Of a DNA stretch of 64,000 nucleotides, positions 1 to 64,000 are shown one piece after another. Origin of the DNA: Thiovibrio frasassiensis (GTDB lineage Bacteria; Desulfobacterota; Desulfobulbia; Desulfobulbales; Desulfurivibrionaceae); NCBI RefSeq assembly GCF_029607905.1, contig NZ_JAPHEH010000001.1, positions 2,571,530-2,635,529 of the forward strand, read 5' to 3'. Positions within the stretch are counted from its first letter, which is position 1; each line of letters begins with the position of its first letter. Below the pieces are notes generated by a model that saw nothing but the letters and a program-made list of their open reading frames with translations, was not told the DNA's origin and ran no database searches. The translations under genes and the position numbers were made by a program.

Positions 1-1
1 A

Positions 2-490
2 ATGGAAGAGGACAAGAACATCTTCGGCGAGGTGATCGACAGCCGCTACATGCTGGGCATCCGGGTCGCCGACGAACTGGTCCATATCTCCCCGGGCGAA
101 GCAATCCAGACCGGAGCCATGCACACCTGGGTCCTGATCAAGATCACCCTTCTGGGCATTGTCAAGATCATCCAGAAGGTTGTCCCGGCCAGCGAACTGG
201 GCGGCCCCATCCGTATTGCCCAAATGGCCGGGCAACAGATGTCGGCAGGCTGGGTCAATCTCCTGCATTTCACCGGACTGCTCAGCGTCAGCCTCGGGGT
301 TTTGAATCTTTTCCCGATCCCGATCCTGGATGGCGGACATCTCGTCTTCTTTGCCGTGGAAGCGATCCGCCGCAAGCCGCTGAGTATTGAAACCCGGGAA
401 CGGCTCCAGATGGTCGGCCTGATCCTCCTCGTTTCCCTGATGCTTTTTGTCTTCTACAACGATTTCCGTTTTCTCGGCAATGGGGGCTGA
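2..490 (+). CDS. rseP: Site-2 metalloprotease RseP, C-terminal part
   Basis: This is the C-terminal third of an intramembrane zinc metalloprotease of the RseP (M50) family; the start lies left of the window. In the family it cuts membrane anchors such as anti-sigma factor RseA and leftover signal peptides inside the inner membrane. The visible part carries the second conserved active-site region, NLFPIPILDGGHL, whose Asp is a zinc ligand, inside a hydrophobic segment, and ends with another hydrophobic helix (LILLVSLMLFVFY). The N-terminal HExxH site and most of the PDZ region are outside. Its stop is 8 bp before tsaB, so the two are probably co-transcribed. Identification rests on the LDGGHL motif and its helix context. 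Confidence 0.93.
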   Translation: MEEDKNIFGEVIDSRYMLGIRVADELVHISPGEAIQTGAMHTWVLIKITLLGIVKIIQKVVPASELGGPIRIAQMAGQQMSAGWVNLLHFTGLLSVSLGVLNLFPIPILDGGHLVFFAVEAIRRKPLSIETRERLQMVGLILLVSLMLFVFYNDFRFLGNGG

Positions 491-498
491 GGCAGCGC

Positions 499-1227
499 AT
501 GCCTCCTTCCTCTGCAACGCCAGCCGTTATTCTCGCCCTGGAAACCGCCACCACCTGCGGCAGCCTGGCTCTGGTTGCGGAAGACCGCTGCCTTGCCGAA
601 TATTCCCTCAACACCGCCACCACCCACTCCCGCCGTTTGCTGGCCGGGATAGACTGGCTCCTTGCCCAGTGTGAACTGAGCTGGCCCGATATTGCCGCCA
701 TTGCCGTCACCCTTGGCCCCGGGAGTTTTACGGGTCTGCGCATTGCCTTAAGCACTGCCAAAGGGTTGTGCATGGCCACTGAAAAACCGCTCATCGGGGT
801 TCCGACCCTGACCGGAATCGCCAGCCAGTTCCCCTTTTCCTCCCTCCCCATCTGCCCGGTGATTGACGCCCGCAAAAAAGAGATCTACACCGCTCTTTAC
901 CGCTGCAACCGGCAAGGGTTTCCGGAGATAACCAGCGAAGCCATGGTCATCAAGCCGGAACGACTTGCCGAATTCATCACCACCCCCACCCTGCTGGTGG
1001 GCGATGGCCTGCCCCTGTATGGCCGAATGCTCAAGGATTTACTGGGGGAATCGGTCTGTCTTGCCCCTGCGGAGATCTGTTTTGCCAGGGCAGCCGCCAT
1101 TGGTTCCGTAGCCTGGCATCTTTTCCGGCAGGGCTCTTTCTTAAACCCGGCCACGGCTGTGCCCATATATGTGCGGGCCTCGGACGCGGAACTACAGTTT
1201 GGGGAAAAAAAGGGGCCAAAGAAGTAG
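499..1227 (+). CDS. tsaB: tRNA threonylcarbamoyladenosine biosynthesis protein TsaB
   Basis: TsaB is the scaffold partner of TsaD in making the N6-threonylcarbamoyladenosine of ANN-decoding tRNAs in the cytosol. The protein has 242 residues, normal for the family. It starts with the ASKHA-fold strand (ILALETATTCGSLALV, about residues 11-26) and has the typical segment GPGSFTGLRIALSTAKGL (about 74-91), followed by the conserved PVIDARKKEIYTALY stretch. The ATG is preceded by GAGG at 6 nt. It follows rseP by 8 bp and converges with cheZ. The tail is lysine-rich (GEKKGPKK). Assignment is secure from motifs and length. Confidence 0.93.
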   Translation: MPPSSATPAVILALETATTCGSLALVAEDRCLAEYSLNTATTHSRRLLAGIDWLLAQCELSWPDIAAIAVTLGPGSFTGLRIALSTAKGLCMATEKPLIGVPTLTGIASQFPFSSLPICPVIDARKKEIYTALYRCNRQGFPEITSEAMVIKPERLAEFITTPTLLVGDGLPLYGRMLKDLLGESVCLAPAEICFARAAAIGSVAWHLFRQGSFLNPATAVPIYVRASDAELQFGEKKGPKK

Positions 1228-1285
1228 GGGGGGGGAAATGACGGCGGGACAAAAGGGCGGAACAACCCTGTTCAGGGACTAAGAA

Positions 1286-1921
1286 TCAGAAACCAAACTC
1301 GGACAAGAGATCATCCACCAGATCTTGCTTCAGAGACGAAGGCGCGCTGGGGGCTTGAACGCCACGCAGCAATTCCTTCTTTTTTTGTACATTTTCCAGA
1401 GAACCATCCTTCTTGATATTGAGAATCACCAAAACCTCAAGAAGCCAATCGCGGATCTGATTGAGATCAATGATGATTTTTTCCATCTTCTGCCGGGCGA
1501 CATCTTGGTAGGACTGGGAAGCAATGATATCGTACATGGCCGCCTTCATCTCGACAACCACCGCCTTGGCCCGAGCATTATCCCCGCCTGTCTGGCGAAG
1601 CATATTCTCAAGCTCCTCGATCTGCATGACAATCTTGTCGGATTTATCAAGCACCGCGCTGGTGGACTGCTCCATGAGCTGCACCACATCCAGGGCATGG
1701 CTCAGGACAAAAGGCGCCTGTTCCCCTGCGCTTGCCAAGGGCACCTGCACGGTCTTCATGTTGACCAGCATGGTGTTGATCCTTTTGGTCAACATGGAAA
1801 GCACACCCTCGGCGTCAACCTCCGGCATATCCCCCTTGTAATCTCCCCGCAGGAACGAATCCGTGATCTCAACTAGGGAGGCGATGCTTTTTTCCAGATG
1901 CGAATTATTGACCTTTACCAT
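1286..1921 (-). CDS. cheZ: Chemotaxis protein phosphatase CheZ
   Basis: CheZ dephosphorylates the response regulator CheY-P. The protein is mostly helical. It has the catalytic helix IIASQSYQDVARQKMEKI, in which Asp and Gln are spaced D-x3-Q as in the enterobacterial catalytic pair, and it ends in the CheY-binding peptide DLVDDLLSEFGF, almost the classical C-terminal tail. At 211 residues it matches known CheZ. I prefer the ATG at 1921, behind CAGGGAACAGC, over an upstream TTG. No other chemotaxis gene is in the window, so it is an isolated copy. It converges on tsaB across about 60 bp with only a weak CCCTG/CAGGG hairpin. Confidence 0.88.
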   Translation of the reverse strand: MVKVNNSHLEKSIASLVEITDSFLRGDYKGDMPEVDAEGVLSMLTKRINTMLVNMKTVQVPLASAGEQAPFVLSHALDVVQLMEQSTSAVLDKSDKIVMQIEELENMLRQTGGDNARAKAVVVEMKAAMYDIIASQSYQDVARQKMEKIIIDLNQIRDWLLEVLVILNIKKDGSLENVQKKKELLRGVQAPSAPSSLKQDLVDDLLSEFGF

Positions 1922-2332
1922 GCTGTTCCCTGCTTCCTTGCTCAATCCATCTCATGATGCGTTCGGTTCATTGGCCTGGAGCTGACCAGCGACACATGGA
2001 CTGCTGTTCCTGGCAACGACTCTCCTGATTATCATATTTTTTCCCCTAACGGCTCAAGCAGCTACGACGGAATAGAAAAAAAAGCCTTCCGACAATATTA
2101 GGGTTCACCTGCATTGCATTACGGAACATTGGAGGATTATGTTACTGTTTCGGGAAAACAGAAGAATGGCTCGTCAACCGGCAAGCCGTTCACGCAAAGC
2201 CGCGCTTTGGAACTCTATCCTTACCGGACGATCAAGCATTAAAAATACATACTGAAAGATCAGAAGAAAAGCAACTCAAATGGCGGAATCCCCCTAAAGA
2301 TCTCCAAGAATTGCCCTCAAAACAAGCAGATC
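1922..2332. other. Intergenic region upstream of cheZ
   Basis: This 411 bp gap lies between the cheZ start and the end of the diguanylate cyclase gene. It should hold the cheZ promoter, but I find no convincing -35/-10 pair, no operator and no strong hairpin. The only item is a short basic reading frame with a Shine-Dalgarno sequence at 2140-2256 on the plus strand, listed separately. Confidence 0.5.
2140..2256 (+). CDS. Possible 38-residue basic peptide
   Basis: An ATG frame follows TGGAGG with 3 nt spacing and encodes 38 residues rich in Arg, Lys and Ser, beginning MLLFRENRRMARQPASRSR. A second in-frame ATG at 2167 follows AGAAGA. I recognise no family, signal peptide or membrane segment. 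It sits alone in the cheZ upstream gap. It may be chance; the only support is the ribosome binding site and the open frame. Confidence 0.2.
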
Positions 2333-4069
2333 CTAACGATAACGGGAAGCAGTGGCATAAAACTGTTCTTTCGCTGCATACATCTGCCTGTCCGCTTCTT
2401 TGGTCAAAACTTCGGGAGGATGTTTGTCCGTACCCGCCTTGCCCAGACTGACCGTGACCGGGAATTCGCTCCCGTCCGGCAGAAGCAGGATGAGGCTGGG
2501 GAAAACCTGGGTTTGCAAACGCTCGATAAAATAAGCCGCGTCTTCATCCGTGCTGTTGGTGAGCAAGACGATGAATTCGTCCCCCCCGGTCCGGGCCGCG
2601 ATATCGGTATTGCGCAAGGTGCTGCGCAGGGCCTCGGCAACGGCGACAATCAAGCGATCGCCGGTCTCATGACCGTAGTGGTCATTGAGTTTTTTCAACT
2701 GGTTGATATCCCCCAAGACCAGAGCATGATGGATCCCGTATCCGCGGAATTTTTCCTGCTCTTCCTCCAGGGACTGGGTCAGATATCCACGATTGAAAAG
2801 CCCGGTCAGGGCATCCTTGTTCGCCTTTTCCTCAAGCTGACGGAGGAGAAGCTGATTCTGAAAATAGGCGCCCAACGGTTCCGTGACCAGACGGAGGATG
2901 CCCAGCGCTTCCTGATTAATGCTCCCCTCCAGTAACACCAGCCCCACCCTCTGTCCCTGGGCTCCCATCAGAGGAATCTGCGTGCTTGTCCGCCAAGGGA
3001 GAACCGAATCGGCTAAAAGGCCGCCGGGCTTGAATCGCTGCAGATCCCTGGACATACAGGCCTTGGTAACGGTTTTCCACTCCTCGGTGGTCATCCCGCT
3101 CTGATGGGAAAGCCAGATATTTCCTGCCCGGATATCGTTGATTATGAGACCAGCCGCACCGCCGTGCAGATCGGGCAGGATCGCATCGAGAAAATATCCG
3201 GCCACCTCTTTGATTCCAGTCTCTTTTTGCATGTAGATGCCAAAATCAACAAGTAGAGACAAGACCTTGTTTTTGCTGGCAATCTCTTCACGCTGGCCGC
3301 GAATTTGACCAATCAATTCGACCTGCCGGGTGATATCCCGGAACAACAGCAGCCCCCCTTTGCCGTTGGGAGAGACAGAAAATATTTCCGTATAGACCCG
3401 TCCCCCTGTTTCGTGGCTTTTTTTCTGCCCGTTGGCCTCACTAAAACCACGCTGCGCCGGACAGTCAGGACAGGGAGCACTGTTGCCGAACAGGGCATAG
3501 CAATGGGAGCCGATTTGCCTGGGAAACAGGTCAAGAACCGCCCTGTTCTGCCGCTGGACCAAAAAATTCTCGTCCACGGCGAGCAGGGCTTCGGGAAGAT
3601 TGTCCATGATCTGGGTGAGAAACTGATGTTCTTCCTGGTTCAACCGGCGGCGCCGCTCAAGGAGAATATTCTTGGCCTGCAACTCTTTCCGGTCAAGATC
3701 GCTACGCCGCAGAAGAGCAATTTCCTGGGAGACATCGTGGAGACTGAGCAAACATTGCCCCTGCCAGACCTGGCAGGAAACCTTGAGGTAGATGTCACCC
3801 TCTTTCGTCTTGAGAGTAATGGCCTGGCGCTTGCCATCAAGATCAGTCCTCTCGGCTGGACACCCATCGCACCGCGCCTCGCTGCCAAACAAGATCCTAT
3901 GGCATGGCTGCCCAAGCGCCTCCAGGCCTGCGCGGCGAAATAAATCCAGGGCAACGCTGTTGGCAAAGGACATCAGGCCTGCTCCACAGCACAGCAAAAC
4001 CCCTGTTTGCACAGCATCGAGCAGTTTCCGGATCTCCGGGTCAGGTGAAAAAGAGTCTGTTTTTTCCAT
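2333..4069 (-). CDS. PAS/GAF-type diguanylate cyclase with two CxxCP motifs
   Basis: A cytosolic c-di-GMP synthase with no membrane segment. The order is: PAS-like domain (about residues 10-125) with EARCDGCPAE near 65; coiled linker; second PAS (about 155-255) with APCPDCPAQ near 200; a GAF-like region (about 275-410); and a GGDEF domain (about 415-575). The active site is an intact GGDEF (near 494). The RxxD inhibitory site (RNTD) lies five residues before it, so product inhibition is expected. The paired CxxCP motifs may sense redox state or bind a metal or cofactor, which is inference. The ATG at 4069 is chosen over a TTG three codons earlier. It lies 130 bp downstream of hrpA on the same strand. 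Confidence 0.9.
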   Translation of the reverse strand: MEKTDSFSPDPEIRKLLDAVQTGVLLCCGAGLMSFANSVALDLFRRAGLEALGQPCHRILFGSEARCDGCPAERTDLDGKRQAITLKTKEGDIYLKVSCQVWQGQCLLSLHDVSQEIALLRRSDLDRKELQAKNILLERRRRLNQEEHQFLTQIMDNLPEALLAVDENFLVQRQNRAVLDLFPRQIGSHCYALFGNSAPCPDCPAQRGFSEANGQKKSHETGGRVYTEIFSVSPNGKGGLLLFRDITRQVELIGQIRGQREEIASKNKVLSLLVDFGIYMQKETGIKEVAGYFLDAILPDLHGGAAGLIINDIRAGNIWLSHQSGMTTEEWKTVTKACMSRDLQRFKPGGLLADSVLPWRTSTQIPLMGAQGQRVGLVLLEGSINQEALGILRLVTEPLGAYFQNQLLLRQLEEKANKDALTGLFNRGYLTQSLEEEQEKFRGYGIHHALVLGDINQLKKLNDHYGHETGDRLIVAVAEALRSTLRNTDIAARTGGDEFIVLLTNSTDEDAAYFIERLQTQVFPSLILLLPDGSEFPVTVSLGKAGTDKHPPEVLTKEADRQMYAAKEQFYATASRYR

Positions 4070-4200
4070 GCGTTGCAACTAATCCTGACAGAGTGGAAGT
4101 CCCGGAAGCAAAAAGAACTTTTAACCTAGCAAAAATCCGACATTTTTCACATTTAAAAATTCCTTCTCCGGGAAAATACAGAAAAGTAGGTAGTGTTCGA

Positions 4201-7200
4201 TCATGAACAGAGTTGGTCAACCTCCTGCCATTTCTTGTCCAGCCGCTTGGCGGAAACCGGCAAGGCTGTGCCCAACTCCTGGGCAAAGAGCGAGACCTTG
4301 AACTCCTCGATCATCTCCTGGTATTCCCGCAGCCGCTCCCCCAGGGTACCGGAGAGATCCTGGCTGCTGGCCGCCCGGGCATAACGCTCTTCATGAATCG
4401 CCACCTGCTGCGCCTTGAGCGCATCCTTGCTTGGGGAGACCTGCGCCCGCTCAAGCCGGATCCGCAGGGCTTTCAGATACCGGCACATGGCCGCAAGGCG
4501 CGGCGGAAGCGTCTTCTGCAAAAAATCAGCAGGGACAATCTGCGTCACCTGGCGACGAAACTCGTCAAACCGCGCCGTATCCCGGGCTGTCCCTGTTCCC
4601 TTCCCGGAAAGCCGGGCAATGGCGTCGAGGGTAGTGCGCCGTTCCTGTAAGACCAGAAGAACAGCGGCAAAGATCTCCCGACAGAGCAAAATCAGCCCCT
4701 GGTGCCGCACTTCTTCGATCTTGGCACCAAATTGTTCGGCTGTGGGCGGCAGGCCGTCGCGGATGTCAAACACGGTAAAAAAAACAAAATCCCAGATATC
4801 TTGGTTGATCTGCTCATGGCTGGCCAATCCTTCGTACAAAGCCCAGTGAGAACGAGGGATGGCAAGCTCCTTGCGCAGGGATTTGATTTGGGTCGCAAAC
4901 CCATTGGCATACAAGCGGAACAGCGCCTCCCTGGTGTTCTGCCGCGCCTCGTTTTCCTTGAGAAAAAGACGTTGGCCCACGCCCTCCTGTGCATCGTAAC
5001 TGAGGCCGGGATAGACATAGCCCTGCAGGGAGCCATCCCCACCGGGCACAGGCAGGGAAGGAGGCGTTTGCCCGAACTGGGCCGGAGTAATATGTTTTTG
5101 TTCCCACTGCTCTTTCAGGGCCGCCAGATTCCCTGGACTAAAGACCTCCGTCTGCCCCATGGCCCCGCTTTTCAAGGCAGTGAAATCCCTGGTCACACTG
5201 ACAACATTGCCCTGCCCATCGAGCAGAGAGAAACGGAACCTGAGATGCGGCGGCAGATCGGCCAGAGGCCAATCCCGCGCGGCAATCCGCAGTTTGAAGG
5301 AATCAGCGATCACCTGTTCCATGGCTCGGTACAACGAACCACGGCCAAAGGGCAGATCTCGAACAATCTCCGCGGCGGTCTGGGGAATGGGCACCAGCTG
5401 TTTGCGCAGACTCTTGGGAAGCCCCTTGAGCAGAAACATCACCTTTTCGGCAAGCAAGCCAGGCACCAGCCATTCAAACAGCTCGGCCCGCAGATGTTGC
5501 GCCAGATTGAGGGGAATCCTTGCGGTCACTCCATCGTCCTCCTCCCCGGGGGCAAAGCGGTATGACAACTCCAGCCCACCCGCCTCCGTCTCCAGGGAAA
5601 GCGGAAACGGTTCCAGGGCCGCGGCCTCGGGCAGCTGCCTCCGGATATCATCGGCGGTCATGGTAAGAAGCGCTTGGGCGCCGGGATTTTTCAGCCACTG
5701 GTTCAGGCTGCGCTGGTCACGCACCTCCGGGCCGAGGCGTTCATCGTAGAAGCGAATAAGATCCTGATCGTCCACCATGATGCTGCGCTGGCGCAACCGG
5801 TCTTCCAGGTCCTGCAGCTGTGCCACCAGCGCCGTGTTTGCTGCGAGAAAGGGATATTCTCCCTTCAGCTCCCCCTCAATCAGGGCAGACTGGATAAAAA
5901 TCTGCCGACTCTCCTCGGGCTTGATCAAGCCATAATTGACCTTGCGCCTTTCCACAATAACCAACCCGAACAGGCTGATCTTGGCAAAGGCAACCACCTG
6001 GCCCCGCCCCTTTTCCCAATGGGGTTCGGAATAGGAAGAGCGGCAAAGCTCCCCGGCCAGGGGTTCGATCCACTCCGGCTTGATTTCGGCCACGGTCCGG
6101 GCATAGAGACGCGAGGTCTCAACCATCTCGGCGGCCATGAGCCAGTCGCCGGTCTTGCCGTACTGAGTGGAGCCGGGAAAGATCATAACCTCCCTGCCTC
6201 CCCCGGTCTGATAGAGATTCTTCTCCTTCTTCACCGCGATATTTCTGAGGTTGCCGCTCAAGATCGCCTGATGGATGGCGTCGGGTGCGGCGGGTTGCGT
6301 GTTCAGGGTAAAGCCAGGCTCCTCGGCCAGCACCTGGCAGATCTGCTCGTGGATATCGCGCCATTCCCGCATCCGCAGGAAGGAAAGATAATGGCTCACA
6401 CAGAATTTGCGCATTCGGGAGAGGCTCTGCAGTTTATCAAAGGTGGCATGGTACCCATCCCAGAGGGCGAGAAAAAAGAGGAAATCCGAGGGGGTCTTGA
6501 CGAACCGGGCATGGGCTGCGTCCGCCAATGCCTCCTTATCCAGCGGGCGAACCCGCGGATCCTGAATGCTCAAGCCCGCGGCGATAACCGTCACCTCCCG
6601 CAGAGCATTGTGCTCACGGGCCTCGATAATCATCCGGGAGATCCTCGGATCCAGAGGGAGCCGCGCCATGAGTCTGCCGTGCCCGGTGAGATGGCGCTTG
6701 CGGTCCAGGGCGCCAAGCTCGGTGAGCAGTCCATACCCATCCTGAATGGCCCGCCCCGTAGGCGGATCGAGAAAGGGGAAGCGCGCCGGATCGCCAAGCT
6801 TCAGACTGATCATCCTCAGGATAACCTCGGCCAGATTGGTGCGCAGAATCTCAGGGAGAGTATATTCGGGCCGGTTCAGGTAATCCTCCTCGGAATAGAG
6901 GCGGACGCAGACCCCAGGCCCCACCCTGCCGCAGCGGCCCTTACGCTGATCGCAGCTTGCCCGGGAAACCGAAACGATGGGGAGCTTGCTGGTTCGGGCC
7001 CGGACATTGTAGCTGGCCAAGCGGGCCAGACCGGTATCGACCACATAGCGGATACCCGGCACCGTGATGGAGGTTTCGGCCACATTGGTCGCCACCACAA
7101 TCTTCTGGCCTTTTACCGGCTGAAAGATCTTTTTCTGGTCTCCGGGCGAGAGCCTGCCGAACAGGGGCAGGACCACGGGGCCACCTTGGCCGTGCCCCCT

Positions 7201-7956
7201 GCCCAGCCGGGCTTGCAGCGCTTCCACGGTTTCCAGGATATCCCGCTCCGCCGGCATGAAGACCAGGATATCCCCCGACCCCTCCTGCTGGTGGAGAGCG
7301 CATACCGCCGCTACCGCCTGATCCACATAACTCTGCTCCCCTTCCTCCTCCTTGGCCGAATCCAGAGGCTGGTAGCGCACCTCAACCGGAAAGGTTCGTC
7401 CCGACACCTCGATCACCGGGGCGTTGCCGAAATGCTTGGCAAAGCGCGCCGTGTCGATGGTGGCCGAGGTAATCAGGAGGGTAAGATCCGGACGACGGAC
7501 AAGGAGCTGCTTGAGCAAGCCGAGGAGAAAATCTATATTGAGGCTCCGCTCGTGGGCCTCGTCGATGATGATCGTATCGTAGGCGGAAAGATTACGGTCA
7601 TGATGGGCCTCGGCCAGCAGGATGCCATCGGTCATGAACTTGAGCCGGGTATTGCGATTGGTCTGATCCTTAAAGCGAATCTTGTACCCGACCAGATCAC
7701 CATCACCACCGAGTTCTTCGCCAACCCGCTCGGCCACCGTGATGGCCGCGATCCGCCGGGGCTGGGTGCAGCCGATCCTTTTCCGCTTGCCGCGCCCTGC
7801 CTCCAGACACATCTTGGGCAACTGCGTGGTCTTGCCTGAGCCGGTGTCGCCGGCAACAACGACCACCTGACTGGTGCGGATAGCCTGGATGATTTCCTCC
7901 CGGTGCGCCACGATGGGCAACTCCGGTGGATAGTGCAAATTTCTTTCCTGTTCCAT
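4201..7956 (-). CDS. hrpA: ATP-dependent RNA helicase HrpA
   Basis: A DEAH-box RNA helicase of 1251 residues, close to the usual length of about 1300. Walker A (GDTGSGKTT) is near residue 37 and the DEAH box (IIIDEAHERS) near 131. SATID (motif III), then the RecA2 motifs VATNVAETSIT and QRKGRCGRVGPGVC, follow before the helicase-associated and OB regions. The long C-terminal half (from about 600) with EALFRLYANGFATQIKSLRKELA corresponds to the DUF3418 region of HrpA. In the family it acts on stalled ribosomes and mRNA. The antisense strand carries several long open frames, which are coding-strand shadows. The ribosome binding site is not obvious. Confidence 0.95.
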   Translation of the reverse strand: MEQERNLHYPPELPIVAHREEIIQAIRTSQVVVVAGDTGSGKTTQLPKMCLEAGRGKRKRIGCTQPRRIAAITVAERVGEELGGDGDLVGYKIRFKDQTNRNTRLKFMTDGILLAEAHHDRNLSAYDTIIIDEAHERSLNIDFLLGLLKQLLVRRPDLTLLITSATIDTARFAKHFGNAPVIEVSGRTFPVEVRYQPLDSAKEEEGEQSYVDQAVAAVCALHQQEGSGDILVFMPAERDILETVEALQARLGRGHGQGGPVVLPLFGRLSPGDQKKIFQPVKGQKIVVATNVAETSITVPGIRYVVDTGLARLASYNVRARTSKLPIVSVSRASCDQRKGRCGRVGPGVCVRLYSEEDYLNRPEYTLPEILRTNLAEVILRMISLKLGDPARFPFLDPPTGRAIQDGYGLLTELGALDRKRHLTGHGRLMARLPLDPRISRMIIEAREHNALREVTVIAAGLSIQDPRVRPLDKEALADAAHARFVKTPSDFLFFLALWDGYHATFDKLQSLSRMRKFCVSHYLSFLRMREWRDIHEQICQVLAEEPGFTLNTQPAAPDAIHQAILSGNLRNIAVKKEKNLYQTGGGREVMIFPGSTQYGKTGDWLMAAEMVETSRLYARTVAEIKPEWIEPLAGELCRSSYSEPHWEKGRGQVVAFAKISLFGLVIVERRKVNYGLIKPEESRQIFIQSALIEGELKGEYPFLAANTALVAQLQDLEDRLRQRSIMVDDQDLIRFYDERLGPEVRDQRSLNQWLKNPGAQALLTMTADDIRRQLPEAAALEPFPLSLETEAGGLELSYRFAPGEEDDGVTARIPLNLAQHLRAELFEWLVPGLLAEKVMFLLKGLPKSLRKQLVPIPQTAAEIVRDLPFGRGSLYRAMEQVIADSFKLRIAARDWPLADLPPHLRFRFSLLDGQGNVVSVTRDFTALKSGAMGQTEVFSPGNLAALKEQWEQKHITPAQFGQTPPSLPVPGGDGSLQGYVYPGLSYDAQEGVGQRLFLKENEARQNTREALFRLYANGFATQIKSLRKELAIPRSHWALYEGLASHEQINQDIWDFVFFTVFDIRDGLPPTAEQFGAKIEEVRHQGLILLCREIFAAVLLVLQERRTTLDAIARLSGKGTGTARDTARFDEFRRQVTQIVPADFLQKTLPPRLAAMCRYLKALRIRLERAQVSPSKDALKAQQVAIHEERYARAASSQDLSGTLGERLREYQEMIEEFKVSLFAQELGTALPVSAKRLDKKWQEVDQLCS

Positions 7957-8251
7957 GCGTGCGTTGCTTCAATTCCCAGGAGGCTTAGCGGAGAAGTTGC
8001 CTCCGGTTAAGCCCCTTATTTGCGAGGTGAAAGAAAAAATTTTAAAATTTCTTCAAGAAGAATGCCGAACCAGTCGAAAATAAAGTAGAATTTTTACAAT
8101 TCCGAAAGTACAATAATAACAATTTTCCTGTGAAACTGCAGGAAAGAACGCAACAACAGGCAGAAAATACATCGGCGACGCGCAAGCGGCAGGCTACGGG
8201 GCAGTCACACCGCTCTCAGGCGGGGAATAGAGGACAAGGAGGAGCATAAGG

Positions 8252-9337
8252 ATGACGGAAGAAATGGGAAACATTGATAATGCCATTGAAGCATCGCAGA
8301 AGACCGTAGTCTCCCGCGAAAAGGAGACCGGCGAGGATGCCGAGCGCCCCAAGGGCCCGGTAGGCCTCGATATCGGCACCAGCCATATCGTCATGGCCCA
8401 GAACAAGGGCAAGAACATCCACACCATCAAACAGCTCAATGCATTCTTCACCATCCCCTATTCAAAATTCACCAAGAAAATCCTGGTGGACAACGAGGTG
8501 ACCTTTTTTGAAAAGGGAGACATGTTTTACATCCTCGGCTATTCGGCCGAGAACTTTGCCAACATGTTCAACACCAACACCCGTCGCACCATGGAGAAGG
8601 GGTTGCTTTCTGCCCGTGAGGACGAAGGGATCAATGTGCTCCAGGCCATCATCGGCACCCTGATCAAGCGGCCGAAAAACCCCGGCGAGGTCATCTGCTT
8701 CAGTATGCCGGGCACCCCGGTTGACAGCGGCCAGTCCGTGGTTTACCACGAATCGATCATCAAGATGTACCTGGCCACCCTGGGCTACAACCCGATCTCC
8801 ATCAACGAGGGTCTGGCCACGGTCATGGCCGAGCTGGCGGAAGACAACTTCACCGGCATCGGCATCAGCATGGGCGGCGGGATGTGCAACATCTGCCTGG
8901 CCTATCTCTCCGTACCGGTTATCACCTACAGCATCCAGAAGGGCGGCGATTACATCGATCAGATGGTCGGCGTCTCGGTAGGCGAACCGGCCACCAAGGT
9001 CAAAACCATCAAGGAAAGCACCTTCCGTCTAGCCAGACCCGCGAAGAACCGGATCGAGACCGCTCTGCACATCTACTACGACGACTTGATCCACACCCTG
9101 CTCCACAGCCTGCAGGATGTGCTGCACTCTTCCGACAAGATTCCAAAGATCGCCAAGCCCATCCCCATCGTGCTGGCAGGCGGCACCGCCCTGCCCAACG
9201 GCTTCAAGGAACACTTCGAGAAAGCGCTGAAGGAGTTCAATCTCCCCATCGAGATCTCCGAGGTCAGGATTGCCGATGACCCTCTCAACACCACGGCCAA
9301 GGGCGCCATGGTCATGGCACTTTCCGAAGAAATCTAG
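8252..9337 (+). CDS. Actin-family (MreB/MamK-like) filament protein, diverged
   Basis: A 361-residue actin-superfamily protein. After about 35 polar residues comes the phosphate-1 loop GLDIGTSHIV (about 37-46), similar to MamK and MreB. The C-terminal adenosine motif is LAGGTALPNGF (about 308-318). The phosphate-2 loop, normally V-D-I-G-G-G-T-T, reads ISMGGGMCN (about 204-212), so the usual Asp is Ser and the Thr pair is Met-Cys. There is no membrane segment or signal peptide. Translation starts behind AGGAGG. The gene is monocistronic: about 300 bp upstream are free and a strong terminator follows. There is no mreC/mreD neighbour, so it is unlikely to be the main cell-shape MreB. Its role is unknown; a cytoskeletal or positioning filament is inference. 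Confidence 0.75.
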   Translation: MTEEMGNIDNAIEASQKTVVSREKETGEDAERPKGPVGLDIGTSHIVMAQNKGKNIHTIKQLNAFFTIPYSKFTKKILVDNEVTFFEKGDMFYILGYSAENFANMFNTNTRRTMEKGLLSAREDEGINVLQAIIGTLIKRPKNPGEVICFSMPGTPVDSGQSVVYHESIIKMYLATLGYNPISINEGLATVMAELAEDNFTGIGISMGGGMCNICLAYLSVPVITYSIQKGGDYIDQMVGVSVGEPATKVKTIKESTFRLARPAKNRIETALHIYYDDLIHTLLHSLQDVLHSSDKIPKIAKPIPIVLAGGTALPNGFKEHFEKALKEFNLPIEISEVRIADDPLNTTAKGAMVMALSEEI

Positions 9338-9365
9338 AGCGGTTCGATACAATCTGTACCCCTGG

Positions 9366-9396
9366 GAGGCGCGGCCAATTGGCTGCGCCTCTTTTT
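9366..9396 (+). terminator. Intrinsic terminator after the actin-like gene
   Basis: GAGGCGC pairs with GCGCCTC around an inner GGCCAATTGGCT, followed directly by five T residues. It lies about 30 bp after the stop codon. Confidence 0.88.
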
Positions 9397-9596
9397 ATAT
9401 GCCCCGCGCCCCTTCTGCGCTCCATAGCCAAAAATCATTCTCTCCCCCCTGTTGAGAAATTTCACCTTTACTGCCCAACAAAAAAAACTTCACGCAACGC
9501 CCCTTGCTCATATAGAATAGTAAGCAGGTCAGTTACACATTTCTTCAAGTTCTCGCTCCTATTGCACAACAGCCATGGTTGAGACAACGAAATGCG

Positions 9597-12356
9597 ATGA
9601 ACCTTCCTCCCTCCACCAGCAACAGATTCCTCCCCGGCGAATCAGCACCGTTCCTCGAACTGCTGGAGTGTATTCCCTCGCCGCTGGAAATCTATCTTCC
9701 GGACGGCACCCTGCTCATGGCCAATGCTGCCGCCCGCAACCTGCCGACCTTTCCCAAAGACGCGGACAATGATCATTGCATCAAGGCCGCCCACGAGGAC
9801 GACCGTACCGCTTTTTTGAACGCAATTACGAAAAGAACAGCCTGCGCGGCCCCCGACCGAAGCTACCCAAACACTTTAACAAGCAAGCCGTGGAACATCA
9901 TGCGCTTGCGGACACTGTGCACACCGGTTTGTGACGCGGAGGGGCAAATCCGCCACGTTATCGTTTCACGGGAGGACATCACTGCGCTCCACACAGGGAC
10001 TCGCTTTCAGCGGTTGGTGGAAGATGCCAACGAGGCCGTTCTCGTTATCCAGGACGGCCGGATTAAATTTTTCAACCGCACAGCCCTTGCCATAACCGGT
10101 TATTCCCCAGAAGCGTATCTCTCCCAGCCTTTCCACGCCTTTATCCATCCGGAAGACCGAGAAATGGTCATGCACCGCTCCTTACTCAGAATGCAGGGCA
10201 AGGACGTGCCAAACATCTATCAGTTCCGGGTGATAGACGTCAATGGTGAGGCAAAATGGCTACAGATCAATGCCGGGGTCATCGAATGGGGAGGGAGACC
10301 AGCCATCCTTGCCTTTCTCCCGGATATCACGCAACTGCGCCAAACGGAGATGGCTCTCTGGGAAAGTGAAATCCGCTTCCAGATGATCTCGGAAAATACC
10401 GGGGATCTCATTATCCTGAGCGACGGCCTGGGAAAAACAATCTTCGTCAACTCAGCCCTGACCCGACTCCTTGAGATCAAGGCGGAAGAACTCCAGGGCA
10501 GATCAATCACCGAAATCATTCATCCCAAATACCGTTCTGCCCTCAGCGGCCTCTGGAACAGAATTCTTGCGAGAAAAAATGTTTCTCCCCAGGAAACGCT
10601 TCTGGTGAGAAAGGACGGAAGCCATCTTCCCGCGGAAATAAGCTGCTTTGCCATTGAGCAGGAAAACAGTCCCCCTTACCTTGGTGCCATTCTGCGTGAT
10701 ATCTCCGCCCGCAAAGCGGCGGAATATGAGCTTGAGCAATACCGGGAGAGCCTGGAAAAAATCGTTGGTGAGCGCACCTCAGAATTGACCGAGACCAATG
10801 CCAAACTGCAGCAGACTATTCTCCGCCAGGAGCTTGCCGAAGAAAACCTAACCAAGGAAAAAAACACCCTGGAAGCGGTATTTGCTGCCATGAGCGATGG
10901 CCTCTCCGTACATGACCGAGACTTCAGGATACTCTTCCAGAATGCCGTTCTCAGTAAACGGTATGGCGATTGCGCGGGCCAACTTTGCTATGTTGCCTAC
11001 CACGGGAGAGAGACCCCCTGCACGAACTGCGGGCTGATGGCCTGCATTAAAGACGGTGCGCCCCACTGGTTTGAAATGAATGAAACCAACGACCAGGGAA
11101 ATCTCTTCTTTGAGATGGGAGTAAGCCCGGTTCGCGACGGCAAGGGGACAATCATTGCCGCAGTGGAGGTAATCCGGGATATTACCGACCAGAAACGACT
11201 TGCCGACCAGCTGCTGCAGAGTCAGAAGATGGAGGCCATCGGCACCCTGGCCGGAGGCATCGCCCATGATTTCAACAATATCCTCACCGCCATTCTCGGC
11301 TATGCGGAACTGTCAAAATTCGAAGCCGTTCCCGACAGTGAGCTCGCCCACAATCTTGCCGAGATCATCGGCGCCAGTCGCAGAGCCGGGGATCTAATCC
11401 GGCAGATCCTGACCTTCAGCCGAAGGGCGGAGTTCAAGAAACAGCCGCTGCAGATCCACTCGGTGGTCAAAGAGGCCCTCAAACTGATCCGCGGCACTAT
11501 CCCCTCCACCATCGACATCCGTCAGGAAATCGATGGTGATTGCGGAACAATTATGGCCGATGTCACCCAGATACATCAGATAGTAATGAATCTCTGCACC
11601 AATGCATACCACGCCATGCAACAGCAGGGGGGGCTCTTGGTCGTCAGACTGCAAAATGCCGTAATCAGCAGGGAGACGCTCGACACGCCGACAGGACTCA
11701 AGCCGGGAAACTATGTGCGGCTGACGGTTTCGGATACCGGACACGGCATAGACGAAAATACCCTGGATCGGGTATTCGACCCCTATTTCACCACAAAAAA
11801 ACAAGGAGAAGGAACAGGACTGGGCCTGGCAACCGTGCATGGAATCGTGGAGAACCACGAAGGCGTCATCTCGGTGAAGAGCGCTATCAACGAGGGAACA
11901 ACCTTTGACATATATTTCCCCCGGGTGGAAACAGATTTTGCCGCTGCCCTGACCGGCTGGGGGGAAACAGGAGCCACCTCCCGCCAGGCCAGAATTCTGC
12001 TGGTGGACGACGAGGAAATGCTGATCAGGCTTGGGACGAGCATCCTCAAGAAACTCGGACACACCGTAACCGCCCTCAACAACAGTCAAGACGCACTGGA
12101 TCTATTCAAAAAAGATCCCCTGGCCTTTGATCTCCTGCTCACCGATCAGATGATGCCCGGTCTCACCGGCCTGGAGCTGACCAAAGAATGTCTGGCCATC
12201 CGCCCCGATCTCCCGGTGGTCCTGGCCACAGGATACAGCGAGGCAACCAGCAAGGAGCAAGCCCAAGCCCAAGGAATCAGCGCGATCCTCTGGAAGCCGG
12301 TGACCATCAACACCATGGCCGAAACCATCCAGCAGGCCCTCGGCAAAAAAGAATAA
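9597..12356 (+). CDS. Multi-PAS hybrid sensor histidine kinase with receiver
   Basis: A cytosolic hybrid kinase of 919 residues. The N-terminal half has four PAS-type units: the first about 15-125, the second about 140-255, the third about 262-375, then a coiled coil (about 380-425) and the fourth (about 430-535) with PCTNCGLMAC near 472. A HisKA domain with GGIAHDFNNIL puts the phosphorylated His near 556. The HATPase follows, with N-box NLCTNAYHAM (near 664), DTGHGI and GTGLGLATVHGI. A receiver begins near 796 with DDEE and has its phospho-acceptor Asp in LLTDQMMPG (near 849). There is no output domain, so it must signal to a partner not seen here. I chose the ATG at 9597; the frame extends to a TTG six codons earlier. 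Confidence 0.9.
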   Translation: MNLPPSTSNRFLPGESAPFLELLECIPSPLEIYLPDGTLLMANAAARNLPTFPKDADNDHCIKAAHEDDRTAFLNAITKRTACAAPDRSYPNTLTSKPWNIMRLRTLCTPVCDAEGQIRHVIVSREDITALHTGTRFQRLVEDANEAVLVIQDGRIKFFNRTALAITGYSPEAYLSQPFHAFIHPEDREMVMHRSLLRMQGKDVPNIYQFRVIDVNGEAKWLQINAGVIEWGGRPAILAFLPDITQLRQTEMALWESEIRFQMISENTGDLIILSDGLGKTIFVNSALTRLLEIKAEELQGRSITEIIHPKYRSALSGLWNRILARKNVSPQETLLVRKDGSHLPAEISCFAIEQENSPPYLGAILRDISARKAAEYELEQYRESLEKIVGERTSELTETNAKLQQTILRQELAEENLTKEKNTLEAVFAAMSDGLSVHDRDFRILFQNAVLSKRYGDCAGQLCYVAYHGRETPCTNCGLMACIKDGAPHWFEMNETNDQGNLFFEMGVSPVRDGKGTIIAAVEVIRDITDQKRLADQLLQSQKMEAIGTLAGGIAHDFNNILTAILGYAELSKFEAVPDSELAHNLAEIIGASRRAGDLIRQILTFSRRAEFKKQPLQIHSVVKEALKLIRGTIPSTIDIRQEIDGDCGTIMADVTQIHQIVMNLCTNAYHAMQQQGGLLVVRLQNAVISRETLDTPTGLKPGNYVRLTVSDTGHGIDENTLDRVFDPYFTTKKQGEGTGLGLATVHGIVENHEGVISVKSAINEGTTFDIYFPRVETDFAAALTGWGETGATSRQARILLVDDEEMLIRLGTSILKKLGHTVTALNNSQDALDLFKKDPLAFDLLLTDQMMPGLTGLELTKECLAIRPDLPVVLATGYSEATSKEQAQAQGISAILWKPVTINTMAETIQQALGKKE

Positions 12357-12438
12357 CACTGCAGACAAAACGGGGGAAACAACCACAAGATAGTGACTAT
12401 TAGGTTGCAATGACCATGGGCGCAAAGGGGCTTGATGC

Positions 12439-14991
12439 CTATAACATGGCGCCTTGTTTGGGAAGACTGACTTCCAACTGCTTGCCATTCCTGACTTCAA
12501 AGTGCTGCTCTCCGATCTTCCGGTTCTGGTAAAAAAACTGCACCCTCCAGGTTCCGTAAAGTGGCATCATTCTCGTGAGGGTAAGCGCCTCAACCAGACG
12601 CTGCATGTACCTGACCTGCTGCTTTGAGGTGCGGACCAGCTTTCCGTCCGGCCCGTACCATTGGATCACCAGGGGCAACGTCTGATCCGCCGGCAGGAAA
12701 TTCACCGAATAGAGCGCGCCCAGGGTGGCCCCGACCTTTCCGGGAATATTGTTCGCCCCGCCGGCAAACATCTGAATTTTTTTCATATTCAGTTCGATAT
12801 CGCGGATGTTTTCATAGGCGGCGCTGAGTTCGGAAACCTGCTGAAACGGCTGCTGCACCAAACCCGCACTCTCAACCTGCAAAGCCCAGATCTTCACGGG
12901 GCGGTCCGAGCCTGTCACCGCGGCCGAATCCTTAGCCCCGTCTCCGGCCGCAGCTTGCTTCGCTCCGCGCGAAGCACTCATCGACCCCAGACTGCTTTCC
13001 GGGCCAGGGGCTTTGAACCCTTTCGCCGTATTGATCTTCTTGGCCCGCTTGATATTTTTCACATTCTGCAAGGAGGCCTTGGTCAGATCCGCACCCTCCA
13101 GGTTGGTCCTGTTCAGATCGGCATCATTGAGGTTGGCATTGACCAGAATTGCATGGGAGAGGTCGGCGTCGGTAAGGTCTGCCCAGCGAAGATCGCCATC
13201 CCGGAGATTGGCTCCGGTGAGCACGGCATTGGTCAGATCGGCGTTGGCCAGATCCACGTTGGCAAGATCCGCATTGCTCAGATTGGCATCGATAAGATTG
13301 GCATTGCGCAGATCGAGGCTGACCAACTTCGCATCGCTCAACACGGTTTCACGCAGGTTCTTGAGATCGAAATGTTTAGCCGCCGCCAGATTGATCCCTG
13401 AAAGGTTCGCCCCCTTCAAGTCGGCATTGCTGAAATTGGCGTTGGCCAGTTCGGCATTGCTCAGATCAGCCCTGTTCAGATAGGCATGACTCAATTTCGC
13501 TTTGGTAAGATCCGCCCCCTGCAGACTGGCGTTGTTCAAATTCGCCCCGGTTAAATCGACGGTGTTCAGCCTTGCCTTGCGCAGATCGGCATTGGTAAGG
13601 TTGCTGTTGACCATGAGCGTACGGACGCCAAAATCAACCCCGGACAATCGGGCCCCGGTGAGATTCGCCCCAGTCAAATCAACCCGCCCCATCTTGGCTT
13701 TTTCACAGTTGGCCTCGGTGAGATTCGCCTGCTGGAAATTCGCGCCTCCAAACTCTCCCCCAGCCAAGTTTGCCTTGGTGAGATTGCCCTCCCGGAAGCT
13801 GGCTTTTTCAGCGCTAACACCGGTGAGTACCGCACCATTAAGGTTGGCCTTGCGCAGGAGAGCCTCATTCAATTTGGCCCCAACCAGGTTTGTTCCGGCC
13901 AGGCTCGCCTCGGAAAGATTCGCCTCTTCCAGGTTCGCCCCGCCCAGCTCAGCACCATCAAGATTCGCCCGGCTCAAATTCGCCTTGGCCAAAGCAATAC
14001 CCCGCAGATTGGTGCGCCGGAGATCCACCTCATTCAGTATTGCCCCGGTGAGATTCGCCCCTTGAAGAAAGGCGGTGGTCAGGTTACTATTCCCCAGTTT
14101 TGCCTCACTGAGGTTCGCCGAGGCTAGTTTCGTTTTAGTAAAAGTCGCCCCGGAAAAATCGGCACCCCGCGCGTCGCATTCGCTGCAATCCGTTTCCAGC
14201 AGAAGGGCACCGGTCAGTATCGTCTCCTGAAGATCAGCTCCCCGGAGATTGCTCCTGCTAAGATCACCATCGGCCAAGTTTGCCCCCCCTAGCCTGGCTC
14301 GGGACAGATCGGCCTTCTGAAGTCTAGCCCCGACAAGGATAGCCCCCTGGAGGTCCGCCTGGCGCAAATCCGCATTGAGCAGATTTGCCTGGCTAAAATT
14401 CACCCCGCGCAGATCGGCCTCACTGAGGTTTGCTCCTTCAAAATTGGCATTCTGAAAATTAAGCCCCCGCAAGTTTTTACCTGCGAGATTCGCCCCATGA
14501 AAATCCTTGCCTGCAAAGCGGGGTGTATCGGGAGTGGTTGCCGCCACCGTAGCCGCGGGCTTTTCTCCTGGTCTGACCCCAGAGACAGAGACCGGGGCAG
14601 AAGAGAACCAGCCCACCACACTTCCCATATTGTCCAACAATAAATACCCACCACCCCCCACCAGAGCAAAGGATATCAAGGCGGCAAGCGCCAGGCCGAG
14701 TCTCGATAAAACCGTCCGAACGCCCCCACCTTGCCCGGGAACCCGAACAAGAGTTTTTTCTGAATGGCACTTGGGGCAGGGCGCCTTTTTCCCGGCAAAG
14801 GAAGACGACACCATTTTTTGAAACCCGCACTTGTTGCAGGAAAAGATCGCCCGATTGGGATCATTTGCGGGAGCAGAATTTTTTTTGCCGACGATCACCG
14901 TATGTCTGCATTTCGGGCAGGGTACTGCCTTGCCGGCATGGCGGTTTTCAACCTCTACGGAATATCTGCATTTATCGCAGTAAAAAATCAT
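12439..14991 (-). CDS. Membrane-anchored giant pentapeptide-repeat protein with N-terminal zinc ribbons
   Basis: An 850-residue protein with four parts. Residues 1-80 hold two zinc-ribbon modules (CDKC...CPKC and CNKC...CPKC). A single hydrophobic helix spans about 96-122. Residues about 160-650 form a nearly unbroken run of A(D/N)Lxx pentapeptides, roughly 100 units, expected to fold as a right-handed quadrilateral beta-helix. A globular C-terminal region (about 690-850) is not repetitive and carries a WRVQFFYQNRKIG segment. With no signal peptide cut site seen, the zinc ribbons should face the cytosol and the beta-helix the periplasm. The function is unknown. The start follows GAGG at 7 nt. 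It is divergent from the penicillin-binding protein gene. Confidence 0.9.
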   Translation of the reverse strand: MIFYCDKCRYSVEVENRHAGKAVPCPKCRHTVIVGKKNSAPANDPNRAIFSCNKCGFQKMVSSSFAGKKAPCPKCHSEKTLVRVPGQGGGVRTVLSRLGLALAALISFALVGGGGYLLLDNMGSVVGWFSSAPVSVSGVRPGEKPAATVAATTPDTPRFAGKDFHGANLAGKNLRGLNFQNANFEGANLSEADLRGVNFSQANLLNADLRQADLQGAILVGARLQKADLSRARLGGANLADGDLSRSNLRGADLQETILTGALLLETDCSECDARGADFSGATFTKTKLASANLSEAKLGNSNLTTAFLQGANLTGAILNEVDLRRTNLRGIALAKANLSRANLDGAELGGANLEEANLSEASLAGTNLVGAKLNEALLRKANLNGAVLTGVSAEKASFREGNLTKANLAGGEFGGANFQQANLTEANCEKAKMGRVDLTGANLTGARLSGVDFGVRTLMVNSNLTNADLRKARLNTVDLTGANLNNASLQGADLTKAKLSHAYLNRADLSNAELANANFSNADLKGANLSGINLAAAKHFDLKNLRETVLSDAKLVSLDLRNANLIDANLSNADLANVDLANADLTNAVLTGANLRDGDLRWADLTDADLSHAILVNANLNDADLNRTNLEGADLTKASLQNVKNIKRAKKINTAKGFKAPGPESSLGSMSASRGAKQAAAGDGAKDSAAVTGSDRPVKIWALQVESAGLVQQPFQQVSELSAAYENIRDIELNMKKIQMFAGGANNIPGKVGATLGALYSVNFLPADQTLPLVIQWYGPDGKLVRTSKQQVRYMQRLVEALTLTRMMPLYGTWRVQFFYQNRKIGEQHFEVRNGKQLEVSLPKQGAML
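13030..14515 (-). repeat. Coding tandem 15-bp repeats (pentapeptide array)
   Basis: The DNA shows a 15-bp period, with units such as AA(T/C)CTG alternating every fifth codon, encoding the A(D/N)Lxx array of the giant pentapeptide protein. The units are degenerate in sequence but constant in length, so the reading frame is kept throughout. Confidence 0.85.
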
Positions 14992-15337
14992 CCAGCATCC
15001 TCAACAGAACGTAAGACCACACCCCCAGCCCAGCGAAAAACCAAACTTGCCGGACAGAGGCAGCACCAATTGCTACATGCATCATCGACCATAACAAAAA
15101 AATACTTCATCTATTTCGACACCGGCAAGAGCTTTGCTGTAAAAAAAAATCAGATAGGGTAATATACCACTTTACTCGGGGGGGTAACAGAATGTTGGTT
15201 GTGCCAAGGAATAATTCCCCCCAAGGACCGCACCATGCACTGCGGTTCTTTTCATTTTTTTGTTGTCCCTGTAATCATTGACAGCCACTATGGACAGGGC
15301 ACTTCCCCTGAAGCAGAATCCGAGGCGATAACGTTCC
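14992..15337. promoter_or_regulatory. Divergent intergenic region (pentapeptide gene / penicillin-binding protein)
   Basis: A 346 bp gap between two divergent starts that must hold both promoters. I see no consensus -35/-10 pair. Two weak elements are visible: the palindrome GGAATAATTCC (15208-15218), and a small hairpin ACCGCA/TGCGGT (15227-15246) followed by a T-rich run, which could terminate or attenuate transcription toward the penicillin-binding protein gene. Confidence 0.4.
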
Positions 15338-18184
15338 GTGGATAAACCAAAGCAACCAGAATCTCCGCAAACAGAAAACAAGAGCGACGACCAGGGGAAG
15401 CAGAAGATCTTCGACCCCAGGGAACAGGCCATAAAATACAAGGCCTACCGTCATATTTTCTCGGATAAGGATGTCAAAAAGGGGCTTGATGAAAAATCCA
15501 TCATCCGCAAGATCAAAAAAAGCAAAAGCCTGAGCGGCCGCTACCGCCAATACCTGGAAATGCGGGATGACGACAATCGCGGCAGCCATACCTACCCCTG
15601 GCAGAACCCGTTCAACCGTTTCCTTTTCTGGGGGGCTTACTGGATCCCGCGTTTTATGAAATGGGGCTCCCTGCTCGCCCTGGCGCTCTTCATTCTCAAT
15701 TACATCCCCGGTCCGACCCAGCATATCATCGAAGTGCTCATTGCCCGCTCCGTTTACGACACGGCGCCCATCGAACGGTTGCCCGACGATCTGGAAACCT
15801 ATGCCCACTCCGCCGATATCAAGGACAGCCGGGGCGCCATCATCAAGTCCTACGGCAAGCGGAAAGTGACCCAGCAGATCCCCGCCGCCGCCCAGAAGGC
15901 GTTACTGGCCTGCGAAGATCATTATTTCCTCCCCCACCCCGGCAACACCTGGTACGAGAATCTCTTTTTGATCCACCCCGGCGTCAGCTGGCTCAATCTG
16001 GTCGGCGCGGTGAAAGACACCCTCCAGGGCGATCCCCGCGGCGCCAGTACCATTGTCATGCAGAACGCCAAGAAGATCCTGGGCAACGAAAAAAGGACCA
16101 TCGCCAACAAGCTGGAAGAGATCATCATCGCCTACATGATGGTGGCCAAATTCGGCAAGGAAAAAAACCTCAATTTTTACATCAACACCGTACCGGTTGG
16201 CGCCAACATCTACGGTTTCCCCGCCGCAGCCACCAACTATTTCAAGAAGGACCTGGCCACCCTCAACATGCAGCAGCTGGTGACCATCGGCTCCTTCATC
16301 CCCAACCACAACCGCCAGATCGCTTTCTATGAAATCGTCAACGGCAAAAATTTCAGCGATCTCTCCCCTGCCCTGCAGGGACATGCCAGAAGCGCGATCA
16401 ACAAGATCAACCTCGCGCTCACCCACCTCTGGAAACGCAAGGAGATCGCCGACGATCAGTACCGCAGTTGGCTGCTGACCGACGAAGAATCCATCCGCCG
16501 CATCGGTTTTCGCGATTTCCGCTCCCCGCTGTATGGGGAAGAAGAATGGACCTCCTGGAACGTGATCAAGGAGGTCTCTTCCCGAACCTATACCCTCAAT
16601 GGCCGGGAGATCTCCGGCACCCAGCTCCTGCTTGACGAAAAGGGGGCCGTTTCCATCGAGACCGGCACGGATCTGGCCCTGGTCGAAAAGATGAAGGTGA
16701 TCATCGGCGAGTTCCTCGAAAGCAGCTATTTCAAAGAGATTCTTGCCTCCAGCAACCAAGGGACCTGGCTGCGTGACAAAGAGCGTTACACCTCCCGTGG
16801 CCTTACCCCGCCCTACACCGACTTCAACAGCTTTCTCGAATACCTGCAACACAATATCAATGTTGGCCTCCTTGCCGTCAACCAGAAGGGTGAGATCGTC
16901 GCCTATGTCGGCGGCAAGGAATTTTTGCAAACCCGAAACGACGAAAAGGACGAAGAGGAGGACGAGGCGCCGGATCCCAGCGAAACCGCGGCAGGCACCA
17001 GCGCAGGCAAGAGCAGCAATCAAAAAGCCGTGATCATCGACATCATGAACACCAAGGCAAAGATCACCCCCTCTTCCACCATGAAGCCGATCATTGCCTA
17101 CTACGCCATGGTGGCCAACAATGCCAAGATGAGCGACCGCTTTGCCGACAAACCCATTGAGTACAAGTATGTGGCCAGCACCGGCAGACAGACCTGGTTG
17201 CCCCGCAACTGGTACAATTACGACGCCAACCGGCCCATGGGCCACGAATACAACCTGCTGGAAGCACAGGTAATTTCCGTCAACACCATCTTCGCCAGGC
17301 TCTACACCAACCCGCTGCTCCGTAACGCCATGCTCCAGGGCTTTGACCAGGTCGGCCTCGACTACAGCAAGGAAGACGCCAAATACTGGCCTTTCGGCAT
17401 TGGCTCCTCAGCGGTTTCGGTACAACAATGGCTTGGCATCTACAACGCCTTTTTAGACGGTCAGTACCGCGACCCCTCTTTTGTCCGGCGGATCCAGATA
17501 AACGGCAAAACTATTTATGACCGGGACCAGGACGAACAGTACGCCAAGATCCCGCTTTTCGACTCCAAGAAGGAACGGGAAGCTGAGATGAACGCCCTGT
17601 ACGAGGTGTGCAATCGCGGCACCGGCTCGGCCATGAAAACGGAATTCAAACATCACAAGAATCTGGTTTCCGGCAAGACCGGCACCGCGCCGATGAACAA
17701 ATCCGCACTCTTCATCAGCCATTTCAACCCGTACCGTGACCGGCAGACCCACAAGGACCGGACCCTCACCATGCTTATTTCCGTGACCACCAATACCGGC
17801 GGCTTCAAAAGCGTGGGCACCTCCGGCAACGCCCCGGCTAAGATTGCCGGCCGCATTTACAACCACCTTTTCCAGCAGGAACTGCAGGAAATGATGGACA
17901 AAAACATCGACAAGGCAAAACGCGAGGATACCCATTTCCGCAACAACCAGGTGTATTGGGCCAACGTCAACCGGTACATGGACACCCTGCTCACCGGAAA
18001 ATGCGGCAACACCCTCATTTCCGACAATATCATCGGCGTGGACGACTACGGCGAGGCCCTGGTGCAGATCCTCAACAGCAACACCAAAATCTACACCGGG
18101 CGCGACGATGTCTTCTCCCAATTGGTCCAGTATTATTGCGACCAGGAAAAAATGGTCCGGATGGACTCGGCTCCGGCAAACTGA
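15338..18184 (+). CDS. Bifunctional penicillin-binding protein (GT51 plus transpeptidase)
   Basis: A class A type penicillin-binding protein of 948 residues that should polymerise and crosslink peptidoglycan. It has about 105 polar cytosolic residues, then a membrane helix (about 108-128). The GT51 domain carries LACEDHYFLPHPG (catalytic Glu near 193) and RGASTIVMQ (near 234), where most relatives have GASTITQQ. The transpeptidase has all three motifs: SxxK in SSTMKP (near 579), SxN in SVN (near 647) and KTG in SGKTGTAP (near 778). An Asp/Glu-rich insertion (about 530-555) lies just before the transpeptidase core. A GTG start follows a distant GAGG. It is about 120 bp before the SEC-C gene. 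Confidence 0.88.
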   Translation: MDKPKQPESPQTENKSDDQGKQKIFDPREQAIKYKAYRHIFSDKDVKKGLDEKSIIRKIKKSKSLSGRYRQYLEMRDDDNRGSHTYPWQNPFNRFLFWGAYWIPRFMKWGSLLALALFILNYIPGPTQHIIEVLIARSVYDTAPIERLPDDLETYAHSADIKDSRGAIIKSYGKRKVTQQIPAAAQKALLACEDHYFLPHPGNTWYENLFLIHPGVSWLNLVGAVKDTLQGDPRGASTIVMQNAKKILGNEKRTIANKLEEIIIAYMMVAKFGKEKNLNFYINTVPVGANIYGFPAAATNYFKKDLATLNMQQLVTIGSFIPNHNRQIAFYEIVNGKNFSDLSPALQGHARSAINKINLALTHLWKRKEIADDQYRSWLLTDEESIRRIGFRDFRSPLYGEEEWTSWNVIKEVSSRTYTLNGREISGTQLLLDEKGAVSIETGTDLALVEKMKVIIGEFLESSYFKEILASSNQGTWLRDKERYTSRGLTPPYTDFNSFLEYLQHNINVGLLAVNQKGEIVAYVGGKEFLQTRNDEKDEEEDEAPDPSETAAGTSAGKSSNQKAVIIDIMNTKAKITPSSTMKPIIAYYAMVANNAKMSDRFADKPIEYKYVASTGRQTWLPRNWYNYDANRPMGHEYNLLEAQVISVNTIFARLYTNPLLRNAMLQGFDQVGLDYSKEDAKYWPFGIGSSAVSVQQWLGIYNAFLDGQYRDPSFVRRIQINGKTIYDRDQDEQYAKIPLFDSKKEREAEMNALYEVCNRGTGSAMKTEFKHHKNLVSGKTGTAPMNKSALFISHFNPYRDRQTHKDRTLTMLISVTTNTGGFKSVGTSGNAPAKIAGRIYNHLFQQELQEMMDKNIDKAKREDTHFRNNQVYWANVNRYMDTLLTGKCGNTLISDNIIGVDDYGEALVQILNSNTKIYTGRDDVFSQLVQYYCDQEKMVRMDSAPAN

Positions 18185-18305
18185 AAATGGGTCGGTTCGG
18201 ACACCCGAGAAGATGCAACCTCGGCTTTACAAACCACACCGGTCATGGCATATTGGCACAGTTTGATACAGAGATGAAACCACACCCTCAAGAAAGAGCG
18301 TTCAT

Positions 18306-18821
18306 ATGGCCACGATAGGAAGAAATGATCTGTGTTTCTGCGGCAGCGGCAAAAAATTCAAGAAATGCTGCCTGGGTCTCCGCGTAACGGCACCAGCCAA
18401 ACCCGCCATCCCTTCAGTAAAAAATGAAGTGGAAAAAATCCAGGGAAGCGCGGCGGCCAAAAAAGCAGCGGTTCTGGCTCTGGGAGTTTTTGTTCTTTTT
18501 TCCACCACCGGTGGTGATGCCTGGCTTCTCGAGGTCACGGACATGGACGCCATCCAGGTGGCCCAGGATGGAGAAAAGCTCCCGGTGCAGATCGAAGAGA
18601 ATCCCGAGACCATCGAAATCAACTGGACCCACAAGTTCGATATCAAAAACAAAAAGTTTATCCTCACCTCCTACAAGGACAAGAGCGAAGAGATCCGGGA
18701 AGAGTATCCGGCCCATACCATTCTTTCCACGGTAAAAAAGATCCGCAGCCGCATACCGCGTGAGCTGATCAGCACCATCCACCTGGATAGCGAGACAGAG
18801 AGCCAAGCCCAGGCAGTCTGA
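18306..18821 (+). CDS. SEC-C motif protein
   Basis: A 171-residue protein opening with a SEC-C zinc motif, NDLCFCGSGKKFKKCC (about residues 7-22), like the tail of SecA and many small proteins. The remainder has a short hydrophobic stretch (AVLALGVFVLF) and a mixed, soluble region with no family I recognise. Its role is unknown; metal binding through Cys residues is known for the motif. It follows the penicillin-binding protein gene and ends at a strong terminator, so the two may share a transcript. Confidence 0.75.
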   Translation: MATIGRNDLCFCGSGKKFKKCCLGLRVTAPAKPAIPSVKNEVEKIQGSAAAKKAAVLALGVFVLFSTTGGDAWLLEVTDMDAIQVAQDGEKLPVQIEENPETIEINWTHKFDIKNKKFILTSYKDKSEEIREEYPAHTILSTVKKIRSRIPRELISTIHLDSETESQAQAV

Positions 18822-18870
18822 GCCAGGATTTCCAACCATGAACTCCACCCGCACCCGCTAAAACACCTAC

Positions 18871-18909
18871 AGCCCAGGGCGGGAGATTTCCTGCCCTGGG
18901 CTTTTTTTA
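18871..18909 (+). terminator. Intrinsic terminator after the SEC-C gene
   Basis: AGCCCAGGGC pairs with GCCCTGGGCT across a 12-nt loop and is followed by a run of T residues, about 50 bp after the stop. Confidence 0.92.
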
Positions 18910-18955
18910 GGCGAACCAACATGGCGGTGCAGCGGAGGAAGAGTTTCAGAAACCC

Positions 18956-19744
18956 ATGAGCTATCTGATCATCTGCCTCGCCGCCCTTGTCGTCTCCACC
19001 CTGACCCTCTTCTCCGGCTTCGGCCTGGGAACCCTTCTGATGCCGGTATTTGCCCTATTTTTCCCGGTGGAGGTGGCGGTTGCCGCTACGGCCATGGTGC
19101 ATCTGGCCAACAATCTCTTCAAGGCCACCCTGTTCGGCAGACAGGCGGATCCCGGAATCGTTGCCCGGTTCGCCCTGCCCGCTGCTCTTGCAGCCATAGT
19201 CGGCGCGCTGCTCCTCAACCGGCTCAGCGGCATGGAGCCCATCATGCACTATACCCTGGGGAGCCGCCTCTTCACCATCACCTGGCTCAAATCATCCATC
19301 GGCATACTGATCCTGGGCTTTTCCCTGGCCGAGTTGTGGCCGGGCCTCAAAAGACTCTCTTTCCCGCCACCCCTCATTCCCCTCGGCGGGATTATTTCCG
19401 GTTTCTTCGGGGGATTATCCGGGCACCAGGGCGCATTGCGCACCGCCTTTCTGCTCCGGGCCGGACTGAGCAAGGAGAGCCTCATCGGCACCATGATCCT
19501 CTCCGCCATTGTCGTAGACCTCAGCCGGATGCTGGTGTATGGCACGACTTTTTTCGTCCGGGACTTTACGCTGATGCAGAGAGAGGGTCTTTTGGGCCTG
19601 GTAGCGGCGGGCACCCTCGCCGCCTTTGTGGGCACCTTCTCTGCCTCGCGTTTTCTGAAAAAGATGACCCTGCACTCGGTGCAGACCCTGGTGGGCGTAT
19701 TGCTTCTCTTGCTTGCCTTGGCTCTGGGGACGGGATTACTCTAA
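18956..19744 (+). CDS. TSUP (TauE/SafE) family permease
   Basis: A 262-residue inner-membrane protein made almost wholly of hydrophobic helices (about eight). It has two repeated halves typical of the TSUP family: FSGFGLGTLLMPVF near the start and GGIISGFFGGLSGHQGALRTAFLL in the middle. Family members export or import sulfite, sulfonates, sulfoacetate or similar anions; the substrate here cannot be read from sequence. A 15-bp gap separates it from the following small membrane protein gene, so they probably form a pair. Confidence 0.87.
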   Translation: MSYLIICLAALVVSTLTLFSGFGLGTLLMPVFALFFPVEVAVAATAMVHLANNLFKATLFGRQADPGIVARFALPAALAAIVGALLLNRLSGMEPIMHYTLGSRLFTITWLKSSIGILILGFSLAELWPGLKRLSFPPPLIPLGGIISGFFGGLSGHQGALRTAFLLRAGLSKESLIGTMILSAIVVDLSRMLVYGTTFFVRDFTLMQREGLLGLVAAGTLAAFVGTFSASRFLKKMTLHSVQTLVGVLLLLLALALGTGLL

Positions 19745-19759
19745 AAAACGAGGACAACC

Positions 19760-20119
19760 ATGTTTGTGTTCAGACTCTTACCTGTGATCTTCAGCATGGT
19801 GCTGCTTTCCACCCATTTCTACCGGGGGGGACATCTGCTGCTTGCCAGCGGCGCGCTGCTTTCCCTTGGCCTGCTCTGTATCCGCCGGCCGCCTGCGGTC
19901 TGGCTGCTGCAAGGGTTGCTCGGCGCAGGCACAGCCGAATGGCTCGCAACCGCAGTCCGGCTTGCCATGTTCCGACAATCCCAAGGGCTTCCCTGGCAGC
20001 GTCTCGCCATCATCCTCGGGTTGGTTGCGCTCGGAACCCTGCTCTCCACCCTGGTTTTCAGGAGAGAGAACCTTCGTATCCATTATAACCTTCCGCGAAA
20101 AAAACAACTTAGGCCCTGA
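19760..20119 (+). CDS. Small membrane protein of unknown function
   Basis: A 119-residue protein with three to four predicted membrane helices (about residues 2-18, 25-41, 45-63, 74-95) and a basic C-terminal tail ending LPRKKQLRP, which suggests a cytosolic C-terminus. I recognise no family. GAGG precedes the ATG. Its tight spacing behind the TSUP permease suggests a linked role. Confidence 0.6.
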   Translation: MFVFRLLPVIFSMVLLSTHFYRGGHLLLASGALLSLGLLCIRRPPAVWLLQGLLGAGTAEWLATAVRLAMFRQSQGLPWQRLAIILGLVALGTLLSTLVFRRENLRIHYNLPRKKQLRP

Positions 20120-20241
20120 CTGCCCCATGGCAGGCCAGACTCCCCGGCCTCACATTTTCCCCTGGACAAAGGTTAAGAAAAGACTTAAATTCTATTCATA
20201 CATGGAATGCGAAAATACCACCCATTTCCAAGGAGAACGCC

Positions 20242-20457
20242 ATGCCCATCTATGAATACCGCTGCCAGGACTGCAAGGGACTGTTCGAGACCATTGTCAC
20301 CTCCACGGAAGCAGCCCCGGAAGTTGTCTGCCCCAAATGCGGCAGCAAGGTTGTGAAAAAAACCATCTCCGCCTCCAGCTTTCGCATATCCTCGGGCTCA
20401 AGCTCCATTCCCTCCGGGGCGCTCTCGGGCTGCTCCACGAAATCGGGATTTTCCTGA
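20242..20457 (+). CDS. FmdB-family zinc ribbon protein
   Basis: A 71-residue FmdB/CxxC-CxxC regulatory-type protein. MPIYEYRCQDCKGLFE with a second CPKCGSKVVKKTISASSF is the classical signature: two Cys pairs binding one zinc, followed by a flexible Ser/Gly tail. The function of the family is poorly known. AAGGAG stands 6 nt before the ATG. It converges with the beta-barrel gene. Confidence 0.88.
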   Translation: MPIYEYRCQDCKGLFETIVTSTEAAPEVVCPKCGSKVVKKTISASSFRISSGSSSIPSGALSGCSTKSGFS

Positions 20458-20469
20458 GCCTGAAAACGA

Positions 20470-20488
20470 TGCGGCCGGTCCGGCCGCA
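20470..20488. repeat. Perfect GC-rich palindrome between convergent genes
   Basis: TGCGGCCGG and CCGGCCGCA flank a single T. It lies 12 bp after the fmdB-type gene. There is no T run, so it may be a weak bidirectional terminator or only a stable hairpin. Confidence 0.5.
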
Positions 20489-20595
20489 CACTATCCCTTG
20501 CTGTGTTCGTGCTCGGATCCTGCCGAGAGACCGCGATCTCTCTGGTGGCCGGACAGGGTCTGCAGCCAACCCCTCCCGGTTTCATTCTCCGCCTT

Positions 20596-21837
20596 TCAAT
20601 AATAAAAACGAAGCGAGCACGTCACGGTGGTGGGGACAAGGCCGAATTCGGAGCCGATGGAAGTGCCCTCCGGCTCCTGCCCCCTGGGGAGAGAAAAGGT
20701 CACCGCCAGCTCCGCCTCATCGGAAAGGGAATAAACCCCGTTGAGGCTCAGCAGCTGGGAATGATCGCTCCAGTTGGCAAGAACCAGGGCCTGCCCAGTG
20801 AGTAGGGGGGAGAACTCATAGCTTGCCCCCAACGCGGTGTAGTCCCGCCCCGTGTACCCCTCCCGGAGAGTATTGGCCGCCAGGGCTTGATTCAGCCCCT
20901 CGCTGGAGCCATAGCCCTGACCATGGTGGAATTGCTCCAGCCGCAACTCAAGGCTGCTGGCAAAACGATGCTCAAACCCGACGCTTGCCTCGCTCCCGCC
21001 GGCCCCCCCCTCTTGTTCCGGCGCCGCGTAATGGCCCTCCGCCCGGATCCCCAGCCAGTCGAAAAGCTCCCCCTGCAGAGAGCCCCCGCTTATCCGATGC
21101 TCGCGCACCGAGCCGCCGAGAACCCCCCATTCCCAATCGTTGCGGTTGACGGCAAGCCTGGCCACAAGTGAATTCCGGCTCCAGTCGGGGCGGTGCCGCC
21201 ACTCTGTCTCCCCCGTGCCCTCGGGCGAATAGCCAAGCACCCCAACCAGAGTCAATTGGGCAAGGTTTCCCAGCCGCACCTCGACCCGGCCGCTGTCCAC
21301 CCCTGGCTTGTAGGTTCGATAAAAGGTTTGCGCCGCAAAGGGAGCAAAAAAATCATTGGGACTGAAATACATGGTGGTGGCCAGGTTCACCGGTTGCCTG
21401 CCAATGCTCCACTCGGTGTTCTCCTGGGTATAATGGAGGGCTGCGGTGTCCACACGCAAGCTCGCCTCGGAGTTACCGCTGTCATGCTGCTGCCAGGATA
21501 ACAGCCCGCTGCGCTCTGTTCCGAGTGGTCTGGAGCCGAGGGAGGCATTGGGCGTGGCACGGATATTTTGCAACAAATTGAGATCAAAACGCGAATGCTC
21601 CCGATACTTCGCCGTGGCCAAGAGCCGCTGATCCAGGTTCCAGAGCAGATCCTCCCGGCTGTCACAATAATCCGTTACCTGCGGATTACGGCTGTACCCC
21701 CCATCCACCCCGGTAAAACCCCGCAGACTCAACGAGGCCTCATCGGACTGCCATTCGCTAAACGCTTGGCCCTGGGCGGGAAAAAGAAACCCTGCGGACA
21801 AGAAAAACGCGGAACAGAAGCAAACTCCCCTCCTCAC
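20596..21837 (-). CDS. Outer-membrane beta-barrel protein of an ABC/LolA-like system
   Basis: A 413-residue exported protein. The signal peptide (about residues 1-25, ending FPAQGQA) is followed by strongly alternating amphipathic strands to the C-terminal RFYY, an aromatic end typical of barrels inserted by Bam. A conserved-looking segment, SIGRQPVNLATTMYFSPNDFF, resembles other porin-like proteins with a GRQ turn. I recognise no exact family. The GTG start overlaps the stop of the upstream ATPase gene (GTGA), so it is translationally coupled and is the last gene of the operon. It is probably the outer-membrane end of the transport chain. Confidence 0.75.
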   Translation of the reverse strand: MRRGVCFCSAFFLSAGFLFPAQGQAFSEWQSDEASLSLRGFTGVDGGYSRNPQVTDYCDSREDLLWNLDQRLLATAKYREHSRFDLNLLQNIRATPNASLGSRPLGTERSGLLSWQQHDSGNSEASLRVDTAALHYTQENTEWSIGRQPVNLATTMYFSPNDFFAPFAAQTFYRTYKPGVDSGRVEVRLGNLAQLTLVGVLGYSPEGTGETEWRHRPDWSRNSLVARLAVNRNDWEWGVLGGSVREHRISGGSLQGELFDWLGIRAEGHYAAPEQEGGAGGSEASVGFEHRFASSLELRLEQFHHGQGYGSSEGLNQALAANTLREGYTGRDYTALGASYEFSPLLTGQALVLANWSDHSQLLSLNGVYSLSDEAELAVTFSLPRGQEPEGTSIGSEFGLVPTTVTCSLRFYY

Positions 21838-22529
21838 CCACGCACCTCATCGTGTTCCAGCCTGCCATCCTTGAGATGGATCAGCCGCCTGGCCCGATCC
21901 ATGACCCGCTGGTCATGGGTGGAAAAAAGAAAGGTTATCCCCTGTTCCCGGTTGAGACGCGCCATGAGATCGAGGATCGCATCCGCTGTGGCCGAATCCA
22001 CATTGGCGGTGGGCTCATCCGCCAAAACGATGGCCGGGCGGGAGACAATGGCGCGGGCAATGGCAATCCGCTGCTGCTGACCGCCGGAAAGCTCATCGGG
22101 CCTGCGCTCGGCCAGCTCGGCCATGCCCACCTCACCCAGCACGGCCATGACCCGCTGCCGCCGCTCTGCAAAGGGAATATTCTGCAGGGCCAGGACAAAC
22201 TCGGCATTTTCGCAGGCGGTCAGCACCGGATTCAGGTTGTAGGACTGGAACACAAAACCGATGCGGTCGCGCCGCAGCCTGGCCAAGTCGCTGCGTCGCA
22301 GCTGGGCCAGATCACGCCCCTCCAGCACCACCCTGCCCAGGGAAGGTTCATCCAGTGCACCGATGAGATTGAGGATCGTTGTTTTCCCGGAACCGGACGG
22401 TCCGCAAAGCACGCTGAATTCTCCGGCCTGGACCTGGAGGGAAAATTCCGTCACTGCAGCGACCTGGACCTTGCCCTGCTGATAAATCCTACTGACATCT
22501 TCAAGTTGGACAAGCGGCGTGTTGTTCAT
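21834..22529 (-). CDS. LolD/MacB-type ABC transporter ATPase
   Basis: A 231-residue nucleotide-binding subunit. Walker A GPSGSGKTT is near residue 43, the signature LSGGQQQR near 144, and Walker B with IVLADEPTANVDS near 166. Length and sequence fit the LolD/MacB group, which drives extraction of lipoproteins or extrusion across the periplasm without moving substrate through the inner membrane. I start at the ATG behind AAGG rather than an upstream TTG. It sits between two FtsX-type permeases and the barrel gene. Confidence 0.9.
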   Translation of the reverse strand: MNNTPLVQLEDVSRIYQQGKVQVAAVTEFSLQVQAGEFSVLCGPSGSGKTTILNLIGALDEPSLGRVVLEGRDLAQLRRSDLARLRRDRIGFVFQSYNLNPVLTACENAEFVLALQNIPFAERRQRVMAVLGEVGMAELAERRPDELSGGQQQRIAIARAIVSRPAIVLADEPTANVDSATADAILDLMARLNREQGITFLFSTHDQRVMDRARRLIHLKDGRLEHDEVRG

Positions 22530-22557
22530 GAGTTGCCTTTTGTTCAAGATTCAAAAC

Positions 22558-23799
22558 CTAGCCCTGCTTCAGATTCTCCACCGGCGTCATCCTGCCCGCC
22601 TTAAAAGCCGGATAAATTCCGGCCACCAGGGTTAAGGAAAACACCGCAACCGCTATCCAGCCGGCGCTTTCTCTATAGAGGCGGAATTTCATCACCGGAT
22701 CCACCAAAACCCCACCGGCACTGTAATCCGTCCCTATCTGACCACTAAAATCAAGGCCGATTCGGGCCATATAGAGAAACCAGGGCGTGGTAATCGCTAC
22801 CCCCAAAGCCAGCCCCAAAAGCCCGAGCCAGCAGGACTCCAGCAGCACCAACCGCACAACTTGGCTCGGCATCATCCCCAGCGCCATCATGATCCCGAAT
22901 TCCCGCCGCCTTTCCATGACACTCATCAGCAGGGTATTCATGATCCCAGCGGCAATGATCAGGCCAACGAGAAACTGGAGCAAATAATTGAACAACCGAT
23001 CCACGGCAATAAGACCGGCGAGATCAGCCTGACTCTCCTGCCAGCTGAGCACGGAAATATCCGGCCTCAGCGACCACCACCTTGCAAGCTTCCCCTGGAT
23101 GGTTTTCGCCGCCCGGTGATCTTCAAGAAAGATTGCCACCAGGGAAGCGGCCCTGGGCTCATAGCCAAGCCCCTTACGCACTAAAGCAAGAGGCAAAAGA
23201 ACCACCGCTCCATCCACCGCATCGTCCCCGGTTTTAAACATCCCGCGCACCCGGCCGAGCTCGCTGACCAACTCCCCATCCTTATCCGTCATGGTAAAGA
23301 TCAGCTTCTTGCCCAACCGCAGATTGAGCTTTTCTGCCATTTTCACCCCGACCACCACGCCATGCGCATCACCGGGTTGAAAGCACTCTCCCTCCACAAG
23401 GGTCCGGAGAAAGATATTATGGACCGGGGTTTCCTGGGCCGCATCCATGGCGATGAAGGAGCCGCCCACGCTCTTGGCGCCGCTGGCAAACATGGCTTGC
23501 CCCATGATGCGAATCTGCGCAGCGGTGACCCCAGGGATGCGCAACGCTTTCTGCTGGACGGTGACCGCATCGTGCAAGCGCTTATCCAAGGTCGGAGTAT
23601 CCCGGTACTCCCGATGCTCCACGCTCAAATGCCCAAGCCCCATGACCGCGCTGGTATTGATCATGTTGGTATAAGCATAGTCGCCCGAGGCGGTAAAGGT
23701 CACGGAGAGCAAGACACCAAAGCCCACGGAAAAAGCGGTGATCACGGTTCGCCGCTTGTTGCGCATCAAAGTTCGCCAGGCCATGGTCGTAAGCTGCAT
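22558..23799 (-). CDS. FtsX/LolCE-type ABC permease (second copy)
   Basis: A 413-residue inner-membrane permease with the MacB/LolC layout: one N-terminal helix (about residues 15-35), a large periplasmic domain (about 40-270) and three C-terminal helices with the FtsX-family stretch MERRREFGIMMALGMMPSQ (about 294-312). AAGGAG precedes the ATG. It is distinct from, but clearly related to, the adjacent permease, so the pair should act as a heterodimer with the downstream ATPase, as LolC and LolE do. Confidence 0.88.
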   Translation of the reverse strand: MQLTTMAWRTLMRNKRRTVITAFSVGFGVLLSVTFTASGDYAYTNMINTSAVMGLGHLSVEHREYRDTPTLDKRLHDAVTVQQKALRIPGVTAAQIRIMGQAMFASGAKSVGGSFIAMDAAQETPVHNIFLRTLVEGECFQPGDAHGVVVGVKMAEKLNLRLGKKLIFTMTDKDGELVSELGRVRGMFKTGDDAVDGAVVLLPLALVRKGLGYEPRAASLVAIFLEDHRAAKTIQGKLARWWSLRPDISVLSWQESQADLAGLIAVDRLFNYLLQFLVGLIIAAGIMNTLLMSVMERRREFGIMMALGMMPSQVVRLVLLESCWLGLLGLALGVAITTPWFLYMARIGLDFSGQIGTDYSAGGVLVDPVMKFRLYRESAGWIAVAVFSLTLVAGIYPAFKAGRMTPVENLKQG

Positions 23800-23809
23800 C
23801 GATGCTCCT

Positions 23810-25033
23810 TTAGCGATGATAGATAGCGGCCAGCGGCTTGAGCATCGCTGCCTTGAGCGCGGGATAGAGGATGGCCAGCCCCGCCACCAGATACAAAAAG
23901 AGGATGGGCAGCAACACGCTGTTGGCGGTTACCGCACAGTACCATTTCGCATCAAAGGCGATTCCGGCAATGGTGGAAGAGGATTGGACAAAGCGGGAAA
24001 AATCGAGGGGATGGCGGCTGAAATACATGGAGAGGGGCAACCCGGCACCCAAGGCCAAACATACCGCCACCGTAACCTGAAGCATGCTCTCCACCACGAT
24101 CATGGCGAACAGCCCCCAGGGAGAAAGGCCCAAGGCCTTCATCACCCCGAACTCGGGGATCCGTTCAAAGACACTCATCAAGAGGGCGTTGAGGGTCAGG
24201 ATGCCCACGGCGGCATAGGTGATGAGCAGCATGATCACCAGGGAGATCTTGCTCATCTCGAAAAGCCGGGCCAATACCGGCTGCAGCTGATGCCAGTTGC
24301 GGACCTCATAACCGGGCAGTAGTTGGGCAAGGCGGGCAGTGGCCTGAACCAGATCCTCGGTGGCTTGTTGCCGCTTGACCACGATGGCATGCACCCCGTT
24401 GGGCACAATCATCAGCCGGCGGAAGGTGGCCGCAGTCATAAAAAAACCGGTGCGGTCCACTCCCTCGCCCACCGATTTCAGGATGCCCCGCACCCGGAAA
24501 AGTTCGTTGGCCGTGGAGCCGTCCGCACCCTGCGCCACCACCACCACCTCGTCTCCCACCGTAAGATTGAGGATCCGGGCCAGTCTGCGGCCAAGCACCA
24601 CTCCGGAGTGGTCCTCTTCGGCAAGCCATTGCCCCTGCCAGACATGCTGATCAAGGGAGGTGACCAGCCGCTCCCGGACCAGATCCATCCCCCGCAGTTC
24701 TATGCCGCTGGAGCTATTACCAGCCGCCGCCAAGCCGCTTGCATACAGACGCGGGGTCGCGGCAAATCCCGCCGCTTCCAGCCGGGCAAGCACGCTCTCT
24801 TCCCCGGTGATGCGTTTATAGAGATCCGGGTCGTCGCGAAAAGTATGGGCATGGATCTGGAATTCACCAAGATCCATGCTCACCGCATTTTTTTCCATGG
24901 CAGCAAGCCAGCCTTCCAAGAGGCTGGCATAGAAGATCATGATCGCGCAGGCAAAGGCCATGGCCCCCACGGTGATCCAGGTTCTGGCCCGGGAACGGTT
25001 GAAATTTCTCAAGGCAAAAAAAACAATCTGCAC
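23810..25033 (-). CDS. FtsX/LolCE-type ABC permease (first copy)
   Basis: A 407-residue permease with the same plan as its neighbour: N-terminal helix, periplasmic domain, three C-terminal helices, and FERIPEFGVMKALGLSPWG (about 287-305) as the FtsX-family motif. The GTG start is placed by GAGGTGAAAC immediately upstream. It lies 10 bp before the second permease and 31 bp after the LolA-like gene. The likely substrate is a lipid or lipoprotein, from the company of a LolA-like chaperone. Confidence 0.87.
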   Translation of the reverse strand: MQIVFFALRNFNRSRARTWITVGAMAFACAIMIFYASLLEGWLAAMEKNAVSMDLGEFQIHAHTFRDDPDLYKRITGEESVLARLEAAGFAATPRLYASGLAAAGNSSSGIELRGMDLVRERLVTSLDQHVWQGQWLAEEDHSGVVLGRRLARILNLTVGDEVVVVAQGADGSTANELFRVRGILKSVGEGVDRTGFFMTAATFRRLMIVPNGVHAIVVKRQQATEDLVQATARLAQLLPGYEVRNWHQLQPVLARLFEMSKISLVIMLLITYAAVGILTLNALLMSVFERIPEFGVMKALGLSPWGLFAMIVVESMLQVTVAVCLALGAGLPLSMYFSRHPLDFSRFVQSSSTIAGIAFDAKWYCAVTANSVLLPILFLYLVAGLAILYPALKAAMLKPLAAIYHR

Positions 25034-25064
25034 GTTTCACCTCTACCGGAACAGAGAGAGCCTG

Positions 25065-25853
25065 TCAGCGGCGCCGTAATTCTAAAAGGGAAAACAGCGA
25101 CTCCGGCAGGTCAAGATCAAAACGCAGGGTTTCATAGACCAGCTCGGTGTATTCCCCGGGCTTGTCCGTCGGTACGACCTTGAGCACGGCAGGCAGGAGC
25201 CTGCCCCCCATGGTTTTGACCTCGCTGAAAAGGATGGTGCGGGCCAAGACGTTGTCCTCGTCATAATAGGAGGCAAAGAGCGGCAGATGGTCCTGGGCGG
25301 TCACGGTCATGACAATCCTCCCCCAAACCACGGCGGCATCCGGGTGGGGGCGCAGGGTGAATTCAATGATCTCCCTCCCGTCCCTTTTCCCCCGAAAAGT
25401 GATGCCAGGCTCATAATCATCGGCCAGCCGCGATTCCTTAACCAGATCGTCGTTGGTGAAATGGCTGCCCATCCAGGAACTCATCATCATACCGGAGGTG
25501 AGGCGGATGGTGCGATCGGTCTTGGGCAGATAGGTGTACATGGTGTTGCCGGTTTTCAGGCTGGCCGTATCCTTTTCCTTGAGCGGGGAAACAATGCGGA
25601 CCAGGGATTTCTCCTTGCCCTTGGACCAGATCTCCATGCGCATAGTCCGAGTATAATTGGCGGTTTTCACCTGCATGCGCACCGTGCCCTGCGAGCTGGT
25701 GGCACGCCAGAGATCGTCGATCTCCAGCAGAATGGCACGGGCCTCCTGTTCGTCCGGGGATGGCGCGGAAACGGCTCTATCGGGCGGCAAGAAAAGGGTG
25801 GCGGTGACCAGCAGGACCCAAAAGAGGCTCAGCGGGGAGAGCGCCCGGTTCAT
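25065..25853 (-). CDS. LolA-like outer-membrane lipoprotein-sorting protein
   Basis: A 262-residue exported protein with signal peptide (about residues 1-29, ending RAVSA) and a LolA/LppX-like periplasmic fold. It belongs to the group often called outer membrane lipoprotein-sorting protein (PF17131): the segment TYLPKTDRTIRLTSG followed by MMSSWMGSHFTNDDL is typical. Such proteins carry a hydrophobic cargo across the periplasm. Its ATG overlaps the U32 stop (ATGA). Downstream come two FtsX permeases, their ATPase and a barrel, which together look like a Lol-type export chain. Confidence 0.85.
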   Translation of the reverse strand: MNRALSPLSLFWVLLVTATLFLPPDRAVSAPSPDEQEARAILLEIDDLWRATSSQGTVRMQVKTANYTRTMRMEIWSKGKEKSLVRIVSPLKEKDTASLKTGNTMYTYLPKTDRTIRLTSGMMMSSWMGSHFTNDDLVKESRLADDYEPGITFRGKRDGREIIEFTLRPHPDAAVVWGRIVMTVTAQDHLPLFASYYDEDNVLARTILFSEVKTMGGRLLPAVLKVVPTDKPGEYTELVYETLRFDLDLPESLFSLLELRRR

Positions 25854-28120
25854 AAGAGGGTCCCGGTATAGTTGAAGGTCCTGAGCCTGTGCCCACCCCG
25901 GCCTGGCTGACCGGACTGCCGGAAAACCCCGACCAGCTCGTCCGGCCGCGGCCGCATGTGGGAGAGATCAACCACTCCAAAGGCGACCCCCCGGGCGGCG
26001 AGCTCCACACTGTGCGGCAACAGGGAAAACGGCTCAGCGGCCACGGCCACGGTCTGCCCCCAACACTGCTTGAGCACGATCACCTCGCCCTTGGGACTGA
26101 TCAGGGGCTGATCGTATTTGAAAAAAGAGGAGGCCAGCCGGGCGGTGAAGAGCGGGGGCAAGCCGTAGATGGTCATGCCCACCGGCAAGGTGTTTTTATG
26201 GCCGAGAAGATCGAAGAGGTTCTGGCGATCCGTTTCAATGGCCAGCTGGACATTGCCCAGCCCCAGTCCGGCCAAGGCCTGCACGCTCATGCTGTTCAAG
26301 ACATTCAGGGTATAGTCGCCAAAAAGCAACAGCCTCTCGGACGAAGCCTGTATGCCCCGCCCTTTTTTACGACCCGGCGGGTGGGTGCCGCCCCCAGGCT
26401 CTCCCGGGACCTCCTGATGAGCCTGGGCAAAAAGCAACCGTTGGCCGATGTGCCCGATCTGCCAGGCGTTGTAGCCGCTGCGGCGCAGATGCTCAATGGC
26501 CTCCCGGTAAAAGGAGAGGTCATCTTCGAGAATCACCGGCGGCAAAGCCCAAACCAGACGGCGGCGATAGGGAGTCAACCGTTTCTGCTGGCGGGAGTAT
26601 TGGCTGAAAGTCTGGCGGGACAAGGTAATGACCAGCCGCGACGGCGGGGTGGGCATCTGCACCTTGAGCGATTCAAAATCATCGATTTTGAGCCACCATT
26701 CCAGAGGCAACTGCACCTGGGGCACGCCCCGGCGACCCTGGACCTGGCCAGGGTTCTGAACCTGGCCGCGGACGGGCCGCTCCTCCCGTCCCTTGCCCAC
26801 GGCGGGCCTGTTGACCGGCTTGCCCAGAAAATGAGCGATCTGGGCAAGCTTGCGCGGATCAACCAGCTTGGCCACTTTCTTGCTGAACAACCCGGGCTGG
26901 ATACCCTTCTTGGCCGCCTGCTGACGGCGCTCGCCCAAGTCCACCTTGTAGAGGCTGTCGCCCCATTTGGCACCCGGCGGCAGATCCAGCTGCACCTTGC
27001 TGCCCGCCTTGGCCGTATCCAGAGGGACCTTCCCCTGCCAAAGCCCCTTGAGGGTAAACCCCTGGCGATCGCCGGAGCCTTCCTGGTGGATCCGCAGCCG
27101 GTCGCCAGTCCGAAGGGGCTCTTTCAGGGTCATCTGGGCCCGATTGGCCGTAACCTTCTCGATCTTGCCCAGAAAGAGGCCGATATTGCCCGAATGCTGC
27201 GGGGCGATGATATCCGCCGGTTGGGCCTTTTTGAAATAGCCGAACGAGGCTTTGCGGCCCATGGCCTGCTCCAGCAGTTCTTTCGCCTCGGCCAGCACCG
27301 CCGGGGTTGCCGGGTTATCAAGGGCCAGCCGATAAGCCTTGACCACCGAGGCCACGTACTGGGGGCTGCGCATCCGACCTTCAATCTTGAGCGAGCTGAC
27401 CCCGGCCTGCCGCAGCTGGGGAATGAGCTCAAGCCCGGCCAGATCGTTCATGGAAAAGAGGTAGCCGGCCGGAGCCCCCGGGCCACGGCCCTTGCTGCCC
27501 CAGGTGTAACGGCGGCGGCAGGGCTGGACGCAACGACCGCGTAGCCCGCTTTTTCCACCGAGATAGCTGCTGAACAGACACAGGCCGGAATAGGCGAAAC
27601 ACAGCGCCCCGTGCACAAAGACCTCAAGCTCCACCGGGCATGCATTATGGATCTTGCCGATCTCGCTCAGAGTCATCTCCCGGGCGAGAACCACCCGCTG
27701 AAAACCCATCTCGGCAAACTGCCGGACATTGAGGGAGTTGTGCGCACCCATGAGGGTGCTGGCATGCAGACGCAGCCCGGGGAAGAATTTACGGGCCAGA
27801 TAGGAGATCCCGAGATCCTGGATAATAAGGGCGTCGGCCTTGAGCGCTTCAAGGGCTGCCAACTCCTCAACCGCCTTACCGATCTCCCCCTCCTTCATCA
27901 GGCTGTTCATGGCCAGATAGACCTTGACCCGATTCTTGTGGGCATGGTCGATCATGGCCGCCACCTCGGCCAGGGAGAAATGCCGGGCCAAGGCTCTGGC
28001 ATTAAAGGCCGGCGCCCCGATATAGATCGCATCGGCCCCGCTCTCCACCGCCGCCTCAAAGGCCTCGATGGTACCGGCCGGAGCAAGCAGTTCCATGTTC
28101 CGTGCAGATTGTTTTTCCAT
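25850..28120 (-). CDS. U32-family peptidase-like RNA hydroxylation protein
   Basis: A 756-residue U32-family protein. The start MELLAPAGTIEAFEAAVESGADAIY (from residue 9) and the Cys cluster CFAYSGLCLF...RGRCVQPCRRRY (about 170-203) match the RlhA/TrhP group. Those proteins bind an iron-sulfur cluster and hydroxylate 23S rRNA or tRNA; older annotation calls them collagenase-like peptidases. The length and long C-terminal region (about 330-756) fit the RlhA-type large forms. It shares a 4-bp overlap with the LolA-like gene, although no functional tie between them is evident. Which RNA is modified cannot be told. Confidence 0.85.
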   Translation of the reverse strand: MEKQSARNMELLAPAGTIEAFEAAVESGADAIYIGAPAFNARALARHFSLAEVAAMIDHAHKNRVKVYLAMNSLMKEGEIGKAVEELAALEALKADALIIQDLGISYLARKFFPGLRLHASTLMGAHNSLNVRQFAEMGFQRVVLAREMTLSEIGKIHNACPVELEVFVHGALCFAYSGLCLFSSYLGGKSGLRGRCVQPCRRRYTWGSKGRGPGAPAGYLFSMNDLAGLELIPQLRQAGVSSLKIEGRMRSPQYVASVVKAYRLALDNPATPAVLAEAKELLEQAMGRKASFGYFKKAQPADIIAPQHSGNIGLFLGKIEKVTANRAQMTLKEPLRTGDRLRIHQEGSGDRQGFTLKGLWQGKVPLDTAKAGSKVQLDLPPGAKWGDSLYKVDLGERRQQAAKKGIQPGLFSKKVAKLVDPRKLAQIAHFLGKPVNRPAVGKGREERPVRGQVQNPGQVQGRRGVPQVQLPLEWWLKIDDFESLKVQMPTPPSRLVITLSRQTFSQYSRQQKRLTPYRRRLVWALPPVILEDDLSFYREAIEHLRRSGYNAWQIGHIGQRLLFAQAHQEVPGEPGGGTHPPGRKKGRGIQASSERLLLFGDYTLNVLNSMSVQALAGLGLGNVQLAIETDRQNLFDLLGHKNTLPVGMTIYGLPPLFTARLASSFFKYDQPLISPKGEVIVLKQCWGQTVAVAAEPFSLLPHSVELAARGVAFGVVDLSHMRPRPDELVGVFRQSGQPGRGGHRLRTFNYTGTLL

Positions 28121-28214
28121 TTTTTCACTTTACCAGATTGAGAGTCGATCCGCTTCTGGCAAAATAAGTTTTCAGGGCTGCAAACACCCCCGTGGGCGGC
28201 ATATTTTTTCCTGA

Positions 28215-28243
28215 TTGACATCATCACGAGAATTATCCATGCT
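28215..28243 (+). promoter_or_regulatory. Promoter-like element A (TTGACA-N17-CATGCT)
   Basis: A perfect -35 hexamer, a 17-bp spacer and a weak -10. The spacer starts TCATC and has AATT in the middle. The same layout, with the same flanking pyrimidine run, recurs upstream of the SYLF lipoprotein gene. It would give a leader of about 140 nt before the small exported protein. Confidence 0.5.
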
Positions 28244-28315
28244 GATAATAGAGAATATGCTAGGAAGTATTTGCAACGGAAAATCGTGGAAATAGGAAGA
28301 GCTTTACAATAACGC

Positions 28316-28361
28316 GGCCTTTCCCCATTACCTCTGATAAGGCAATGGGTTTTGGCCTTTT
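28316..28361 (+). promoter_or_regulatory. Leader hairpin upstream of the small exported protein
   Basis: GGCC...CCCATT pairs with AATGGG...GGCC around a TCTGATA-type loop and is followed by four T residues, 28 bp before the start codon. It could act as an attenuator or a stability element. No known riboswitch class fits. Confidence 0.4.
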
Positions 28362-28388
28362 CCGTGACCCAAACGCACAGGAGGCAAT

Positions 28389-28775
28389 ATGCTGAAAAAA
28401 ACGGTGATCCTAACAGTAGCAACCACCACTTTGGCGCTTTCTTTTGGAATGGGAGTAGCGGCCGAGCAAGAACGCACGCAACAACAAAAACAAATCCAAA
28501 CCCAAGAGCAGATATACGGCAGTCAAATGATGACGCCGCAAGAGCGGGAAGAATATCGCTCGCGGATGCGCACCGCAAAAACGGTGGAGGAACGCGAACA
28601 AATCCGCAGGGAACATCACGAACGGATGAAGACTCTCGCCAAGGAACGCGGCATTACTCTTCCCGATGAACCACCGACCAGAGGCGGAGGCATGGGGCCT
28701 GGCAGTGGCATGGGTCCTGGCAGTGGCATGGGACCGGGCGGAGGCATGGGGCCTGGTGGAGGGCGCAACCGCTGA
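28389..28775 (+). CDS. Small exported protein with Gly-Met-Pro repeat tail
   Basis: A 128-residue protein with a signal peptide (about residues 1-24, ending GVAA). A charged, mostly helical middle includes MMTPQEREEYRSRMRTAKTVEEREQIR (about 45-71). The C-terminal 30 residues are four GSGMGP-type repeats. The helical segment is of a kind I know from many proteobacterial exported proteins of unknown function. GGAGG stands 6 nt before the ATG. It stands alone between the U32 operon and the SYLF gene. Confidence 0.7.
   Translation: MLKKTVILTVATTTLALSFGMGVAAEQERTQQQKQIQTQEQIYGSQMMTPQEREEYRSRMRTAKTVEEREQIRREHHERMKTLAKERGITLPDEPPTRGGGMGPGSGMGPGSGMGPGGGMGPGGGRNR
28685..28763 (+). repeat. 18-bp coding tandem repeat
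   Basis: About four units close to GGCAGTGGCATGGGTCCT, encoding G(S/G)GMGP, at the end of the small exported protein. Unit number may vary by slippage. Confidence 0.8.
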
Positions 28776-29199
28776 CCAACTGCCCGTACGCTACGGAATA
28801 ATACAATGGGCCTGATCCGCCCGTCTTGAAAAACAACTCTATTCCCGGCCAGGCGGCCACCGGCTAATTTTGTCCTCGCCAGACAATCCTTGCTCAAATT
28901 CGTTGAGACAATAAGTCGATCATGGCCGCCATCTTTACCAAAGATAATTCCGGAGAGACTGTCGTTCCTCATCCGCACAAATTATTTCCGGTTTGCCCAA
29001 CCGTTAAAGATGCAACCCCCTTCCCCTTCCGGCACAACCAGAATCCCCACAGACTTCCTTCTGCCCACGATCGTCCTATGCCGCTCTTTTTTTCCGATTG
29101 ACATCATCGGCACAATTCCCCATGATGTTGCCTGGTTCCAGAGATTGGCTGGGACCATACAGATGCAGAAAAATCATACAATAGAATGAGAGAATAGAT
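28776..29199. other. Intergenic region before the SYLF lipoprotein gene
   Basis: A 424 bp gap. It holds promoter-like element B near its right end (29098-29126). A 59-codon frame at 28922-29101 has a poor ribosome binding site and no recognisable features. I see no terminator for the upstream gene. Confidence 0.5.
29098..29126 (+). promoter_or_regulatory. Promoter-like element B (TTGACA-N17-CATGAT)
   Basis: A perfect -35, a 17-bp spacer beginning TCATC with a central AATT, and a -10 matching four of six consensus positions. It sits about 100 bp before the SYLF gene and repeats element A, including the T-run and CC before the -35. Confidence 0.55.
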
Positions 29200-29766
29200 A
29201 TGAACCGGATACTCCTCGGCTTTTGCGCTCTGCTTCTCCTGAGCAACATGACTGGTTGCGCCACAACCACTGGGACAACCGCTCCGGATAAACGCAAGGC
29301 CATTCTCTCCATGCGGGACGAGGTGCTGACCGATCTTTACAAGATTCACCCCCAGGCAAAATCCGAGGTTGCCAAAGCCCCGGGTTATGCGGTGTTCAAC
29401 AATGCCGACATCAACATAATCTTCATCAGTTTCGGGGGCGGGCATGGGGTGGTCACCGACAGCAAAGCGGGCAAACCTGTCTTCATGAAGATGGGGGAAG
29501 CCGGGGTGGGATTGGGCCTTGGCGTCAAGGATTTTCGGGCGGTCTTTATCTTCCATGACCGGGCAACCCTGACAAAATTCATTAACAGCGGGTGGGAATT
29601 CGGGGGGCATGCCGATGCCGCGGCCAAAGCCAGCGACAAAGGCGCGGCTGTGGGGGGCGAGGCGTTGCTCGACGGCATAACCATCTATCAGTTGACCCAA
29701 AGCGGACTTGCGCTTCAGGCCACGGTCAAAGGCACCAAATACTGGCAGGATGAGGAATTGAATTAA
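29200..29766 (+). CDS. SYLF/YSC84-domain lipoprotein
   Basis: A 188-residue lipoprotein: the signal peptide ends in the lipobox MTGC with the lipidated Cys at about residue 20. The mature part is a SYLF (Ysc84 actin-binding-like) domain with the typical APGYAVFNNADINIIFISFGGG segment (about 64-85) and a glycine-rich second half (AGVGLGLGVKDFRAV). In bacteria SYLF proteins are lipid-binding envelope proteins of unclear role. It stands alone behind promoter-like element B. Confidence 0.85.
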   Translation: MNRILLGFCALLLLSNMTGCATTTGTTAPDKRKAILSMRDEVLTDLYKIHPQAKSEVAKAPGYAVFNNADINIIFISFGGGHGVVTDSKAGKPVFMKMGEAGVGLGLGVKDFRAVFIFHDRATLTKFINSGWEFGGHADAAAKASDKGAAVGGEALLDGITIYQLTQSGLALQATVKGTKYWQDEELN

Positions 29767-29791
29767 GCGAAGGCCACGATACGGTTGGGGG

Positions 29792-30496
29792 CTAAACCGC
29801 CTGCTCACGCTCGCCGAACAGCGCCGTGCCCACCCGCACCAGGGTGGCGCCTTCCTCGATGGCCACCTCAAAATCACCGGACATTCCCATGGAGAGTTGC
29901 ACTGGGCCATGCTGGCCTAGGAGCCCTTGGGCTGCAAGCGCCTCCCCCAGCAAACGGAGCTGCCGGAAACAGCCTCGATTCTCCTCCGGCTCTTGGACAA
30001 AGGGCGGCATGGTCATGAGCCCTTGCAGAAGCAGGTGCGGAAACTGTTGCAAATCGCGGCACAGCCGCCCGGCCTCCTCCGGAGCAACCCCGGCTTTCTG
30101 CGCCTCTCCACCCACGTTGACCTGAACCAGAACCGGCATACTCTTACCCAACTCGGCGAGCCTGCTTTCCAGCGCTTTGGCAAGCTTGAGCCGGTCGATG
30201 GTTTCGACACAGTCAAAGATCTCCGCAGCGGTCCGGGCCTTGTTGCTCTGCAGATGCCCGATGCAATGCCAGACCAGCCCCGGGCCAAGAGCGGCAATCT
30301 TGGCCTCGGCCTCCTGCAGATAGTTCTCACCAAAAACCACCTGCCCACTCGCCATCGCCTCCCGGATTGCCTCAAGCGGTTGATATTTGCTGACCGCAAC
30401 CAGCCGCACCGCTTCAGGATCCCGCCCACCCCGTTCCGCCGCAGCGCGAATCCTGCGCCGAATACTCTCGATATTCTCTGCCACCGTTCCCATCAT
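29792..30496 (-). CDS. yggS: YggS-family pyridoxal phosphate homeostasis protein
   Basis: A cytosolic PLP-binding protein (PLPBP family), about 234 residues. It keeps free pyridoxal phosphate in balance; no catalysis is known. AVSKYQP contains the PLP-binding Lys, followed by FGENYLQEAEAKI; HCIGHLQSNKA and the C-terminal LSMGMSGDFEVAIEEGATLVRVG are classical. I start at an ATG (30496, or 30493 next to it) just after the stop of the tatD-type gene, behind GAGGGACGG, instead of a longer frame. The pair is co-transcribed. Confidence 0.92.
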   Translation of the reverse strand: MMGTVAENIESIRRRIRAAAERGGRDPEAVRLVAVSKYQPLEAIREAMASGQVVFGENYLQEAEAKIAALGPGLVWHCIGHLQSNKARTAAEIFDCVETIDRLKLAKALESRLAELGKSMPVLVQVNVGGEAQKAGVAPEEAGRLCRDLQQFPHLLLQGLMTMPPFVQEPEENRGCFRQLRLLGEALAAQGLLGQHGPVQLSMGMSGDFEVAIEEGATLVRVGTALFGEREQAV

Positions 30497-30497
30497 C

Positions 30498-31328
30498 TCA
30501 CCGTCCCTCAAGAGCGAAAAGCCGCACCCCATTGCGGGTGGTCTCTCTGGCCACCTCCGCAAGGGAAAGATTTTTCAATGCAGCAACCTTCTGGGCAGTA
30601 AAGAGCAGCAAACGCGGCTCGTTCCGTTTCCCGCGATAGGGTGCCGGGGCAAGAAATGGTCCGTCTGTCTCAAGCACCAGCGAACTGAGCGGGATCTCGC
30701 GCACCGCTTCCTGGAGCATCTCGGCCTTGGCAAAGGTCACGACCCCGGGGATGGAAATATAAAACCCCAGGGCAAGAACCCGCCTGGCGAAGGCAGCATC
30801 CCCGGAGAAACAGTGCATCACGCCGCCGGCAGGAAACGGCCCGGCCATCTCCAGCAGTTCCATGATATCCTCATGGGCCTCCCGGTCGTGCACCACCAAG
30901 GGAAGGTGCAATTCCTTGGCAAGGGCAACCTGCCTGGCAAAATGCTCCTTTTGCAACGAAACAGGAGCATAATTTTTCACATAATCAAGGCCGATCTCCC
31001 CATAAGCCACAACCTTTGGGTGACGGCAGAGGTCCACCAACTCGAGATAATCGGCATCGCTGAGTTCTCCAACATTATGGGGATGCACCCCCACCGTGGC
31101 ATAGATCCCATCGTCCTGTTCGGCCAAGGCAATGGCTCGGCGCGAGCTTTCCAGATCAATACCCACGCTGATGATCCGGCTAACCCCCGCATCCCTGGCC
31201 CGAAGCAGCAACGGCGCATAGTCCTCCTGGTAGGCCGACATATCGAGGTGACAGTGGGTGTCGATCAGCACTGCCCCGTCGCCTAAGACCGGCAGGGCAA
31301 TCTCTTTTTTTCGGATATTTTTTTCCAT
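30498..31328 (-). CDS. TatD-family metal-dependent hydrolase
   Basis: A 276-residue TIM-barrel hydrolase. The first metal ligands are in IDTHCHLDM (about residues 22-30). GEIGLDYV (about 117-124), VVHDREAHEDI and LETDGPFLAP complete the TatD/YcfH signature. The family has DNase and exonuclease activity and roles in nucleic acid quality control. GGGAGG precedes the ATG. It is 1 bp upstream of the yggS start, and faces the nitroreductase gene across a shared promoter region. Confidence 0.92.
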   Translation of the reverse strand: MEKNIRKKEIALPVLGDGAVLIDTHCHLDMSAYQEDYAPLLLRARDAGVSRIISVGIDLESSRRAIALAEQDDGIYATVGVHPHNVGELSDADYLELVDLCRHPKVVAYGEIGLDYVKNYAPVSLQKEHFARQVALAKELHLPLVVHDREAHEDIMELLEMAGPFPAGGVMHCFSGDAAFARRVLALGFYISIPGVVTFAKAEMLQEAVREIPLSSLVLETDGPFLAPAPYRGKRNEPRLLLFTAQKVAALKNLSLAEVARETTRNGVRLFALEGR

Positions 31329-31401
31329 GCACGCCTCCCAGGGTGCAGTTTCTAACAGTTTTTTATTTCCAGCGCAATATAGCCCTTGCGACGGAAAGCG
31401 T

Positions 31402-31431
31402 TTGACAAACCCTTGCCCAACCGACTATAAT
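31402..31431 (+). promoter_or_regulatory. Consensus sigma-70 promoter for the nitroreductase gene
   Basis: TTGACA, an 18-bp spacer, then TATAAT: both hexamers are perfect. The predicted transcript start is about 65 bp before the nitroreductase ATG. Confidence 0.85.
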
Positions 31432-31504
31432 TTTCTTGAAATTTCAGGGTGTTCCGAACAATTATTCGTTGACAATCATTACAAGACGACCTGATCTCAG
31501 CCCC

Positions 31505-32014
31505 ATGCCTTCACCGATTCTTATCGCCATGAAACAGCGGCGCAGTATCCGGGATTTCACCGAGCAGACGGTGGAGAGCGCCCAACTGCACGAAATTATC
31601 CAGGCCGGGGTATGGGCTCCTTCCGGGCTGAACAATCAGCCCTGGCGTTTTGTCATTGTGCGGGATGCATCAATCCGCGCCCGCTTGGCCGAACAGACCC
31701 ATTATGGCCATATTGTCCTCGCCGCCCCCGCCCTGATCGTCGTATATCTTGAGAAAGAAGCCATGTACGATACGTTGAAAGACGCGCAATCAGCCGGGGC
31801 CTGCATCCAGAACATGCTCCTGGCCGCCGAGGCCCTTGGCCTGGGCGGGGTCTGGCTCGGACAGATCCTGAAAAACAGGGAAAACGTCGCCCGGATTCTG
31901 GATCTGAACGAAAACCTTGAACTGATGGCGGTCATCGCCATCGGATACCCGAACCGACGCGACCAGCAATCACAGAGAAAACCCTTGGCGGAATTCATCG
32001 TTAAAGAGTTATAA
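31505..32014 (+). CDS. Nitroreductase-family flavoprotein
   Basis: A 169-residue nitroreductase-family protein. MKQRRSIRDFTEQTVE (about residues 9-24) carries the FMN-phosphate-binding RRSIR, and WAPSGLNNQPWRFVIV (about 37-52) is diagnostic. GACIQNMLLAAEALGLGGVWLG is the conserved helix. Such enzymes are FMN-dependent NAD(P)H reductases, and the substrate is not predictable. I use the ATG at 31505, which gives the usual N-terminus, not the longer frame. Confidence 0.9.
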   Translation: MPSPILIAMKQRRSIRDFTEQTVESAQLHEIIQAGVWAPSGLNNQPWRFVIVRDASIRARLAEQTHYGHIVLAAPALIVVYLEKEAMYDTLKDAQSAGACIQNMLLAAEALGLGGVWLGQILKNRENVARILDLNENLELMAVIAIGYPNRRDQQSQRKPLAEFIVKEL

Positions 32015-32053
32015 CCCTATAGTCTTGTAACCATTACCCAGGAGGCCTGCCAT

Positions 32054-32587
32054 ATGACCACGCTCCGTAAACCGTTCCGCACCGTGTTCGTATCAACCGT
32101 TCTTGCCCTCGCCAGCCTTGTTGCCCTCAGCGGCTGCGCCGAATTGGGCCTGGGCACCAACAGCGACCAGGGAAGTTCCACGGATCCCTTCTCCTCATCC
32201 TCCCAGGAAGCCCCGCCCTTTCTCGCCAATGAATTTTCCGACCTCCTGCTTCCCAGCGAACTCACCTGGGAGCGGGAAAAAAGCATGATTGTCCGGACCG
32301 ATTCCTTCGCCGGCGGGGTATTACACTACTCCGGCCGGGTCGACATAACTTCCTTGTCCGATTTTTTCACCAACAACATGGGTAAAAAAGGCTGGAAGCT
32401 TGCCGGCTCGGCCAAATACAAGAATATCCTGCTCGCCTTTGTCAAACCCAACAAAACCTGCACCATCCTCTTGTCCGAGGATCAACTGATGATGAAAACC
32501 CTGGCCTCCATCTATATCGCCGAGGATATCTCCGCAGCACGCGCCGGCGGAGGACAGCAGTCCAATCCCTTCGGCCCGGGCATGTAA
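32054..32587 (+). CDS. Lipoprotein of unknown function
   Basis: A 177-residue lipoprotein: lipobox LSGC with Cys at 28. The mature part begins with a Ser-rich tether, then a compact alpha/beta domain (about 60-160) with LPSELTWEREKSMIVRTDSF and GWKLAGSAKYKNILLAF. I believe this is a conserved deltaproteobacterial type but cannot name its family. AGGAGG precedes the ATG. It is 22 bp before coaBC and probably co-transcribed. Confidence 0.75.
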   Translation: MTTLRKPFRTVFVSTVLALASLVALSGCAELGLGTNSDQGSSTDPFSSSSQEAPPFLANEFSDLLLPSELTWEREKSMIVRTDSFAGGVLHYSGRVDITSLSDFFTNNMGKKGWKLAGSAKYKNILLAFVKPNKTCTILLSEDQLMMKTLASIYIAEDISAARAGGGQQSNPFGPGM

Positions 32588-32609
32588 CCATTGAGGCGAC
32601 GCGAATTCC

Positions 32610-33815
32610 ATGTCTCTACTGACCGATAAAAAAATCCTGCTCGGGATTACCGGCAGCATTGCCGCCTACAAGGTGGCGGATTGGGTTCGCGCCCTGCGGA
32701 GGGAAGGCTGCCAGATCACTGTGGTTATGACCGAGGCTGCCTGCCGGTTCATCTCCCCCCTGACCATGGCGGCCCTTTCCGGTAATCCTGTGCACACCAC
32801 CATGTTCGGTGCCGAGGCGCCGGAAACCATCCCCCACATCACTCTCGCCCGGGAGCATGATCTTCTGGTCATTGCTCCGGCTTCGGCCCAGACCATCGCC
32901 CGCCTGGCCCATGGTCTGGCCGACAATCTGCTTGCCACCGTCGCCCTGGCCTCATCCGGACCGGTGCTGGTCTGTCCGGCCATGAACAGCGTCATGTTTC
33001 AGCATCCGGCCACCCAGGCGAATCTTGCCACCATCAGATCCTACGGATATACGGTCGTCGAACCCGATTCCGGGAAAATGGCCTGTGACGAAGAAGGACC
33101 CGGCCGCCTGACCGATTGGGAAACCGTCAGACAAGCCATCCTCACCTTCTTTGCCCCCCAGACCCTTGCCGATGAGCATGTGCTCATTACTGCCGGCCCC
33201 ACCCGGGAACCCTTTGATCCGGTTCGCTTCTTGAGCAATCCCTCCACCGGCAAGATGGGATATGCCTTGGCGGCAACCGCCAAACAACGGGGGGCGACGG
33301 TCACCCTGATCAGCGGACCCACCGCCCTGCCTGTGCCGCCCGGCGTCCGGCGCATTCAGGTAACCACCGCCGCTGAAATGCGCGAGGAAGTCATGCACTG
33401 TCTCGCTGCGGCGACCATTGTCCTCAAGGCCGCAGCTGTTTCCGACTACCGTTTCAGCGAAACTGAGCCCCACAAGGTAAAAAAAGGGCAGGGCAACTTA
33501 TCTCTGGCCCTGGCCGCCAACCCGGACATCCTGAAAGAACTGGGGGACCTCAAAAAAGAATCTCCTCAATTCCCTTTTCTCATCGGCTTTGCTGCGGAGA
33601 GCCGGGATCATCTTGGGGAAGGGGCCAGAAAACTTAAGGAAAAAAATCTTGATCTGATCGTGGTCAATGATATTGGCGGAACGGAAACCGGTTTTGCAGC
33701 AGACACCAACAGAGTCACCCTGCTCGACCGCAATGGAGTTCAGGAAGATTTGCCGCTCCTCAGCAAGGAAGAGACCGCCCACCGGATCTGGGATGCGGTC
33801 GCAAGACTGCGATAA
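32610..33815 (+). CDS. coaBC: Bifunctional CoaBC (phosphopantothenoylcysteine synthetase/decarboxylase)
   Basis: Two-domain enzyme of coenzyme A synthesis, 401 residues. The N-terminal FMN-dependent decarboxylase (CoaC) has ITGSIAAYKVADWVR, the active-site His near PETIPHITLA and the PAMNSVMF motif. The C-terminal synthetase (CoaB, from about 185) has ITAGPTREPFDPVRFLSNPSTGKMG and uses CTP. The last steps of CoA synthesis recur in the window as coaE, but far away. It converges with the coiled-coil gene at a gap of only 7 bp. Confidence 0.96.
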   Translation: MSLLTDKKILLGITGSIAAYKVADWVRALRREGCQITVVMTEAACRFISPLTMAALSGNPVHTTMFGAEAPETIPHITLAREHDLLVIAPASAQTIARLAHGLADNLLATVALASSGPVLVCPAMNSVMFQHPATQANLATIRSYGYTVVEPDSGKMACDEEGPGRLTDWETVRQAILTFFAPQTLADEHVLITAGPTREPFDPVRFLSNPSTGKMGYALAATAKQRGATVTLISGPTALPVPPGVRRIQVTTAAEMREEVMHCLAAATIVLKAAAVSDYRFSETEPHKVKKGQGNLSLALAANPDILKELGDLKKESPQFPFLIGFAAESRDHLGEGARKLKEKNLDLIVVNDIGGTETGFAADTNRVTLLDRNGVQEDLPLLSKEETAHRIWDAVARLR

Positions 33816-33822
33816 ACACCTC

Positions 33823-34296
33823 TCATTCCTTGTTCGGCGGATGCAGCTTGGCGTGAAATTCCGGATACAATTTTTTCGTGCAGTCCGGGCAAATGCCATG
33901 ACTGAACAGGGCATTTGAGTGTTTGCTGATATATTCCTCTATCTGACGCCAATAGCCGGTATCATCCCGAATCTTTTTGCATGAGGCGCAGATCGGGAGA
34001 AAACCGCTCAAAACCTTCACCTCCTGCATGGCCTGTTGCAACTGGGCAATGAGTTGCTCCTTCTCCATCTCTGTCTGTTTACGTTCTTCGATTTCCTCAA
34101 GCAGCTTCCCATTCGCAACATCAAGCGCACTGGTCCGGTCGCTGATCTTCTGTTCAAGATTGCAATAAATATCCAGATACTTGGCAGTGGCCTCCTCATA
34201 CTCTTGCCTGGTCAGGCGAAGCTCGTTGCCAAGCTGACGCAGCTGTGTCTCAAGTTCCTGAATCCGTTGCCGAAGCGTCAAGTCGCTGCTGTTCAT
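33823..34296 (-). CDS. Coiled-coil protein with CASCKKIR C-terminal module
   Basis: A 157-residue protein: residues 8-95 form a long coiled coil, and the rest is a Cys-rich module, FLPICASCKKIRDDTGYW...HGICPDCTKKLYP, with two CxxC pairs. In many deltaproteobacteria this module sits at the end of PAS or receiver signalling proteins; here it stands free with only a coiled coil. The four Cys residues suggest metal binding. Its ATG overlaps the HDOD stop by 4 bp, so the two are coupled. Function unknown. Confidence 0.8.
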   Translation of the reverse strand: MNSSDLTLRQRIQELETQLRQLGNELRLTRQEYEEATAKYLDIYCNLEQKISDRTSALDVANGKLLEEIEERKQTEMEKEQLIAQLQQAMQEVKVLSGFLPICASCKKIRDDTGYWRQIEEYISKHSNALFSHGICPDCTKKLYPEFHAKLHPPNKE

Positions 34297-35177
34297 ACAG
34301 CCAAGTATCCTTTCTGCTCGATTTGCCCCAACTCTTCCCTGACCAACTCAACGATAAGCCGCAAGGCGTACCACTGCAGGCCAAGGTCCCGAACATACTG
34401 CTGCAGAATCTCCCGGTCTGGCAGGGGCATGCGCACATAGCCATATCCCTGTTCGAACATGAGGTAATCAGCAATGAAGATTGTTTTGGTAAACAGACAG
34501 TGTTTTTCACTGGCGCCCTCAGGATTATGATGAAAACCAATGCCTTCAATCAATTCAGCCGGAAAATTCCATTTCTCAGCCAGGGCCCTGCCAACCCGGC
34601 CATGGTCGTAGCCAAAAAGAGAAAGCTCTGCCTCGGTTAGAGCCTGAGGGGATTTTTCCATGGCCTGCACCATCGAAATAAATTCGCGATGCAGGAGTTG
34701 ATCTTCAACAATGACCCCTATGTCATGCATCAATCCCGCGGCATAGGCATTGTTGCCCTTTTCGCCGAACTCACGCCGGTATATGGTCTTGGCGAGCAGG
34801 GCGACAGCCAGACTGTGCCGCCAGAGGTGAAGATGGGAATAGCCACAAACGGACATGCCGTCGTGGAACAGTTCACTCATCTTCTGAGTGAGGATAATTT
34901 CCTTGAGGGTGTCAAAACCTACCCAGATCAGGGCCTGATGTATATCGCTGATAGTCCTGGAGGTAGCGTAGTACGATGAGTTGGCAACCCGGAGAATCTT
35001 TGCCGCCAGCGGCGGATCAACCTCAATAAGCTGGATAAGATCAGAGGAACTGGCGGCAGGATCGCTGATAATAGACAATATCCCACTTACCGTACCTTTA
35101 ATGGAGGCAATGGCCGAGGTCTCAACGCGCTCCAGTAGATCAGCCAGGGAGAGTTCGGGACTTTTTCCGGTATCCAT
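34293..35177 (-). CDS. HDOD-domain signalling protein
   Basis: A 294-residue protein formed by one HDOD domain, a catalytically silent relative of HD phosphohydrolases. DPPLAAKILRVANSSYY (about residues 49-65) and the helix AALIWVGFDTLKEIIL-type segment are diagnostic, with YAAGLMHDIGVIVEDQLL (about 144-161) retaining one HD pair. Such proteins link c-di-GMP and two-component signals to motility or DNA-damage responses. It is translationally coupled to the downstream coiled-coil gene. Confidence 0.87.
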   Translation of the reverse strand: MDTGKSPELSLADLLERVETSAIASIKGTVSGILSIISDPAASSSDLIQLIEVDPPLAAKILRVANSSYYATSRTISDIHQALIWVGFDTLKEIILTQKMSELFHDGMSVCGYSHLHLWRHSLAVALLAKTIYRREFGEKGNNAYAAGLMHDIGVIVEDQLLHREFISMVQAMEKSPQALTEAELSLFGYDHGRVGRALAEKWNFPAELIEGIGFHHNPEGASEKHCLFTKTIFIADYLMFEQGYGYVRMPLPDREILQQYVRDLGLQWYALRLIVELVREELGQIEQKGYLAV

Positions 35178-35279
35178 GGAATCTGCTTTCCGTGAGAATT
35201 TGAGACAGCAAAACCGCTCTTTCCCCTCAAGATATCCTTTCTTGCCCTCCCCCAGGGCACAACAAAAAAAACACTGCCT

Positions 35280-36338
35280 TTACAAAGCCGGCGGCCCCAC
35301 CAAATCCCCCCTGCGCACCTCATGTCCGCTCCGTTTCGTCACCACAGCTGCGGCACTCTTTGCAGAAACCCGCAGGACCAGGATTTCCCCCGAGGTTCTC
35401 CCCTCAGCTTGGTCAGCCGCGGCCACCGACAAAAGGTGTCCGGGCGCAAGCCCCTGATCCGTGCCGACATTGAGATAGATAATGTCACCGGGTCCAGCAA
35501 GCTGACGCATCATATGAAACGCGACCACAGCGCCCTTAACGGAAGGCGGCCCGCCCTGGACCGGAATCTCGGAAACAGTAGGAACCTCTGGCACCTGGCC
35601 CAGAAGATCACCTCTTTTCACTTCGCCAAAAGCACGCCGGATAACCGCCTGTTGCCGGACCGGGTCCGAGGCGACAACCTCCAGTATGCCAATCTCGGCC
35701 AACAGATGCCCGGGACTTGCGCCAAAATAGGAGAGGGACTCGACCTTCCCCATATCCCGATATACGCCGAACTGCTGGCCAACCTGGGCGCCAGGGGCAG
35801 AGATCAGAATGGTCTCGCCGAGAGCCGCAACCTTCCAACCCCCCTCGGTTTGCAGCACCTTGCCCACCTTGGGAATATCGTTGGTGAGCATGCCTACCCC
35901 CTGCTCATAATAACGGGCCGGGACATTGCCAAGACCAGCTGCGGCCTGCGCCCCGTTTCCGGCAAGCTCTTTTTTTACCACAATGAGGGAGAGCGGCTCG
36001 GAGGTGGATGCTAAACCTGCCTTGGCAAGGGGAGAAGATCCCGAAGCCACCGGGCCAACAACCATTTCTGCGGGTGCTTCCGGGGCCGGAGACTTACCCC
36101 CCCCGGGAATAGTAACGATCTGCCCAGGCAAAATCAGGTTGGGGTTTGCAATCCCGGGATTCAGCTTCCAAATTTTCGGCCAGAGCAATGGATTATTGAG
36201 ATAGCCGCCGCTCAAATCCCAGAGGGTGTCTCCTTTTTGTACCGCATGGGTGGTTGTATTTTCCGCCCAAATTTCCCCGGCGCCAAAAACTCCGCAGACA
36301 GAGGCGAGAATAAACGTCGATGCAATAATTTTTTTCAT
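35280..36338 (-). CDS. Exported LysM-domain protein
   Basis: A 352-residue periplasmic protein: signal peptide (about residues 1-25), then a LysM domain (about 27-75) with THAVQKGDTLWDLSGGYL and NPNLILPGQIVTIP, which binds peptidoglycan. A Pro/Ala linker precedes a C-terminal region of about 220 residues with no family I know, although the pattern GDIIYLNVGTDQGLAPGHLL is typical of LysM proteins in deltaproteobacteria. I start at the ATG behind AAGGAG. It is probably monocistronic, with copA downstream on the same strand across the gap. Confidence 0.85.
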   Translation of the reverse strand: MKKIIASTFILASVCGVFGAGEIWAENTTTHAVQKGDTLWDLSGGYLNNPLLWPKIWKLNPGIANPNLILPGQIVTIPGGGKSPAPEAPAEMVVGPVASGSSPLAKAGLASTSEPLSLIVVKKELAGNGAQAAAGLGNVPARYYEQGVGMLTNDIPKVGKVLQTEGGWKVAALGETILISAPGAQVGQQFGVYRDMGKVESLSYFGASPGHLLAEIGILEVVASDPVRQQAVIRRAFGEVKRGDLLGQVPEVPTVSEIPVQGGPPSVKGAVVAFHMMRQLAGPGDIIYLNVGTDQGLAPGHLLSVAAADQAEGRTSGEILVLRVSAKSAAAVVTKRSGHEVRRGDLVGPPAL

Positions 36339-36479
36339 GGAATACTCCTTTCGAACCGGACACACATTAAAAACGGAAAAAGCTGCTGCACAGGCACAGG
36401 CCAGTACTATCATCTACGCAAGGTTTCTGAAAATTGTCAAGGCGATGCTGCGCTGCCCTTTATTTTAAAACGATGGGCG

Positions 36480-38990
36480 CTACACCCTATTCAAGCCCGG
36501 CGGGGTAAAAAATCGCAGACGCAGGGCATTGGAAACTACGGAAACCGAACTCATCGCCATGGCCCCGCCGGCGATCATGGGGTTCAAGGTCGGGCCGCCG
36601 AAGAGATGCAGAACCCCCGCAGCCACCGGAATACCGATGATATTATAAATAAAGGCCCAGAAAAGATTCTGCTTGATATTGCGCATGGTGGCGCGGCTCA
36701 AGGAGAGCGCGGCAAGCAGACCGGAAAGATGGCCCTTCATCAGGACAATATCACCGGACTCAATGGCGACGTCGATGCCGGTACCCATGGCAATACCGAC
36801 ATCGGCTTTGGTCAGGGCCGGGGCATCATTGATGCCGTCACCCACCATGGCAACCCGAAAACCCTCGGCCTGCAAAGCCGCTATTCTTTCCACCTTTTGA
36901 TCCGGCAAAACCTGGGCAAAGACCTCGCTGATCCCCGCCTGGGAGGCGATGGCCCGGGCGGTATTTTCATTATCTCCGGTAAGCATGAAGATCTTGATCC
37001 CCATGCGTTGCAAAGCGTTGATGATCGCCGGCACCTCGGGTTTGAGCCGATCGGCGATGGCCAGAAGCGCGAGAAGCTTGCCATCCGCAGCACAGTAAAG
37101 CGCGGTCTTGCCTGCACCGGCATAGCCATGGGCGATTTGCTCAACCGCCACCCCCAACCCGGCAACCTTGTGCTCCAGCATGAATTCATGGTTGCCAAGC
37201 ATTACCTGCTGGCCCCGCACTGTGGCTCGAATCCCCCGGCCGGGAACGGCCTCAAAATCAGCCGGCTCTGCCAAAGTCAGCCCCTTTTCTCTCGCTGAGT
37301 TGACAAGAGCCTCGGCCAGAGGGTGTTCCGAACCGCTCTCGGCACTGGCGACCAAAGAAAGGATCTGGTTGGCATCCATCTCCGTGGAGATCGCCTGCAG
37401 GTCGGTCAATTCCGGGCGGCCATGGGTCAGGGTTCCGGTCTTGTCAAAAACAACCGCGTCGATCTTCTGCGCCATCTCCAATGCCTCGCCGCTTTTCACC
37501 AATACTCCCAATTGGGCCCCGCGCCCGGTCCCAACCATAATCGAGGTCGGGGTGGCCAAACCCATGGCGCAGGGGCAGGCAATAACCAGCACGGCGATAA
37601 AGATCCGCAGGGCAAAAGAGAACTCGGCCTGACCGATGAAATACCAGGAAAGCCCCGCGAGAATGGCAAGGGCAATAACGGTGGGGACAAAATAGAGGCT
37701 GATGCGGTCCGCCAGATTGGCAATGGGCGCCTTGGAGCCCTGGGCCTCGCGGACCATGGCGATGATCCGGGCCAGCACTGTGTCCTGCCCCACCTTCTCG
37801 GCCCGCATCTGCAAGAGACCGTTCTTGTTCAGGGTGGCGCCCACCACCGAATCACCAACATCCTTGGACACCGGCAGGGATTCCCCGGTGAGCATGGACT
37901 CATCCACACTGGAGCGGCCCTTGACCACCAAGCCGTCTACGGGAATGCGCTCCCCCGGCTTGACCAGCAGGATATCACCCTGCTCGATCTCCGTAACGGG
38001 AATCTTTTTAGGCTCATCAGTTCCGGGCACCACCAAGGTGGCCTCCTCCGGGCTCAGGGCCATGAGTTGACGGATGGCGTCCGAGGTGCGTACCTTGGAA
38101 CGGGTTTCCAGATACTTGCCCAGAGAAACCAGGGCGATGAGCACCCCGGCCGACTCAAAGTAGAGATCCATGACCCGGAGCATGGGGTCGATGCCCAGAC
38201 CGATCTCGATCAGGTTCCAGGTGCTGTAGACAAAGGCGGCACCGGTACCGATGGCGATGAGCGAATCCATGTTGGGCGCCCCGCGCCACAAAGCCGGGAA
38301 ACCGAGTTGATAAAAATTGCGGCCCGACCAGATAATCGGCAGCACCAGAAGAAACTGGACAAAAGCAAAGGTGAAAGGCGCCTGATGGGGGGCCAAGAAC
38401 GCAGGCAACGGCAGGCCGACCATCTCGCCCATGGAAAGAACCAGCAGCAAGACAGCAAAGATGAAGGCCGGATACAGACGGCTTGCCATGGCCGATAGAC
38501 GGGCAAGGGCTTCTTCCTGCTGCCGCTCAAAATCAGAATTTCCGGACAGCCCGGCAACCTGGGCCTTGAAGCCAAGGCGCTCGATACCCTCACGGATCTG
38601 CCGCTGGCTAACAACCTCAGGGTCAAAAACAACCGTTGCCGATTCGCTGGCCAGATTGACCTGCATACTCCGCACCCCGGCCATCCCGCCCACCACCTTT
38701 TCGATCCGGGCAGAGCAAGAGGCACAGGTCATGCCGGCAATGGCCAGCGCCAGCCGCACCTCTTTTTCCGGCAGCACCAGTTCGAAACCCAACCCTTTTA
38801 CGATCCCGGCAATATCGGCAAGACTGAGTCGACTGGATTCCCACTCCAAATCCATGCTCTCGGCAGCGAGATTTACCGCCACCCTCCGAATCCCCTCGGT
38901 GCCAGACAGCACCTTTTCGATGCGGGAAGAACAGGAAGCGCAGTGCATGCCCCGGATAGAGAACCGCTGTTTTTCGATCGACGAAGCCAT
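36480..38990 (-). CDS. copA: Copper-exporting P1B-type ATPase CopA
   Basis: An inner-membrane Cu(I) pump of 836 residues. Two N-terminal heavy-metal domains carry MHCASC (near residue 15) and MTCASC (near 88). Eight membrane helices follow, with the transport motif CPC near 473 ([13 protein letters not shown]). The phosphorylated Asp is in DKTGT near 515, the HP locus in SEHPLAE near 556, and the hinge [10 protein letters not shown] near 717. The motifs are those of CopA rather than a zinc pump. Divergent from the copper chaperone gene, with about 130 bp between; no copper regulator gene is nearby. Confidence 0.95.
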
Positions 38991-39123
38991 GGGAATCCCC
39001 TTGATTATCCAGCTATTTCGCAGTAATTTAGATGAGACAATAAAATTGCATCCGCAACCAAGTTAACAGTTCATATACATTATTTCCACTCTCAACCCCA
39101 ACCATGCACCAAGGAGTTATCCC

Positions 39124-39324
39124 ATGCCTACCATCCAGATCAAAGGAATGCGCTGCGGCCACTGTGCGGCCTCGGTTACCACGGCACTGAACGCCATCGA
39201 CGGCATCAGCGAGGTGAATATCTCCCTCGAAAAAAACGAAGCCTCCTTCACCCAAAGCAAAGATGTGCCCTTGACCACCATCAAATCCGCCATCGCCGCC
39301 ATCGGCTTCGAGGTGGTGGACTAA
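39124..39324 (+). CDS. copZ: CopZ-like heavy-metal chaperone
   Basis: A 66-residue HMA-domain protein with MRCGHCAASV (about residues 9-18); the two Cys residues bind Cu(I) and can hand it to CopA. GMRCGHC and IGFEVVD match the ferredoxin-like chaperone fold. AAGGAG lies before the ATG. Its position beside copA fits a chaperone-pump pair. Confidence 0.88.
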   Translation: MPTIQIKGMRCGHCAASVTTALNAIDGISEVNISLEKNEASFTQSKDVPLTTIKSAIAAIGFEVVD

Positions 39325-39332
39325 AACAGATC

Positions 39333-39355
39333 GCGCCGCGCCAAGGGAGCGGCGC
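39333..39355. terminator. GC-rich hairpin between copZ and the DUF493 gene
   Basis: GCGCCGC pairs with GCGGCGC around a 9-nt loop, between two convergent genes. There is no T run on either side, so terminator function is uncertain. Confidence 0.4.
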
Positions 39356-39366
39356 AACGCAATAAA

Positions 39367-39633
39367 CTATAAAACCATCACCACCGTCGAGTGTGCCTTA
39401 AAAGCCAAATACTGAGCCTCACGGTCCTCGGCGCTGATAACGACAAGTTCCACGTCCAGACAGAGGTATCTGCCGCCACTGCTGGAATGAGAGACGGTTA
39501 CCAGGCATTCCCGCGCCTGGACAACCTCGGCGATGGCTCCCCGCAACTCATCCTCTTCCCTGCCGATGACCTTATACACCCATGGGCAGGGATACTCCAG
39601 CTCGACCTTCCGTTTGCAATCATTCAACAACAC
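39367..39633 (-). CDS. DUF493 (YbeD-like) protein
   Basis: An 88-residue protein of the YbeD/DUF493 family: LEYPCPWVYKVIG, then a charged helix, SHSSSGGRYLCLDVELVV and the C-terminal HSTVVMVL line up with enterobacterial YbeD, a small ACT-like fold of unclear role near lipoate genes. GGAGG stands 6 nt before a GTG codon at 39633, so I prefer that start over the longer GTG frame at 39657. It converges with copZ. Confidence 0.8.
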   Translation of the reverse strand: MLLNDCKRKVELEYPCPWVYKVIGREEDELRGAIAEVVQARECLVTVSHSSSGGRYLCLDVELVVISAEDREAQYLAFKAHSTVVMVL

Positions 39634-39842
39634 GATCAGCCTCCGTATTTTCTTCACACACAGATCAGAGGAAACACTTCCGGAACCCCATCATAGCAGA
39701 GACTAAGCCCCTTAGCCAACACACACCACGCCCTTCCCCCTGTTGGCCTCAAAAAAAAATTGAATTTGTTGCCCATATTCTGCCATAGTGTTTTCAGCTT
39801 GTTAATTTTTCGTTCTTTTTACCGAACCAGACAGGTATAGCC

Positions 39843-41171
39843 ATGGCACATTCCCGCATCCATTCCGTGTTACTGATCCTTGCCCTGCACCTCAGCCTTG
39901 CTCTGCCCGTTGCTGCGGACGAACCAGCAAGCTCCTTTCCCTTGGGCAAACAATATTTCGAGCAGGGAAAGTTCGCCGAGGCATACACCGAGCTATACAA
40001 GGCATTTCTCCAGGATCCGGCGAATCTCGACCTTAATTTCTATCTTGGCAGGGCCGCCTTTGAAACAGGCCGCCCCGAAGAAGCGGTCATGGCCTACGAA
40101 CGCATTCTCATCGCCAACCCGGATGCCCAACAGGCAAAACTGGAACTGGCCCGAGCCCACTTGCAACTGGGCTCGCGGGAGGTGGCCAAGCAATATTTCA
40201 AGGAACTGCTCGCCACCAATCCGCCGGAACAGGTGTGGAAGAACATCGAATCCTTCCTTGCATATATCGAGGCCTCGGAACAGAAACATTTTGTCAACGG
40301 CACCTTCACCCTCGGGCATGCCTGGGATGACAACGCCCGTTCCGCCCCGGTCAGCGACCGTATTTCCGTAGGGCTGTTCGAATTTCAGCTCACCGGTCCG
40401 ACCGCCACCCCCCAGAGCGACCAGATCAACACCGCCACATTGATCCTCAATCATATCTACAAAAACGAAGCATATCCCTTCATGTGGAAAACCTCCGCAA
40501 CCTCTTATAATTCGCTCTACCAGAGCCTGTATGACCTTGCCATAAACTATCTTGGCCTGGCCACCGGCCCGGTTTTCCAAAAAAGCAACTACATCTGGGA
40601 CGTACAGGCGATCGGATCGTATATCGATGTGGAACATGACCGCTACCAGAGCGCCGTTGGCGCAGCCTCATCCCTGACCGCGATTTTCGCCAAAAATTTC
40701 ATGGGCACCTTCGCGGTCAAGGCCGAGGAGAAAAACAATTACGTGGACCCTGACCGGGATGCGCTCAACCTCATGATTTCCGCAGGACCGGTTCTCCTGG
40801 TCGGCCCCAATCGGTTGAGTCTCCTGTTCAGCTTGGAAAATGAAAACGCTGAAAACGAGATCAACAGCTACGACCGCTTTGGCTGGAAACTGCGCTACGA
40901 CCGGAGCCTGCCCGCCGATTTTGCCCTCTTTGCCGGGATTGGCTACACCTCCACCGATTATGACGCCGAGCTTCCACTCTTTTCGGCTTTCCGCCGCGAC
41001 GAGGTGCAGGAGATAACAGCGGGAATCTCCCGCCTGCTCTGGCAAGATACGACCAGGCATCAGGCACTGATCATGCAGCTGGCCCACACCTATACCAACT
41101 CGGACTCCAATATCGACCTCTACACCTACAGAAAGAACGTAACCGGACTCAACCTCACCGTGAGTTTTTGA
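39843..41171 (+). CDS. Slam-like TPR/beta-barrel translocator, copy 1
   Basis: A 442-residue exported protein. Signal peptide (about 1-24, ending VAA), then tetratricopeptide repeats (about 33-140) such as LGKQYFEQGKFAEAYTELYKA, then a beta-barrel domain (about 150-442) beginning FVNGTFTLGHAWDDNARSAP and ending YTYRKNVTGLNLTVSF with a terminal Phe. N-terminal TPRs plus C-terminal barrel are the layout of Slam/DUF560 translocators of the type XI secretion system, which move lipoproteins and small barrel proteins across the outer membrane. The family call is from architecture and motifs, not a search. It overlaps or abuts the next gene and is paralogous to the copy at 42563. Confidence 0.7.
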   Translation: MAHSRIHSVLLILALHLSLALPVAADEPASSFPLGKQYFEQGKFAEAYTELYKAFLQDPANLDLNFYLGRAAFETGRPEEAVMAYERILIANPDAQQAKLELARAHLQLGSREVAKQYFKELLATNPPEQVWKNIESFLAYIEASEQKHFVNGTFTLGHAWDDNARSAPVSDRISVGLFEFQLTGPTATPQSDQINTATLILNHIYKNEAYPFMWKTSATSYNSLYQSLYDLAINYLGLATGPVFQKSNYIWDVQAIGSYIDVEHDRYQSAVGAASSLTAIFAKNFMGTFAVKAEEKNNYVDPDRDALNLMISAGPVLLVGPNRLSLLFSLENENAENEINSYDRFGWKLRYDRSLPADFALFAGIGYTSTDYDAELPLFSAFRRDEVQEITAGISRLLWQDTTRHQALIMQLAHTYTNSDSNIDLYTYRKNVTGLNLTVSF

Positions 41172-41185
41172 ATAGCGAGGACACC

Positions 41186-42361
41186 ATGAAAATAAATACC
41201 TCCCTCCCGATCATCATTGCGTTCCTCATTCTGTCCTGCTTGACCGGAGCCGTCTCTTCCGCCTATGCCGAATCACTGGCTGTGGCCACGGTGGTGGCTC
41301 TGCGCGGGACAGTGGTTGCTCAAAACAAAAGCGGCACAGAGCGACCCCTGAGCATGAAGAGCCAGATCTTCCAGGAAGACCTGCTGAAAACCGACAAAAA
41401 CGGCCAGTTGCAGATCTTGTTCTCCGACAAGAGCATCATCACCCTTGGCCGGGAAAGCGAAATGAAGATTGCCGAATATCACTGGCAGCCCGGGCAAAAA
41501 GAGAGCGTTCTCAAAACCCAGGTCAAGGAAGGCACTTTCCGGGTAATGGGCGGGGCGATGGCCAAGGATGCCCCCCAGAATTTCAAAACCGAAACCCCCA
41601 CCGCCACCATAGGCATCCGGGGCTCCATGTATGCCTTCAGGTCAACGGTGCAACAACTTTCCGTGGTCTTTCAAGGCGGCAGAGGCATTGACATATTCAA
41701 CGACCTGGGTCGGGTCGCCATCACCACCCCCGGCTTCGGCACCCATGTCATGCTGAACACTCCGCCAGCGCCTCCTTCCAGATTCACGGAACAGGAGCTC
41801 AAAAGACTCAACCAGCAGCTCAACGGCAACGGCGACTCTTCCGGCAATGGAGGAGGGGGAAATCTCAACTCGTTCACCGCGCCGCTTACCGTGCCGCCAC
41901 CGCCGCAACTCCCCCCGACCAATGAGCTCCCTGGTGCCCCGGCCACCCCCTTCGCTCTTTCCACCAACGCCGTTATCAATACAAGTTTTGTTGGTACCTA
42001 CACAGGTGGAATAGACGCAAATTACACGGACAATAACGTCGTTACGCCCTTGACTGGTACTTTTAACCTGACGGCAAATTTCGCCTCACAATCCATCACC
42101 GGCGACATTAATCTCAACCATATCGATCACACTGCCTTTGATAACTATGGCATTAGCGGCGTGTCAATTACTTCCACTCCTACCTCGAATTCGTTCACTG
42201 GTTCAGTCGTATCAAGTAGTGAATCAATCATCGGCTCGTTCACGGGTGCATTCTATGGACCCGCAGCAGAGGTGGTAAAAGGCGGCTTCTCAGGAAGTGA
42301 AAATGGCGTGACAGTCAACGGCACCTTTGGCGGCAACCGGACAACAACGCTCATACAATAA
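41186..42361 (+). CDS. Exported FecR-domain protein with TbpB-like C-terminal barrel, copy 1
   Basis: A 391-residue exported protein. Signal peptide (about 1-29, cut near AYA) without a good lipobox, so it should be soluble. A FecR domain (about 35-180) has GTVVAQNKSG, IFQEDLLKTDKNG, FRVMGG and TPTATIGIRGSMYAF. A Gly/Pro/Ser-rich linker (about 205-258) follows. The C-terminal 130 residues repeat short beta strands and contain GAFYGPAAEVVKGGF, the hallmark of the transferrin-binding-protein-B barrel that marks type XI substrates. GCGAGG lies 5 nt before the ATG. It follows the Slam-like gene at 14 bp and is followed by a terminator. Confidence 0.75.
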   Translation: MKINTSLPIIIAFLILSCLTGAVSSAYAESLAVATVVALRGTVVAQNKSGTERPLSMKSQIFQEDLLKTDKNGQLQILFSDKSIITLGRESEMKIAEYHWQPGQKESVLKTQVKEGTFRVMGGAMAKDAPQNFKTETPTATIGIRGSMYAFRSTVQQLSVVFQGGRGIDIFNDLGRVAITTPGFGTHVMLNTPPAPPSRFTEQELKRLNQQLNGNGDSSGNGGGGNLNSFTAPLTVPPPPQLPPTNELPGAPATPFALSTNAVINTSFVGTYTGGIDANYTDNNVVTPLTGTFNLTANFASQSITGDINLNHIDHTAFDNYGISGVSITSTPTSNSFTGSVVSSSESIIGSFTGAFYGPAAEVVKGGFSGSENGVTVNGTFGGNRTTTLIQ

Positions 42362-42411
42362 ACGACCTTCCGCCTCACAGCCCAAGCCACTTTTAACCAT
42401 TTTCGCCCTTT

Positions 42412-42449
42412 AAAAGCGTCCAGCCTAGGTTTCCAGGCTGGACGCTTTT
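42412..42449 (+). terminator. Strong hairpin terminator between the two secretion pairs
   Basis: Fifteen paired bases (AAAAGCGTCCAGCCT with AGGCTGGACGCTTTT) and an 8-nt loop, with A- and T-rich flanks that would work on either strand. It separates the first pair from the second. Confidence 0.9.
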
Positions 42450-42502
42450 GCTTTCTGTTTCTTTTTACCAAAAAAAAGTTATGCCGATAGGGTGTTATCC
42501 GG

Positions 42503-42508
42503 TATAAT
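42503..42508 (+). promoter_or_regulatory. Candidate -10 box for the second secretion pair
   Basis: A perfect TATAAT 55 bp before the start, but the -35 at the right distance is poor. The surrounding 35 bp resemble the region before copy 1, which fits duplication of the promoter with the gene. Confidence 0.35.
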
Positions 42509-42562
42509 TTTTTATCGTCAAATGTCCATTTGCCCTACAGCCGACTGCTTCAGGAATCTGTT

Positions 42563-43888
42563 ATGACCCAATTTAATTTTATTGCCGTGATACTCATTGC
42601 CCTCCATCTTTTTTTGGGCCAAGCCGTTGCCGCAGAAGGGACATCCACCCCATTCTCTCTTGGAAAACAGTATGTTGATCAGGGCCGTTTTGAGGAGGCG
42701 TACAGCGAACTGCACAAAGCATTTCGCTTGGACCCGGGCAATCCGGAACTCAATTTCCTTCTCGGTCGAGCCGCCTTTGAAACCGGACGATACGAAGAAG
42801 CGGTCATGGCCTACGAACGGGTACTCATCGCCGACCCCGAGGCATCCCGGGTCAAGCTCGAACTTGCCCGCACCCACCTCAAGCTCGGCACCCGGGAACT
42901 GGCCAAGCAGTACTTCAAGGAGGTGCTTGCCACCAACCCGCCGCAACAGGTGTGGAAAAATATCGAAAAATTCCTCGCCTCCATTGAGGCCTCAGAGCGG
43001 AAACATTTTGTTAACGGCACCTTCACCTTCGGCCACGCCTGGGACTCCAACGCCCGTTCCGCCCCGGTGAGCAGCCAGATCTCTGCAGGTCTTTTCGAAT
43101 TTCAACTCACCGGCGCAAGCGCCACCCCTGAGAGCGACCAGATCAATAACACCACCCTGGTTCTCAATCATGTGTACAAAAACGAAGAGTACCCCTTCTT
43201 GTGGAAAACCGCGGCAACCTCATACAATGCCCTGTACCAAAGCCTGCATGATCTCGACGTAAATTATCTTGGCCTGGCCACCGGCCCGGTTTTTCAGAAG
43301 GACAACTACATCTGGGATATCCAAGCACTCGGCTCTGGTGTCGATGTGGAACACGACCGCTACCAGAGCGCCTATGGCGCATCCTCATCCCTGACCGTCT
43401 TTTTCTCGGAGAAAATGATGGGCGCCTTTGCCGCCAAGGCTGAGGAAAAAAACAATTATGTGGACCCGGAGCGGGATGCGGTCAACCTCTTGATTTCCGC
43501 AGGGCCGATCCTGCTGATCGGCGATAATCGCTTGAGCCTTTTATTCAGCAAGGAGAGAGAAAGCGCAGAGAACAAGGTCAACAGCTATGACCGTTTCGGC
43601 TGGAAACTCCGCTACGATCATCCTCTGCCCAACGATTTTGCCGCCTTTGCCGGTTTAGGTTACACCTCCACCGATTACGATACCCGCCACCCCTTCTTCT
43701 TTACCTACCGCCGCGACGATGTTCAGGAACTCAACGGTGGGGTCTCCCGTCTGCTCTGGCAGGATAAGGCAAGCAGCCAGGCGCTCATCATGCAGTTGGG
43801 ACACACCTATACCTACTCGGAGTCCAATATCGGTCTTTACACCTACAGAAAGAATGTCACCGAGCTCAGCCTCACTGTGAGCTTTTGA
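42563..43888 (+). CDS. Slam-like TPR/beta-barrel translocator, copy 2
   Basis: A 441-residue paralog of the gene at 39843 with the same plan: signal peptide (ending VAA), TPRs (LGKQYVDQGRFEEAYSELHKA), and a C-terminal barrel from FVNGTFTFGHAWDSNARSAP to YTYRKNVTELSLTVSF. By eye well over half of the residues are identical across the full length, and much of the difference is conservative. I start at the ATG behind CAGGAATCTG rather than an upstream in-frame one. It is 15 bp before the second FecR protein gene, so the copy 1 arrangement is repeated. Confidence 0.7.
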   Translation: MTQFNFIAVILIALHLFLGQAVAAEGTSTPFSLGKQYVDQGRFEEAYSELHKAFRLDPGNPELNFLLGRAAFETGRYEEAVMAYERVLIADPEASRVKLELARTHLKLGTRELAKQYFKEVLATNPPQQVWKNIEKFLASIEASERKHFVNGTFTFGHAWDSNARSAPVSSQISAGLFEFQLTGASATPESDQINNTTLVLNHVYKNEEYPFLWKTAATSYNALYQSLHDLDVNYLGLATGPVFQKDNYIWDIQALGSGVDVEHDRYQSAYGASSSLTVFFSEKMMGAFAAKAEEKNNYVDPERDAVNLLISAGPILLIGDNRLSLLFSKERESAENKVNSYDRFGWKLRYDHPLPNDFAAFAGLGYTSTDYDTRHPFFFTYRRDDVQELNGGVSRLLWQDKASSQALIMQLGHTYTYSESNIGLYTYRKNVTELSLTVSF

Positions 43889-43903
43889 GCAACGAGGACC
43901 GTC

Positions 43904-46018
43904 ATGCAAAAAAGTGCTGCTCTCCCACAAATTCTCCTGCTCAGCCTGCTCTGCCTGGTTGCGCCACTCTCCTCCGTCGTCAACGCAACCCCCCAAACGG
44001 TGGCCACGGTGGTGGCTCTGCGTGGCACGGTGGTTGCCCAGGACAAAAGCGGAGCAGACCGCAACCTGAGCATCAAGAGCGATATTTTTCAGGAAGATGT
44101 TCTGAAAACCGGCAAAAACGCCAAGCTGCAGATCATGTTCACCGACAACAGCATCATCAGCCTCGGCCGCAACAGTGAGATGAAAATCGCCGAATACCGT
44201 TACCAGCCCGGGCAGAAAGACGGCGCTCTCAAAACCCAGGTCAAGGAAGGCACCTTCCGGGTGATGGGCGGGGCGCTGGCCAAGGAAGCACCCCAGAATT
44301 TCAAGACCGTTACCCCCACCGCCACCATCGGCATCCGCGGTTCCATGTATGCATTCAAGTCAACCCGGGAGTCGCTTTCCGTTCTCTTCCAGGGCGGCAA
44401 GGGCATCGAGATCTTCAACGACCAGGGCAAGGTCACCATCACCACCCCCGGTTTCGGCACCAAGGTAGTACTCAACACCGCCCCGGCAAAACCGGCCAAA
44501 TTCACGGAACAGGAACTCAACGATTTAAACAAGCAGCTCAACGGCAACGGCACCAATGGCGACAATGGCGATCAGGCTGCGGCCAGCGAGAAAGGCGGCG
44601 AAGAGCAACAGCCAGCAGCGGACGCCCCACCCGCCGAGGGTGAACCGGAAGCAACGCCTGCTCCAGAACCTGCTCCGGAACCCGCACCGGCACCGGAGCC
44701 TGCCCCGCTGCCACCCCCTCCGGTTCCTCAACCCGTTCCGGTGCCGGACCCCCGCGATCTTGAATGGACGTTCCCTACGCCTCCGCCGCCCCCGAGCGAT
44801 GGCATCTTCACGTTCAGTGGCGGTCTGGGAGGAACCTCGACCAAGAGTGACGGCTCCACAGAAACCTTTTCCAACAGTCTGCAGATGGGGGTGAACTGGT
44901 ACAACCACAAAATCTTCGGGATTGCCTATGACGATACGGTTGAGAAAAACAAGCCGGTCTTTTTCTTTGGCACGGTGAACGGCACCACCATTTCCGACCT
45001 CAAGATCTTCGGTTCCGATGAGGGTGGCTCTTACCCTTCCAGCGATGCCGCATTTATCAGCGGCAGCGGTAGCGGCCTCTTCTCGGGCACGGCCTATGAC
45101 TTCTTCAGCTTCAACGCCACGGGCAACTCCTATCTTACCAAGGGGACGCCCACCCAACCCGTGCAGGATTCCTGGATTGTGGCCGGCGGCGGCCAGCAGG
45201 TGGCTGGAGCCATGGTTCCAACGGCTCCCAAGGGCACGGAAATATGGAGTGGCTTTGTGGTGGCCTCAAGTGAGGACATGAACAACCGCCCCGTTGGCCG
45301 CCATCTCATATACAATACGAATCCGAACTCCTTTACCATGAACATCAACAAGGACGCCGGCACCATCCTCGGCACCCTGACCACCGACGTGAACGTCGGC
45401 GGCGGCTATAATATCTCCGGCATGACCGTGGGTAGCTCCTACGGCTCAGTGTACCTCAATGACCAGTACCTGGCCGCCCTGCTGGGTGGTTCCAACCTTG
45501 CGGTAAAAGAGTACGGCAATTATATGGTCGTCGAAGACCCAGCAAGACAGCTCTCCACCCATTTCACCTGGGGGTACTGGGAGGTCGCCTACGAAGAATC
45601 CTCCCTTCAACGCCAAATCAGGGTGCCGGAATCCATGTGGCTGGCGGGAAAACCCTCGACGAATTCGGTTATCAATGGGTCCTTTTCCGGCACGTACAGT
45701 GGTAAGGCCTACGGCACGATGATCAACATAGCCGATACCACCCAAATTTCTCAAATAAGTGGCTCCATGAATCTCACGGCCAACTTCACCTCCACCCCCA
45801 GCATCACCGGCAGCCTGGCCTTTACCAACGGCACCACCCTTTCTATCAGCGGCGGCGCCTATTCGGCTGACGCTTCAACGAACCGCTTCAACGCCATTCT
45901 CACGGGGGGCACCATCCAAGGCGCCTTTTACGGCACCAATGCCGAGGCCGTGGGCGGCAACTTTTACAGCTCGACCGGCGGCAATCAGTACCTCGGTATT
46001 TTCGGCGGCAACAAGTAA
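43904..46018 (+). CDS. Exported FecR-domain protein with TbpB-like C-terminal barrel, copy 2
   Basis: A 704-residue longer version of the first cargo. Signal peptide (about 1-28, cut near VNA), no lipobox. The FecR domain (about 33-180) is closely similar to copy 1 (IFQEDVLKTGKNA, FRVMGG, TIGIRGSMYAF). A Glu/Pro/Ala linker (about 215-290) is followed by a beta-rich middle region (about 296-585) absent from copy 1, ending FTWGYWEVAYEE and WLAGKPSTNSVING. The last 115 residues are a TbpB-like barrel with GAFYGTNAEAVGGNF. It sits between the second Slam-like gene and the cyclase gene, 21 bp before the latter. Confidence 0.75.
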   Translation: MQKSAALPQILLLSLLCLVAPLSSVVNATPQTVATVVALRGTVVAQDKSGADRNLSIKSDIFQEDVLKTGKNAKLQIMFTDNSIISLGRNSEMKIAEYRYQPGQKDGALKTQVKEGTFRVMGGALAKEAPQNFKTVTPTATIGIRGSMYAFKSTRESLSVLFQGGKGIEIFNDQGKVTITTPGFGTKVVLNTAPAKPAKFTEQELNDLNKQLNGNGTNGDNGDQAAASEKGGEEQQPAADAPPAEGEPEATPAPEPAPEPAPAPEPAPLPPPPVPQPVPVPDPRDLEWTFPTPPPPPSDGIFTFSGGLGGTSTKSDGSTETFSNSLQMGVNWYNHKIFGIAYDDTVEKNKPVFFFGTVNGTTISDLKIFGSDEGGSYPSSDAAFISGSGSGLFSGTAYDFFSFNATGNSYLTKGTPTQPVQDSWIVAGGGQQVAGAMVPTAPKGTEIWSGFVVASSEDMNNRPVGRHLIYNTNPNSFTMNINKDAGTILGTLTTDVNVGGGYNISGMTVGSSYGSVYLNDQYLAALLGGSNLAVKEYGNYMVVEDPARQLSTHFTWGYWEVAYEESSLQRQIRVPESMWLAGKPSTNSVINGSFSGTYSGKAYGTMINIADTTQISQISGSMNLTANFTSTPSITGSLAFTNGTTLSISGGAYSADASTNRFNAILTGGTIQGAFYGTNAEAVGGNFYSSTGGNQYLGIFGGNK
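44655..44760 (+). repeat. Pro/Glu/Ala codon repeat in the linker of cargo 2
   Basis: Repeats of PAPEPAPEPAPAPEPAPLP, encoded by repeated CCNGCN/GAACCN units, form a stiff extended linker between the FecR and middle domains. Confidence 0.8.
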
Positions 46019-46039
46019 GCGCCTGGCCCCCGACAACAC

Positions 46040-48286
46040 ATGACGATCCCCGCCCGGCTCAAAGCATTTTTCACCCTCTCCCCCTTCAAGGTCGGCTGCC
46101 TGGTAACCCTGGCAGCCGTCCTGCTTTTCGCTTCCTTTGGCCAGCAAAAACCCGAGATCCTGCAAACCCTCGACAACCGGTTGACCGACACCATGTTCCG
46201 TTACCGGGGCACGGTTACCCCTTCCCAACCCATCGTCATCGTCGATATCGACGAAAAGAGCCTGCGGTCCATCGGCCAATGGCCATGGCCTCGACAGATC
46301 GTAGCGAAGATGGTGCACAACCTCGGCGCGGGCGGGGCAAAGGTCGTTGGCTTGGATATCGTTTTTGCCGAATCAGACCGCACCTCACCCAAAAACTTTA
46401 TTGAGGAAATGCAGCAACTGCTCCCGACCCAACTCCCCCAGGAAACCCTGAACGAGTTGAAGGCCAGCGAGGCGCTGGACCACGATCTCGCTCTGGGCAA
46501 GGCGTTGGCTGCAACCCCCTCGGTGTTGGGCTACGTCTTTCAAACCCAGAACGACGGGTTGAAAAACCAGGCAGATATCCCCTTTCCCTCCGCAACCACC
46601 CGCCTCGTGCCCAGCACCACCCGGTATGAGGACATCTCCCTGCGCCGGGCCTACCGGGCCATTACCAACGTTATCTCCGTGGCCCAAGGCGAGAGCGAGG
46701 GATTTTTCAATGTGTTCCCTGATTCTGCGGGTACGGTGCGCAAGGTGCCGCTCTTCATGATGCTGGATGGCGTCCCCTACCCCTCCCTTGCCCTGGAAGT
46801 GGCGCGGATCGGCCTGGGGGAACAGGAGGCAACCATCCATATCTCACGGCAGGATAAAACAAGAGGCAGAGATATCCTCGGGATCGAGCTGGGCGCATCC
46901 TTTATCCCCACCGATGAACAGGGGCAGATCACCATCAATTTCAGGGGCCCGGGCCAGACCTACCCCTATCTTTCCGCGGCAGAGATCCTGGCAGGCACCA
47001 ACCTGGAACGGGTACGGGGCAAATATGTGCTCGTCGGCACCTCAGCCGCCGGACTGCTTGACCTCAGGGCCACGCCCTTTTCCAACATCTATCCGGGGGT
47101 TGAAGTGCACGCCACCATCATCGACAACATCCTGAGCCACGACCCGTTTGTCTACGACATCTTCACCGAGATCGGCATCACCTATGCCCTGCTCCTCATC
47201 GGCGGCCTGGGCTTAAGCGCGCTCCTCGCCTATGCCACCCCCTTGGCCGGCGGCCTCGGCGGGTTGTTGCTCTTCTTGGCCGCCCTGACCGGCAACTATT
47301 TTTTCTTTTTCAGTCAGAACCAGCTCCTCGGCCTCTCCTATCCGCTCCTGACCGTCCTGGCCATTTTCCTGATGGTCACCCTGTTCAACTACTTTTTCGA
47401 AGGCCAGAAAAAACGGTTCATCAGCTCGGCCTTTGGCCACTACGTCTCCCCGCAGATCGTGCACCAGCTTCTGGAACATCCGGAAAAACTTTCCCTGCAA
47501 GGAGAGGAAAAAAACCTGACCGTGCTGTTTAGCGATATCCGGGGCTTCACCTCCATCTCCGAAAAAATGACCTCCGAAGAGCTTGGCCACTTCATGAATG
47601 AGTATCTCACGGCCATGAGCCATCTCATTTTTGAGCACAAGGGAACCGTTGACAAATTCATCGGCGACGCTATCATGGCCATTTGGGGCGCACCCATTGA
47701 AGATAGTGACCACGCCGCCAACTGTGTGCGGGCGGCCTTCCGGATGATGGCCCAACTTGACACCCTGCAAACCGACTGGCAGAAACGGGGGCTCCCCGAT
47801 GTGGCTATCCGCATCGGGATCAACACCGGGGTCATGAGCGTGGGCAACTTCGGCAGCGACCAGCGCTTTGATTATACGGTCATGGGCGACAACGTCAATC
47901 TTGCCTCCCGGCTGGAAGGGGCGAACAAAACCTACGGCACCAGCATCGCCATCTCGGAATACACCAAGACTGCGCTGGGAGAAGGGTTTTACTGCCGGCT
48001 CCTCGATCTGGTCCGGGTCAAGGGTAAAGAAATCCCGGTGCGGATCTACGAACCCCTCTGCGAAGGCGAGCCGGAACCGGAGCTGAAAAAGGAAACAGAG
48101 TTATTTGCCGCGGCGCTGCACCATTACGCAAACCGCGAGTTTCAGGAGGCGGCAGAAATCATCCTCGCCCTCAACAACGCGCACCCCACACCACTCTATG
48201 CGCTTTACCTTGACCGGCTCAGCCACTTCGCGGCCAACCCGCCACCGGAAGATTGGGACGGCGCCTTCACCTTTACCACCAAATAA
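46040..48286 (+). CDS. CHASE2-domain adenylate cyclase
   Basis: A 748-residue class III adenylyl cyclase. The first membrane helix (about 16-32) precedes an extracytoplasmic CHASE2 domain (about 45-350) with PIVIVDIDEKSLRSIGQWPWPR. Three to four helices follow (about 360-430), then the cytosolic cyclase domain (about 475-680). Metal-binding Asp residues are in LFSDIRGFTS (near 492) and FIGDAIMAIWGAP. The adenine-selecting Lys lies in VDKFIGD, the Asp in FDYTVMGDNVNLASRLEG. All catalytic residues appear intact. It senses a periplasmic signal, unknown here. Translation is probably coupled to the upstream cargo gene, as no strong ribosome binding site is visible. Confidence 0.9.
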   Translation: MTIPARLKAFFTLSPFKVGCLVTLAAVLLFASFGQQKPEILQTLDNRLTDTMFRYRGTVTPSQPIVIVDIDEKSLRSIGQWPWPRQIVAKMVHNLGAGGAKVVGLDIVFAESDRTSPKNFIEEMQQLLPTQLPQETLNELKASEALDHDLALGKALAATPSVLGYVFQTQNDGLKNQADIPFPSATTRLVPSTTRYEDISLRRAYRAITNVISVAQGESEGFFNVFPDSAGTVRKVPLFMMLDGVPYPSLALEVARIGLGEQEATIHISRQDKTRGRDILGIELGASFIPTDEQGQITINFRGPGQTYPYLSAAEILAGTNLERVRGKYVLVGTSAAGLLDLRATPFSNIYPGVEVHATIIDNILSHDPFVYDIFTEIGITYALLLIGGLGLSALLAYATPLAGGLGGLLLFLAALTGNYFFFFSQNQLLGLSYPLLTVLAIFLMVTLFNYFFEGQKKRFISSAFGHYVSPQIVHQLLEHPEKLSLQGEEKNLTVLFSDIRGFTSISEKMTSEELGHFMNEYLTAMSHLIFEHKGTVDKFIGDAIMAIWGAPIEDSDHAANCVRAAFRMMAQLDTLQTDWQKRGLPDVAIRIGINTGVMSVGNFGSDQRFDYTVMGDNVNLASRLEGANKTYGTSIAISEYTKTALGEGFYCRLLDLVRVKGKEIPVRIYEPLCEGEPEPELKKETELFAAALHHYANREFQEAAEIILALNNAHPTPLYALYLDRLSHFAANPPPEDWDGAFTFTTK

Positions 48287-48325
48287 CCGGGCATTGCCCA
48301 GACGCAAGCCCAAGGAGAACACACC

Positions 48326-49267
48326 ATGCCGGATTCCTCACTCCACGACCTCATCATCATCGGCGGTGGCCCAGGCGGCTATACCGCAGGCATCTATGCG
48401 CAACGGGCCGCCCTGAAAACAGTCCTCATTGAAAAAGGTATCCCCGGCGGCCAGTTGAACAATACCGACGAGGTGGAGAACTGGCCCGGCACCGAAAAGA
48501 TCAGCGGCGCGGACTTGGCCATCCAATTTTCCCAGCATGCCGCAGCCTATGATCTTGCGGTTTTGAACCGTGAGGTTGTTGGGATTGAACCGGGACGTAA
48601 CCACCATACGATCCTCTTGGATAACGGAGAAAAACTCACAAGCCACGCAGTTATTCTTGCCACCGGCGGCAGCCCGAAAAAACTGGGAATTCCGGGGGAA
48701 GACCAAAATTATGGCCGAGGGGTTTCTTACTGCGCCGTGTGCGACGGCTTCTTTTTTCGAAACAAAACCGTGGTGGTGGTGGGCGGGGGCGACAGCGCCC
48801 TGGAGGAATCCCTCTATCTGGCCAAGCTCGCCAAACGGGTGTACATCGCCCATCGGCGGGATGCCTTCCGGGCCGGCATGATCCTGCAAAAGAGGGTGCT
48901 GCATGAAGAACGGATCACCGTGCTCTGGAACACGGTGCTGACCGAGATCCAGGCGGATGCACAGGGGGTGAATGGGGTAATCACCCGGAATACCATGGAT
49001 GGCACGACCTCCGCCCTGGCCACCGATGGGGTCTTCGTCTTTATCGGCTTTGAGCCGAACAATGGACTGGTTCCGGCAGGCACCAAGATGAACGCCAACG
49101 GCTATGTGATTGCGGATGAGAAATGCGAAACCAACACCCCGGGCATCTTCGTAGTGGGCGATCTCAAGGAAAAATACGCCAAACAGATCGTCACAGCCGC
49201 GGCGGACGGCTGCACCGCAGCCCTGGCCGCGGCCCATTACGTGGAGAATAAGAAGAGCGGGGCCTGA
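48326..49267 (+). CDS. trxB: Thioredoxin reductase
   Basis: An NADPH-dependent flavoenzyme of 313 residues that reduces thioredoxin in the cytosol. FAD-binding GGGPGGYTAGIY is at residues 10-21, the redox pair CAVC near 135 (SYCAVCDGFF), the NADPH site VVGGGDSALEE near 150 and the second FAD motif TNTPGIFVVGDL near 270. AAGGAG lies 8 nt before the ATG. It is 39 bp after the cyclase gene, so it may be its last operon partner. It converges with the rhomboid gene. Confidence 0.94.
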   Translation: MPDSSLHDLIIIGGGPGGYTAGIYAQRAALKTVLIEKGIPGGQLNNTDEVENWPGTEKISGADLAIQFSQHAAAYDLAVLNREVVGIEPGRNHHTILLDNGEKLTSHAVILATGGSPKKLGIPGEDQNYGRGVSYCAVCDGFFFRNKTVVVVGGGDSALEESLYLAKLAKRVYIAHRRDAFRAGMILQKRVLHEERITVLWNTVLTEIQADAQGVNGVITRNTMDGTTSALATDGVFVFIGFEPNNGLVPAGTKMNANGYVIADEKCETNTPGIFVVGDLKEKYAKQIVTAAADGCTAALAAAHYVENKKSGA

Positions 49268-49291
49268 GAAAAAAAAGCTGCTCCACCCGTG

Positions 49292-49993
49292 CTACAACCA
49301 CACCTGCCCTGATTTATCGCCAGAGCTTCGTTTGAAAAAGTAGAGCAGCAGCACCCCGGCCACAAAGCCGCCGACATGGGCCCACCAGGCAACCCCGCCT
49401 TCGATCCCCTTACCCACCGCAATCTGCTGCGCAGCCCCTTGCAGAAACTGCATGAGAAACCAGAAGCCGATAAAAAAATAGGCCGGGATCTCCACCAGAT
49501 AAAAAAGAATGAAGATCGGGATAAAGGTGAGGATCCGGGCGCGGGGATAGAGGAGAAAATAAGCGCCAAGCACCCCGGAAATAGCGCCGCTCGCCCCGAT
49601 CATCGGGACCTGGGAGTGGGGGTTGGCCCAGAACTGGGCAAGGGTGGCACCCACCCCGCAGAGGAGATAAAAGAGCAGATAACGGCCATGCCCCATCCGG
49701 TCTTCCACGTTATCGCCAAAAATCCACAGCATCCAGAGATTGGAAAAAACATGGAAGAGACTGCCATGGAGAAACATGGCGCTGAATATCGGGGTATACC
49801 CGCTCAGAGAGATAACGCTTCCCGCCTGTTCGGCAGCAAAACGGACCGGGACAAAACCATGGGCGACAATAAAGGTTTCCATTTCCTGGCCGAGGCTCAG
49901 CTGGTAGACAAAGCAAAGAATATTAACGATGATCAGCCAGAGATTGACTACCGGGAAATGTCGAGAAGGAACATCATCTTTTAAGGGGAACAT
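49292..49993 (-). CDS. Rhomboid-family intramembrane serine protease
   Basis: A 233-residue inner-membrane protease. The N-terminus MFPLKDDVPSRHFPVVNLWLI precedes the first helix. The catalytic Ser is in GASGAISGVLGAYF (about 135-148), the His in AHVGGFVAGVLLLYF near the C-terminus, and the loop-1 motif appears as SNLWMLWIFGDNVED. It is the six-helix bacterial type. The gene follows the sensor kinase gene on the same strand across 17 bp. Confidence 0.9.
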   Translation of the reverse strand: MFPLKDDVPSRHFPVVNLWLIIVNILCFVYQLSLGQEMETFIVAHGFVPVRFAAEQAGSVISLSGYTPIFSAMFLHGSLFHVFSNLWMLWIFGDNVEDRMGHGRYLLFYLLCGVGATLAQFWANPHSQVPMIGASGAISGVLGAYFLLYPRARILTFIPIFILFYLVEIPAYFFIGFWFLMQFLQGAAQQIAVGKGIEGGVAWWAHVGGFVAGVLLLYFFKRSSGDKSGQVWL

Positions 49994-50010
49994 GCCTCAA
50001 CAATTCCCTG

Positions 50011-51411
50011 TCATCCCTGGTCAACAGGGATTTCGTCCGGATCGGGCAGGGGCAGGATGAAGTAAAAATTATTCCCCTCTTCCGTGGCTTCATAGCCTGC
50101 CACCCCGCCATGGATCTCCACCACCTGCTTGACAAAAGCGAGGCCGTGCCCGGTTCCGGGCTCAGCCTGAACCCCTTCCCCCCGCACCCCGTCGGCAAAA
50201 ACCATTTTCGCCTCGCCCTGGGAAAGATGCTCCCCGGTGGTGAAGACGTTGAATTTGACCGCCCCCTTGCCTGGGCCGAAATAATCGGCAAGCAGCTCGC
50301 GGCCATAGGCCACCGCCTTCCTCACCTTGCCGTTGCGGCCCATAATCTCACCGGTATACTTCACCGCGTTGGAAAAAAGATTGGCATACACCTGGGAAAG
50401 CAAGCCGACATCCACCCGGAGAAAGAGTTCCTCCTCCTGCATATCCTCGGGCTTTTCCACCACAATCCCCCGGGCACCGAATCTGCTCAAATAATGATCC
50501 AGCTGGGGGGAAACAATCTCTCGATCGATGGAGCATTTGCGGGGGCGCAGGACAAAACGGCCCTGGGCAAAATGATCCCGCCGAAACAGGCTCTCGAGAA
50601 AGAGGCTGTAATTGGCATGGTGCTCCAGCAACTCTCGGTGGTTTTCCAGCAGGCTCCGGTGCAGGGTGCTCACCTTGCTGATCACCAGCTCACAGCTGGC
50701 ACTGGGCACACCCTGGCCCGCCTTTAACCCGGCAATGAGTTTTTCCAATTCATCGATATCGCCGATGCGGGCCTTGAGCTGATTGAAGAGATGTTTGAAA
50801 TACATGTTGGGGGTGATGACATTGTGTTCGATGTCCATCACCAGGTTGTTGATGAACTGCAGATGCCTGATATTATCGTATGAGATAAGACGGTTGTGCA
50901 GATTATAGCCGATGCGGTTTACATATTTGCGGAGAAAAAAACGATCGGCCTGGGAAATTTTTCCCAGGGGATAGACCTCAAAAACCCCCATGACCTGCAT
51001 ATTGACCGGGAGCATCCCTTCGGACTGCGTTTGCGCGGAAGGCTTGCAATGAATCGGCACCAGGAGGGAATGCTCGCTCTCGTAGCTCTTAAAGGTCAGC
51101 CGCACATACTCCGGGGCTGCAATCGGTTTTGCCAGCAACCCGTTGCGGCTGTCACAGACAAGCAGCAGCTTTTCCTGACCCTTGTCGAAAAGATAGAGCC
51201 GACTGTGCAACCCGAGAAACTCGGAGAGGGCTGCCACGCAGACCCGATAAAAATCCTCGTTGGAGTCAAACTCCTGGGCAAGATCGAAAAAGGCACGCAA
51301 GAGATCATTCTGGACAGGGCTGAGATTATAGCTCGCGTAGCTGCGCTTCTTTTCCCTGATCCGCGACCTGATCTGCTGCAAATCCATGCATGAATGGGGT
51401 TCTTGGCTCAT
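50011..51411 (-). CDS. GAF-type sensor histidine kinase (diverged)
   Basis: A cytosolic kinase of about 466 residues. A coiled N-terminus, then a GAF-like domain (about 30-180), a helical dimerisation region (about 185-300) with HLQFINNLVMDIEHNV, whose candidate phospho-His is not at a standard HExxxP site, and a HATPase domain (about 310-455) with the N-box NLFSNAVKYTG and the G-box GTGHGLAFVKQVVEIHGG. Because the His box is diverged, I cannot be sure that autophosphorylation occurs. The ATG at 51411 follows AGGGAG closely; a TTG six codons earlier is the alternative. Confidence 0.75.
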   Translation of the reverse strand: MSQEPHSCMDLQQIRSRIREKKRSYASYNLSPVQNDLLRAFFDLAQEFDSNEDFYRVCVAALSEFLGLHSRLYLFDKGQEKLLLVCDSRNGLLAKPIAAPEYVRLTFKSYESEHSLLVPIHCKPSAQTQSEGMLPVNMQVMGVFEVYPLGKISQADRFFLRKYVNRIGYNLHNRLISYDNIRHLQFINNLVMDIEHNVITPNMYFKHLFNQLKARIGDIDELEKLIAGLKAGQGVPSASCELVISKVSTLHRSLLENHRELLEHHANYSLFLESLFRRDHFAQGRFVLRPRKCSIDREIVSPQLDHYLSRFGARGIVVEKPEDMQEEELFLRVDVGLLSQVYANLFSNAVKYTGEIMGRNGKVRKAVAYGRELLADYFGPGKGAVKFNVFTTGEHLSQGEAKMVFADGVRGEGVQAEPGTGHGLAFVKQVVEIHGGVAGYEATEEGNNFYFILPLPDPDEIPVDQG

Positions 51412-51494
51412 GATCTCCCTGAACTGCAAGCGCTTACCGCATATTTTCTGCTTCCAGAAAATATCCTATCACATGGACCGGCACAGACAAAAAA

Positions 51495-52028
51495 CTAATT
51501 CCGGTCAACCAGCACGATTTCATCGGCTCCGCTTTTTTCAGCCAACCGCACATGAATATGCTCATCAACCTTGACCGGGATGTCCATCCCCACATAGTCG
51601 GGCTGGATCGGCAACTCCCGCCCGCCCCGATCAACCAAGACGGCCAACTGGATGCGAAGCGGCCGACCGATATCCATCAGGGCATCCATGGCGGCCCGAA
51701 TGGTGCGGCCGGTGAAGATGACATCATCGACCAGAACAACCACCATCTCCTCCATGGGAAAGGATATGCTGGTTTTCTTGACAATGGGATTCTGGCTGGC
51801 CAGGCTCCAGTCATCCCGATAGAGCGTGATATCCAGGGTGCCGGTGGGCAACTCGATCTTCTCCCGGTCCTGAATCAACTTCTGGATCCTATCGGCGAGA
51901 AAGACTCCGCCGGTATGGATGCCGATTATGGCCAGATTGGCAACGCCGTGGTTGTTTTCCACGATCTGCAGGGCAATCCGGTGCAAGGACCGGTCTATAT
52001 CCTCCGCCGTCATGATCCGTTTTTCCAT
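51495..52028 (-). CDS. pyrR: PyrR bifunctional pyrimidine regulator/uracil phosphoribosyltransferase
   Basis: A 177-residue PyrR. The PRPP loop VVLVDDVIFTGRTIRAAMDAL (about 95-115) and the N-terminal RIMTAEDIDRSL are characteristic, as is LVDRGGRELPIQPDYVG. In Gram-positives it attenuates pyr operons by binding mRNA; in many other bacteria it mainly acts as uracil phosphoribosyltransferase. No pyr biosynthesis gene or attenuator is visible here. GGAGG stands before the ATG. It lies 38 bp downstream of purN. Confidence 0.93.
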   Translation of the reverse strand: MEKRIMTAEDIDRSLHRIALQIVENNHGVANLAIIGIHTGGVFLADRIQKLIQDREKIELPTGTLDITLYRDDWSLASQNPIVKKTSISFPMEEMVVVLVDDVIFTGRTIRAAMDALMDIGRPLRIQLAVLVDRGGRELPIQPDYVGMDIPVKVDEHIHVRLAEKSGADEIVLVDRN

Positions 52029-52066
52029 CTTTTTTCCTCCAGGATTTAGGAACAACCACTGCCGGG

Positions 52067-52633
52067 TTACGGCCAGAACGAATCGATACCCCGGGCCACC
52101 ACCGTGTTGATCGCCTCGGGATAGGCCTCGCATTCTGCGGCAAAAACCTTATGGGCGATATCGTCAGGGGTGTCGCTCTCTTCAAGCGGCACACACCGCT
52201 GGACCACAATCGGCCCCTCGTCATACACCTCGTTGGCAAAGTGCACCGTACAACCGCTGACCTTCACCCCCCGCGCCTTTGCGGCCCGATGCACCCGCAT
52301 GCCATACATCCCCGCCCCGCAAAAGGACGGGATCAAAGAAGGGTGGATGTTGAGTACCGCCCGCCGCAGACGGGGCGGGGGTGCATAGAGCTTCAGATAC
52401 CCGGCCAGCAGCACCAGCTCGATCCCGTACTGCTCAAGAATAGCGTTGATGGCAGCATTGTCCTTGGCGTGGAAGGCCGGGTAGCCATATTTTCTCGCCT
52501 TGTCCAAGCCGAGGGCATCCGGCAGGTTGGAGAGCACCACCTCAATACTTCCCTGCATGGTCCCGGCCGCAATCCGTTCGTGAAAATTGTCGAGGGTCCT
52601 GCCGGAGCCGGAGAGCAATACCGCCATCTTCAT
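52067..52633 (-). CDS. purN: Phosphoribosylglycinamide formyltransferase PurN
   Basis: A 188-residue GART enzyme of purine synthesis, transferring formyl from 10-formyl-THF to GAR. The catalytic residues lie in LNIHPSLIPSF (Asn and His) and in VHFANEVYDEGPIV (Asp of YDEGP). AVLLSGSGRTLDN opens the protein. The ATG at 52633 follows AGGTGG at 5 nt. Its start lies close behind the stop of the IMP cyclohydrolase gene, so the two purine genes are coupled. Confidence 0.88.
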   Translation of the reverse strand: MKMAVLLSGSGRTLDNFHERIAAGTMQGSIEVVLSNLPDALGLDKARKYGYPAFHAKDNAAINAILEQYGIELVLLAGYLKLYAPPPRLRRAVLNIHPSLIPSFCGAGMYGMRVHRAAKARGVKVSGCTVHFANEVYDEGPIVVQRCVPLEESDTPDDIAHKVFAAECEAYPEAINTVVARGIDSFWP

Positions 52634-52642
52634 TGCTGCCAC

Positions 52643-53257
52643 CTACTTGAAATAAGGATTGCTGTCGACATCCACGCTCTTCAGCCATTTGACGATGGTG
52701 GTGTCATAGGTGCTGGTCAGGGCAAAGACCTTTACCGCCAGGCGGAAACGGGTCTTGAGGGTGGTGTTGCCGGTGGCCTTGATCTCGGCCAGCACCTGCG
52801 GGTAATCAGCCGGATCAACGATCACCGTGACATCCTGAAAATTCTTGGCACTGGAGCGCAGCATGGTGGGCCCGCCGATATCGATGTTTTCAATGGCATC
52901 CCCCAGGGTACAGTCTGGGTTAGCCACGGTTTTCTCAAAGGCGTAAAGATTCACCGCCACCAGATCGATGGCCTGCAAGCCATGCTCCTGCATCTGGCGC
53001 AGATGGTCGGGATTGGACTTCTGGGCGAGAATGCCGCCGTGTACCTTGGGGTGCAGGGTCTTGACCCGGCCGTCGAGCATCTCAGGAAAGCCGGTGAATT
53101 CGGAAACGTCCTTCACCTTGATGCCGTTGTCCCGCATCTTCTTGGCGGTGCCGCCGGTGGAGAGGATCTCGATCCCAAGCTGCTCCAGTTCGCGGGCAAA
53201 TCCCTCGATCCCGGATTTATCCGTGAGACTGATCAGCGCTCTTTCTATCTTTTTCAT
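52643..53257 (-). CDS. purH: Stand-alone IMP cyclohydrolase (N-terminal half of PurH)
   Basis: A 204-residue protein that equals only the IMP cyclohydrolase (MGS-like) half of Pur[34 protein letters not shown], then [22 protein letters not shown] and [13 protein letters not shown]. The AICAR transformylase half (about 320 more residues) is absent and there is no remnant downstream, where purN begins. The stop is clean and the protein ends NPYFK. It should close FAICAR to IMP, so transformylase must be coded elsewhere. AGGAGG precedes the ATG. Confidence 0.9.
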
Positions 53258-53419
53258 GCCTTCCTCCTGAATCCTGGATATCATCTCAAAAAATTTCGTT
53301 CTCTACCGCAACCTTAGAAAAAACACTGTAACGTAAAGAGGCCCAGACGCAAAGCAAACAGATAGCCGGAGACAAAAAAGCCTCCGTGCTCTTCTCCGGC
53401 AAAATCCTGCGCCTTCCCC

Positions 53420-53812
53420 CTACTGCTCTTTTTTGATAAACCTCCTGATCAAGCGCCTATCCCGCTTGCCAGGCCGACCCGGCGGAGCCGCGCCAACCAC
53501 GCGCAACAGACGTTGCGCCTCCCTGGCCTGGGCGCGGGCCGCAATGCTCTCCGGGGTCTCCTCGTAGAGCAGTTGTGCCTCCGGGGCACCCCGCCGCTGG
53601 CTGCTGAGCGCCCGGACAACTATGGCGAATTCGTCCTGATCCTTCTGGATCCGCACAGCATCGCCCACCGCCAGCAAACGGGAAGGCTTTACCCGCAAGC
53701 CCCCCACCTGAACCTTGCCCCCGGCCACGGCCTGGGAGGCTAAGGCGCGGGTCTTGAAAAAACGGGCGGCCCACAGCCATTTATCGAGGCGGACCTGACT
53801 CTCCTCACTCAT
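53420..53812 (-). CDS. S4-domain RNA-binding protein (Hsp15-like)
   Basis: A 130-residue protein of the HslR/Hsp15 type. VRLDKWLWAARFFKTRALASQAV (about residues 7-29) is the S4 RNA-binding fold, with KPSRLLAVGDAVRI continuing it. A highly basic C-terminal tail (GKRDRRLIRRFIKK) fits binding to stalled 50S subunits. I start at the ATG behind GGAGG. It lies upstream of the IMP cyclohydrolase gene on the same strand, with about 160 bp between. Confidence 0.88.
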   Translation of the reverse strand: MSEESQVRLDKWLWAARFFKTRALASQAVAGGKVQVGGLRVKPSRLLAVGDAVRIQKDQDEFAIVVRALSSQRRGAPEAQLLYEETPESIAARAQAREAQRLLRVVGAAPPGRPGKRDRRLIRRFIKKEQ

Positions 53813-53949
53813 TGTTCTTGGTGCCTCCTCCCGCTCTCTTTCCAGCCTAGCACAGTTCACATCCCAGGGCCAAGTGCCATCAAAGGGGATCCCTTAACCC
53901 CGTTTACCGCTTTCCGCAGGGATGTAAATAGTGTATATATCTTCCCACC

Positions 53950-54687
53950 ATGAAGCTCAATACCGTCGGCATAAAAGATATCAGGTATCCGGTGCGGGTG
54001 CGCGAAAAATCCGGAGGCATGCAGGAGACCGTGGCCAGCATCAGCCTCCAGGTTAGCCTGCCGCGCCAGTACCGGGAATCCTGCGTTTCCACCTTCATCA
54101 AGGTTTTGAACACCTACCAGGATGAGATGAGCAACCGGATCTTCAGGAACCTTTTGGCCGAGGTGAAGGAAGAGTTGCGGGCTGAATCGGCCCATGTGGA
54201 AATGACCTTCCCCTATTTTCTGGAAAAAAAGGCGCCGACCACCGGCACCGCAGGCCTCATGGAATATACCTGCCGCTTCACCGGCGGCATCGGCAAGGAT
54301 GAAGACTTCGTCCTCTCGGTCTGGGTGCCGGTGACCACCTTATGTCCCTGCTCCAGAGAGATCAGCGAGTGCGGCGCCCACAACCAGCGGGGCGAGGTGA
54401 ACCTCACCGTCAAATACTCAGGCTTTATCTGGATGGAAGAGCTCATCGTCATGGCCGAGGCGGGCGGGTCCTGCGAGGTGTATTCCCTGCTGAAACGACC
54501 GGATGAGAAGTATGTGACGGAAAAGGCCTACAACAACCCGATGTTTGTCGAAGACGCGGTGCGCAAGGTGGCGGAACAGGCCATGGCCCATCCGGCCATC
54601 ACCTGGTTTTCCGTAAGCGTGGAGAGTTTTGAATCCATCCACAAGCACAGTGCCTATGCCTATGTGGACAGCGACGAAATCCGTTGA
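53950..54687 (+). CDS. folE2: GTP cyclohydrolase IB (FolE2)
   Basis: A 245-residue FolE2, which converts GTP to dihydroneopterin triphosphate for folate or queuosine synthesis. The type-defining segment VPVTTLCPCSREISECGAHNQRG (about 126-148) holds the metal-binding Cys and the following His. It is the only plus-strand gene in a 15-kb run of minus-strand genes and converges on the diguanylate cyclase gene at 8 bp. The upstream region shows no zinc-uptake regulator box, though folE2 is often zinc-controlled. Confidence 0.94.
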   Translation: MKLNTVGIKDIRYPVRVREKSGGMQETVASISLQVSLPRQYRESCVSTFIKVLNTYQDEMSNRIFRNLLAEVKEELRAESAHVEMTFPYFLEKKAPTTGTAGLMEYTCRFTGGIGKDEDFVLSVWVPVTTLCPCSREISECGAHNQRGEVNLTVKYSGFIWMEELIVMAEAGGSCEVYSLLKRPDEKYVTEKAYNNPMFVEDAVRKVAEQAMAHPAITWFSVSVESFESIHKHSAYAYVDSDEIR

Positions 54688-54695
54688 GTCTCGGC

Positions 54696-56042
54696 TTAGA
54701 CCGTTAAGCGCACCCGGTTGCGCCCGGCATACTTGGCTCCATACAAAGCTTTGTCCGCCCGGTTTATCAGCGCATCCAGAGTATCCCCCGGCCGATATCC
54801 GGCAAGTCCGCAACTGATGGTAACCCCAAAAGGCAGCCCCTCAATCTGTTGCCGCAACTTCTCGGCAATGGCAACGGCATCCTCCGCCATAATGCCGGGG
54901 CAGAGTACCATGAACTCCTCCCCGCCCCAACGACCCAGCATATCCGTTTTCCGGAGCTGCTTTCCCACCGAAGTGGCGACCGCTTTCAAGACCAGATCGC
55001 CGATGGAGTGCCCGTGGGTATCGTTGACCTTCTTGAATTCATCGAGATCGAAAAGAAGAATGGCCAAGGGACTTTCATACCTGGCAGCCCTGGCCATTTC
55101 CTGGCGCAGCGCATCCTCGACCTTGCCACGGTTGTATATCCCGGTCAGGGTGTCGATGGTGGCGAGACGGAGAAGTTCCTCTTCCATCTTTTTACGCTCG
55201 GTAAGGTCATGTAGCGTCTGGATGACCGCAACAAGTTCCCTATTTCGGTTATAGATCGGCACGGCATCGCTGGAGATATAACGGCGCTCACCGCGCACCG
55301 CATCCAGCCATCCCTCGGCATGGAGGCCCTCCTCCTGCAACTCGGAGTTTTGCGCTGCGGTATACAGGCTGGCATGAGCGTTGGGTGAAACGGGATCAAT
55401 CACGAGATCGGCCAGGCAGGGGCGTTTTTCAGTATAAAAGCCCTGCCAGTGATTCGAGGTTCCCACCATCTCTGTGGCGGAAATCCCGGTGAGCAACTCA
55501 CAGGCACGATTCCAATCGGTGACCCGGTGCTGCGGGTCCAGCACGAAGATTGGCACTGCTGAGTAACGAATCAACTTTTCCGTAAGCAGCTTCTGATCCC
55601 GCAAGAGATCTTCCGCCTCTTTCCGCCGACTGATGTCACGGAAGATCCCCCTGGTGGCGAACAGTTCACCGTCTCTGAAATCGGTGCTGATCCTGCCTTC
55701 CACCGGAATCTTACGGCCGTCTTTGGCGACAAAGACCACCTCGTACGAATGCAAAATCTTGCCGGCCGCGATATCACGAAACAGGGTGGCGCATTGCTCC
55801 CGGCAAGCCGGATCAAGGACATCGAAGATAGTAAGGGCGGCAACCTCGCTGGCGTCATAGCCCAGAGTTTCCCGCCACTTCTTGTTAACGTAGAGAAACC
55901 TTCCGCCCCGGTCGATGCTCTGAATCAGATCATTGGCGCAATCAAGAAAGGTTTCGGAAAAGCGGCTCCCGGCAAGGAAGGCCATTCCCGCCCGTTGTCC
56001 TTGGACTGCATCTATCTCCGGGAATGCCTCCTCTTGCGCCAT
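54696..56042 (-). CDS. PAS-PAS diguanylate cyclase
   Basis: A 448-residue cytosolic c-di-GMP synthase. Two PAS/PAC units (about 20-145 and 150-270) precede a GGDEF domain (about 285-445). The active site is GGEEF (WGGEEFMVL), and RKTD five residues upstream is the inhibitory I-site. DGLDEFKKVNDTHGHSIGD-type residues give metal and substrate binding. The ATG behind AGGA is chosen over a longer TTG frame. It is downstream of coaE with about 290 bp between. Confidence 0.92.
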   Translation of the reverse strand: MAQEEAFPEIDAVQGQRAGMAFLAGSRFSETFLDCANDLIQSIDRGGRFLYVNKKWRETLGYDASEVAALTIFDVLDPACREQCATLFRDIAAGKILHSYEVVFVAKDGRKIPVEGRISTDFRDGELFATRGIFRDISRRKEAEDLLRDQKLLTEKLIRYSAVPIFVLDPQHRVTDWNRACELLTGISATEMVGTSNHWQGFYTEKRPCLADLVIDPVSPNAHASLYTAAQNSELQEEGLHAEGWLDAVRGERRYISSDAVPIYNRNRELVAVIQTLHDLTERKKMEEELLRLATIDTLTGIYNRGKVEDALRQEMARAARYESPLAILLFDLDEFKKVNDTHGHSIGDLVLKAVATSVGKQLRKTDMLGRWGGEEFMVLCPGIMAEDAVAIAEKLRQQIEGLPFGVTISCGLAGYRPGDTLDALINRADKALYGAKYAGRNRVRLTV

Positions 56043-56125
56043 CAATTTTCCTACTGGATGCTGTAAGTTTGTCTTATACAAAAAATGTGCGCTCCATTAC
56101 GCTTTTGTTCTCTAGCATGCTCTGC

Positions 56126-56184
56126 CAACAAATCCCATGCGGTTTGTTGTCGCACAATATTACAACCTTTAATTAAGTACTTAA
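56126..56184. promoter_or_regulatory. Inverted repeats in the gap before the diguanylate cyclase gene
   Basis: CAACAAA and TTTGTTG form a perfect 7-bp inverted repeat (56126-56149) and TTAAGTACTTAA (56173-56184) is a 12-bp palindrome, in the AT-rich 290-bp gap. One could be an operator for the downstream gene. Confidence 0.3.
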
Positions 56185-56331
56185 ACATTTTTCTACTCAA
56201 CCCTTCCAGCCCCGTATTCAGGCAGGGTGGAACCACAGGGCAGAGGCTGTCCTTGCCAAAATTTCTTGGGCCACGGTTGGAATCCATGTTTTTTTATTTT
56301 CAAGCATTGGGGAGAACAACCCCAAGAAGAA

Positions 56332-56952
56332 CTACCAAAGCAGCTCACGCAGATGCAGAATTTGCAGGCAGGTATCGGACCAGGGGCCACTGTTATCGAT
56401 AACGTGATCGGCAAGAAGGGCCTTATGCGGCAGGGGCATCTGGGCCGCCAGACCCTTTTCGGCCTCCGCCTCGTTGATCCGGTCCCGCTGCATGATTCTG
56501 CGTAAACAGGTTGTTGCATCGGCATAAGTCACCACCACCGGGGAAAAATCGTGTTCCCAGTGCGCCTCATACAAAAGGGGCACCTCAACCACAAACCTCG
56601 GCCGGGCCGGCGGGTTTCGCTCCAGCTCCGCTGCGATACAGCCGCTTATCACCTTGCGCACCAGGGGATGGAGAAGCGCGTTGAGTTCCCGACGAAATTC
56701 CTGGTCCGCAAAGAGCACCTGCCGCAAGAGGGGTCGGTCAATGGAATGGTCCGGCAAAAAAAATCTTCCGCCGAACGCTTGGCGCACCGCCAGCCAGCCG
56801 GAAGCCTCCGGTTCGAGCAGTTGCCGGCAAATGGTATCGGCGTTGAGTCCCTGGGCCCCGCCAATCTCACAGAGATAGGCCGAGACGGAACTCTTGCCGG
56901 AACCCATGCCGCCGGTGACGGCAACCACCGATGCATGTAACTGCTGCCCCAC
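56332..56952 (-). CDS. coaE: Dephospho-CoA kinase
   Basis: CoaE catalyses the last step of CoA synthesis. The P-loop VTGGMGSGKSSV lies at about residues 11-22; NADTICRQLLEPEASG follows as the acceptor-binding region, then VVEVPLLYE. I start at a GTG (56952) preceded by GGGGGGAG at 5 nt, giving 206 residues, normal for the family; the frame extends to a TTG five codons before. It lies 90 bp downstream of rluD on the minus strand. Confidence 0.92.
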   Translation of the reverse strand: MGQQLHASVVAVTGGMGSGKSSVSAYLCEIGGAQGLNADTICRQLLEPEASGWLAVRQAFGGRFFLPDHSIDRPLLRQVLFADQEFRRELNALLHPLVRKVISGCIAAELERNPPARPRFVVEVPLLYEAHWEHDFSPVVVTYADATTCLRRIMQRDRINEAEAEKGLAAQMPLPHKALLADHVIDNSGPWSDTCLQILHLRELLW

Positions 56953-57042
56953 GGTCACTCCCCCCAAAAAGAATCTGCACCTAAACGCACAATACCATCA
57001 TCATCCTGCAGGCAAACGCGACACCTTCCACCGGCACGCTTC

Positions 57043-57978
57043 TTAAGCGTTCGCCGCCTGCCGCAACAACTCAAGAGTATACAGCATATCCCCCCAGAGG
57101 GGCGCGACAAACTGCAATTTCTCCCCGCTCCTGGGATGGGAAAAAGCCAGGGTATGCGCGTGCAAACATTGACGGGTTATGGCCATTTCCGGATAGAGGG
57201 AATTTTTTCGGCCATACACGGGATCACCAGCAACAGGATAGGAGAGAGCAGCCATGTGCACCCGGATTTGATGGGTCCGCCCCGTTTCCAGGCCAAGCTC
57301 AAGAAGGGTCAGCCCCAGGGAAAACCGCTCCAGCACCCGCCAGTTGGTCACGGCCTCCCGGCCATCTTCGCGAATCGCCATTTTTTTGCGATGCACCGGA
57401 TGACGGCCAATGGGCAGATCAACCCTGCCGGATTGGGCGGTCGGGCTGCCCTCGACCAGAGCCTGGTAAACCTTTTTCACCTCGCGTTCCTTAAACTGGC
57501 TGGCCAGAGCCTGGTGGGCAAAATCGCTTTTGGCAACCACCATGACCCCGGAGGTGTCTTTATCAAGACGATGCACGATCCCGGGCCGCAGCTCCCCATT
57601 AATCCCGGATAAGCCGCCGCAATGATGGAGAAGGCCATGCACCAAGGTTGCCGAGCTGTGACCGGCGGCAGGATGCACCACGACGCCGGGGGGTTTCACA
57701 AGAACAATGAGATCCTCGTCCTCATACAGGGTGACAAAATCAACCGGTTCCGGAACCAGCTCGGAGGGGATTTGCGGCGGAATGGTGACCGTCAACTTAT
57801 CTCCGACCTGGAGAAGATACTTGGCCTTCAGGGAACTTCCGTTCACCAAGACCATGCCGGTTCGGATAAGTTGCTGGATCCGGGAGCGGGTCAGTCCTTC
57901 AGGCTCAAGTTGGCTGGCCAGATACTGATCAAGGCGCTGCCCTCCCCTTTCGACGGTAAAAATACTATTCATACTCAT
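57043..57978 (-). CDS. rluD: RluD-family 23S rRNA pseudouridine synthase
   Basis: A 311-residue RluA/RluD-type enzyme. An N-terminal S4 domain (about 15-75) with GLTRSRIQQLIRTGMVLVNG is followed by the catalytic domain, whose Asp is in GIVHRLDKDTSGVMVVAK. LETGRTHQIRVHMAALSYPVAGDPVYG is also diagnostic. RluD makes the pseudouridines of helix 69; RluA/RluC types modify others, so the site is an inference. It is downstream of carD across the terminator. Confidence 0.9.
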   Translation of the reverse strand: MSMNSIFTVERGGQRLDQYLASQLEPEGLTRSRIQQLIRTGMVLVNGSSLKAKYLLQVGDKLTVTIPPQIPSELVPEPVDFVTLYEDEDLIVLVKPPGVVVHPAAGHSSATLVHGLLHHCGGLSGINGELRPGIVHRLDKDTSGVMVVAKSDFAHQALASQFKEREVKKVYQALVEGSPTAQSGRVDLPIGRHPVHRKKMAIREDGREAVTNWRVLERFSLGLTLLELGLETGRTHQIRVHMAALSYPVAGDPVYGRKNSLYPEMAITRQCLHAHTLAFSHPRSGEKLQFVAPLWGDMLYTLELLRQAANA

Positions 57979-58037
57979 AGGCGCTCAAAGGGAAAAGGTG
58001 CGGTCAGAGAACTTAGGGCGGGGGGAAATTCAGTATC

Positions 58038-58075
58038 AAAAAAAACACCTGTGCTACCGAATGATAGCACAGGTG
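58038..58075 (-). terminator. Intrinsic terminator after carD
   Basis: On the minus strand CACCTGTGCTA pairs with TAGCACAGGTG around an 8-nt loop, followed by eight T residues. It ends the carD transcript before rluD. Confidence 0.92.
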
Positions 58076-58126
58076 AGAATGTCCGGAACAATTTAAAAGC
58101 AACCACCATCGACCAGAGGAGCGGGA

Positions 58127-58612
58127 TCAGGAAAAAATCTGCTCGATATTCTTTTCCACATCTGTTTCGGTTTCGTTGCATTCGTTGGCAAGAGCGATCT
58201 CTTTTATCAAAAGGCTCTTGGCGGTATCCATCATCTTACGTTCGCCAAAAGAAAGATCCTTATCGACGCGCAAGAGAAAAAGATCTCGCAACACCGCGGC
58301 GATTTCGTATACCGAACCGGTCTTGATCTTTTCCATGTACTCCCGGTACCGCTGGTTCCAAGGTTGGGAGACGATTGCAACATCCTTTTCATTCAAGATA
58401 TCGTAAACCTTGCTCACATCCGAGGAGCTGATGATATTTCTCAGCCCCACATTCTGGCAACTGACTGTGGGAATCATGATAACCATGCTTGAATCAAGAA
58501 TCTTCATCACATAAAAGGATTGCTTCTTGTCTCCGACCTGCCGTTGCTCGATGGATTCGATTTTGCCAACACCATGGGCCGGATACACTGCCATATCACC
58601 AACGTTAAACAC
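58127..58612 (-). CDS. carD: CarD-family transcription regulator
   Basis: A 161-residue CarD/CdnL protein. The N-terminal RNA-polymerase-interacting domain (about 1-65) opens FNVGDMAVYPAHGVGKIESIE; the C-terminal helical domain has PWNQRYREYMEKIKTGSVYEIAAVLRDL and LSFGERKMMDTAKSLL, which contacts promoter DNA near -10. It stabilises open complexes at rRNA promoters. I start at a GTG (58612) behind GGGAGG, which gives the canonical N-terminus; a longer frame begins 22 codons earlier. It follows pth at about 160 bp. Confidence 0.92.
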   Translation of the reverse strand: MFNVGDMAVYPAHGVGKIESIEQRQVGDKKQSFYVMKILDSSMVIMIPTVSCQNVGLRNIISSSDVSKVYDILNEKDVAIVSQPWNQRYREYMEKIKTGSVYEIAAVLRDLFLLRVDKDLSFGERKMMDTAKSLLIKEIALANECNETETDVEKNIEQIFS

Positions 58613-58770
58613 ACGCGCCTCCCTTTCGCCAACAGTGGAACACCCTGTTCCTTTTTCTACAAGGAAGCACTCCAACATCGACGGAGAAATGAAGATTAGG
58701 GGGCACTATACCACAGATCTCAGAATTATCAATTCAAACTTTAAAAAACATGGAATTACAAAGGCTTATA

Positions 58771-59340
58771 CTACACTGGCTCGGAATTAATCCGGTTCAT
58801 GGCAACCGAGACCCCTTCTTCCATGATCAAGCGCACTCCGCTCTCGATGCGCTCCAGCTCTTCGCGCACCATCTCCGCATCCTCCTGCCCGAAACGGGAA
58901 AGAACAAAATCGCTCACCTTCGCTGCATTATCCGGCCGGCCGATGCCAACCCGCACTCGGACGAAATCATTCCCGCCGAGATGCTCGATCAAGGAACGGA
59001 TCCCGTTATGGCCGCCCGCGCCCCGGTTGAGCATGATCTTGGTCCGCCCCAGGGGCAGATCAAGATCATCGTGGACCACGATGATCTTACTGGGTTCGAT
59101 CTGATAAAAATCGGCAACCGCTCGTACGGCAACGCCGCTTCTGTTCATATAGGTCTGCGGCTTGAGAAAAAGGACCGGATACCCCCAGGAAAGATCCTTC
59201 GCCGCATCCGCCTGCCATTTGGTTCCCTTGAAAGTAAACCGGTATTTTTCCGCCAGATAATCGAGAAAAATAAAACCGATATTATGCCGGGTAGCAGCAT
59301 ACTCTTTACCGGGATTTCCCAAGCCAACCACGACGTACAC
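58771..59340 (-). CDS. pth: Peptidyl-tRNA hydrolase
   Basis: Pth frees tRNA from peptidyl-tRNA dropped by ribosomes. The active site is complete: Asn in GLGNPGKEY, His in TRHNIGF, Asp in HDDLDLP, with GGHNGIRSLIEHLG close by. A GTG (59340) preceded by AGAGGG at 7 nt gives 189 residues, which agrees with the family; the frame is open further upstream. It is downstream of rplY, separated by a terminator hairpin, so it may also have its own promoter. Confidence 0.93.
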   Translation of the reverse strand: MYVVVGLGNPGKEYAATRHNIGFIFLDYLAEKYRFTFKGTKWQADAAKDLSWGYPVLFLKPQTYMNRSGVAVRAVADFYQIEPSKIIVVHDDLDLPLGRTKIMLNRGAGGHNGIRSLIEHLGGNDFVRVRVGIGRPDNAAKVSDFVLSRFGQEDAEMVREELERIESGVRLIMEEGVSVAMNRINSEPV

Positions 59341-59398
59341 GATATGTCCCTCTCTGCTCGCACTCGATAAGAAAATACCCGGAACCCCACCGGACAAT

Positions 59399-59436
59399 AA
59401 AAAAAGCCGAAAAAAGGAAGCACCTCTTTTCGGCTT
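59399..59436 (-). terminator. Terminator hairpin between rplY and pth
   Basis: On the minus strand AGCCGAAAA pairs with TTTTCGGCT across a loop, followed by seven T residues, just after rplY. Read-through may still supply pth. Confidence 0.8.
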
Positions 59437-59474
59437 TCACCACACTCTATTGAAACGATGCTATCCCAAACGTT

Positions 59475-60044
59475 TTACTCTGCCGCGGCGGAGATAGAAA
59501 CGCAAACAGCATCAGGGGCAGTCACAAGAGTCACGCCGGAGGAGAGACCGAGTTCCTTGCAGGTCAGGGCAGCACCCCGCCCCAGAGGGGTAACATCAAC
59601 CTCGATCAGATCGGGGATATCCAGAAGTTTACCGGAAACAGTGATCTTGTTCTTGAGGATGGTCATGTCGCCGCCCAGATCAACACCCTTGGCCTTACCG
59701 AGATATTTGAGCGGCACCTTAAATTCCATGGGCGCATCCATGGAAACCTCATAAAAATCGGCATGCAAAACGTTGTCCTGGATCGGATCCGTCTGGATCT
59801 CCCGGGTAATAACGTGCTTGGTGATTTTCTTGCCGTCTTCATCAATCTCCAGATTGATGAAGGCATTCTTTCTGTGGATGGAGAGCAAACCCTGGGTGAG
59901 ATCCTTGGTATTGCATTCCAGGGAAACAGGCGCTCCCAGTGGACCATAAATAACAGCAGGGGTGTTCCCAGCCCTACGCATTGTTCTTGCCGCACCTTTA
60001 CCAACAGTTTTCCGGACCCGCGCCGTCATATCGATTTGTAACAT
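59475..60044 (-). CDS. rplY: Ribosomal protein L25 (CTC/TL5 type)
   Basis: A 189-residue long form of L25 (general stress protein Ctc/TL5). The 5S rRNA-binding N-terminal domain (about 1-92) has KGAARTMRRAGNTPAVIYG, and the beta-rich C-terminal domain (about 93-180) has VPLKYLGKAKGVDLGG. AGGAGG stands 8 nt before the ATG. It follows prs and leads to pth, a common gene order. Confidence 0.94.
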   Translation of the reverse strand: MLQIDMTARVRKTVGKGAARTMRRAGNTPAVIYGPLGAPVSLECNTKDLTQGLLSIHRKNAFINLEIDEDGKKITKHVITREIQTDPIQDNVLHADFYEVSMDAPMEFKVPLKYLGKAKGVDLGGDMTILKNKITVSGKLLDIPDLIEVDVTPLGRGAALTCKELGLSSGVTLVTAPDAVCVSISAAAE

Positions 60045-60078
60045 GGAACTGACCTCCTCATTTACCGATTCTCATAAC

Positions 60079-60111
60079 AAAAAACCAGCAATGGCCACTT
60101 AAGCAGTGGCC
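60079..60111 (-). terminator. Possible hairpin terminator after prs
   Basis: GGCCACT pairs with AGTGGCC around a 5-nt loop; on the minus strand a T run follows 8 nt later. The spacing is not ideal, so this may be only a leader structure. Confidence 0.45.
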
Positions 60112-60142
60112 TCCGGTTGTATAGATATCTCTGTCTTACTCA

Positions 60143-61081
60143 CTACACGAATAATGAACTGACAGAATCCTCACTATGAATACGCTTTACCGCCTCGCCC
60201 AACAGCTGGCAGACGGAAAGCACCTTGATCTTCTTACAATTCCGCGCAGCCTCGCTGAGAGGAATACTGTCGGTGATGATCAGGCTTTTGATCTTCGATT
60301 TTTCCAGCCGCTCGATAGCCGGCCCGGAAAGTACCCCGTGGGAGCAACAGGCGTACACATCCTTGGCTCCCGCGTCGATGAGAGCATCGGCCCCGGCGCA
60401 CAGAGTCCCGGCGGTATCCACCATATCGTCAAGCAGGATCGCGGTTTTCCCGGCAACATCGCCGATGACGTTCATCGCCTTGCATTCGTTGGCCCGCTCA
60501 CGACGCTTGTCCACGATCGCCAGACTGGCATTGAGACGTTTGGCAAAGGCCCTGGTCCGCTCAACCCCGCCGGCATCGGGAGAAACCATCACCACATCAT
60601 TCTTCATTTTTTGCGAGATGTAGTCAAGCAAGACCGGGGCGGCAAAGAGGTTGTCCACCGGGATATTAAAAAATCCCTGAATCTGGCCGGCATGGAGGTC
60701 CATGGTCAGAACCCGCCGTACCCCTACGACCATCATCATCTCAGCCACGACCTTGGCGGTAATGGGCACCCTGGGAGCAACCTTACGGTCCTGCCTGGCA
60801 TAGCCATAATAGGGAAGAACCGCGGTGATCCTGCGGGCGGAAGCGCGCCGCATGGCGTCGACCATGATGACCAGCTCCATGAGATGGTCATTCACGGGCG
60901 GGCAGGTCGGCTGGATAATAAAGACATCCCGGCCGCGAACGTTTTCGCCGATCTCGACAAAGATTTCCCCATCGCTGAACCGGCGAACTTCCGCCTTGGA
61001 CAGGGGCACCCCGAGATAGTTACATATATCCCCAGCCAAGGCTGGGTTGGCGTTACCGGCAAAGACCTTCATATCTTTCAT
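60143..61081 (-). CDS. prs: Ribose-phosphate pyrophosphokinase
   Basis: Prs makes PRPP for purine, pyrimidine, NAD, His and Trp synthesis; purN, purH and pyrR nearby use PRPP chemistry. It has 312 residues, full length. [36 protein letters not shown] and [11 protein letters not shown] (metal/ATP) are present, and the PRPP-binding loop is [23 protein letters not shown]. It lies between tRNA-Gln and rplY in a conserved order. Confidence 0.95.
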
Positions 61082-61163
61082 TCTGTTGCCTGAAGTTCGG
61101 GTTATCGTATTTCCGCCGCTGCGAATTGCCTACTCCAGCCATGCGCGCCAGAGGAAATAAAAA

Positions 61164-61238
61164 TGGCTGGGGCGGCAGGATTCGAACCTGCGAATGTCAG
61201 CGTCAAAGGCTGATGTCTTACCGCTTGACGACGCCCCA
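61164..61238 (-). tRNA. tRNA-Gln (UUG)
   Basis: A 75-nt cloverleaf on the minus strand. The acceptor TGGGGCG pairs with CGCCCCA, followed by discriminator G and an encoded CCA. The anticodon stem TCAGC/GCTGA closes the loop CTTTGAC with anticodon TTG. The T arm has GGTTCGAATCC. It is between ispE and prs, as in related genomes. Confidence 0.97.
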
Positions 61239-61243
61239 ACGTC

Positions 61244-62116
61244 TTAAAGCTTTGCCTGTGTGCTCAGTGGTTGTGCAAGAAAGACATTCCGGCCGAAACG
61301 TTCTGCAAATCGAGCAACGCTTTTCCGCGCTTGCGCCTCGTTGTCAAAAAGACCAAACACTGTGGGGCCGCTGCCGGACATCAATGCCCCGTGGGCACCA
61401 TCAGCCAGAAGCGCATCTTTTATGCGGCCGAGCTCCGGATATTTCCCGATGGTCATGGCCTCTAACTCGTTATATAAAGGAAGATTCCCCGGCCCGGCAC
61501 ATGCAACATTACCATGCACGAAGTCGCGGCCTAAGATATATGGATTGCCACCTGTTGTCAATGTAAAATTCTCATACACCCACTGGGTGGACACGGCAAA
61601 TCCAGGGTTTACCAAAACAATCCACTCGGCAGGGGAAATATCTTCGGCCTGAATCGCATCGCCGATACCGGTGGCCCAGGCAACACTGCAATCATGGACA
61701 AAAAAAGGAACATCGGCGCCCAAAGGGTGCGCCAGAGCAACAAGCTCCTCGAAGGAGAAGGGAACGCCATACAGGGTGTTCAATCCCCGCAATACCGCAG
61801 CGGCATCACTGCTTCCCCCACCCAGCCCCGCGGCAATGGGGACCTTTTTTTCCAGGACGATATGCACCCCGCCGCCTGTACCCAAGGCAGCAAAAAAACT
61901 TTTCGCCGCCCGATACACCAGATTGCCTTCCCCGGTGGGCAGGTCGCTTCCCGGACATTCCAGGGTGATGCCGGAATCCCGCTTTGCCAGATGCAGACGA
62001 TCGGCCAGGGTGATTTTGAGCATCCTGGTCTCCAGCTCGTGGAACCCATCCGCCCGCTTGCCCTTGATGGCAAGATAGAGATTTATTTTTGCCGGAGCCT
62101 CACAAACCAGTTCCAT
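61244..62116 (-). CDS. ispE: 4-diphosphocytidyl-2-C-methyl-D-erythritol kinase
   Basis: IspE phosphorylates CDP-ME in the MEP isoprenoid pathway. It is a GHMP kinase: EAPAKINLYLAIKGKRADGFHEL at the start, ATP loop PIAAGLGGGSSDAAAVL near residue 95, and MSGSGPTVFG at the C-terminal motif 3. I prefer the ATG at 62116, which places the first conserved strand correctly (290 residues); upstream codons remain open. The stop is 5 bp before the tRNA-Gln gene. Confidence 0.94.
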   Translation of the reverse strand: MELVCEAPAKINLYLAIKGKRADGFHELETRMLKITLADRLHLAKRDSGITLECPGSDLPTGEGNLVYRAAKSFFAALGTGGGVHIVLEKKVPIAAGLGGGSSDAAAVLRGLNTLYGVPFSFEELVALAHPLGADVPFFVHDCSVAWATGIGDAIQAEDISPAEWIVLVNPGFAVSTQWVYENFTLTTGGNPYILGRDFVHGNVACAGPGNLPLYNELEAMTIGKYPELGRIKDALLADGAHGALMSGSGPTVFGLFDNEAQARKSVARFAERFGRNVFLAQPLSTQAKL

Positions 62117-62170
62117 TGCGCACCCATTCTCCCTCTTCAGCAAATGCTCCGCACCCTGCCCCGGGATCAT

Positions 62171-62211
62171 AAAAAAAATCGCCTGATTTCAGTTTCTTAA
62201 AATCAGGCGAT
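62171..62211 (-). terminator. Intrinsic terminator after the DUF1844 gene
   Basis: On the minus strand ATCGCCTGATT pairs with AATCAGGCGAT, followed by a long T run, so the serA-DUF1844 transcript ends before ispE. Confidence 0.92.
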
Positions 62212-62236
62212 CGTAACTATTGGCGTAGATCAAAAA

Positions 62237-62551
62237 TCAGCTGCTGGCCTTCACATACCGCAGCTTCAAATCGGCAAGCACATGACCGAGGAGCTCTTCC
62301 TCCTTGTCGGTCAAGTTGCCCCTGGTCCGGTCCTTCAGCAACTGCAAGGTGCTGATGGTGTGCTTGGCCAGGGCAAGATCGTTGCCGGCCTGCCCGGTTT
62401 CCGGATCCTGGATCTCTCCCATATGATAGAGCGCCGAGCTGTTCAACGACATGACCAGGGTGGTAAAGGTTACCTCCGGCAGCACGCAGTTGCACCCTTG
62501 CCGAACATACCCCTCGGGGCACTTTTTTTCGTTTTTCTCATTTTCGGTCAT
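62237..62551 (-). CDS. DUF1844-domain protein
   Basis: A 104-residue protein with the DUF1844 pattern: PEVTFTTLVMSLNSSALYHMG (about 26-46), ALAKHTISTLQLLKDRTRGNLT (about 60-81), then a final helix. A short Cys cluster (CPEGYVRQGCNC) precedes it. Function unknown; in related genomes it lies near serA or ispE as here. The ATG at 62551 is chosen over an upstream TTG. Confidence 0.85.
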   Translation of the reverse strand: MTENEKNEKKCPEGYVRQGCNCVLPEVTFTTLVMSLNSSALYHMGEIQDPETGQAGNDLALAKHTISTLQLLKDRTRGNLTDKEEELLGHVLADLKLRYVKASS

Positions 62552-62589
62552 GGGCTGTCCCAATGGGCAGAAGGAGAAAACAAAAAACG

Positions 62590-64000
62590 CTAGGCGCTCA
62601 CCAACTCGGGCAACTCAAGAACCATCGCTTCGTTGATGTTCGGCAGAGCACGGACCTTCTCCAGCAGAGGCTTGGGCACCAAGCCGTCGGTATTGAGCAG
62701 GATCACGTTGAGATTCAAATTCCCTTCCCGCTGCTTGCCCACGGTCATCCGGGCGATGTTCACCCCGTCGTTGCCGAGGGTGGTGCCGAGCAGGCCGATC
62801 ACCCCGGGGACATCGTTGTTCTGGACAAAGAGCATGGGGCCGGCGGGCAACGCTTCCATGCGGAAGCCGTTGAGGCGCACCAAGCGGGGCTCATTCTTGC
62901 CGAACACCGTACCGGCGAGGACATTTTCGCCCTCGGTGGTTTTCACCCGAATGTTCACCAGATTGAGAAAATCATCGCTCTTGCTGGTTTTTGCTTCAAC
63001 CACCCGGATGCCCCGTTCCTGGGCAATGATGGGAGCGTTCACGTAATTGACCGCATCTTTCAAAATCGGGGTAAACAATCCCTTCAGAAAGGCAACGGTA
63101 ATCGGGCTGGTGATCATCTCGGAAAGATCGCCGCAGTATTCGATGGTGACCTCTTCCACCCCGCCCTTGGCGATCTGCATGTGGAAAGAGCCCAGCATCT
63201 CGGCCAAAGAGATATAGGGACCGACCTGGGAAAGAACCTCGGCACTTACGGAAGGCACGTTCACCGCATTGGTGATGGTGCCACGCAACAGATACGCAGC
63301 CATCTGTTCGGCGATGGCCACGGCGACATTCTCCTGGGCCTCCGCCGTGGAAGCGCCCAGATGCGGGGTGCAGACGAAATTATCCAGGCTCAACAGCTTG
63401 CAGTTTTCCCTGGTGGTGGGTTCCACCTCGAAAACATCCAGCCCGGCTCCGCGAATCTCTCCATCCTTCAGAGCATGGTACAACGCCTCCTCATCCACCA
63501 CGCCGCCACGGGCACAATCGAGGAAGACGCACTCTTTCTTCATCATCTTGAATTGCTCGGTGGAAAGCAGGTGCTTGGTTTCCTTGGTGAGCGGCACATG
63601 GACAGAGATAAAATCGGCCCGCTTGCACAACTCTTCCAGGCTCACCAGCTCGACGCCGATCTTCTCCACCAACTCCTTGGGCATGTGGGGATCGAAAGCG
63701 ATAACCTTCATCTTCAGCCCCTGGGCTCGGTCGGCAAAGATGCTGCCGATCCGGCCGATGCCGACGATACCCACGGTCTTGCCGGTTACCTCGCGGCCAC
63801 CGAACTTCTTTTTCTCCCACTTGCCTTCCTTCATGGAGGCGGTGGCCTGGGGGATGTTTCTGGTCAGCGACATCATCATGGCGATGGCGTGCTCCGCCGC
63901 GGTGGTGGCGTTGCCGTCCGGGGCATTCATGACGATGATCCCCTTCTTGCTTGCCGCGGGGATATTGACATTATCAAGGCCGATACCGGCCCGGCCGACA
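62590..64000 (-). CDS. serA: D-3-phosphoglycerate dehydrogenase (5' end outside the window)
   Basis: SerA starts the serine pathway, oxidising 3-phosphoglycerate with NAD+. The reading frame is open to the window edge: upstream of an internal ATG (63930) it still reads RAGIGLDNVNIPAASKKGI, which is a conserved SerA segment, so the true start lies beyond 64000. VGIVGIGRIGSIFADRAQG is the NAD-binding loop, and HVPLTKETKHLL, then DCARGGVVDEEAL and HLGASTAEAQENVA with the catalytic residues follow. The last 80 residues are an ACT domain (VPGVIGLLGTTLGNDGVNI), preceded by the extra intervening domain of the long type. Confidence 0.95.
   Translation of the reverse strand, partial: VGRAGIGLDNVNIPAASKKGIIVMNAPDGNATTAAEHAIAMMMSLTRNIPQATASMKEGKWEKKKFGGREVTGKTVGIVGIGRIGSIFADRAQGLKMKVIAFDPHMPKELVEKIGVELVSLEELCKRADFISVHVPLTKETKHLLSTEQFKMMKKECVFLDCARGGVVDEEALYHALKDGEIRGAGLDVFEVEPTTRENCKLLSLDNFVCTPHLGASTAEAQENVAVAIAEQMAAYLLRGTITNAVNVPSVSAEVLSQVGPYISLAEMLGSFHMQIAKGGVEEVTIEYCGDLSEMITSPITVAFLKGLFTPILKDAVNYVNAPIIAQERGIRVVEAKTSKSDDFLNLVNIRVKTTEGENVLAGTVFGKNEPRLVRLNGFRMEALPAGPMLFVQNNDVPGVIGLLGTTLGNDGVNIARMTVGKQREGNLNLNVILLNTDGLVPKPLLEKVRALPNINEAMVLELPELVSA

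What the first reader, a model, noticed from the sequence alone, without database searches (positions are those of the whole stretch)
39843..46018. Tandem-duplicated type XI-like secretion pairs with FecR-domain cargo
Seen: two gene pairs in a row, each a TPR plus beta-barrel protein followed by a signal-peptide protein of FecR domain, low-complexity linker and C-terminal strands with GAFYGPxAE / GAFYGTNAEAVGG. Known: Slam (DUF560) translocators have N-terminal TPRs and a C-terminal barrel, and their substrates end in the TbpB-like small barrel with a GxFYG..A.E..G signature. Inferred: this is a type XI system whose cargo carries FecR, a domain usually seen in sigma-factor signalling, and not an iron-binding lobe. 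The cargo has no lipobox, so it should be released or held non-covalently. I do not recall FecR-TbpBBD as a described substrate class.
Basis: partly seen in the sequence, partly recalled or inferred. Interest (0 to 1): 0.82.

Follow-up and report, generated by a model that had tools for sequence, protein, structure and literature searches.

The report
Surface-export pair wired to cAMP signalling
Two outer-membrane export channels each sit next to a protein that joins a signalling domain (FecR) to a surface-receptor-like domain, and both pairs lie beside a cAMP-making enzyme, which suggests a way for bacteria to carry an outside signal through both membranes.

Summary
39843-46018 carries two pairs: a TPR + barrel protein (SlipAM/DUF560 at 33.0 and 31.2 bits, cut-off 22), then a signal-peptide protein with FecR and a TbpB-type C-terminal barrel. 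Cargo 2 is more than FecR plus a tail: the model shows FecR (closest folds include the PupR signalling domain), a disordered proline-rich linker and a two-lobed TbpB-like body. The three genes recur together: CHASE2 in 28 of 35 testable named loci with a full-length barrel. Papers already record FecR/TPR/CHASE2-cyclase clusters in Campylobacterota (PMC9239204) and an outer-membrane receptor, NsrA, feeding CHASE2 cyclases in S. meliloti (PMC7529298, PMC13001267); the probable NsrA ORF carries FecR and TPRs. Best reading: a type XI-like channel displays the TbpB-like part outside while FecR stays in the periplasm and signals to the cyclase. Domains and linkage are shown; topology and signalling are inferred. 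New variant of known kinds: a type XI pair wired to cAMP signalling.

The parts
39843..41171 (+). A1: TPR + barrel outer-membrane protein, type XI (SlipAM/DUF560) translocon-like; TPRs about 39942-40223, SlipAM match 40566-41156
   Evidence: SlipAM 33.0 bits (cut-off 22), TPR_19 57.9; 72% identical to A2
41168..42361 (+). C1: signal peptide + FecR (41381-41671) + low-complexity linker + TbpB_B_D barrel (42032-42340); shorter than C2, without the first TbpB-like lobe
   Evidence: FecR 34.7 (24), TbpB_B_D 34.8 (26); linker 55 aa, 18% Pro
42411..42450 (+). Terminator-like hairpin (16-pair stem, T-rich tail) between C1 and A2: suggests that A1-C1 and A2-C2-cyclase are separate units
   Evidence: terminator-like sites in the region as a whole are no more frequent than in shuffles (13 found, mean 13.2)
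42530..43888 (+). A2: second TPR + barrel protein; TPRs about 42659-42943, SlipAM match 43286-43876
   Evidence: SlipAM 31.2; AlphaFold2 mean pLDDT 92.2, helical repeats then 14 long strands (counted by eye); CymA Z 22.1, OmpG Z 21.4, TPR folds Z 17.7
43904..46018 (+). C2: signal peptide, FecR (44096-44383), disordered Pro-rich linker (44540-44800), first TbpB-like lobe (about 44804-45277) and C-terminal lobe with 8-stranded barrel (45647-46015)
   Evidence: pLDDT 82.8; linker mostly under 50; TbpB best, E 4.5e-11; PupR 6ovk Z 15.5; fHbp C barrel 4ayn Z 15.2; 3hoe Z 14.0
46040..48286 (+). CHASE2 adenylate cyclase (CHASE2 46115-47212; cyclase domain 47507-48031), 21 bp after C2
   Evidence: CHASE2 216.8 bits (26.3), Guanylate_cyc 99.2 (21.9); cassette conserved
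48326..49267 (+). Thioredoxin-reductase-like FAD/NAD oxidoreductase on the same strand, 39 bp after the cyclase; perhaps the same transcript, role in the system unknown
   Evidence: Pyr_redox_2 185.4; a relative follows the cyclase in 4 loci, all of the same genus (L037, L038, L040, L044), and not in the others there

Best explanation
An outer-membrane-to-cytoplasm signalling cassette built on a type XI (Slam-like) channel. The TPR-barrel protein takes up the TbpB-like end of its partner and displays the TbpB-like lobes on the cell surface. The FecR domain at the partner's N-terminus is proposed to stay in the periplasm, next to the TPRs, with the low-complexity linker running through the barrel (as RcsF does in outer-membrane barrels). 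A ligand or a surface state outside would be passed by FecR to the periplasmic CHASE2 domain of the inner-membrane adenylate cyclase, changing cAMP. Shown by computation: the domains, the folds, and the recurrent three-gene linkage. Inferred: translocation, topology, ligand sensing, FecR-CHASE2 contact, cAMP output.
For: (1) Linkage: of 65 named loci found from the barrel alignment, 46 hold a full-length barrel; a FecR ORF accompanies it in 41 of 46, and a CHASE2 protein lies in 28 of 46, or 28 of the 35 not cut by a contig end (2 of the 28, L103 and L105, lack a FecR ORF). (2) FecR-CHASE2 linkage also exists without the barrel: of the 150 FecR matches listed for 198 genomes, 37, in 31 genomes, lie within 5 kb of a listed CHASE2 match, about 0.7 expected; 20 of those 31 genomes have no barrel-profile match. 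In the 5 alphaproteobacterial plasmid regions opened because they are annotated (of 40 listed hits), a FecR gene lies beside the cyclase in 4 and one small TPR gene away in the fifth, L157; in Paracoccus aminophilus the order is TPR protein, FecR protein with a TbpB_B_D-like end (22.1 bits, under the cut-off of 26), CHASE2 cyclase. (3) The same modules in one chain: the ORF just upstream of the CyaK-type cyclase on S. meliloti pSymB (1219 aa, probably NsrA) has FecR (57.2 bits) and TPRs; NsrA is the outer-membrane receptor required with CyaK for the signal-1 response, and only its barrel loops are said to face outside (passages of PMC7529298), which would place FecR in the periplasm. (4) FecR models closest to anti-sigma periplasmic domains (4m0n Z 15.7; PupR 6ovk Z 15.5). 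(5) A stretch of 39-380 aligned residues (median 105; median 12% Pro against 4.2% elsewhere) separates FecR from the lobes in 32 of 32 aligned cargos; in 9 of 32 it exceeds 200 residues and includes folded inserts. (6) Barrel and TbpB end go together: loci with a complete FecR ORF beside a full barrel carry the end in 29 of 31; those with TPR-only partners in 0 of 5 (2 of 7 before L122 and L126 were dropped). (7) In vitro, Slam1 translocated only unfolded TbpB (passages of PMC9090332), so a folded FecR could act as a stop.
Against: No experiment on this family. CHASE2 is absent near 7 of 35 testable full-barrel loci (L098, L099, L100, L109, L115, L116, L131), and five of them (L098, L099, L100, L109, L116) carry FecR-TbpB without it, although L099 and L116 have only about 2.5 kb downstream. 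In 3 of the 8 phylum-sample genomes with TbpB_B_D over cut-off, that protein has no FecR by my profile (G081, G200, G162), so FecR is not a fixed part of every such pair. The barrel-cargo docking and FecR-CHASE2 contact were not modelled. A signal-peptidase-I-like leader without anchor is equally what a released cargo would have. The one FecR-CHASE2 'fusion' seen (L047/L079) is an artefact of an assembly gap. In S. meliloti, results did not support a role of the cAMP-regulated FecR protein SMc02177 in signal perception (PMC5498481, sections 16 and 20).
Confidence: 0.5

Rival explanations
1. Plain type XI secretion: the barrel exports the entire FecR-TbpB protein, which is released or loosely held; FecR is the passenger's effector domain and the cyclase is merely co-regulated.
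For: SlipAM and TbpB_B_D matches; SPI-like leader (by eye); soluble TbpBBD cargo with SPI leaders is a described class (passages of PMC8406197); 7 of 35 testable loci lack CHASE2; 3 of 8 TbpB_B_D proteins of the phylum sample have no FecR.
Against: Does not explain the recurrent CHASE2 cyclase, the FecR-CHASE2 linkage without a barrel or the FecR-TPR single chain next to cyaK in S. meliloti.
Confidence: 0.27
2. The TPR-barrel is itself the receptor, as proposed for NsrA; the TbpB-like part is not exported but plugs or gates the barrel from inside, and FecR relays to CHASE2.
For: NsrA-like single chain without a TbpB match; barrel + FecR + CHASE2 loci whose FecR has only a Pro-rich tail (L138, L147, tails read by eye).
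Against: The C2 body has a two-lobed TbpB fold, a surface-receptor architecture, and Slam-type channels with TbpB-type partners are translocons in the tested cases (PMC9090332 passages, PMC12282271 abstract).
Confidence: 0.18
3. FecR here is part of sigma-factor (FecI/FecR-type) signalling.
For: FecR domain present.
Against: No cytoplasmic sigma-binding part: FecR follows a signal peptide directly. The own genome has no FecR match besides the two cargos, and Pfam on the 17 window proteins examined shows no sigma factor.
Confidence: 0.02

Closest known systems
Type XI secretion system / Slam (DUF560, PF04575) with TbpBBD cargo (PMC8406197, PMC12282271)
   Same: SlipAM match, N-terminal TPRs, 14-stranded barrel model, adjacent partner ending in a TbpB-type barrel.
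   Different: Partner starts with FecR; the neighbouring gene is a CHASE2 adenylate cyclase, where the papers stress iron/haem uptake for cluster 1. None of the roughly ten cargo architectures described in PMC12282271 (section 15) is FecR-TbpB; supplementary tables were not seen.
NsrA-CyaK of Sinorhizobium meliloti (PMC7529298 and PMC13001267, passages; Garnerone 2018, not held)
   Same: FecR, TPR and a large C-terminal region reported as the barrel, encoded directly upstream of a CHASE2 cyclase; experimentally an outer-membrane receptor feeding cAMP.
   Different: One chain in place of two; no SlipAM or TbpB_B_D match.
FecR / TPR / phosphodiesterase / CHASE2 adenylate cyclase cluster of Campylobacterota (PMC9239204, section 9)
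   Same: Same gene types; a Sulfurospirillum locus found here (L126) has FecR + TbpB_B_D (32.5 bits, over the cut-off), a TPR protein and a CHASE2 cyclase.
   Different: The section read does not name a type XI channel or a TbpB-like part; the genes next to the window's cyclase are C2 and an oxidoreductase, not a phosphodiesterase.
RcsF-outer-membrane-barrel complex (PMC4942254, start of abstract in search listing)
   Same: Idea of a sensor spanning the outer membrane through a barrel.
   Different: Lipid-anchored, with its N-terminus outside and C-terminus in the periplasm, the opposite of what is proposed here; analogy only, not compared by sequence.

Membership tests
Type XI (Slam/DUF560) outer-membrane translocon | SlipAM/DUF560 domain over the curated cut-off | tested here: met
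   (33.0 and 31.2 bits, cut-off 22); 43 of 47 aligned barrels match at E <= 0.001
Type XI (Slam/DUF560) outer-membrane translocon | N-terminal TPRs and 14-stranded barrel | tested here: met
   (A2 modelled; A1 not); the specific TPR_Slam model stays below its cut-off
Type XI (Slam/DUF560) outer-membrane translocon | Moves its partner across the outer membrane | not testable with these tools
   needs protease-access or proteoliposome assay
TbpBBD type XI cargo | C-terminal eight-stranded TbpB/fHbp-type barrel next to a DUF560 gene | tested here: met
   C1 34.8 bits over 26; C2 25.9 by hmmscan (just under) and 31.6; model and Z 15.2 to 4ayn_B; NCBIfam slam_lipo only 39.5 and 47.1 against cut-off 80
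Slam-dependent surface lipoprotein | Lipobox | tested here: inconclusive
   C2 has LLC, no lipobox; C1 LILSC is ambiguous; no conserved lipobox among the 27 cargo N-termini printed (by eye, no signal-peptide predictor)
FecR anti-sigma regulator | FecR domain fold | tested here: met
FecR anti-sigma regulator | Cytoplasmic sigma-binding part and partner FecI | tested here: not met
   signal peptide directly before FecR; no sigma factor among the 17 window proteins scanned
OM receptor + CHASE2 adenylate cyclase system (NsrA-CyaK type) | FecR, TPR, barrel and CHASE2 cyclase encoded together | tested here: met
OM receptor + CHASE2 adenylate cyclase system (NsrA-CyaK type) | cAMP response depends on the outer-membrane part | not testable with these tools
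   bench only

The most novel reading that the evidence does not exclude
FecR-TPR-CHASE2 is a general export-coupled sensor: FecR sits in the periplasm on a TPR attached to an outer-membrane exporter and reports channel or surface state to cAMP. Exporter types seen beside FecR: the SlipAM barrel (this window), a TolC-like protein with its own TPR next to a giant adhesin (L129, no CHASE2 in that stretch), and NHLP exporters (L157, L158, with CHASE2). In the type XI version the receptor itself is the arrested substrate, one half outside and one half inside.
Probability: 0.15. Interest if true: 0.9.

Novelty: new variant of a known kind. Interest (0 to 1): 0.72.

Why it matters
If right, type XI channels build receptors as well as delivering nutrient scavengers, and the path from the cell surface to CHASE2 adenylate cyclases gets a concrete physical candidate. 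It would tie type XI secretion to two lines of work on cAMP signalling: the Campylobacterota clusters (PMC9239204, which cites the NsrA paper) and S. meliloti NsrA-CyaK; in the parts I read neither mentions type XI. It can be tested in cultured bacteria such as Paracoccus aminophilus or S. meliloti.

Tried and rejected
FecR-CHASE2 fusion (L047, same as L079): looked like one 1230-aa chain, but a run of N separates the parts; rejected. TPR-FecR-TbpB single ORF in L122 (same as L152): a decayed or misassembled locus with a cut CHASE2; dropped from counts. L126 dropped from the TPR-only class because its barrel continues in a second ORF. L035 (SlipAM + TbpBBD without FecR) and L051 (long TPR barrel) were left out of alignment A1, so FecR association in loci found with A1 is partly built in; the phylum sample for TbpB_B_D and the plasmid regions do not rest on A1.

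Second barrel remnant between the two cargos of L036/L092: only a 23-aa match, E about 0.15; not claimed. Age of the tandem duplication: trees have low support; not claimed. Similarity of FecR to the LapA retention module (NCBIfam 34-35 bits, cut-off 50) is a lead only. Full-chain TM-scores of C2 to intact TbpB are low (0.17-0.27), which I put down to separate domains moving against each other; per-domain Z values were used instead. No solved Slam structure appeared among the rows listed for the barrel; absence there is no test. BFVD search: two entries at E <= 0.001, both 'FecR protein' from phage-labelled contigs, not followed. Own genome has one Crp-type regulator over cut-off, compatible with cAMP use, no proof. 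Garnerone 2018 (NsrA) is not held; what I say of it beyond searches is recalled.
Full report
What is there. In 39843-46018 two gene pairs follow each other on the + strand, each a TPR-plus-barrel protein and a signal-peptide protein with FecR. Pfam assigns SlipAM (DUF560) to both barrels over the curated cut-off, FecR over cut-off to both partners, TbpB_B_D over cut-off to C1 and 0.1 bit under it to C2; in the genome search C2 scores 31.6 bits, over the cut-off of 26. The barrels are 72% identical, the partners 52%. C1 lacks the middle of C2. A long-stemmed terminator-like hairpin lies at 42411-42450, so A1-C1 and A2-C2-cyclase may be separate units. The next gene, 21 bp after C2, is a CHASE2 adenylate cyclase. 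The genome (2.84 Mb in 3 contigs) has no other SlipAM or FecR match and one other CHASE2 protein. Named relatives are mostly metagenome-assembled bacteria labelled Desulfurivibrio, Desulfobulbaceae or 'Deltaproteobacteria'; that the window is of this group is inferred.

Structures. The A2 barrel model (47 sequences, mean pLDDT 92.2) has helical repeats and then 14 long strands (strand count by eye from the element list); best folds are CymA (Z 22.1) and OmpG (Z 21.4), both 14-stranded by recall, and TPR arrays for the N-terminus (Z 17.7). The C2 model (32 sequences, mean pLDDT 82.8) has FecR, a linker under pLDDT 50 (most of 215-289), and two beta lobes, the last eight strands at 595-703. Foldseek ranks TbpB first (E 4.5e-11). 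By domain: FecR to anti-sigma periplasmic domains (4m0n Z 15.7; PupR 6ovk Z 15.5, rmsd 2.7, 138 aligned), the C-terminal barrel to fHbp's (4ayn_B Z 15.2, rmsd 2.4, 111 aligned), the middle to 3hoe_A (Z 14.0, 128 aligned, range 23-433; titled 'Surface Lipoprotein', a TbpB N-lobe by recall). So C2 is FecR + linker + a TbpB-like bilobed body.

The cassette. Starting from 58 relatives and 36 fetched stretches, barrel, FecR-TbpB and CHASE2 cyclase kept appearing together. In 65 named loci scored with profiles built here: 46 have a full-length barrel; 41 of 46 have a FecR ORF with it (of the 5 without, L091 and L101 end at the contig end; L103, L105 and L115, from Lentisphaerae and Planctomycetota MAGs, do not). 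Of the 41, 8 are cut and 2 contain N; of the 31 complete, 29 end in the TbpB-type barrel (not L075, L131). CHASE2 is present in 28 of 46; 11 others end too soon to tell, so 28 of 35; the 7 without are L098, L099, L100, L109, L115, L116 and L131. The five TPR-only neighbours with FecR (L124, L125, L127, L129, L130) have no TbpB end and no CHASE2 in the stretch held; two more classed TPR-only were dropped (L122, L126; both with the TbpB end). Pfam on the aligned members, which were chosen by my own profiles: FecR 32 of 32, TbpB_B_D 30 of 32, SlipAM 43 of 47. The loci are related to one another, and a few lie in the same genome, so these counts are not independent.

Wider sample. Over 198 genomes of the phylum, TbpB_B_D exceeds its cut-off in 8 and in 8 of 8 it lies beside a barrel-profile hit; a ninth, below cut-off (G089), has no such neighbour. 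Of the eight, G162's barrel is cut by the contig end and G236's locus is decayed. The TbpB_B_D protein carries FecR in 5 (G000, G019, G028, G239, G236) and not in 3 (G081, G200, G162). A CHASE2 match lies in the same stretch in 6 of the 8 (G000, G019, G028, G081, G239; G236), on the opposite strand with its own FecR genes in G081; not seen for G162 (short contig) or G200. FecR lies within 5 kb of CHASE2 for 37 of 150 listed matches, about 0.7 expected; 20 of the 31 genomes concerned have no barrel-profile match. Other loci show barrel + FecR + CHASE2 with different FecR ends: L136 and L137 (beta-rich end), L138 and L147 (Pro-rich tail only), ends read by eye. In five annotated alphaproteobacterial plasmid regions opened out of 40 hits listed, FecR lies beside the CHASE2 cyclase in four and one TPR gene away in the fifth; in Paracoccus aminophilus the FecR protein has a GPTGPTDPT-type repeat linker and a TbpB_B_D-like end at 22.1 bits, under the cut-off.

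What is known. Type XI papers (PMC8406197: passages and section 5; PMC12282271: abstract, sections 15 and 18, and part 1 of 19; supplements not seen) describe about ten cargo architectures, none with FecR, and the word FecR is counted zero times in either; a search for DUF560 with FecR found no paper, nor did FecR + transferrin-binding protein + Slam. [quoted passage not shown] PMC5192318 (passages) describes a LysM-FecR gene beside a CHASE2 histidine kinase. In S. meliloti the outer-membrane receptor NsrA and the inner-membrane cyclase CyaK are both required for response to a plant signal (PMC7529298, passages; PMC13001267, passages, which names CyaK a CHASE2-domain cyclase). The ORF directly upstream of the CyaK-type cyclase on pSymB has FecR and TPRs in 1219 aa; that record carries no annotation there, and other S. 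meliloti records label the same best match cyaK, so the name NsrA is inferred from position and length.

Mechanism. The linkage of FecR to CHASE2 with or without the barrel, and the single chain joining FecR, TPR and barrel in the NsrA-type ORF, argue that FecR works in the periplasm as the link to the cyclase. The SlipAM barrel and TbpB fold argue that the rest is displayed outside. A stretch of 39 to 380 residues, Pro-rich on average, lies between the two in 32 of 32 aligned cargos. I therefore favour an outer-membrane-spanning receptor over a released cargo, at 0.5. That FecR, barrel partner and cyclase serve one pathway is more secure (my estimate 0.75) than the exact topology.

Novelty. 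Each part is known; their union, a type XI channel and TbpB-like substrate in a cAMP circuit, was not found in the papers searched. I rate it a new variant of a known kind.

Noticed in passing
L125 2251-9530; L127 8953-17984; L129 7258-13979: TPR (in L129 fused to a TolC-like protein, named by eye) + short FecR protein with a similar helical-looking tail, followed by a giant adhesin-like protein starting with a MALEPRIMFDxA-type motif: FecR-TPR pairs also accompany type I-like adhesin loci.
   Followed up: partly
L157 427-7067; L158 2278-12034: FecR and CHASE2 cyclase next to NHLP-type exporter genes in Ensifer and Shinella plasmids.
   Followed up: no
L150 6117-7832: FecR-like protein (my profile; no Pfam match at 0.01) with a very long Asp-Thr repeat, beside a SlipAM barrel (43.8 bits) and a CHASE2 cyclase; may be a variable repeat or an assembly limit.
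   Followed up: no
L036 6748-11612; L071 2655-7345; L092 10395-15259: One barrel followed by two FecR-TbpB genes and one cyclase: a different copy number from the window's two complete pairs.
   Followed up: partly
L103 8920-10296; L105 4107-5510; L115 8878-10239: Full-length barrels of this family in Lentisphaerae and Planctomycetota MAGs without a detected FecR partner; L103 and L105 still have a CHASE2 cyclase nearby. Possible transfer or mis-binning.
   Followed up: no
window 35283-36413 (-): LysM-domain protein beside the copper-ATPase-like gene; LysM-FecR proteins pair with CHASE2 kinases elsewhere (PMC5192318), but this one has no FecR match.
   Followed up: no
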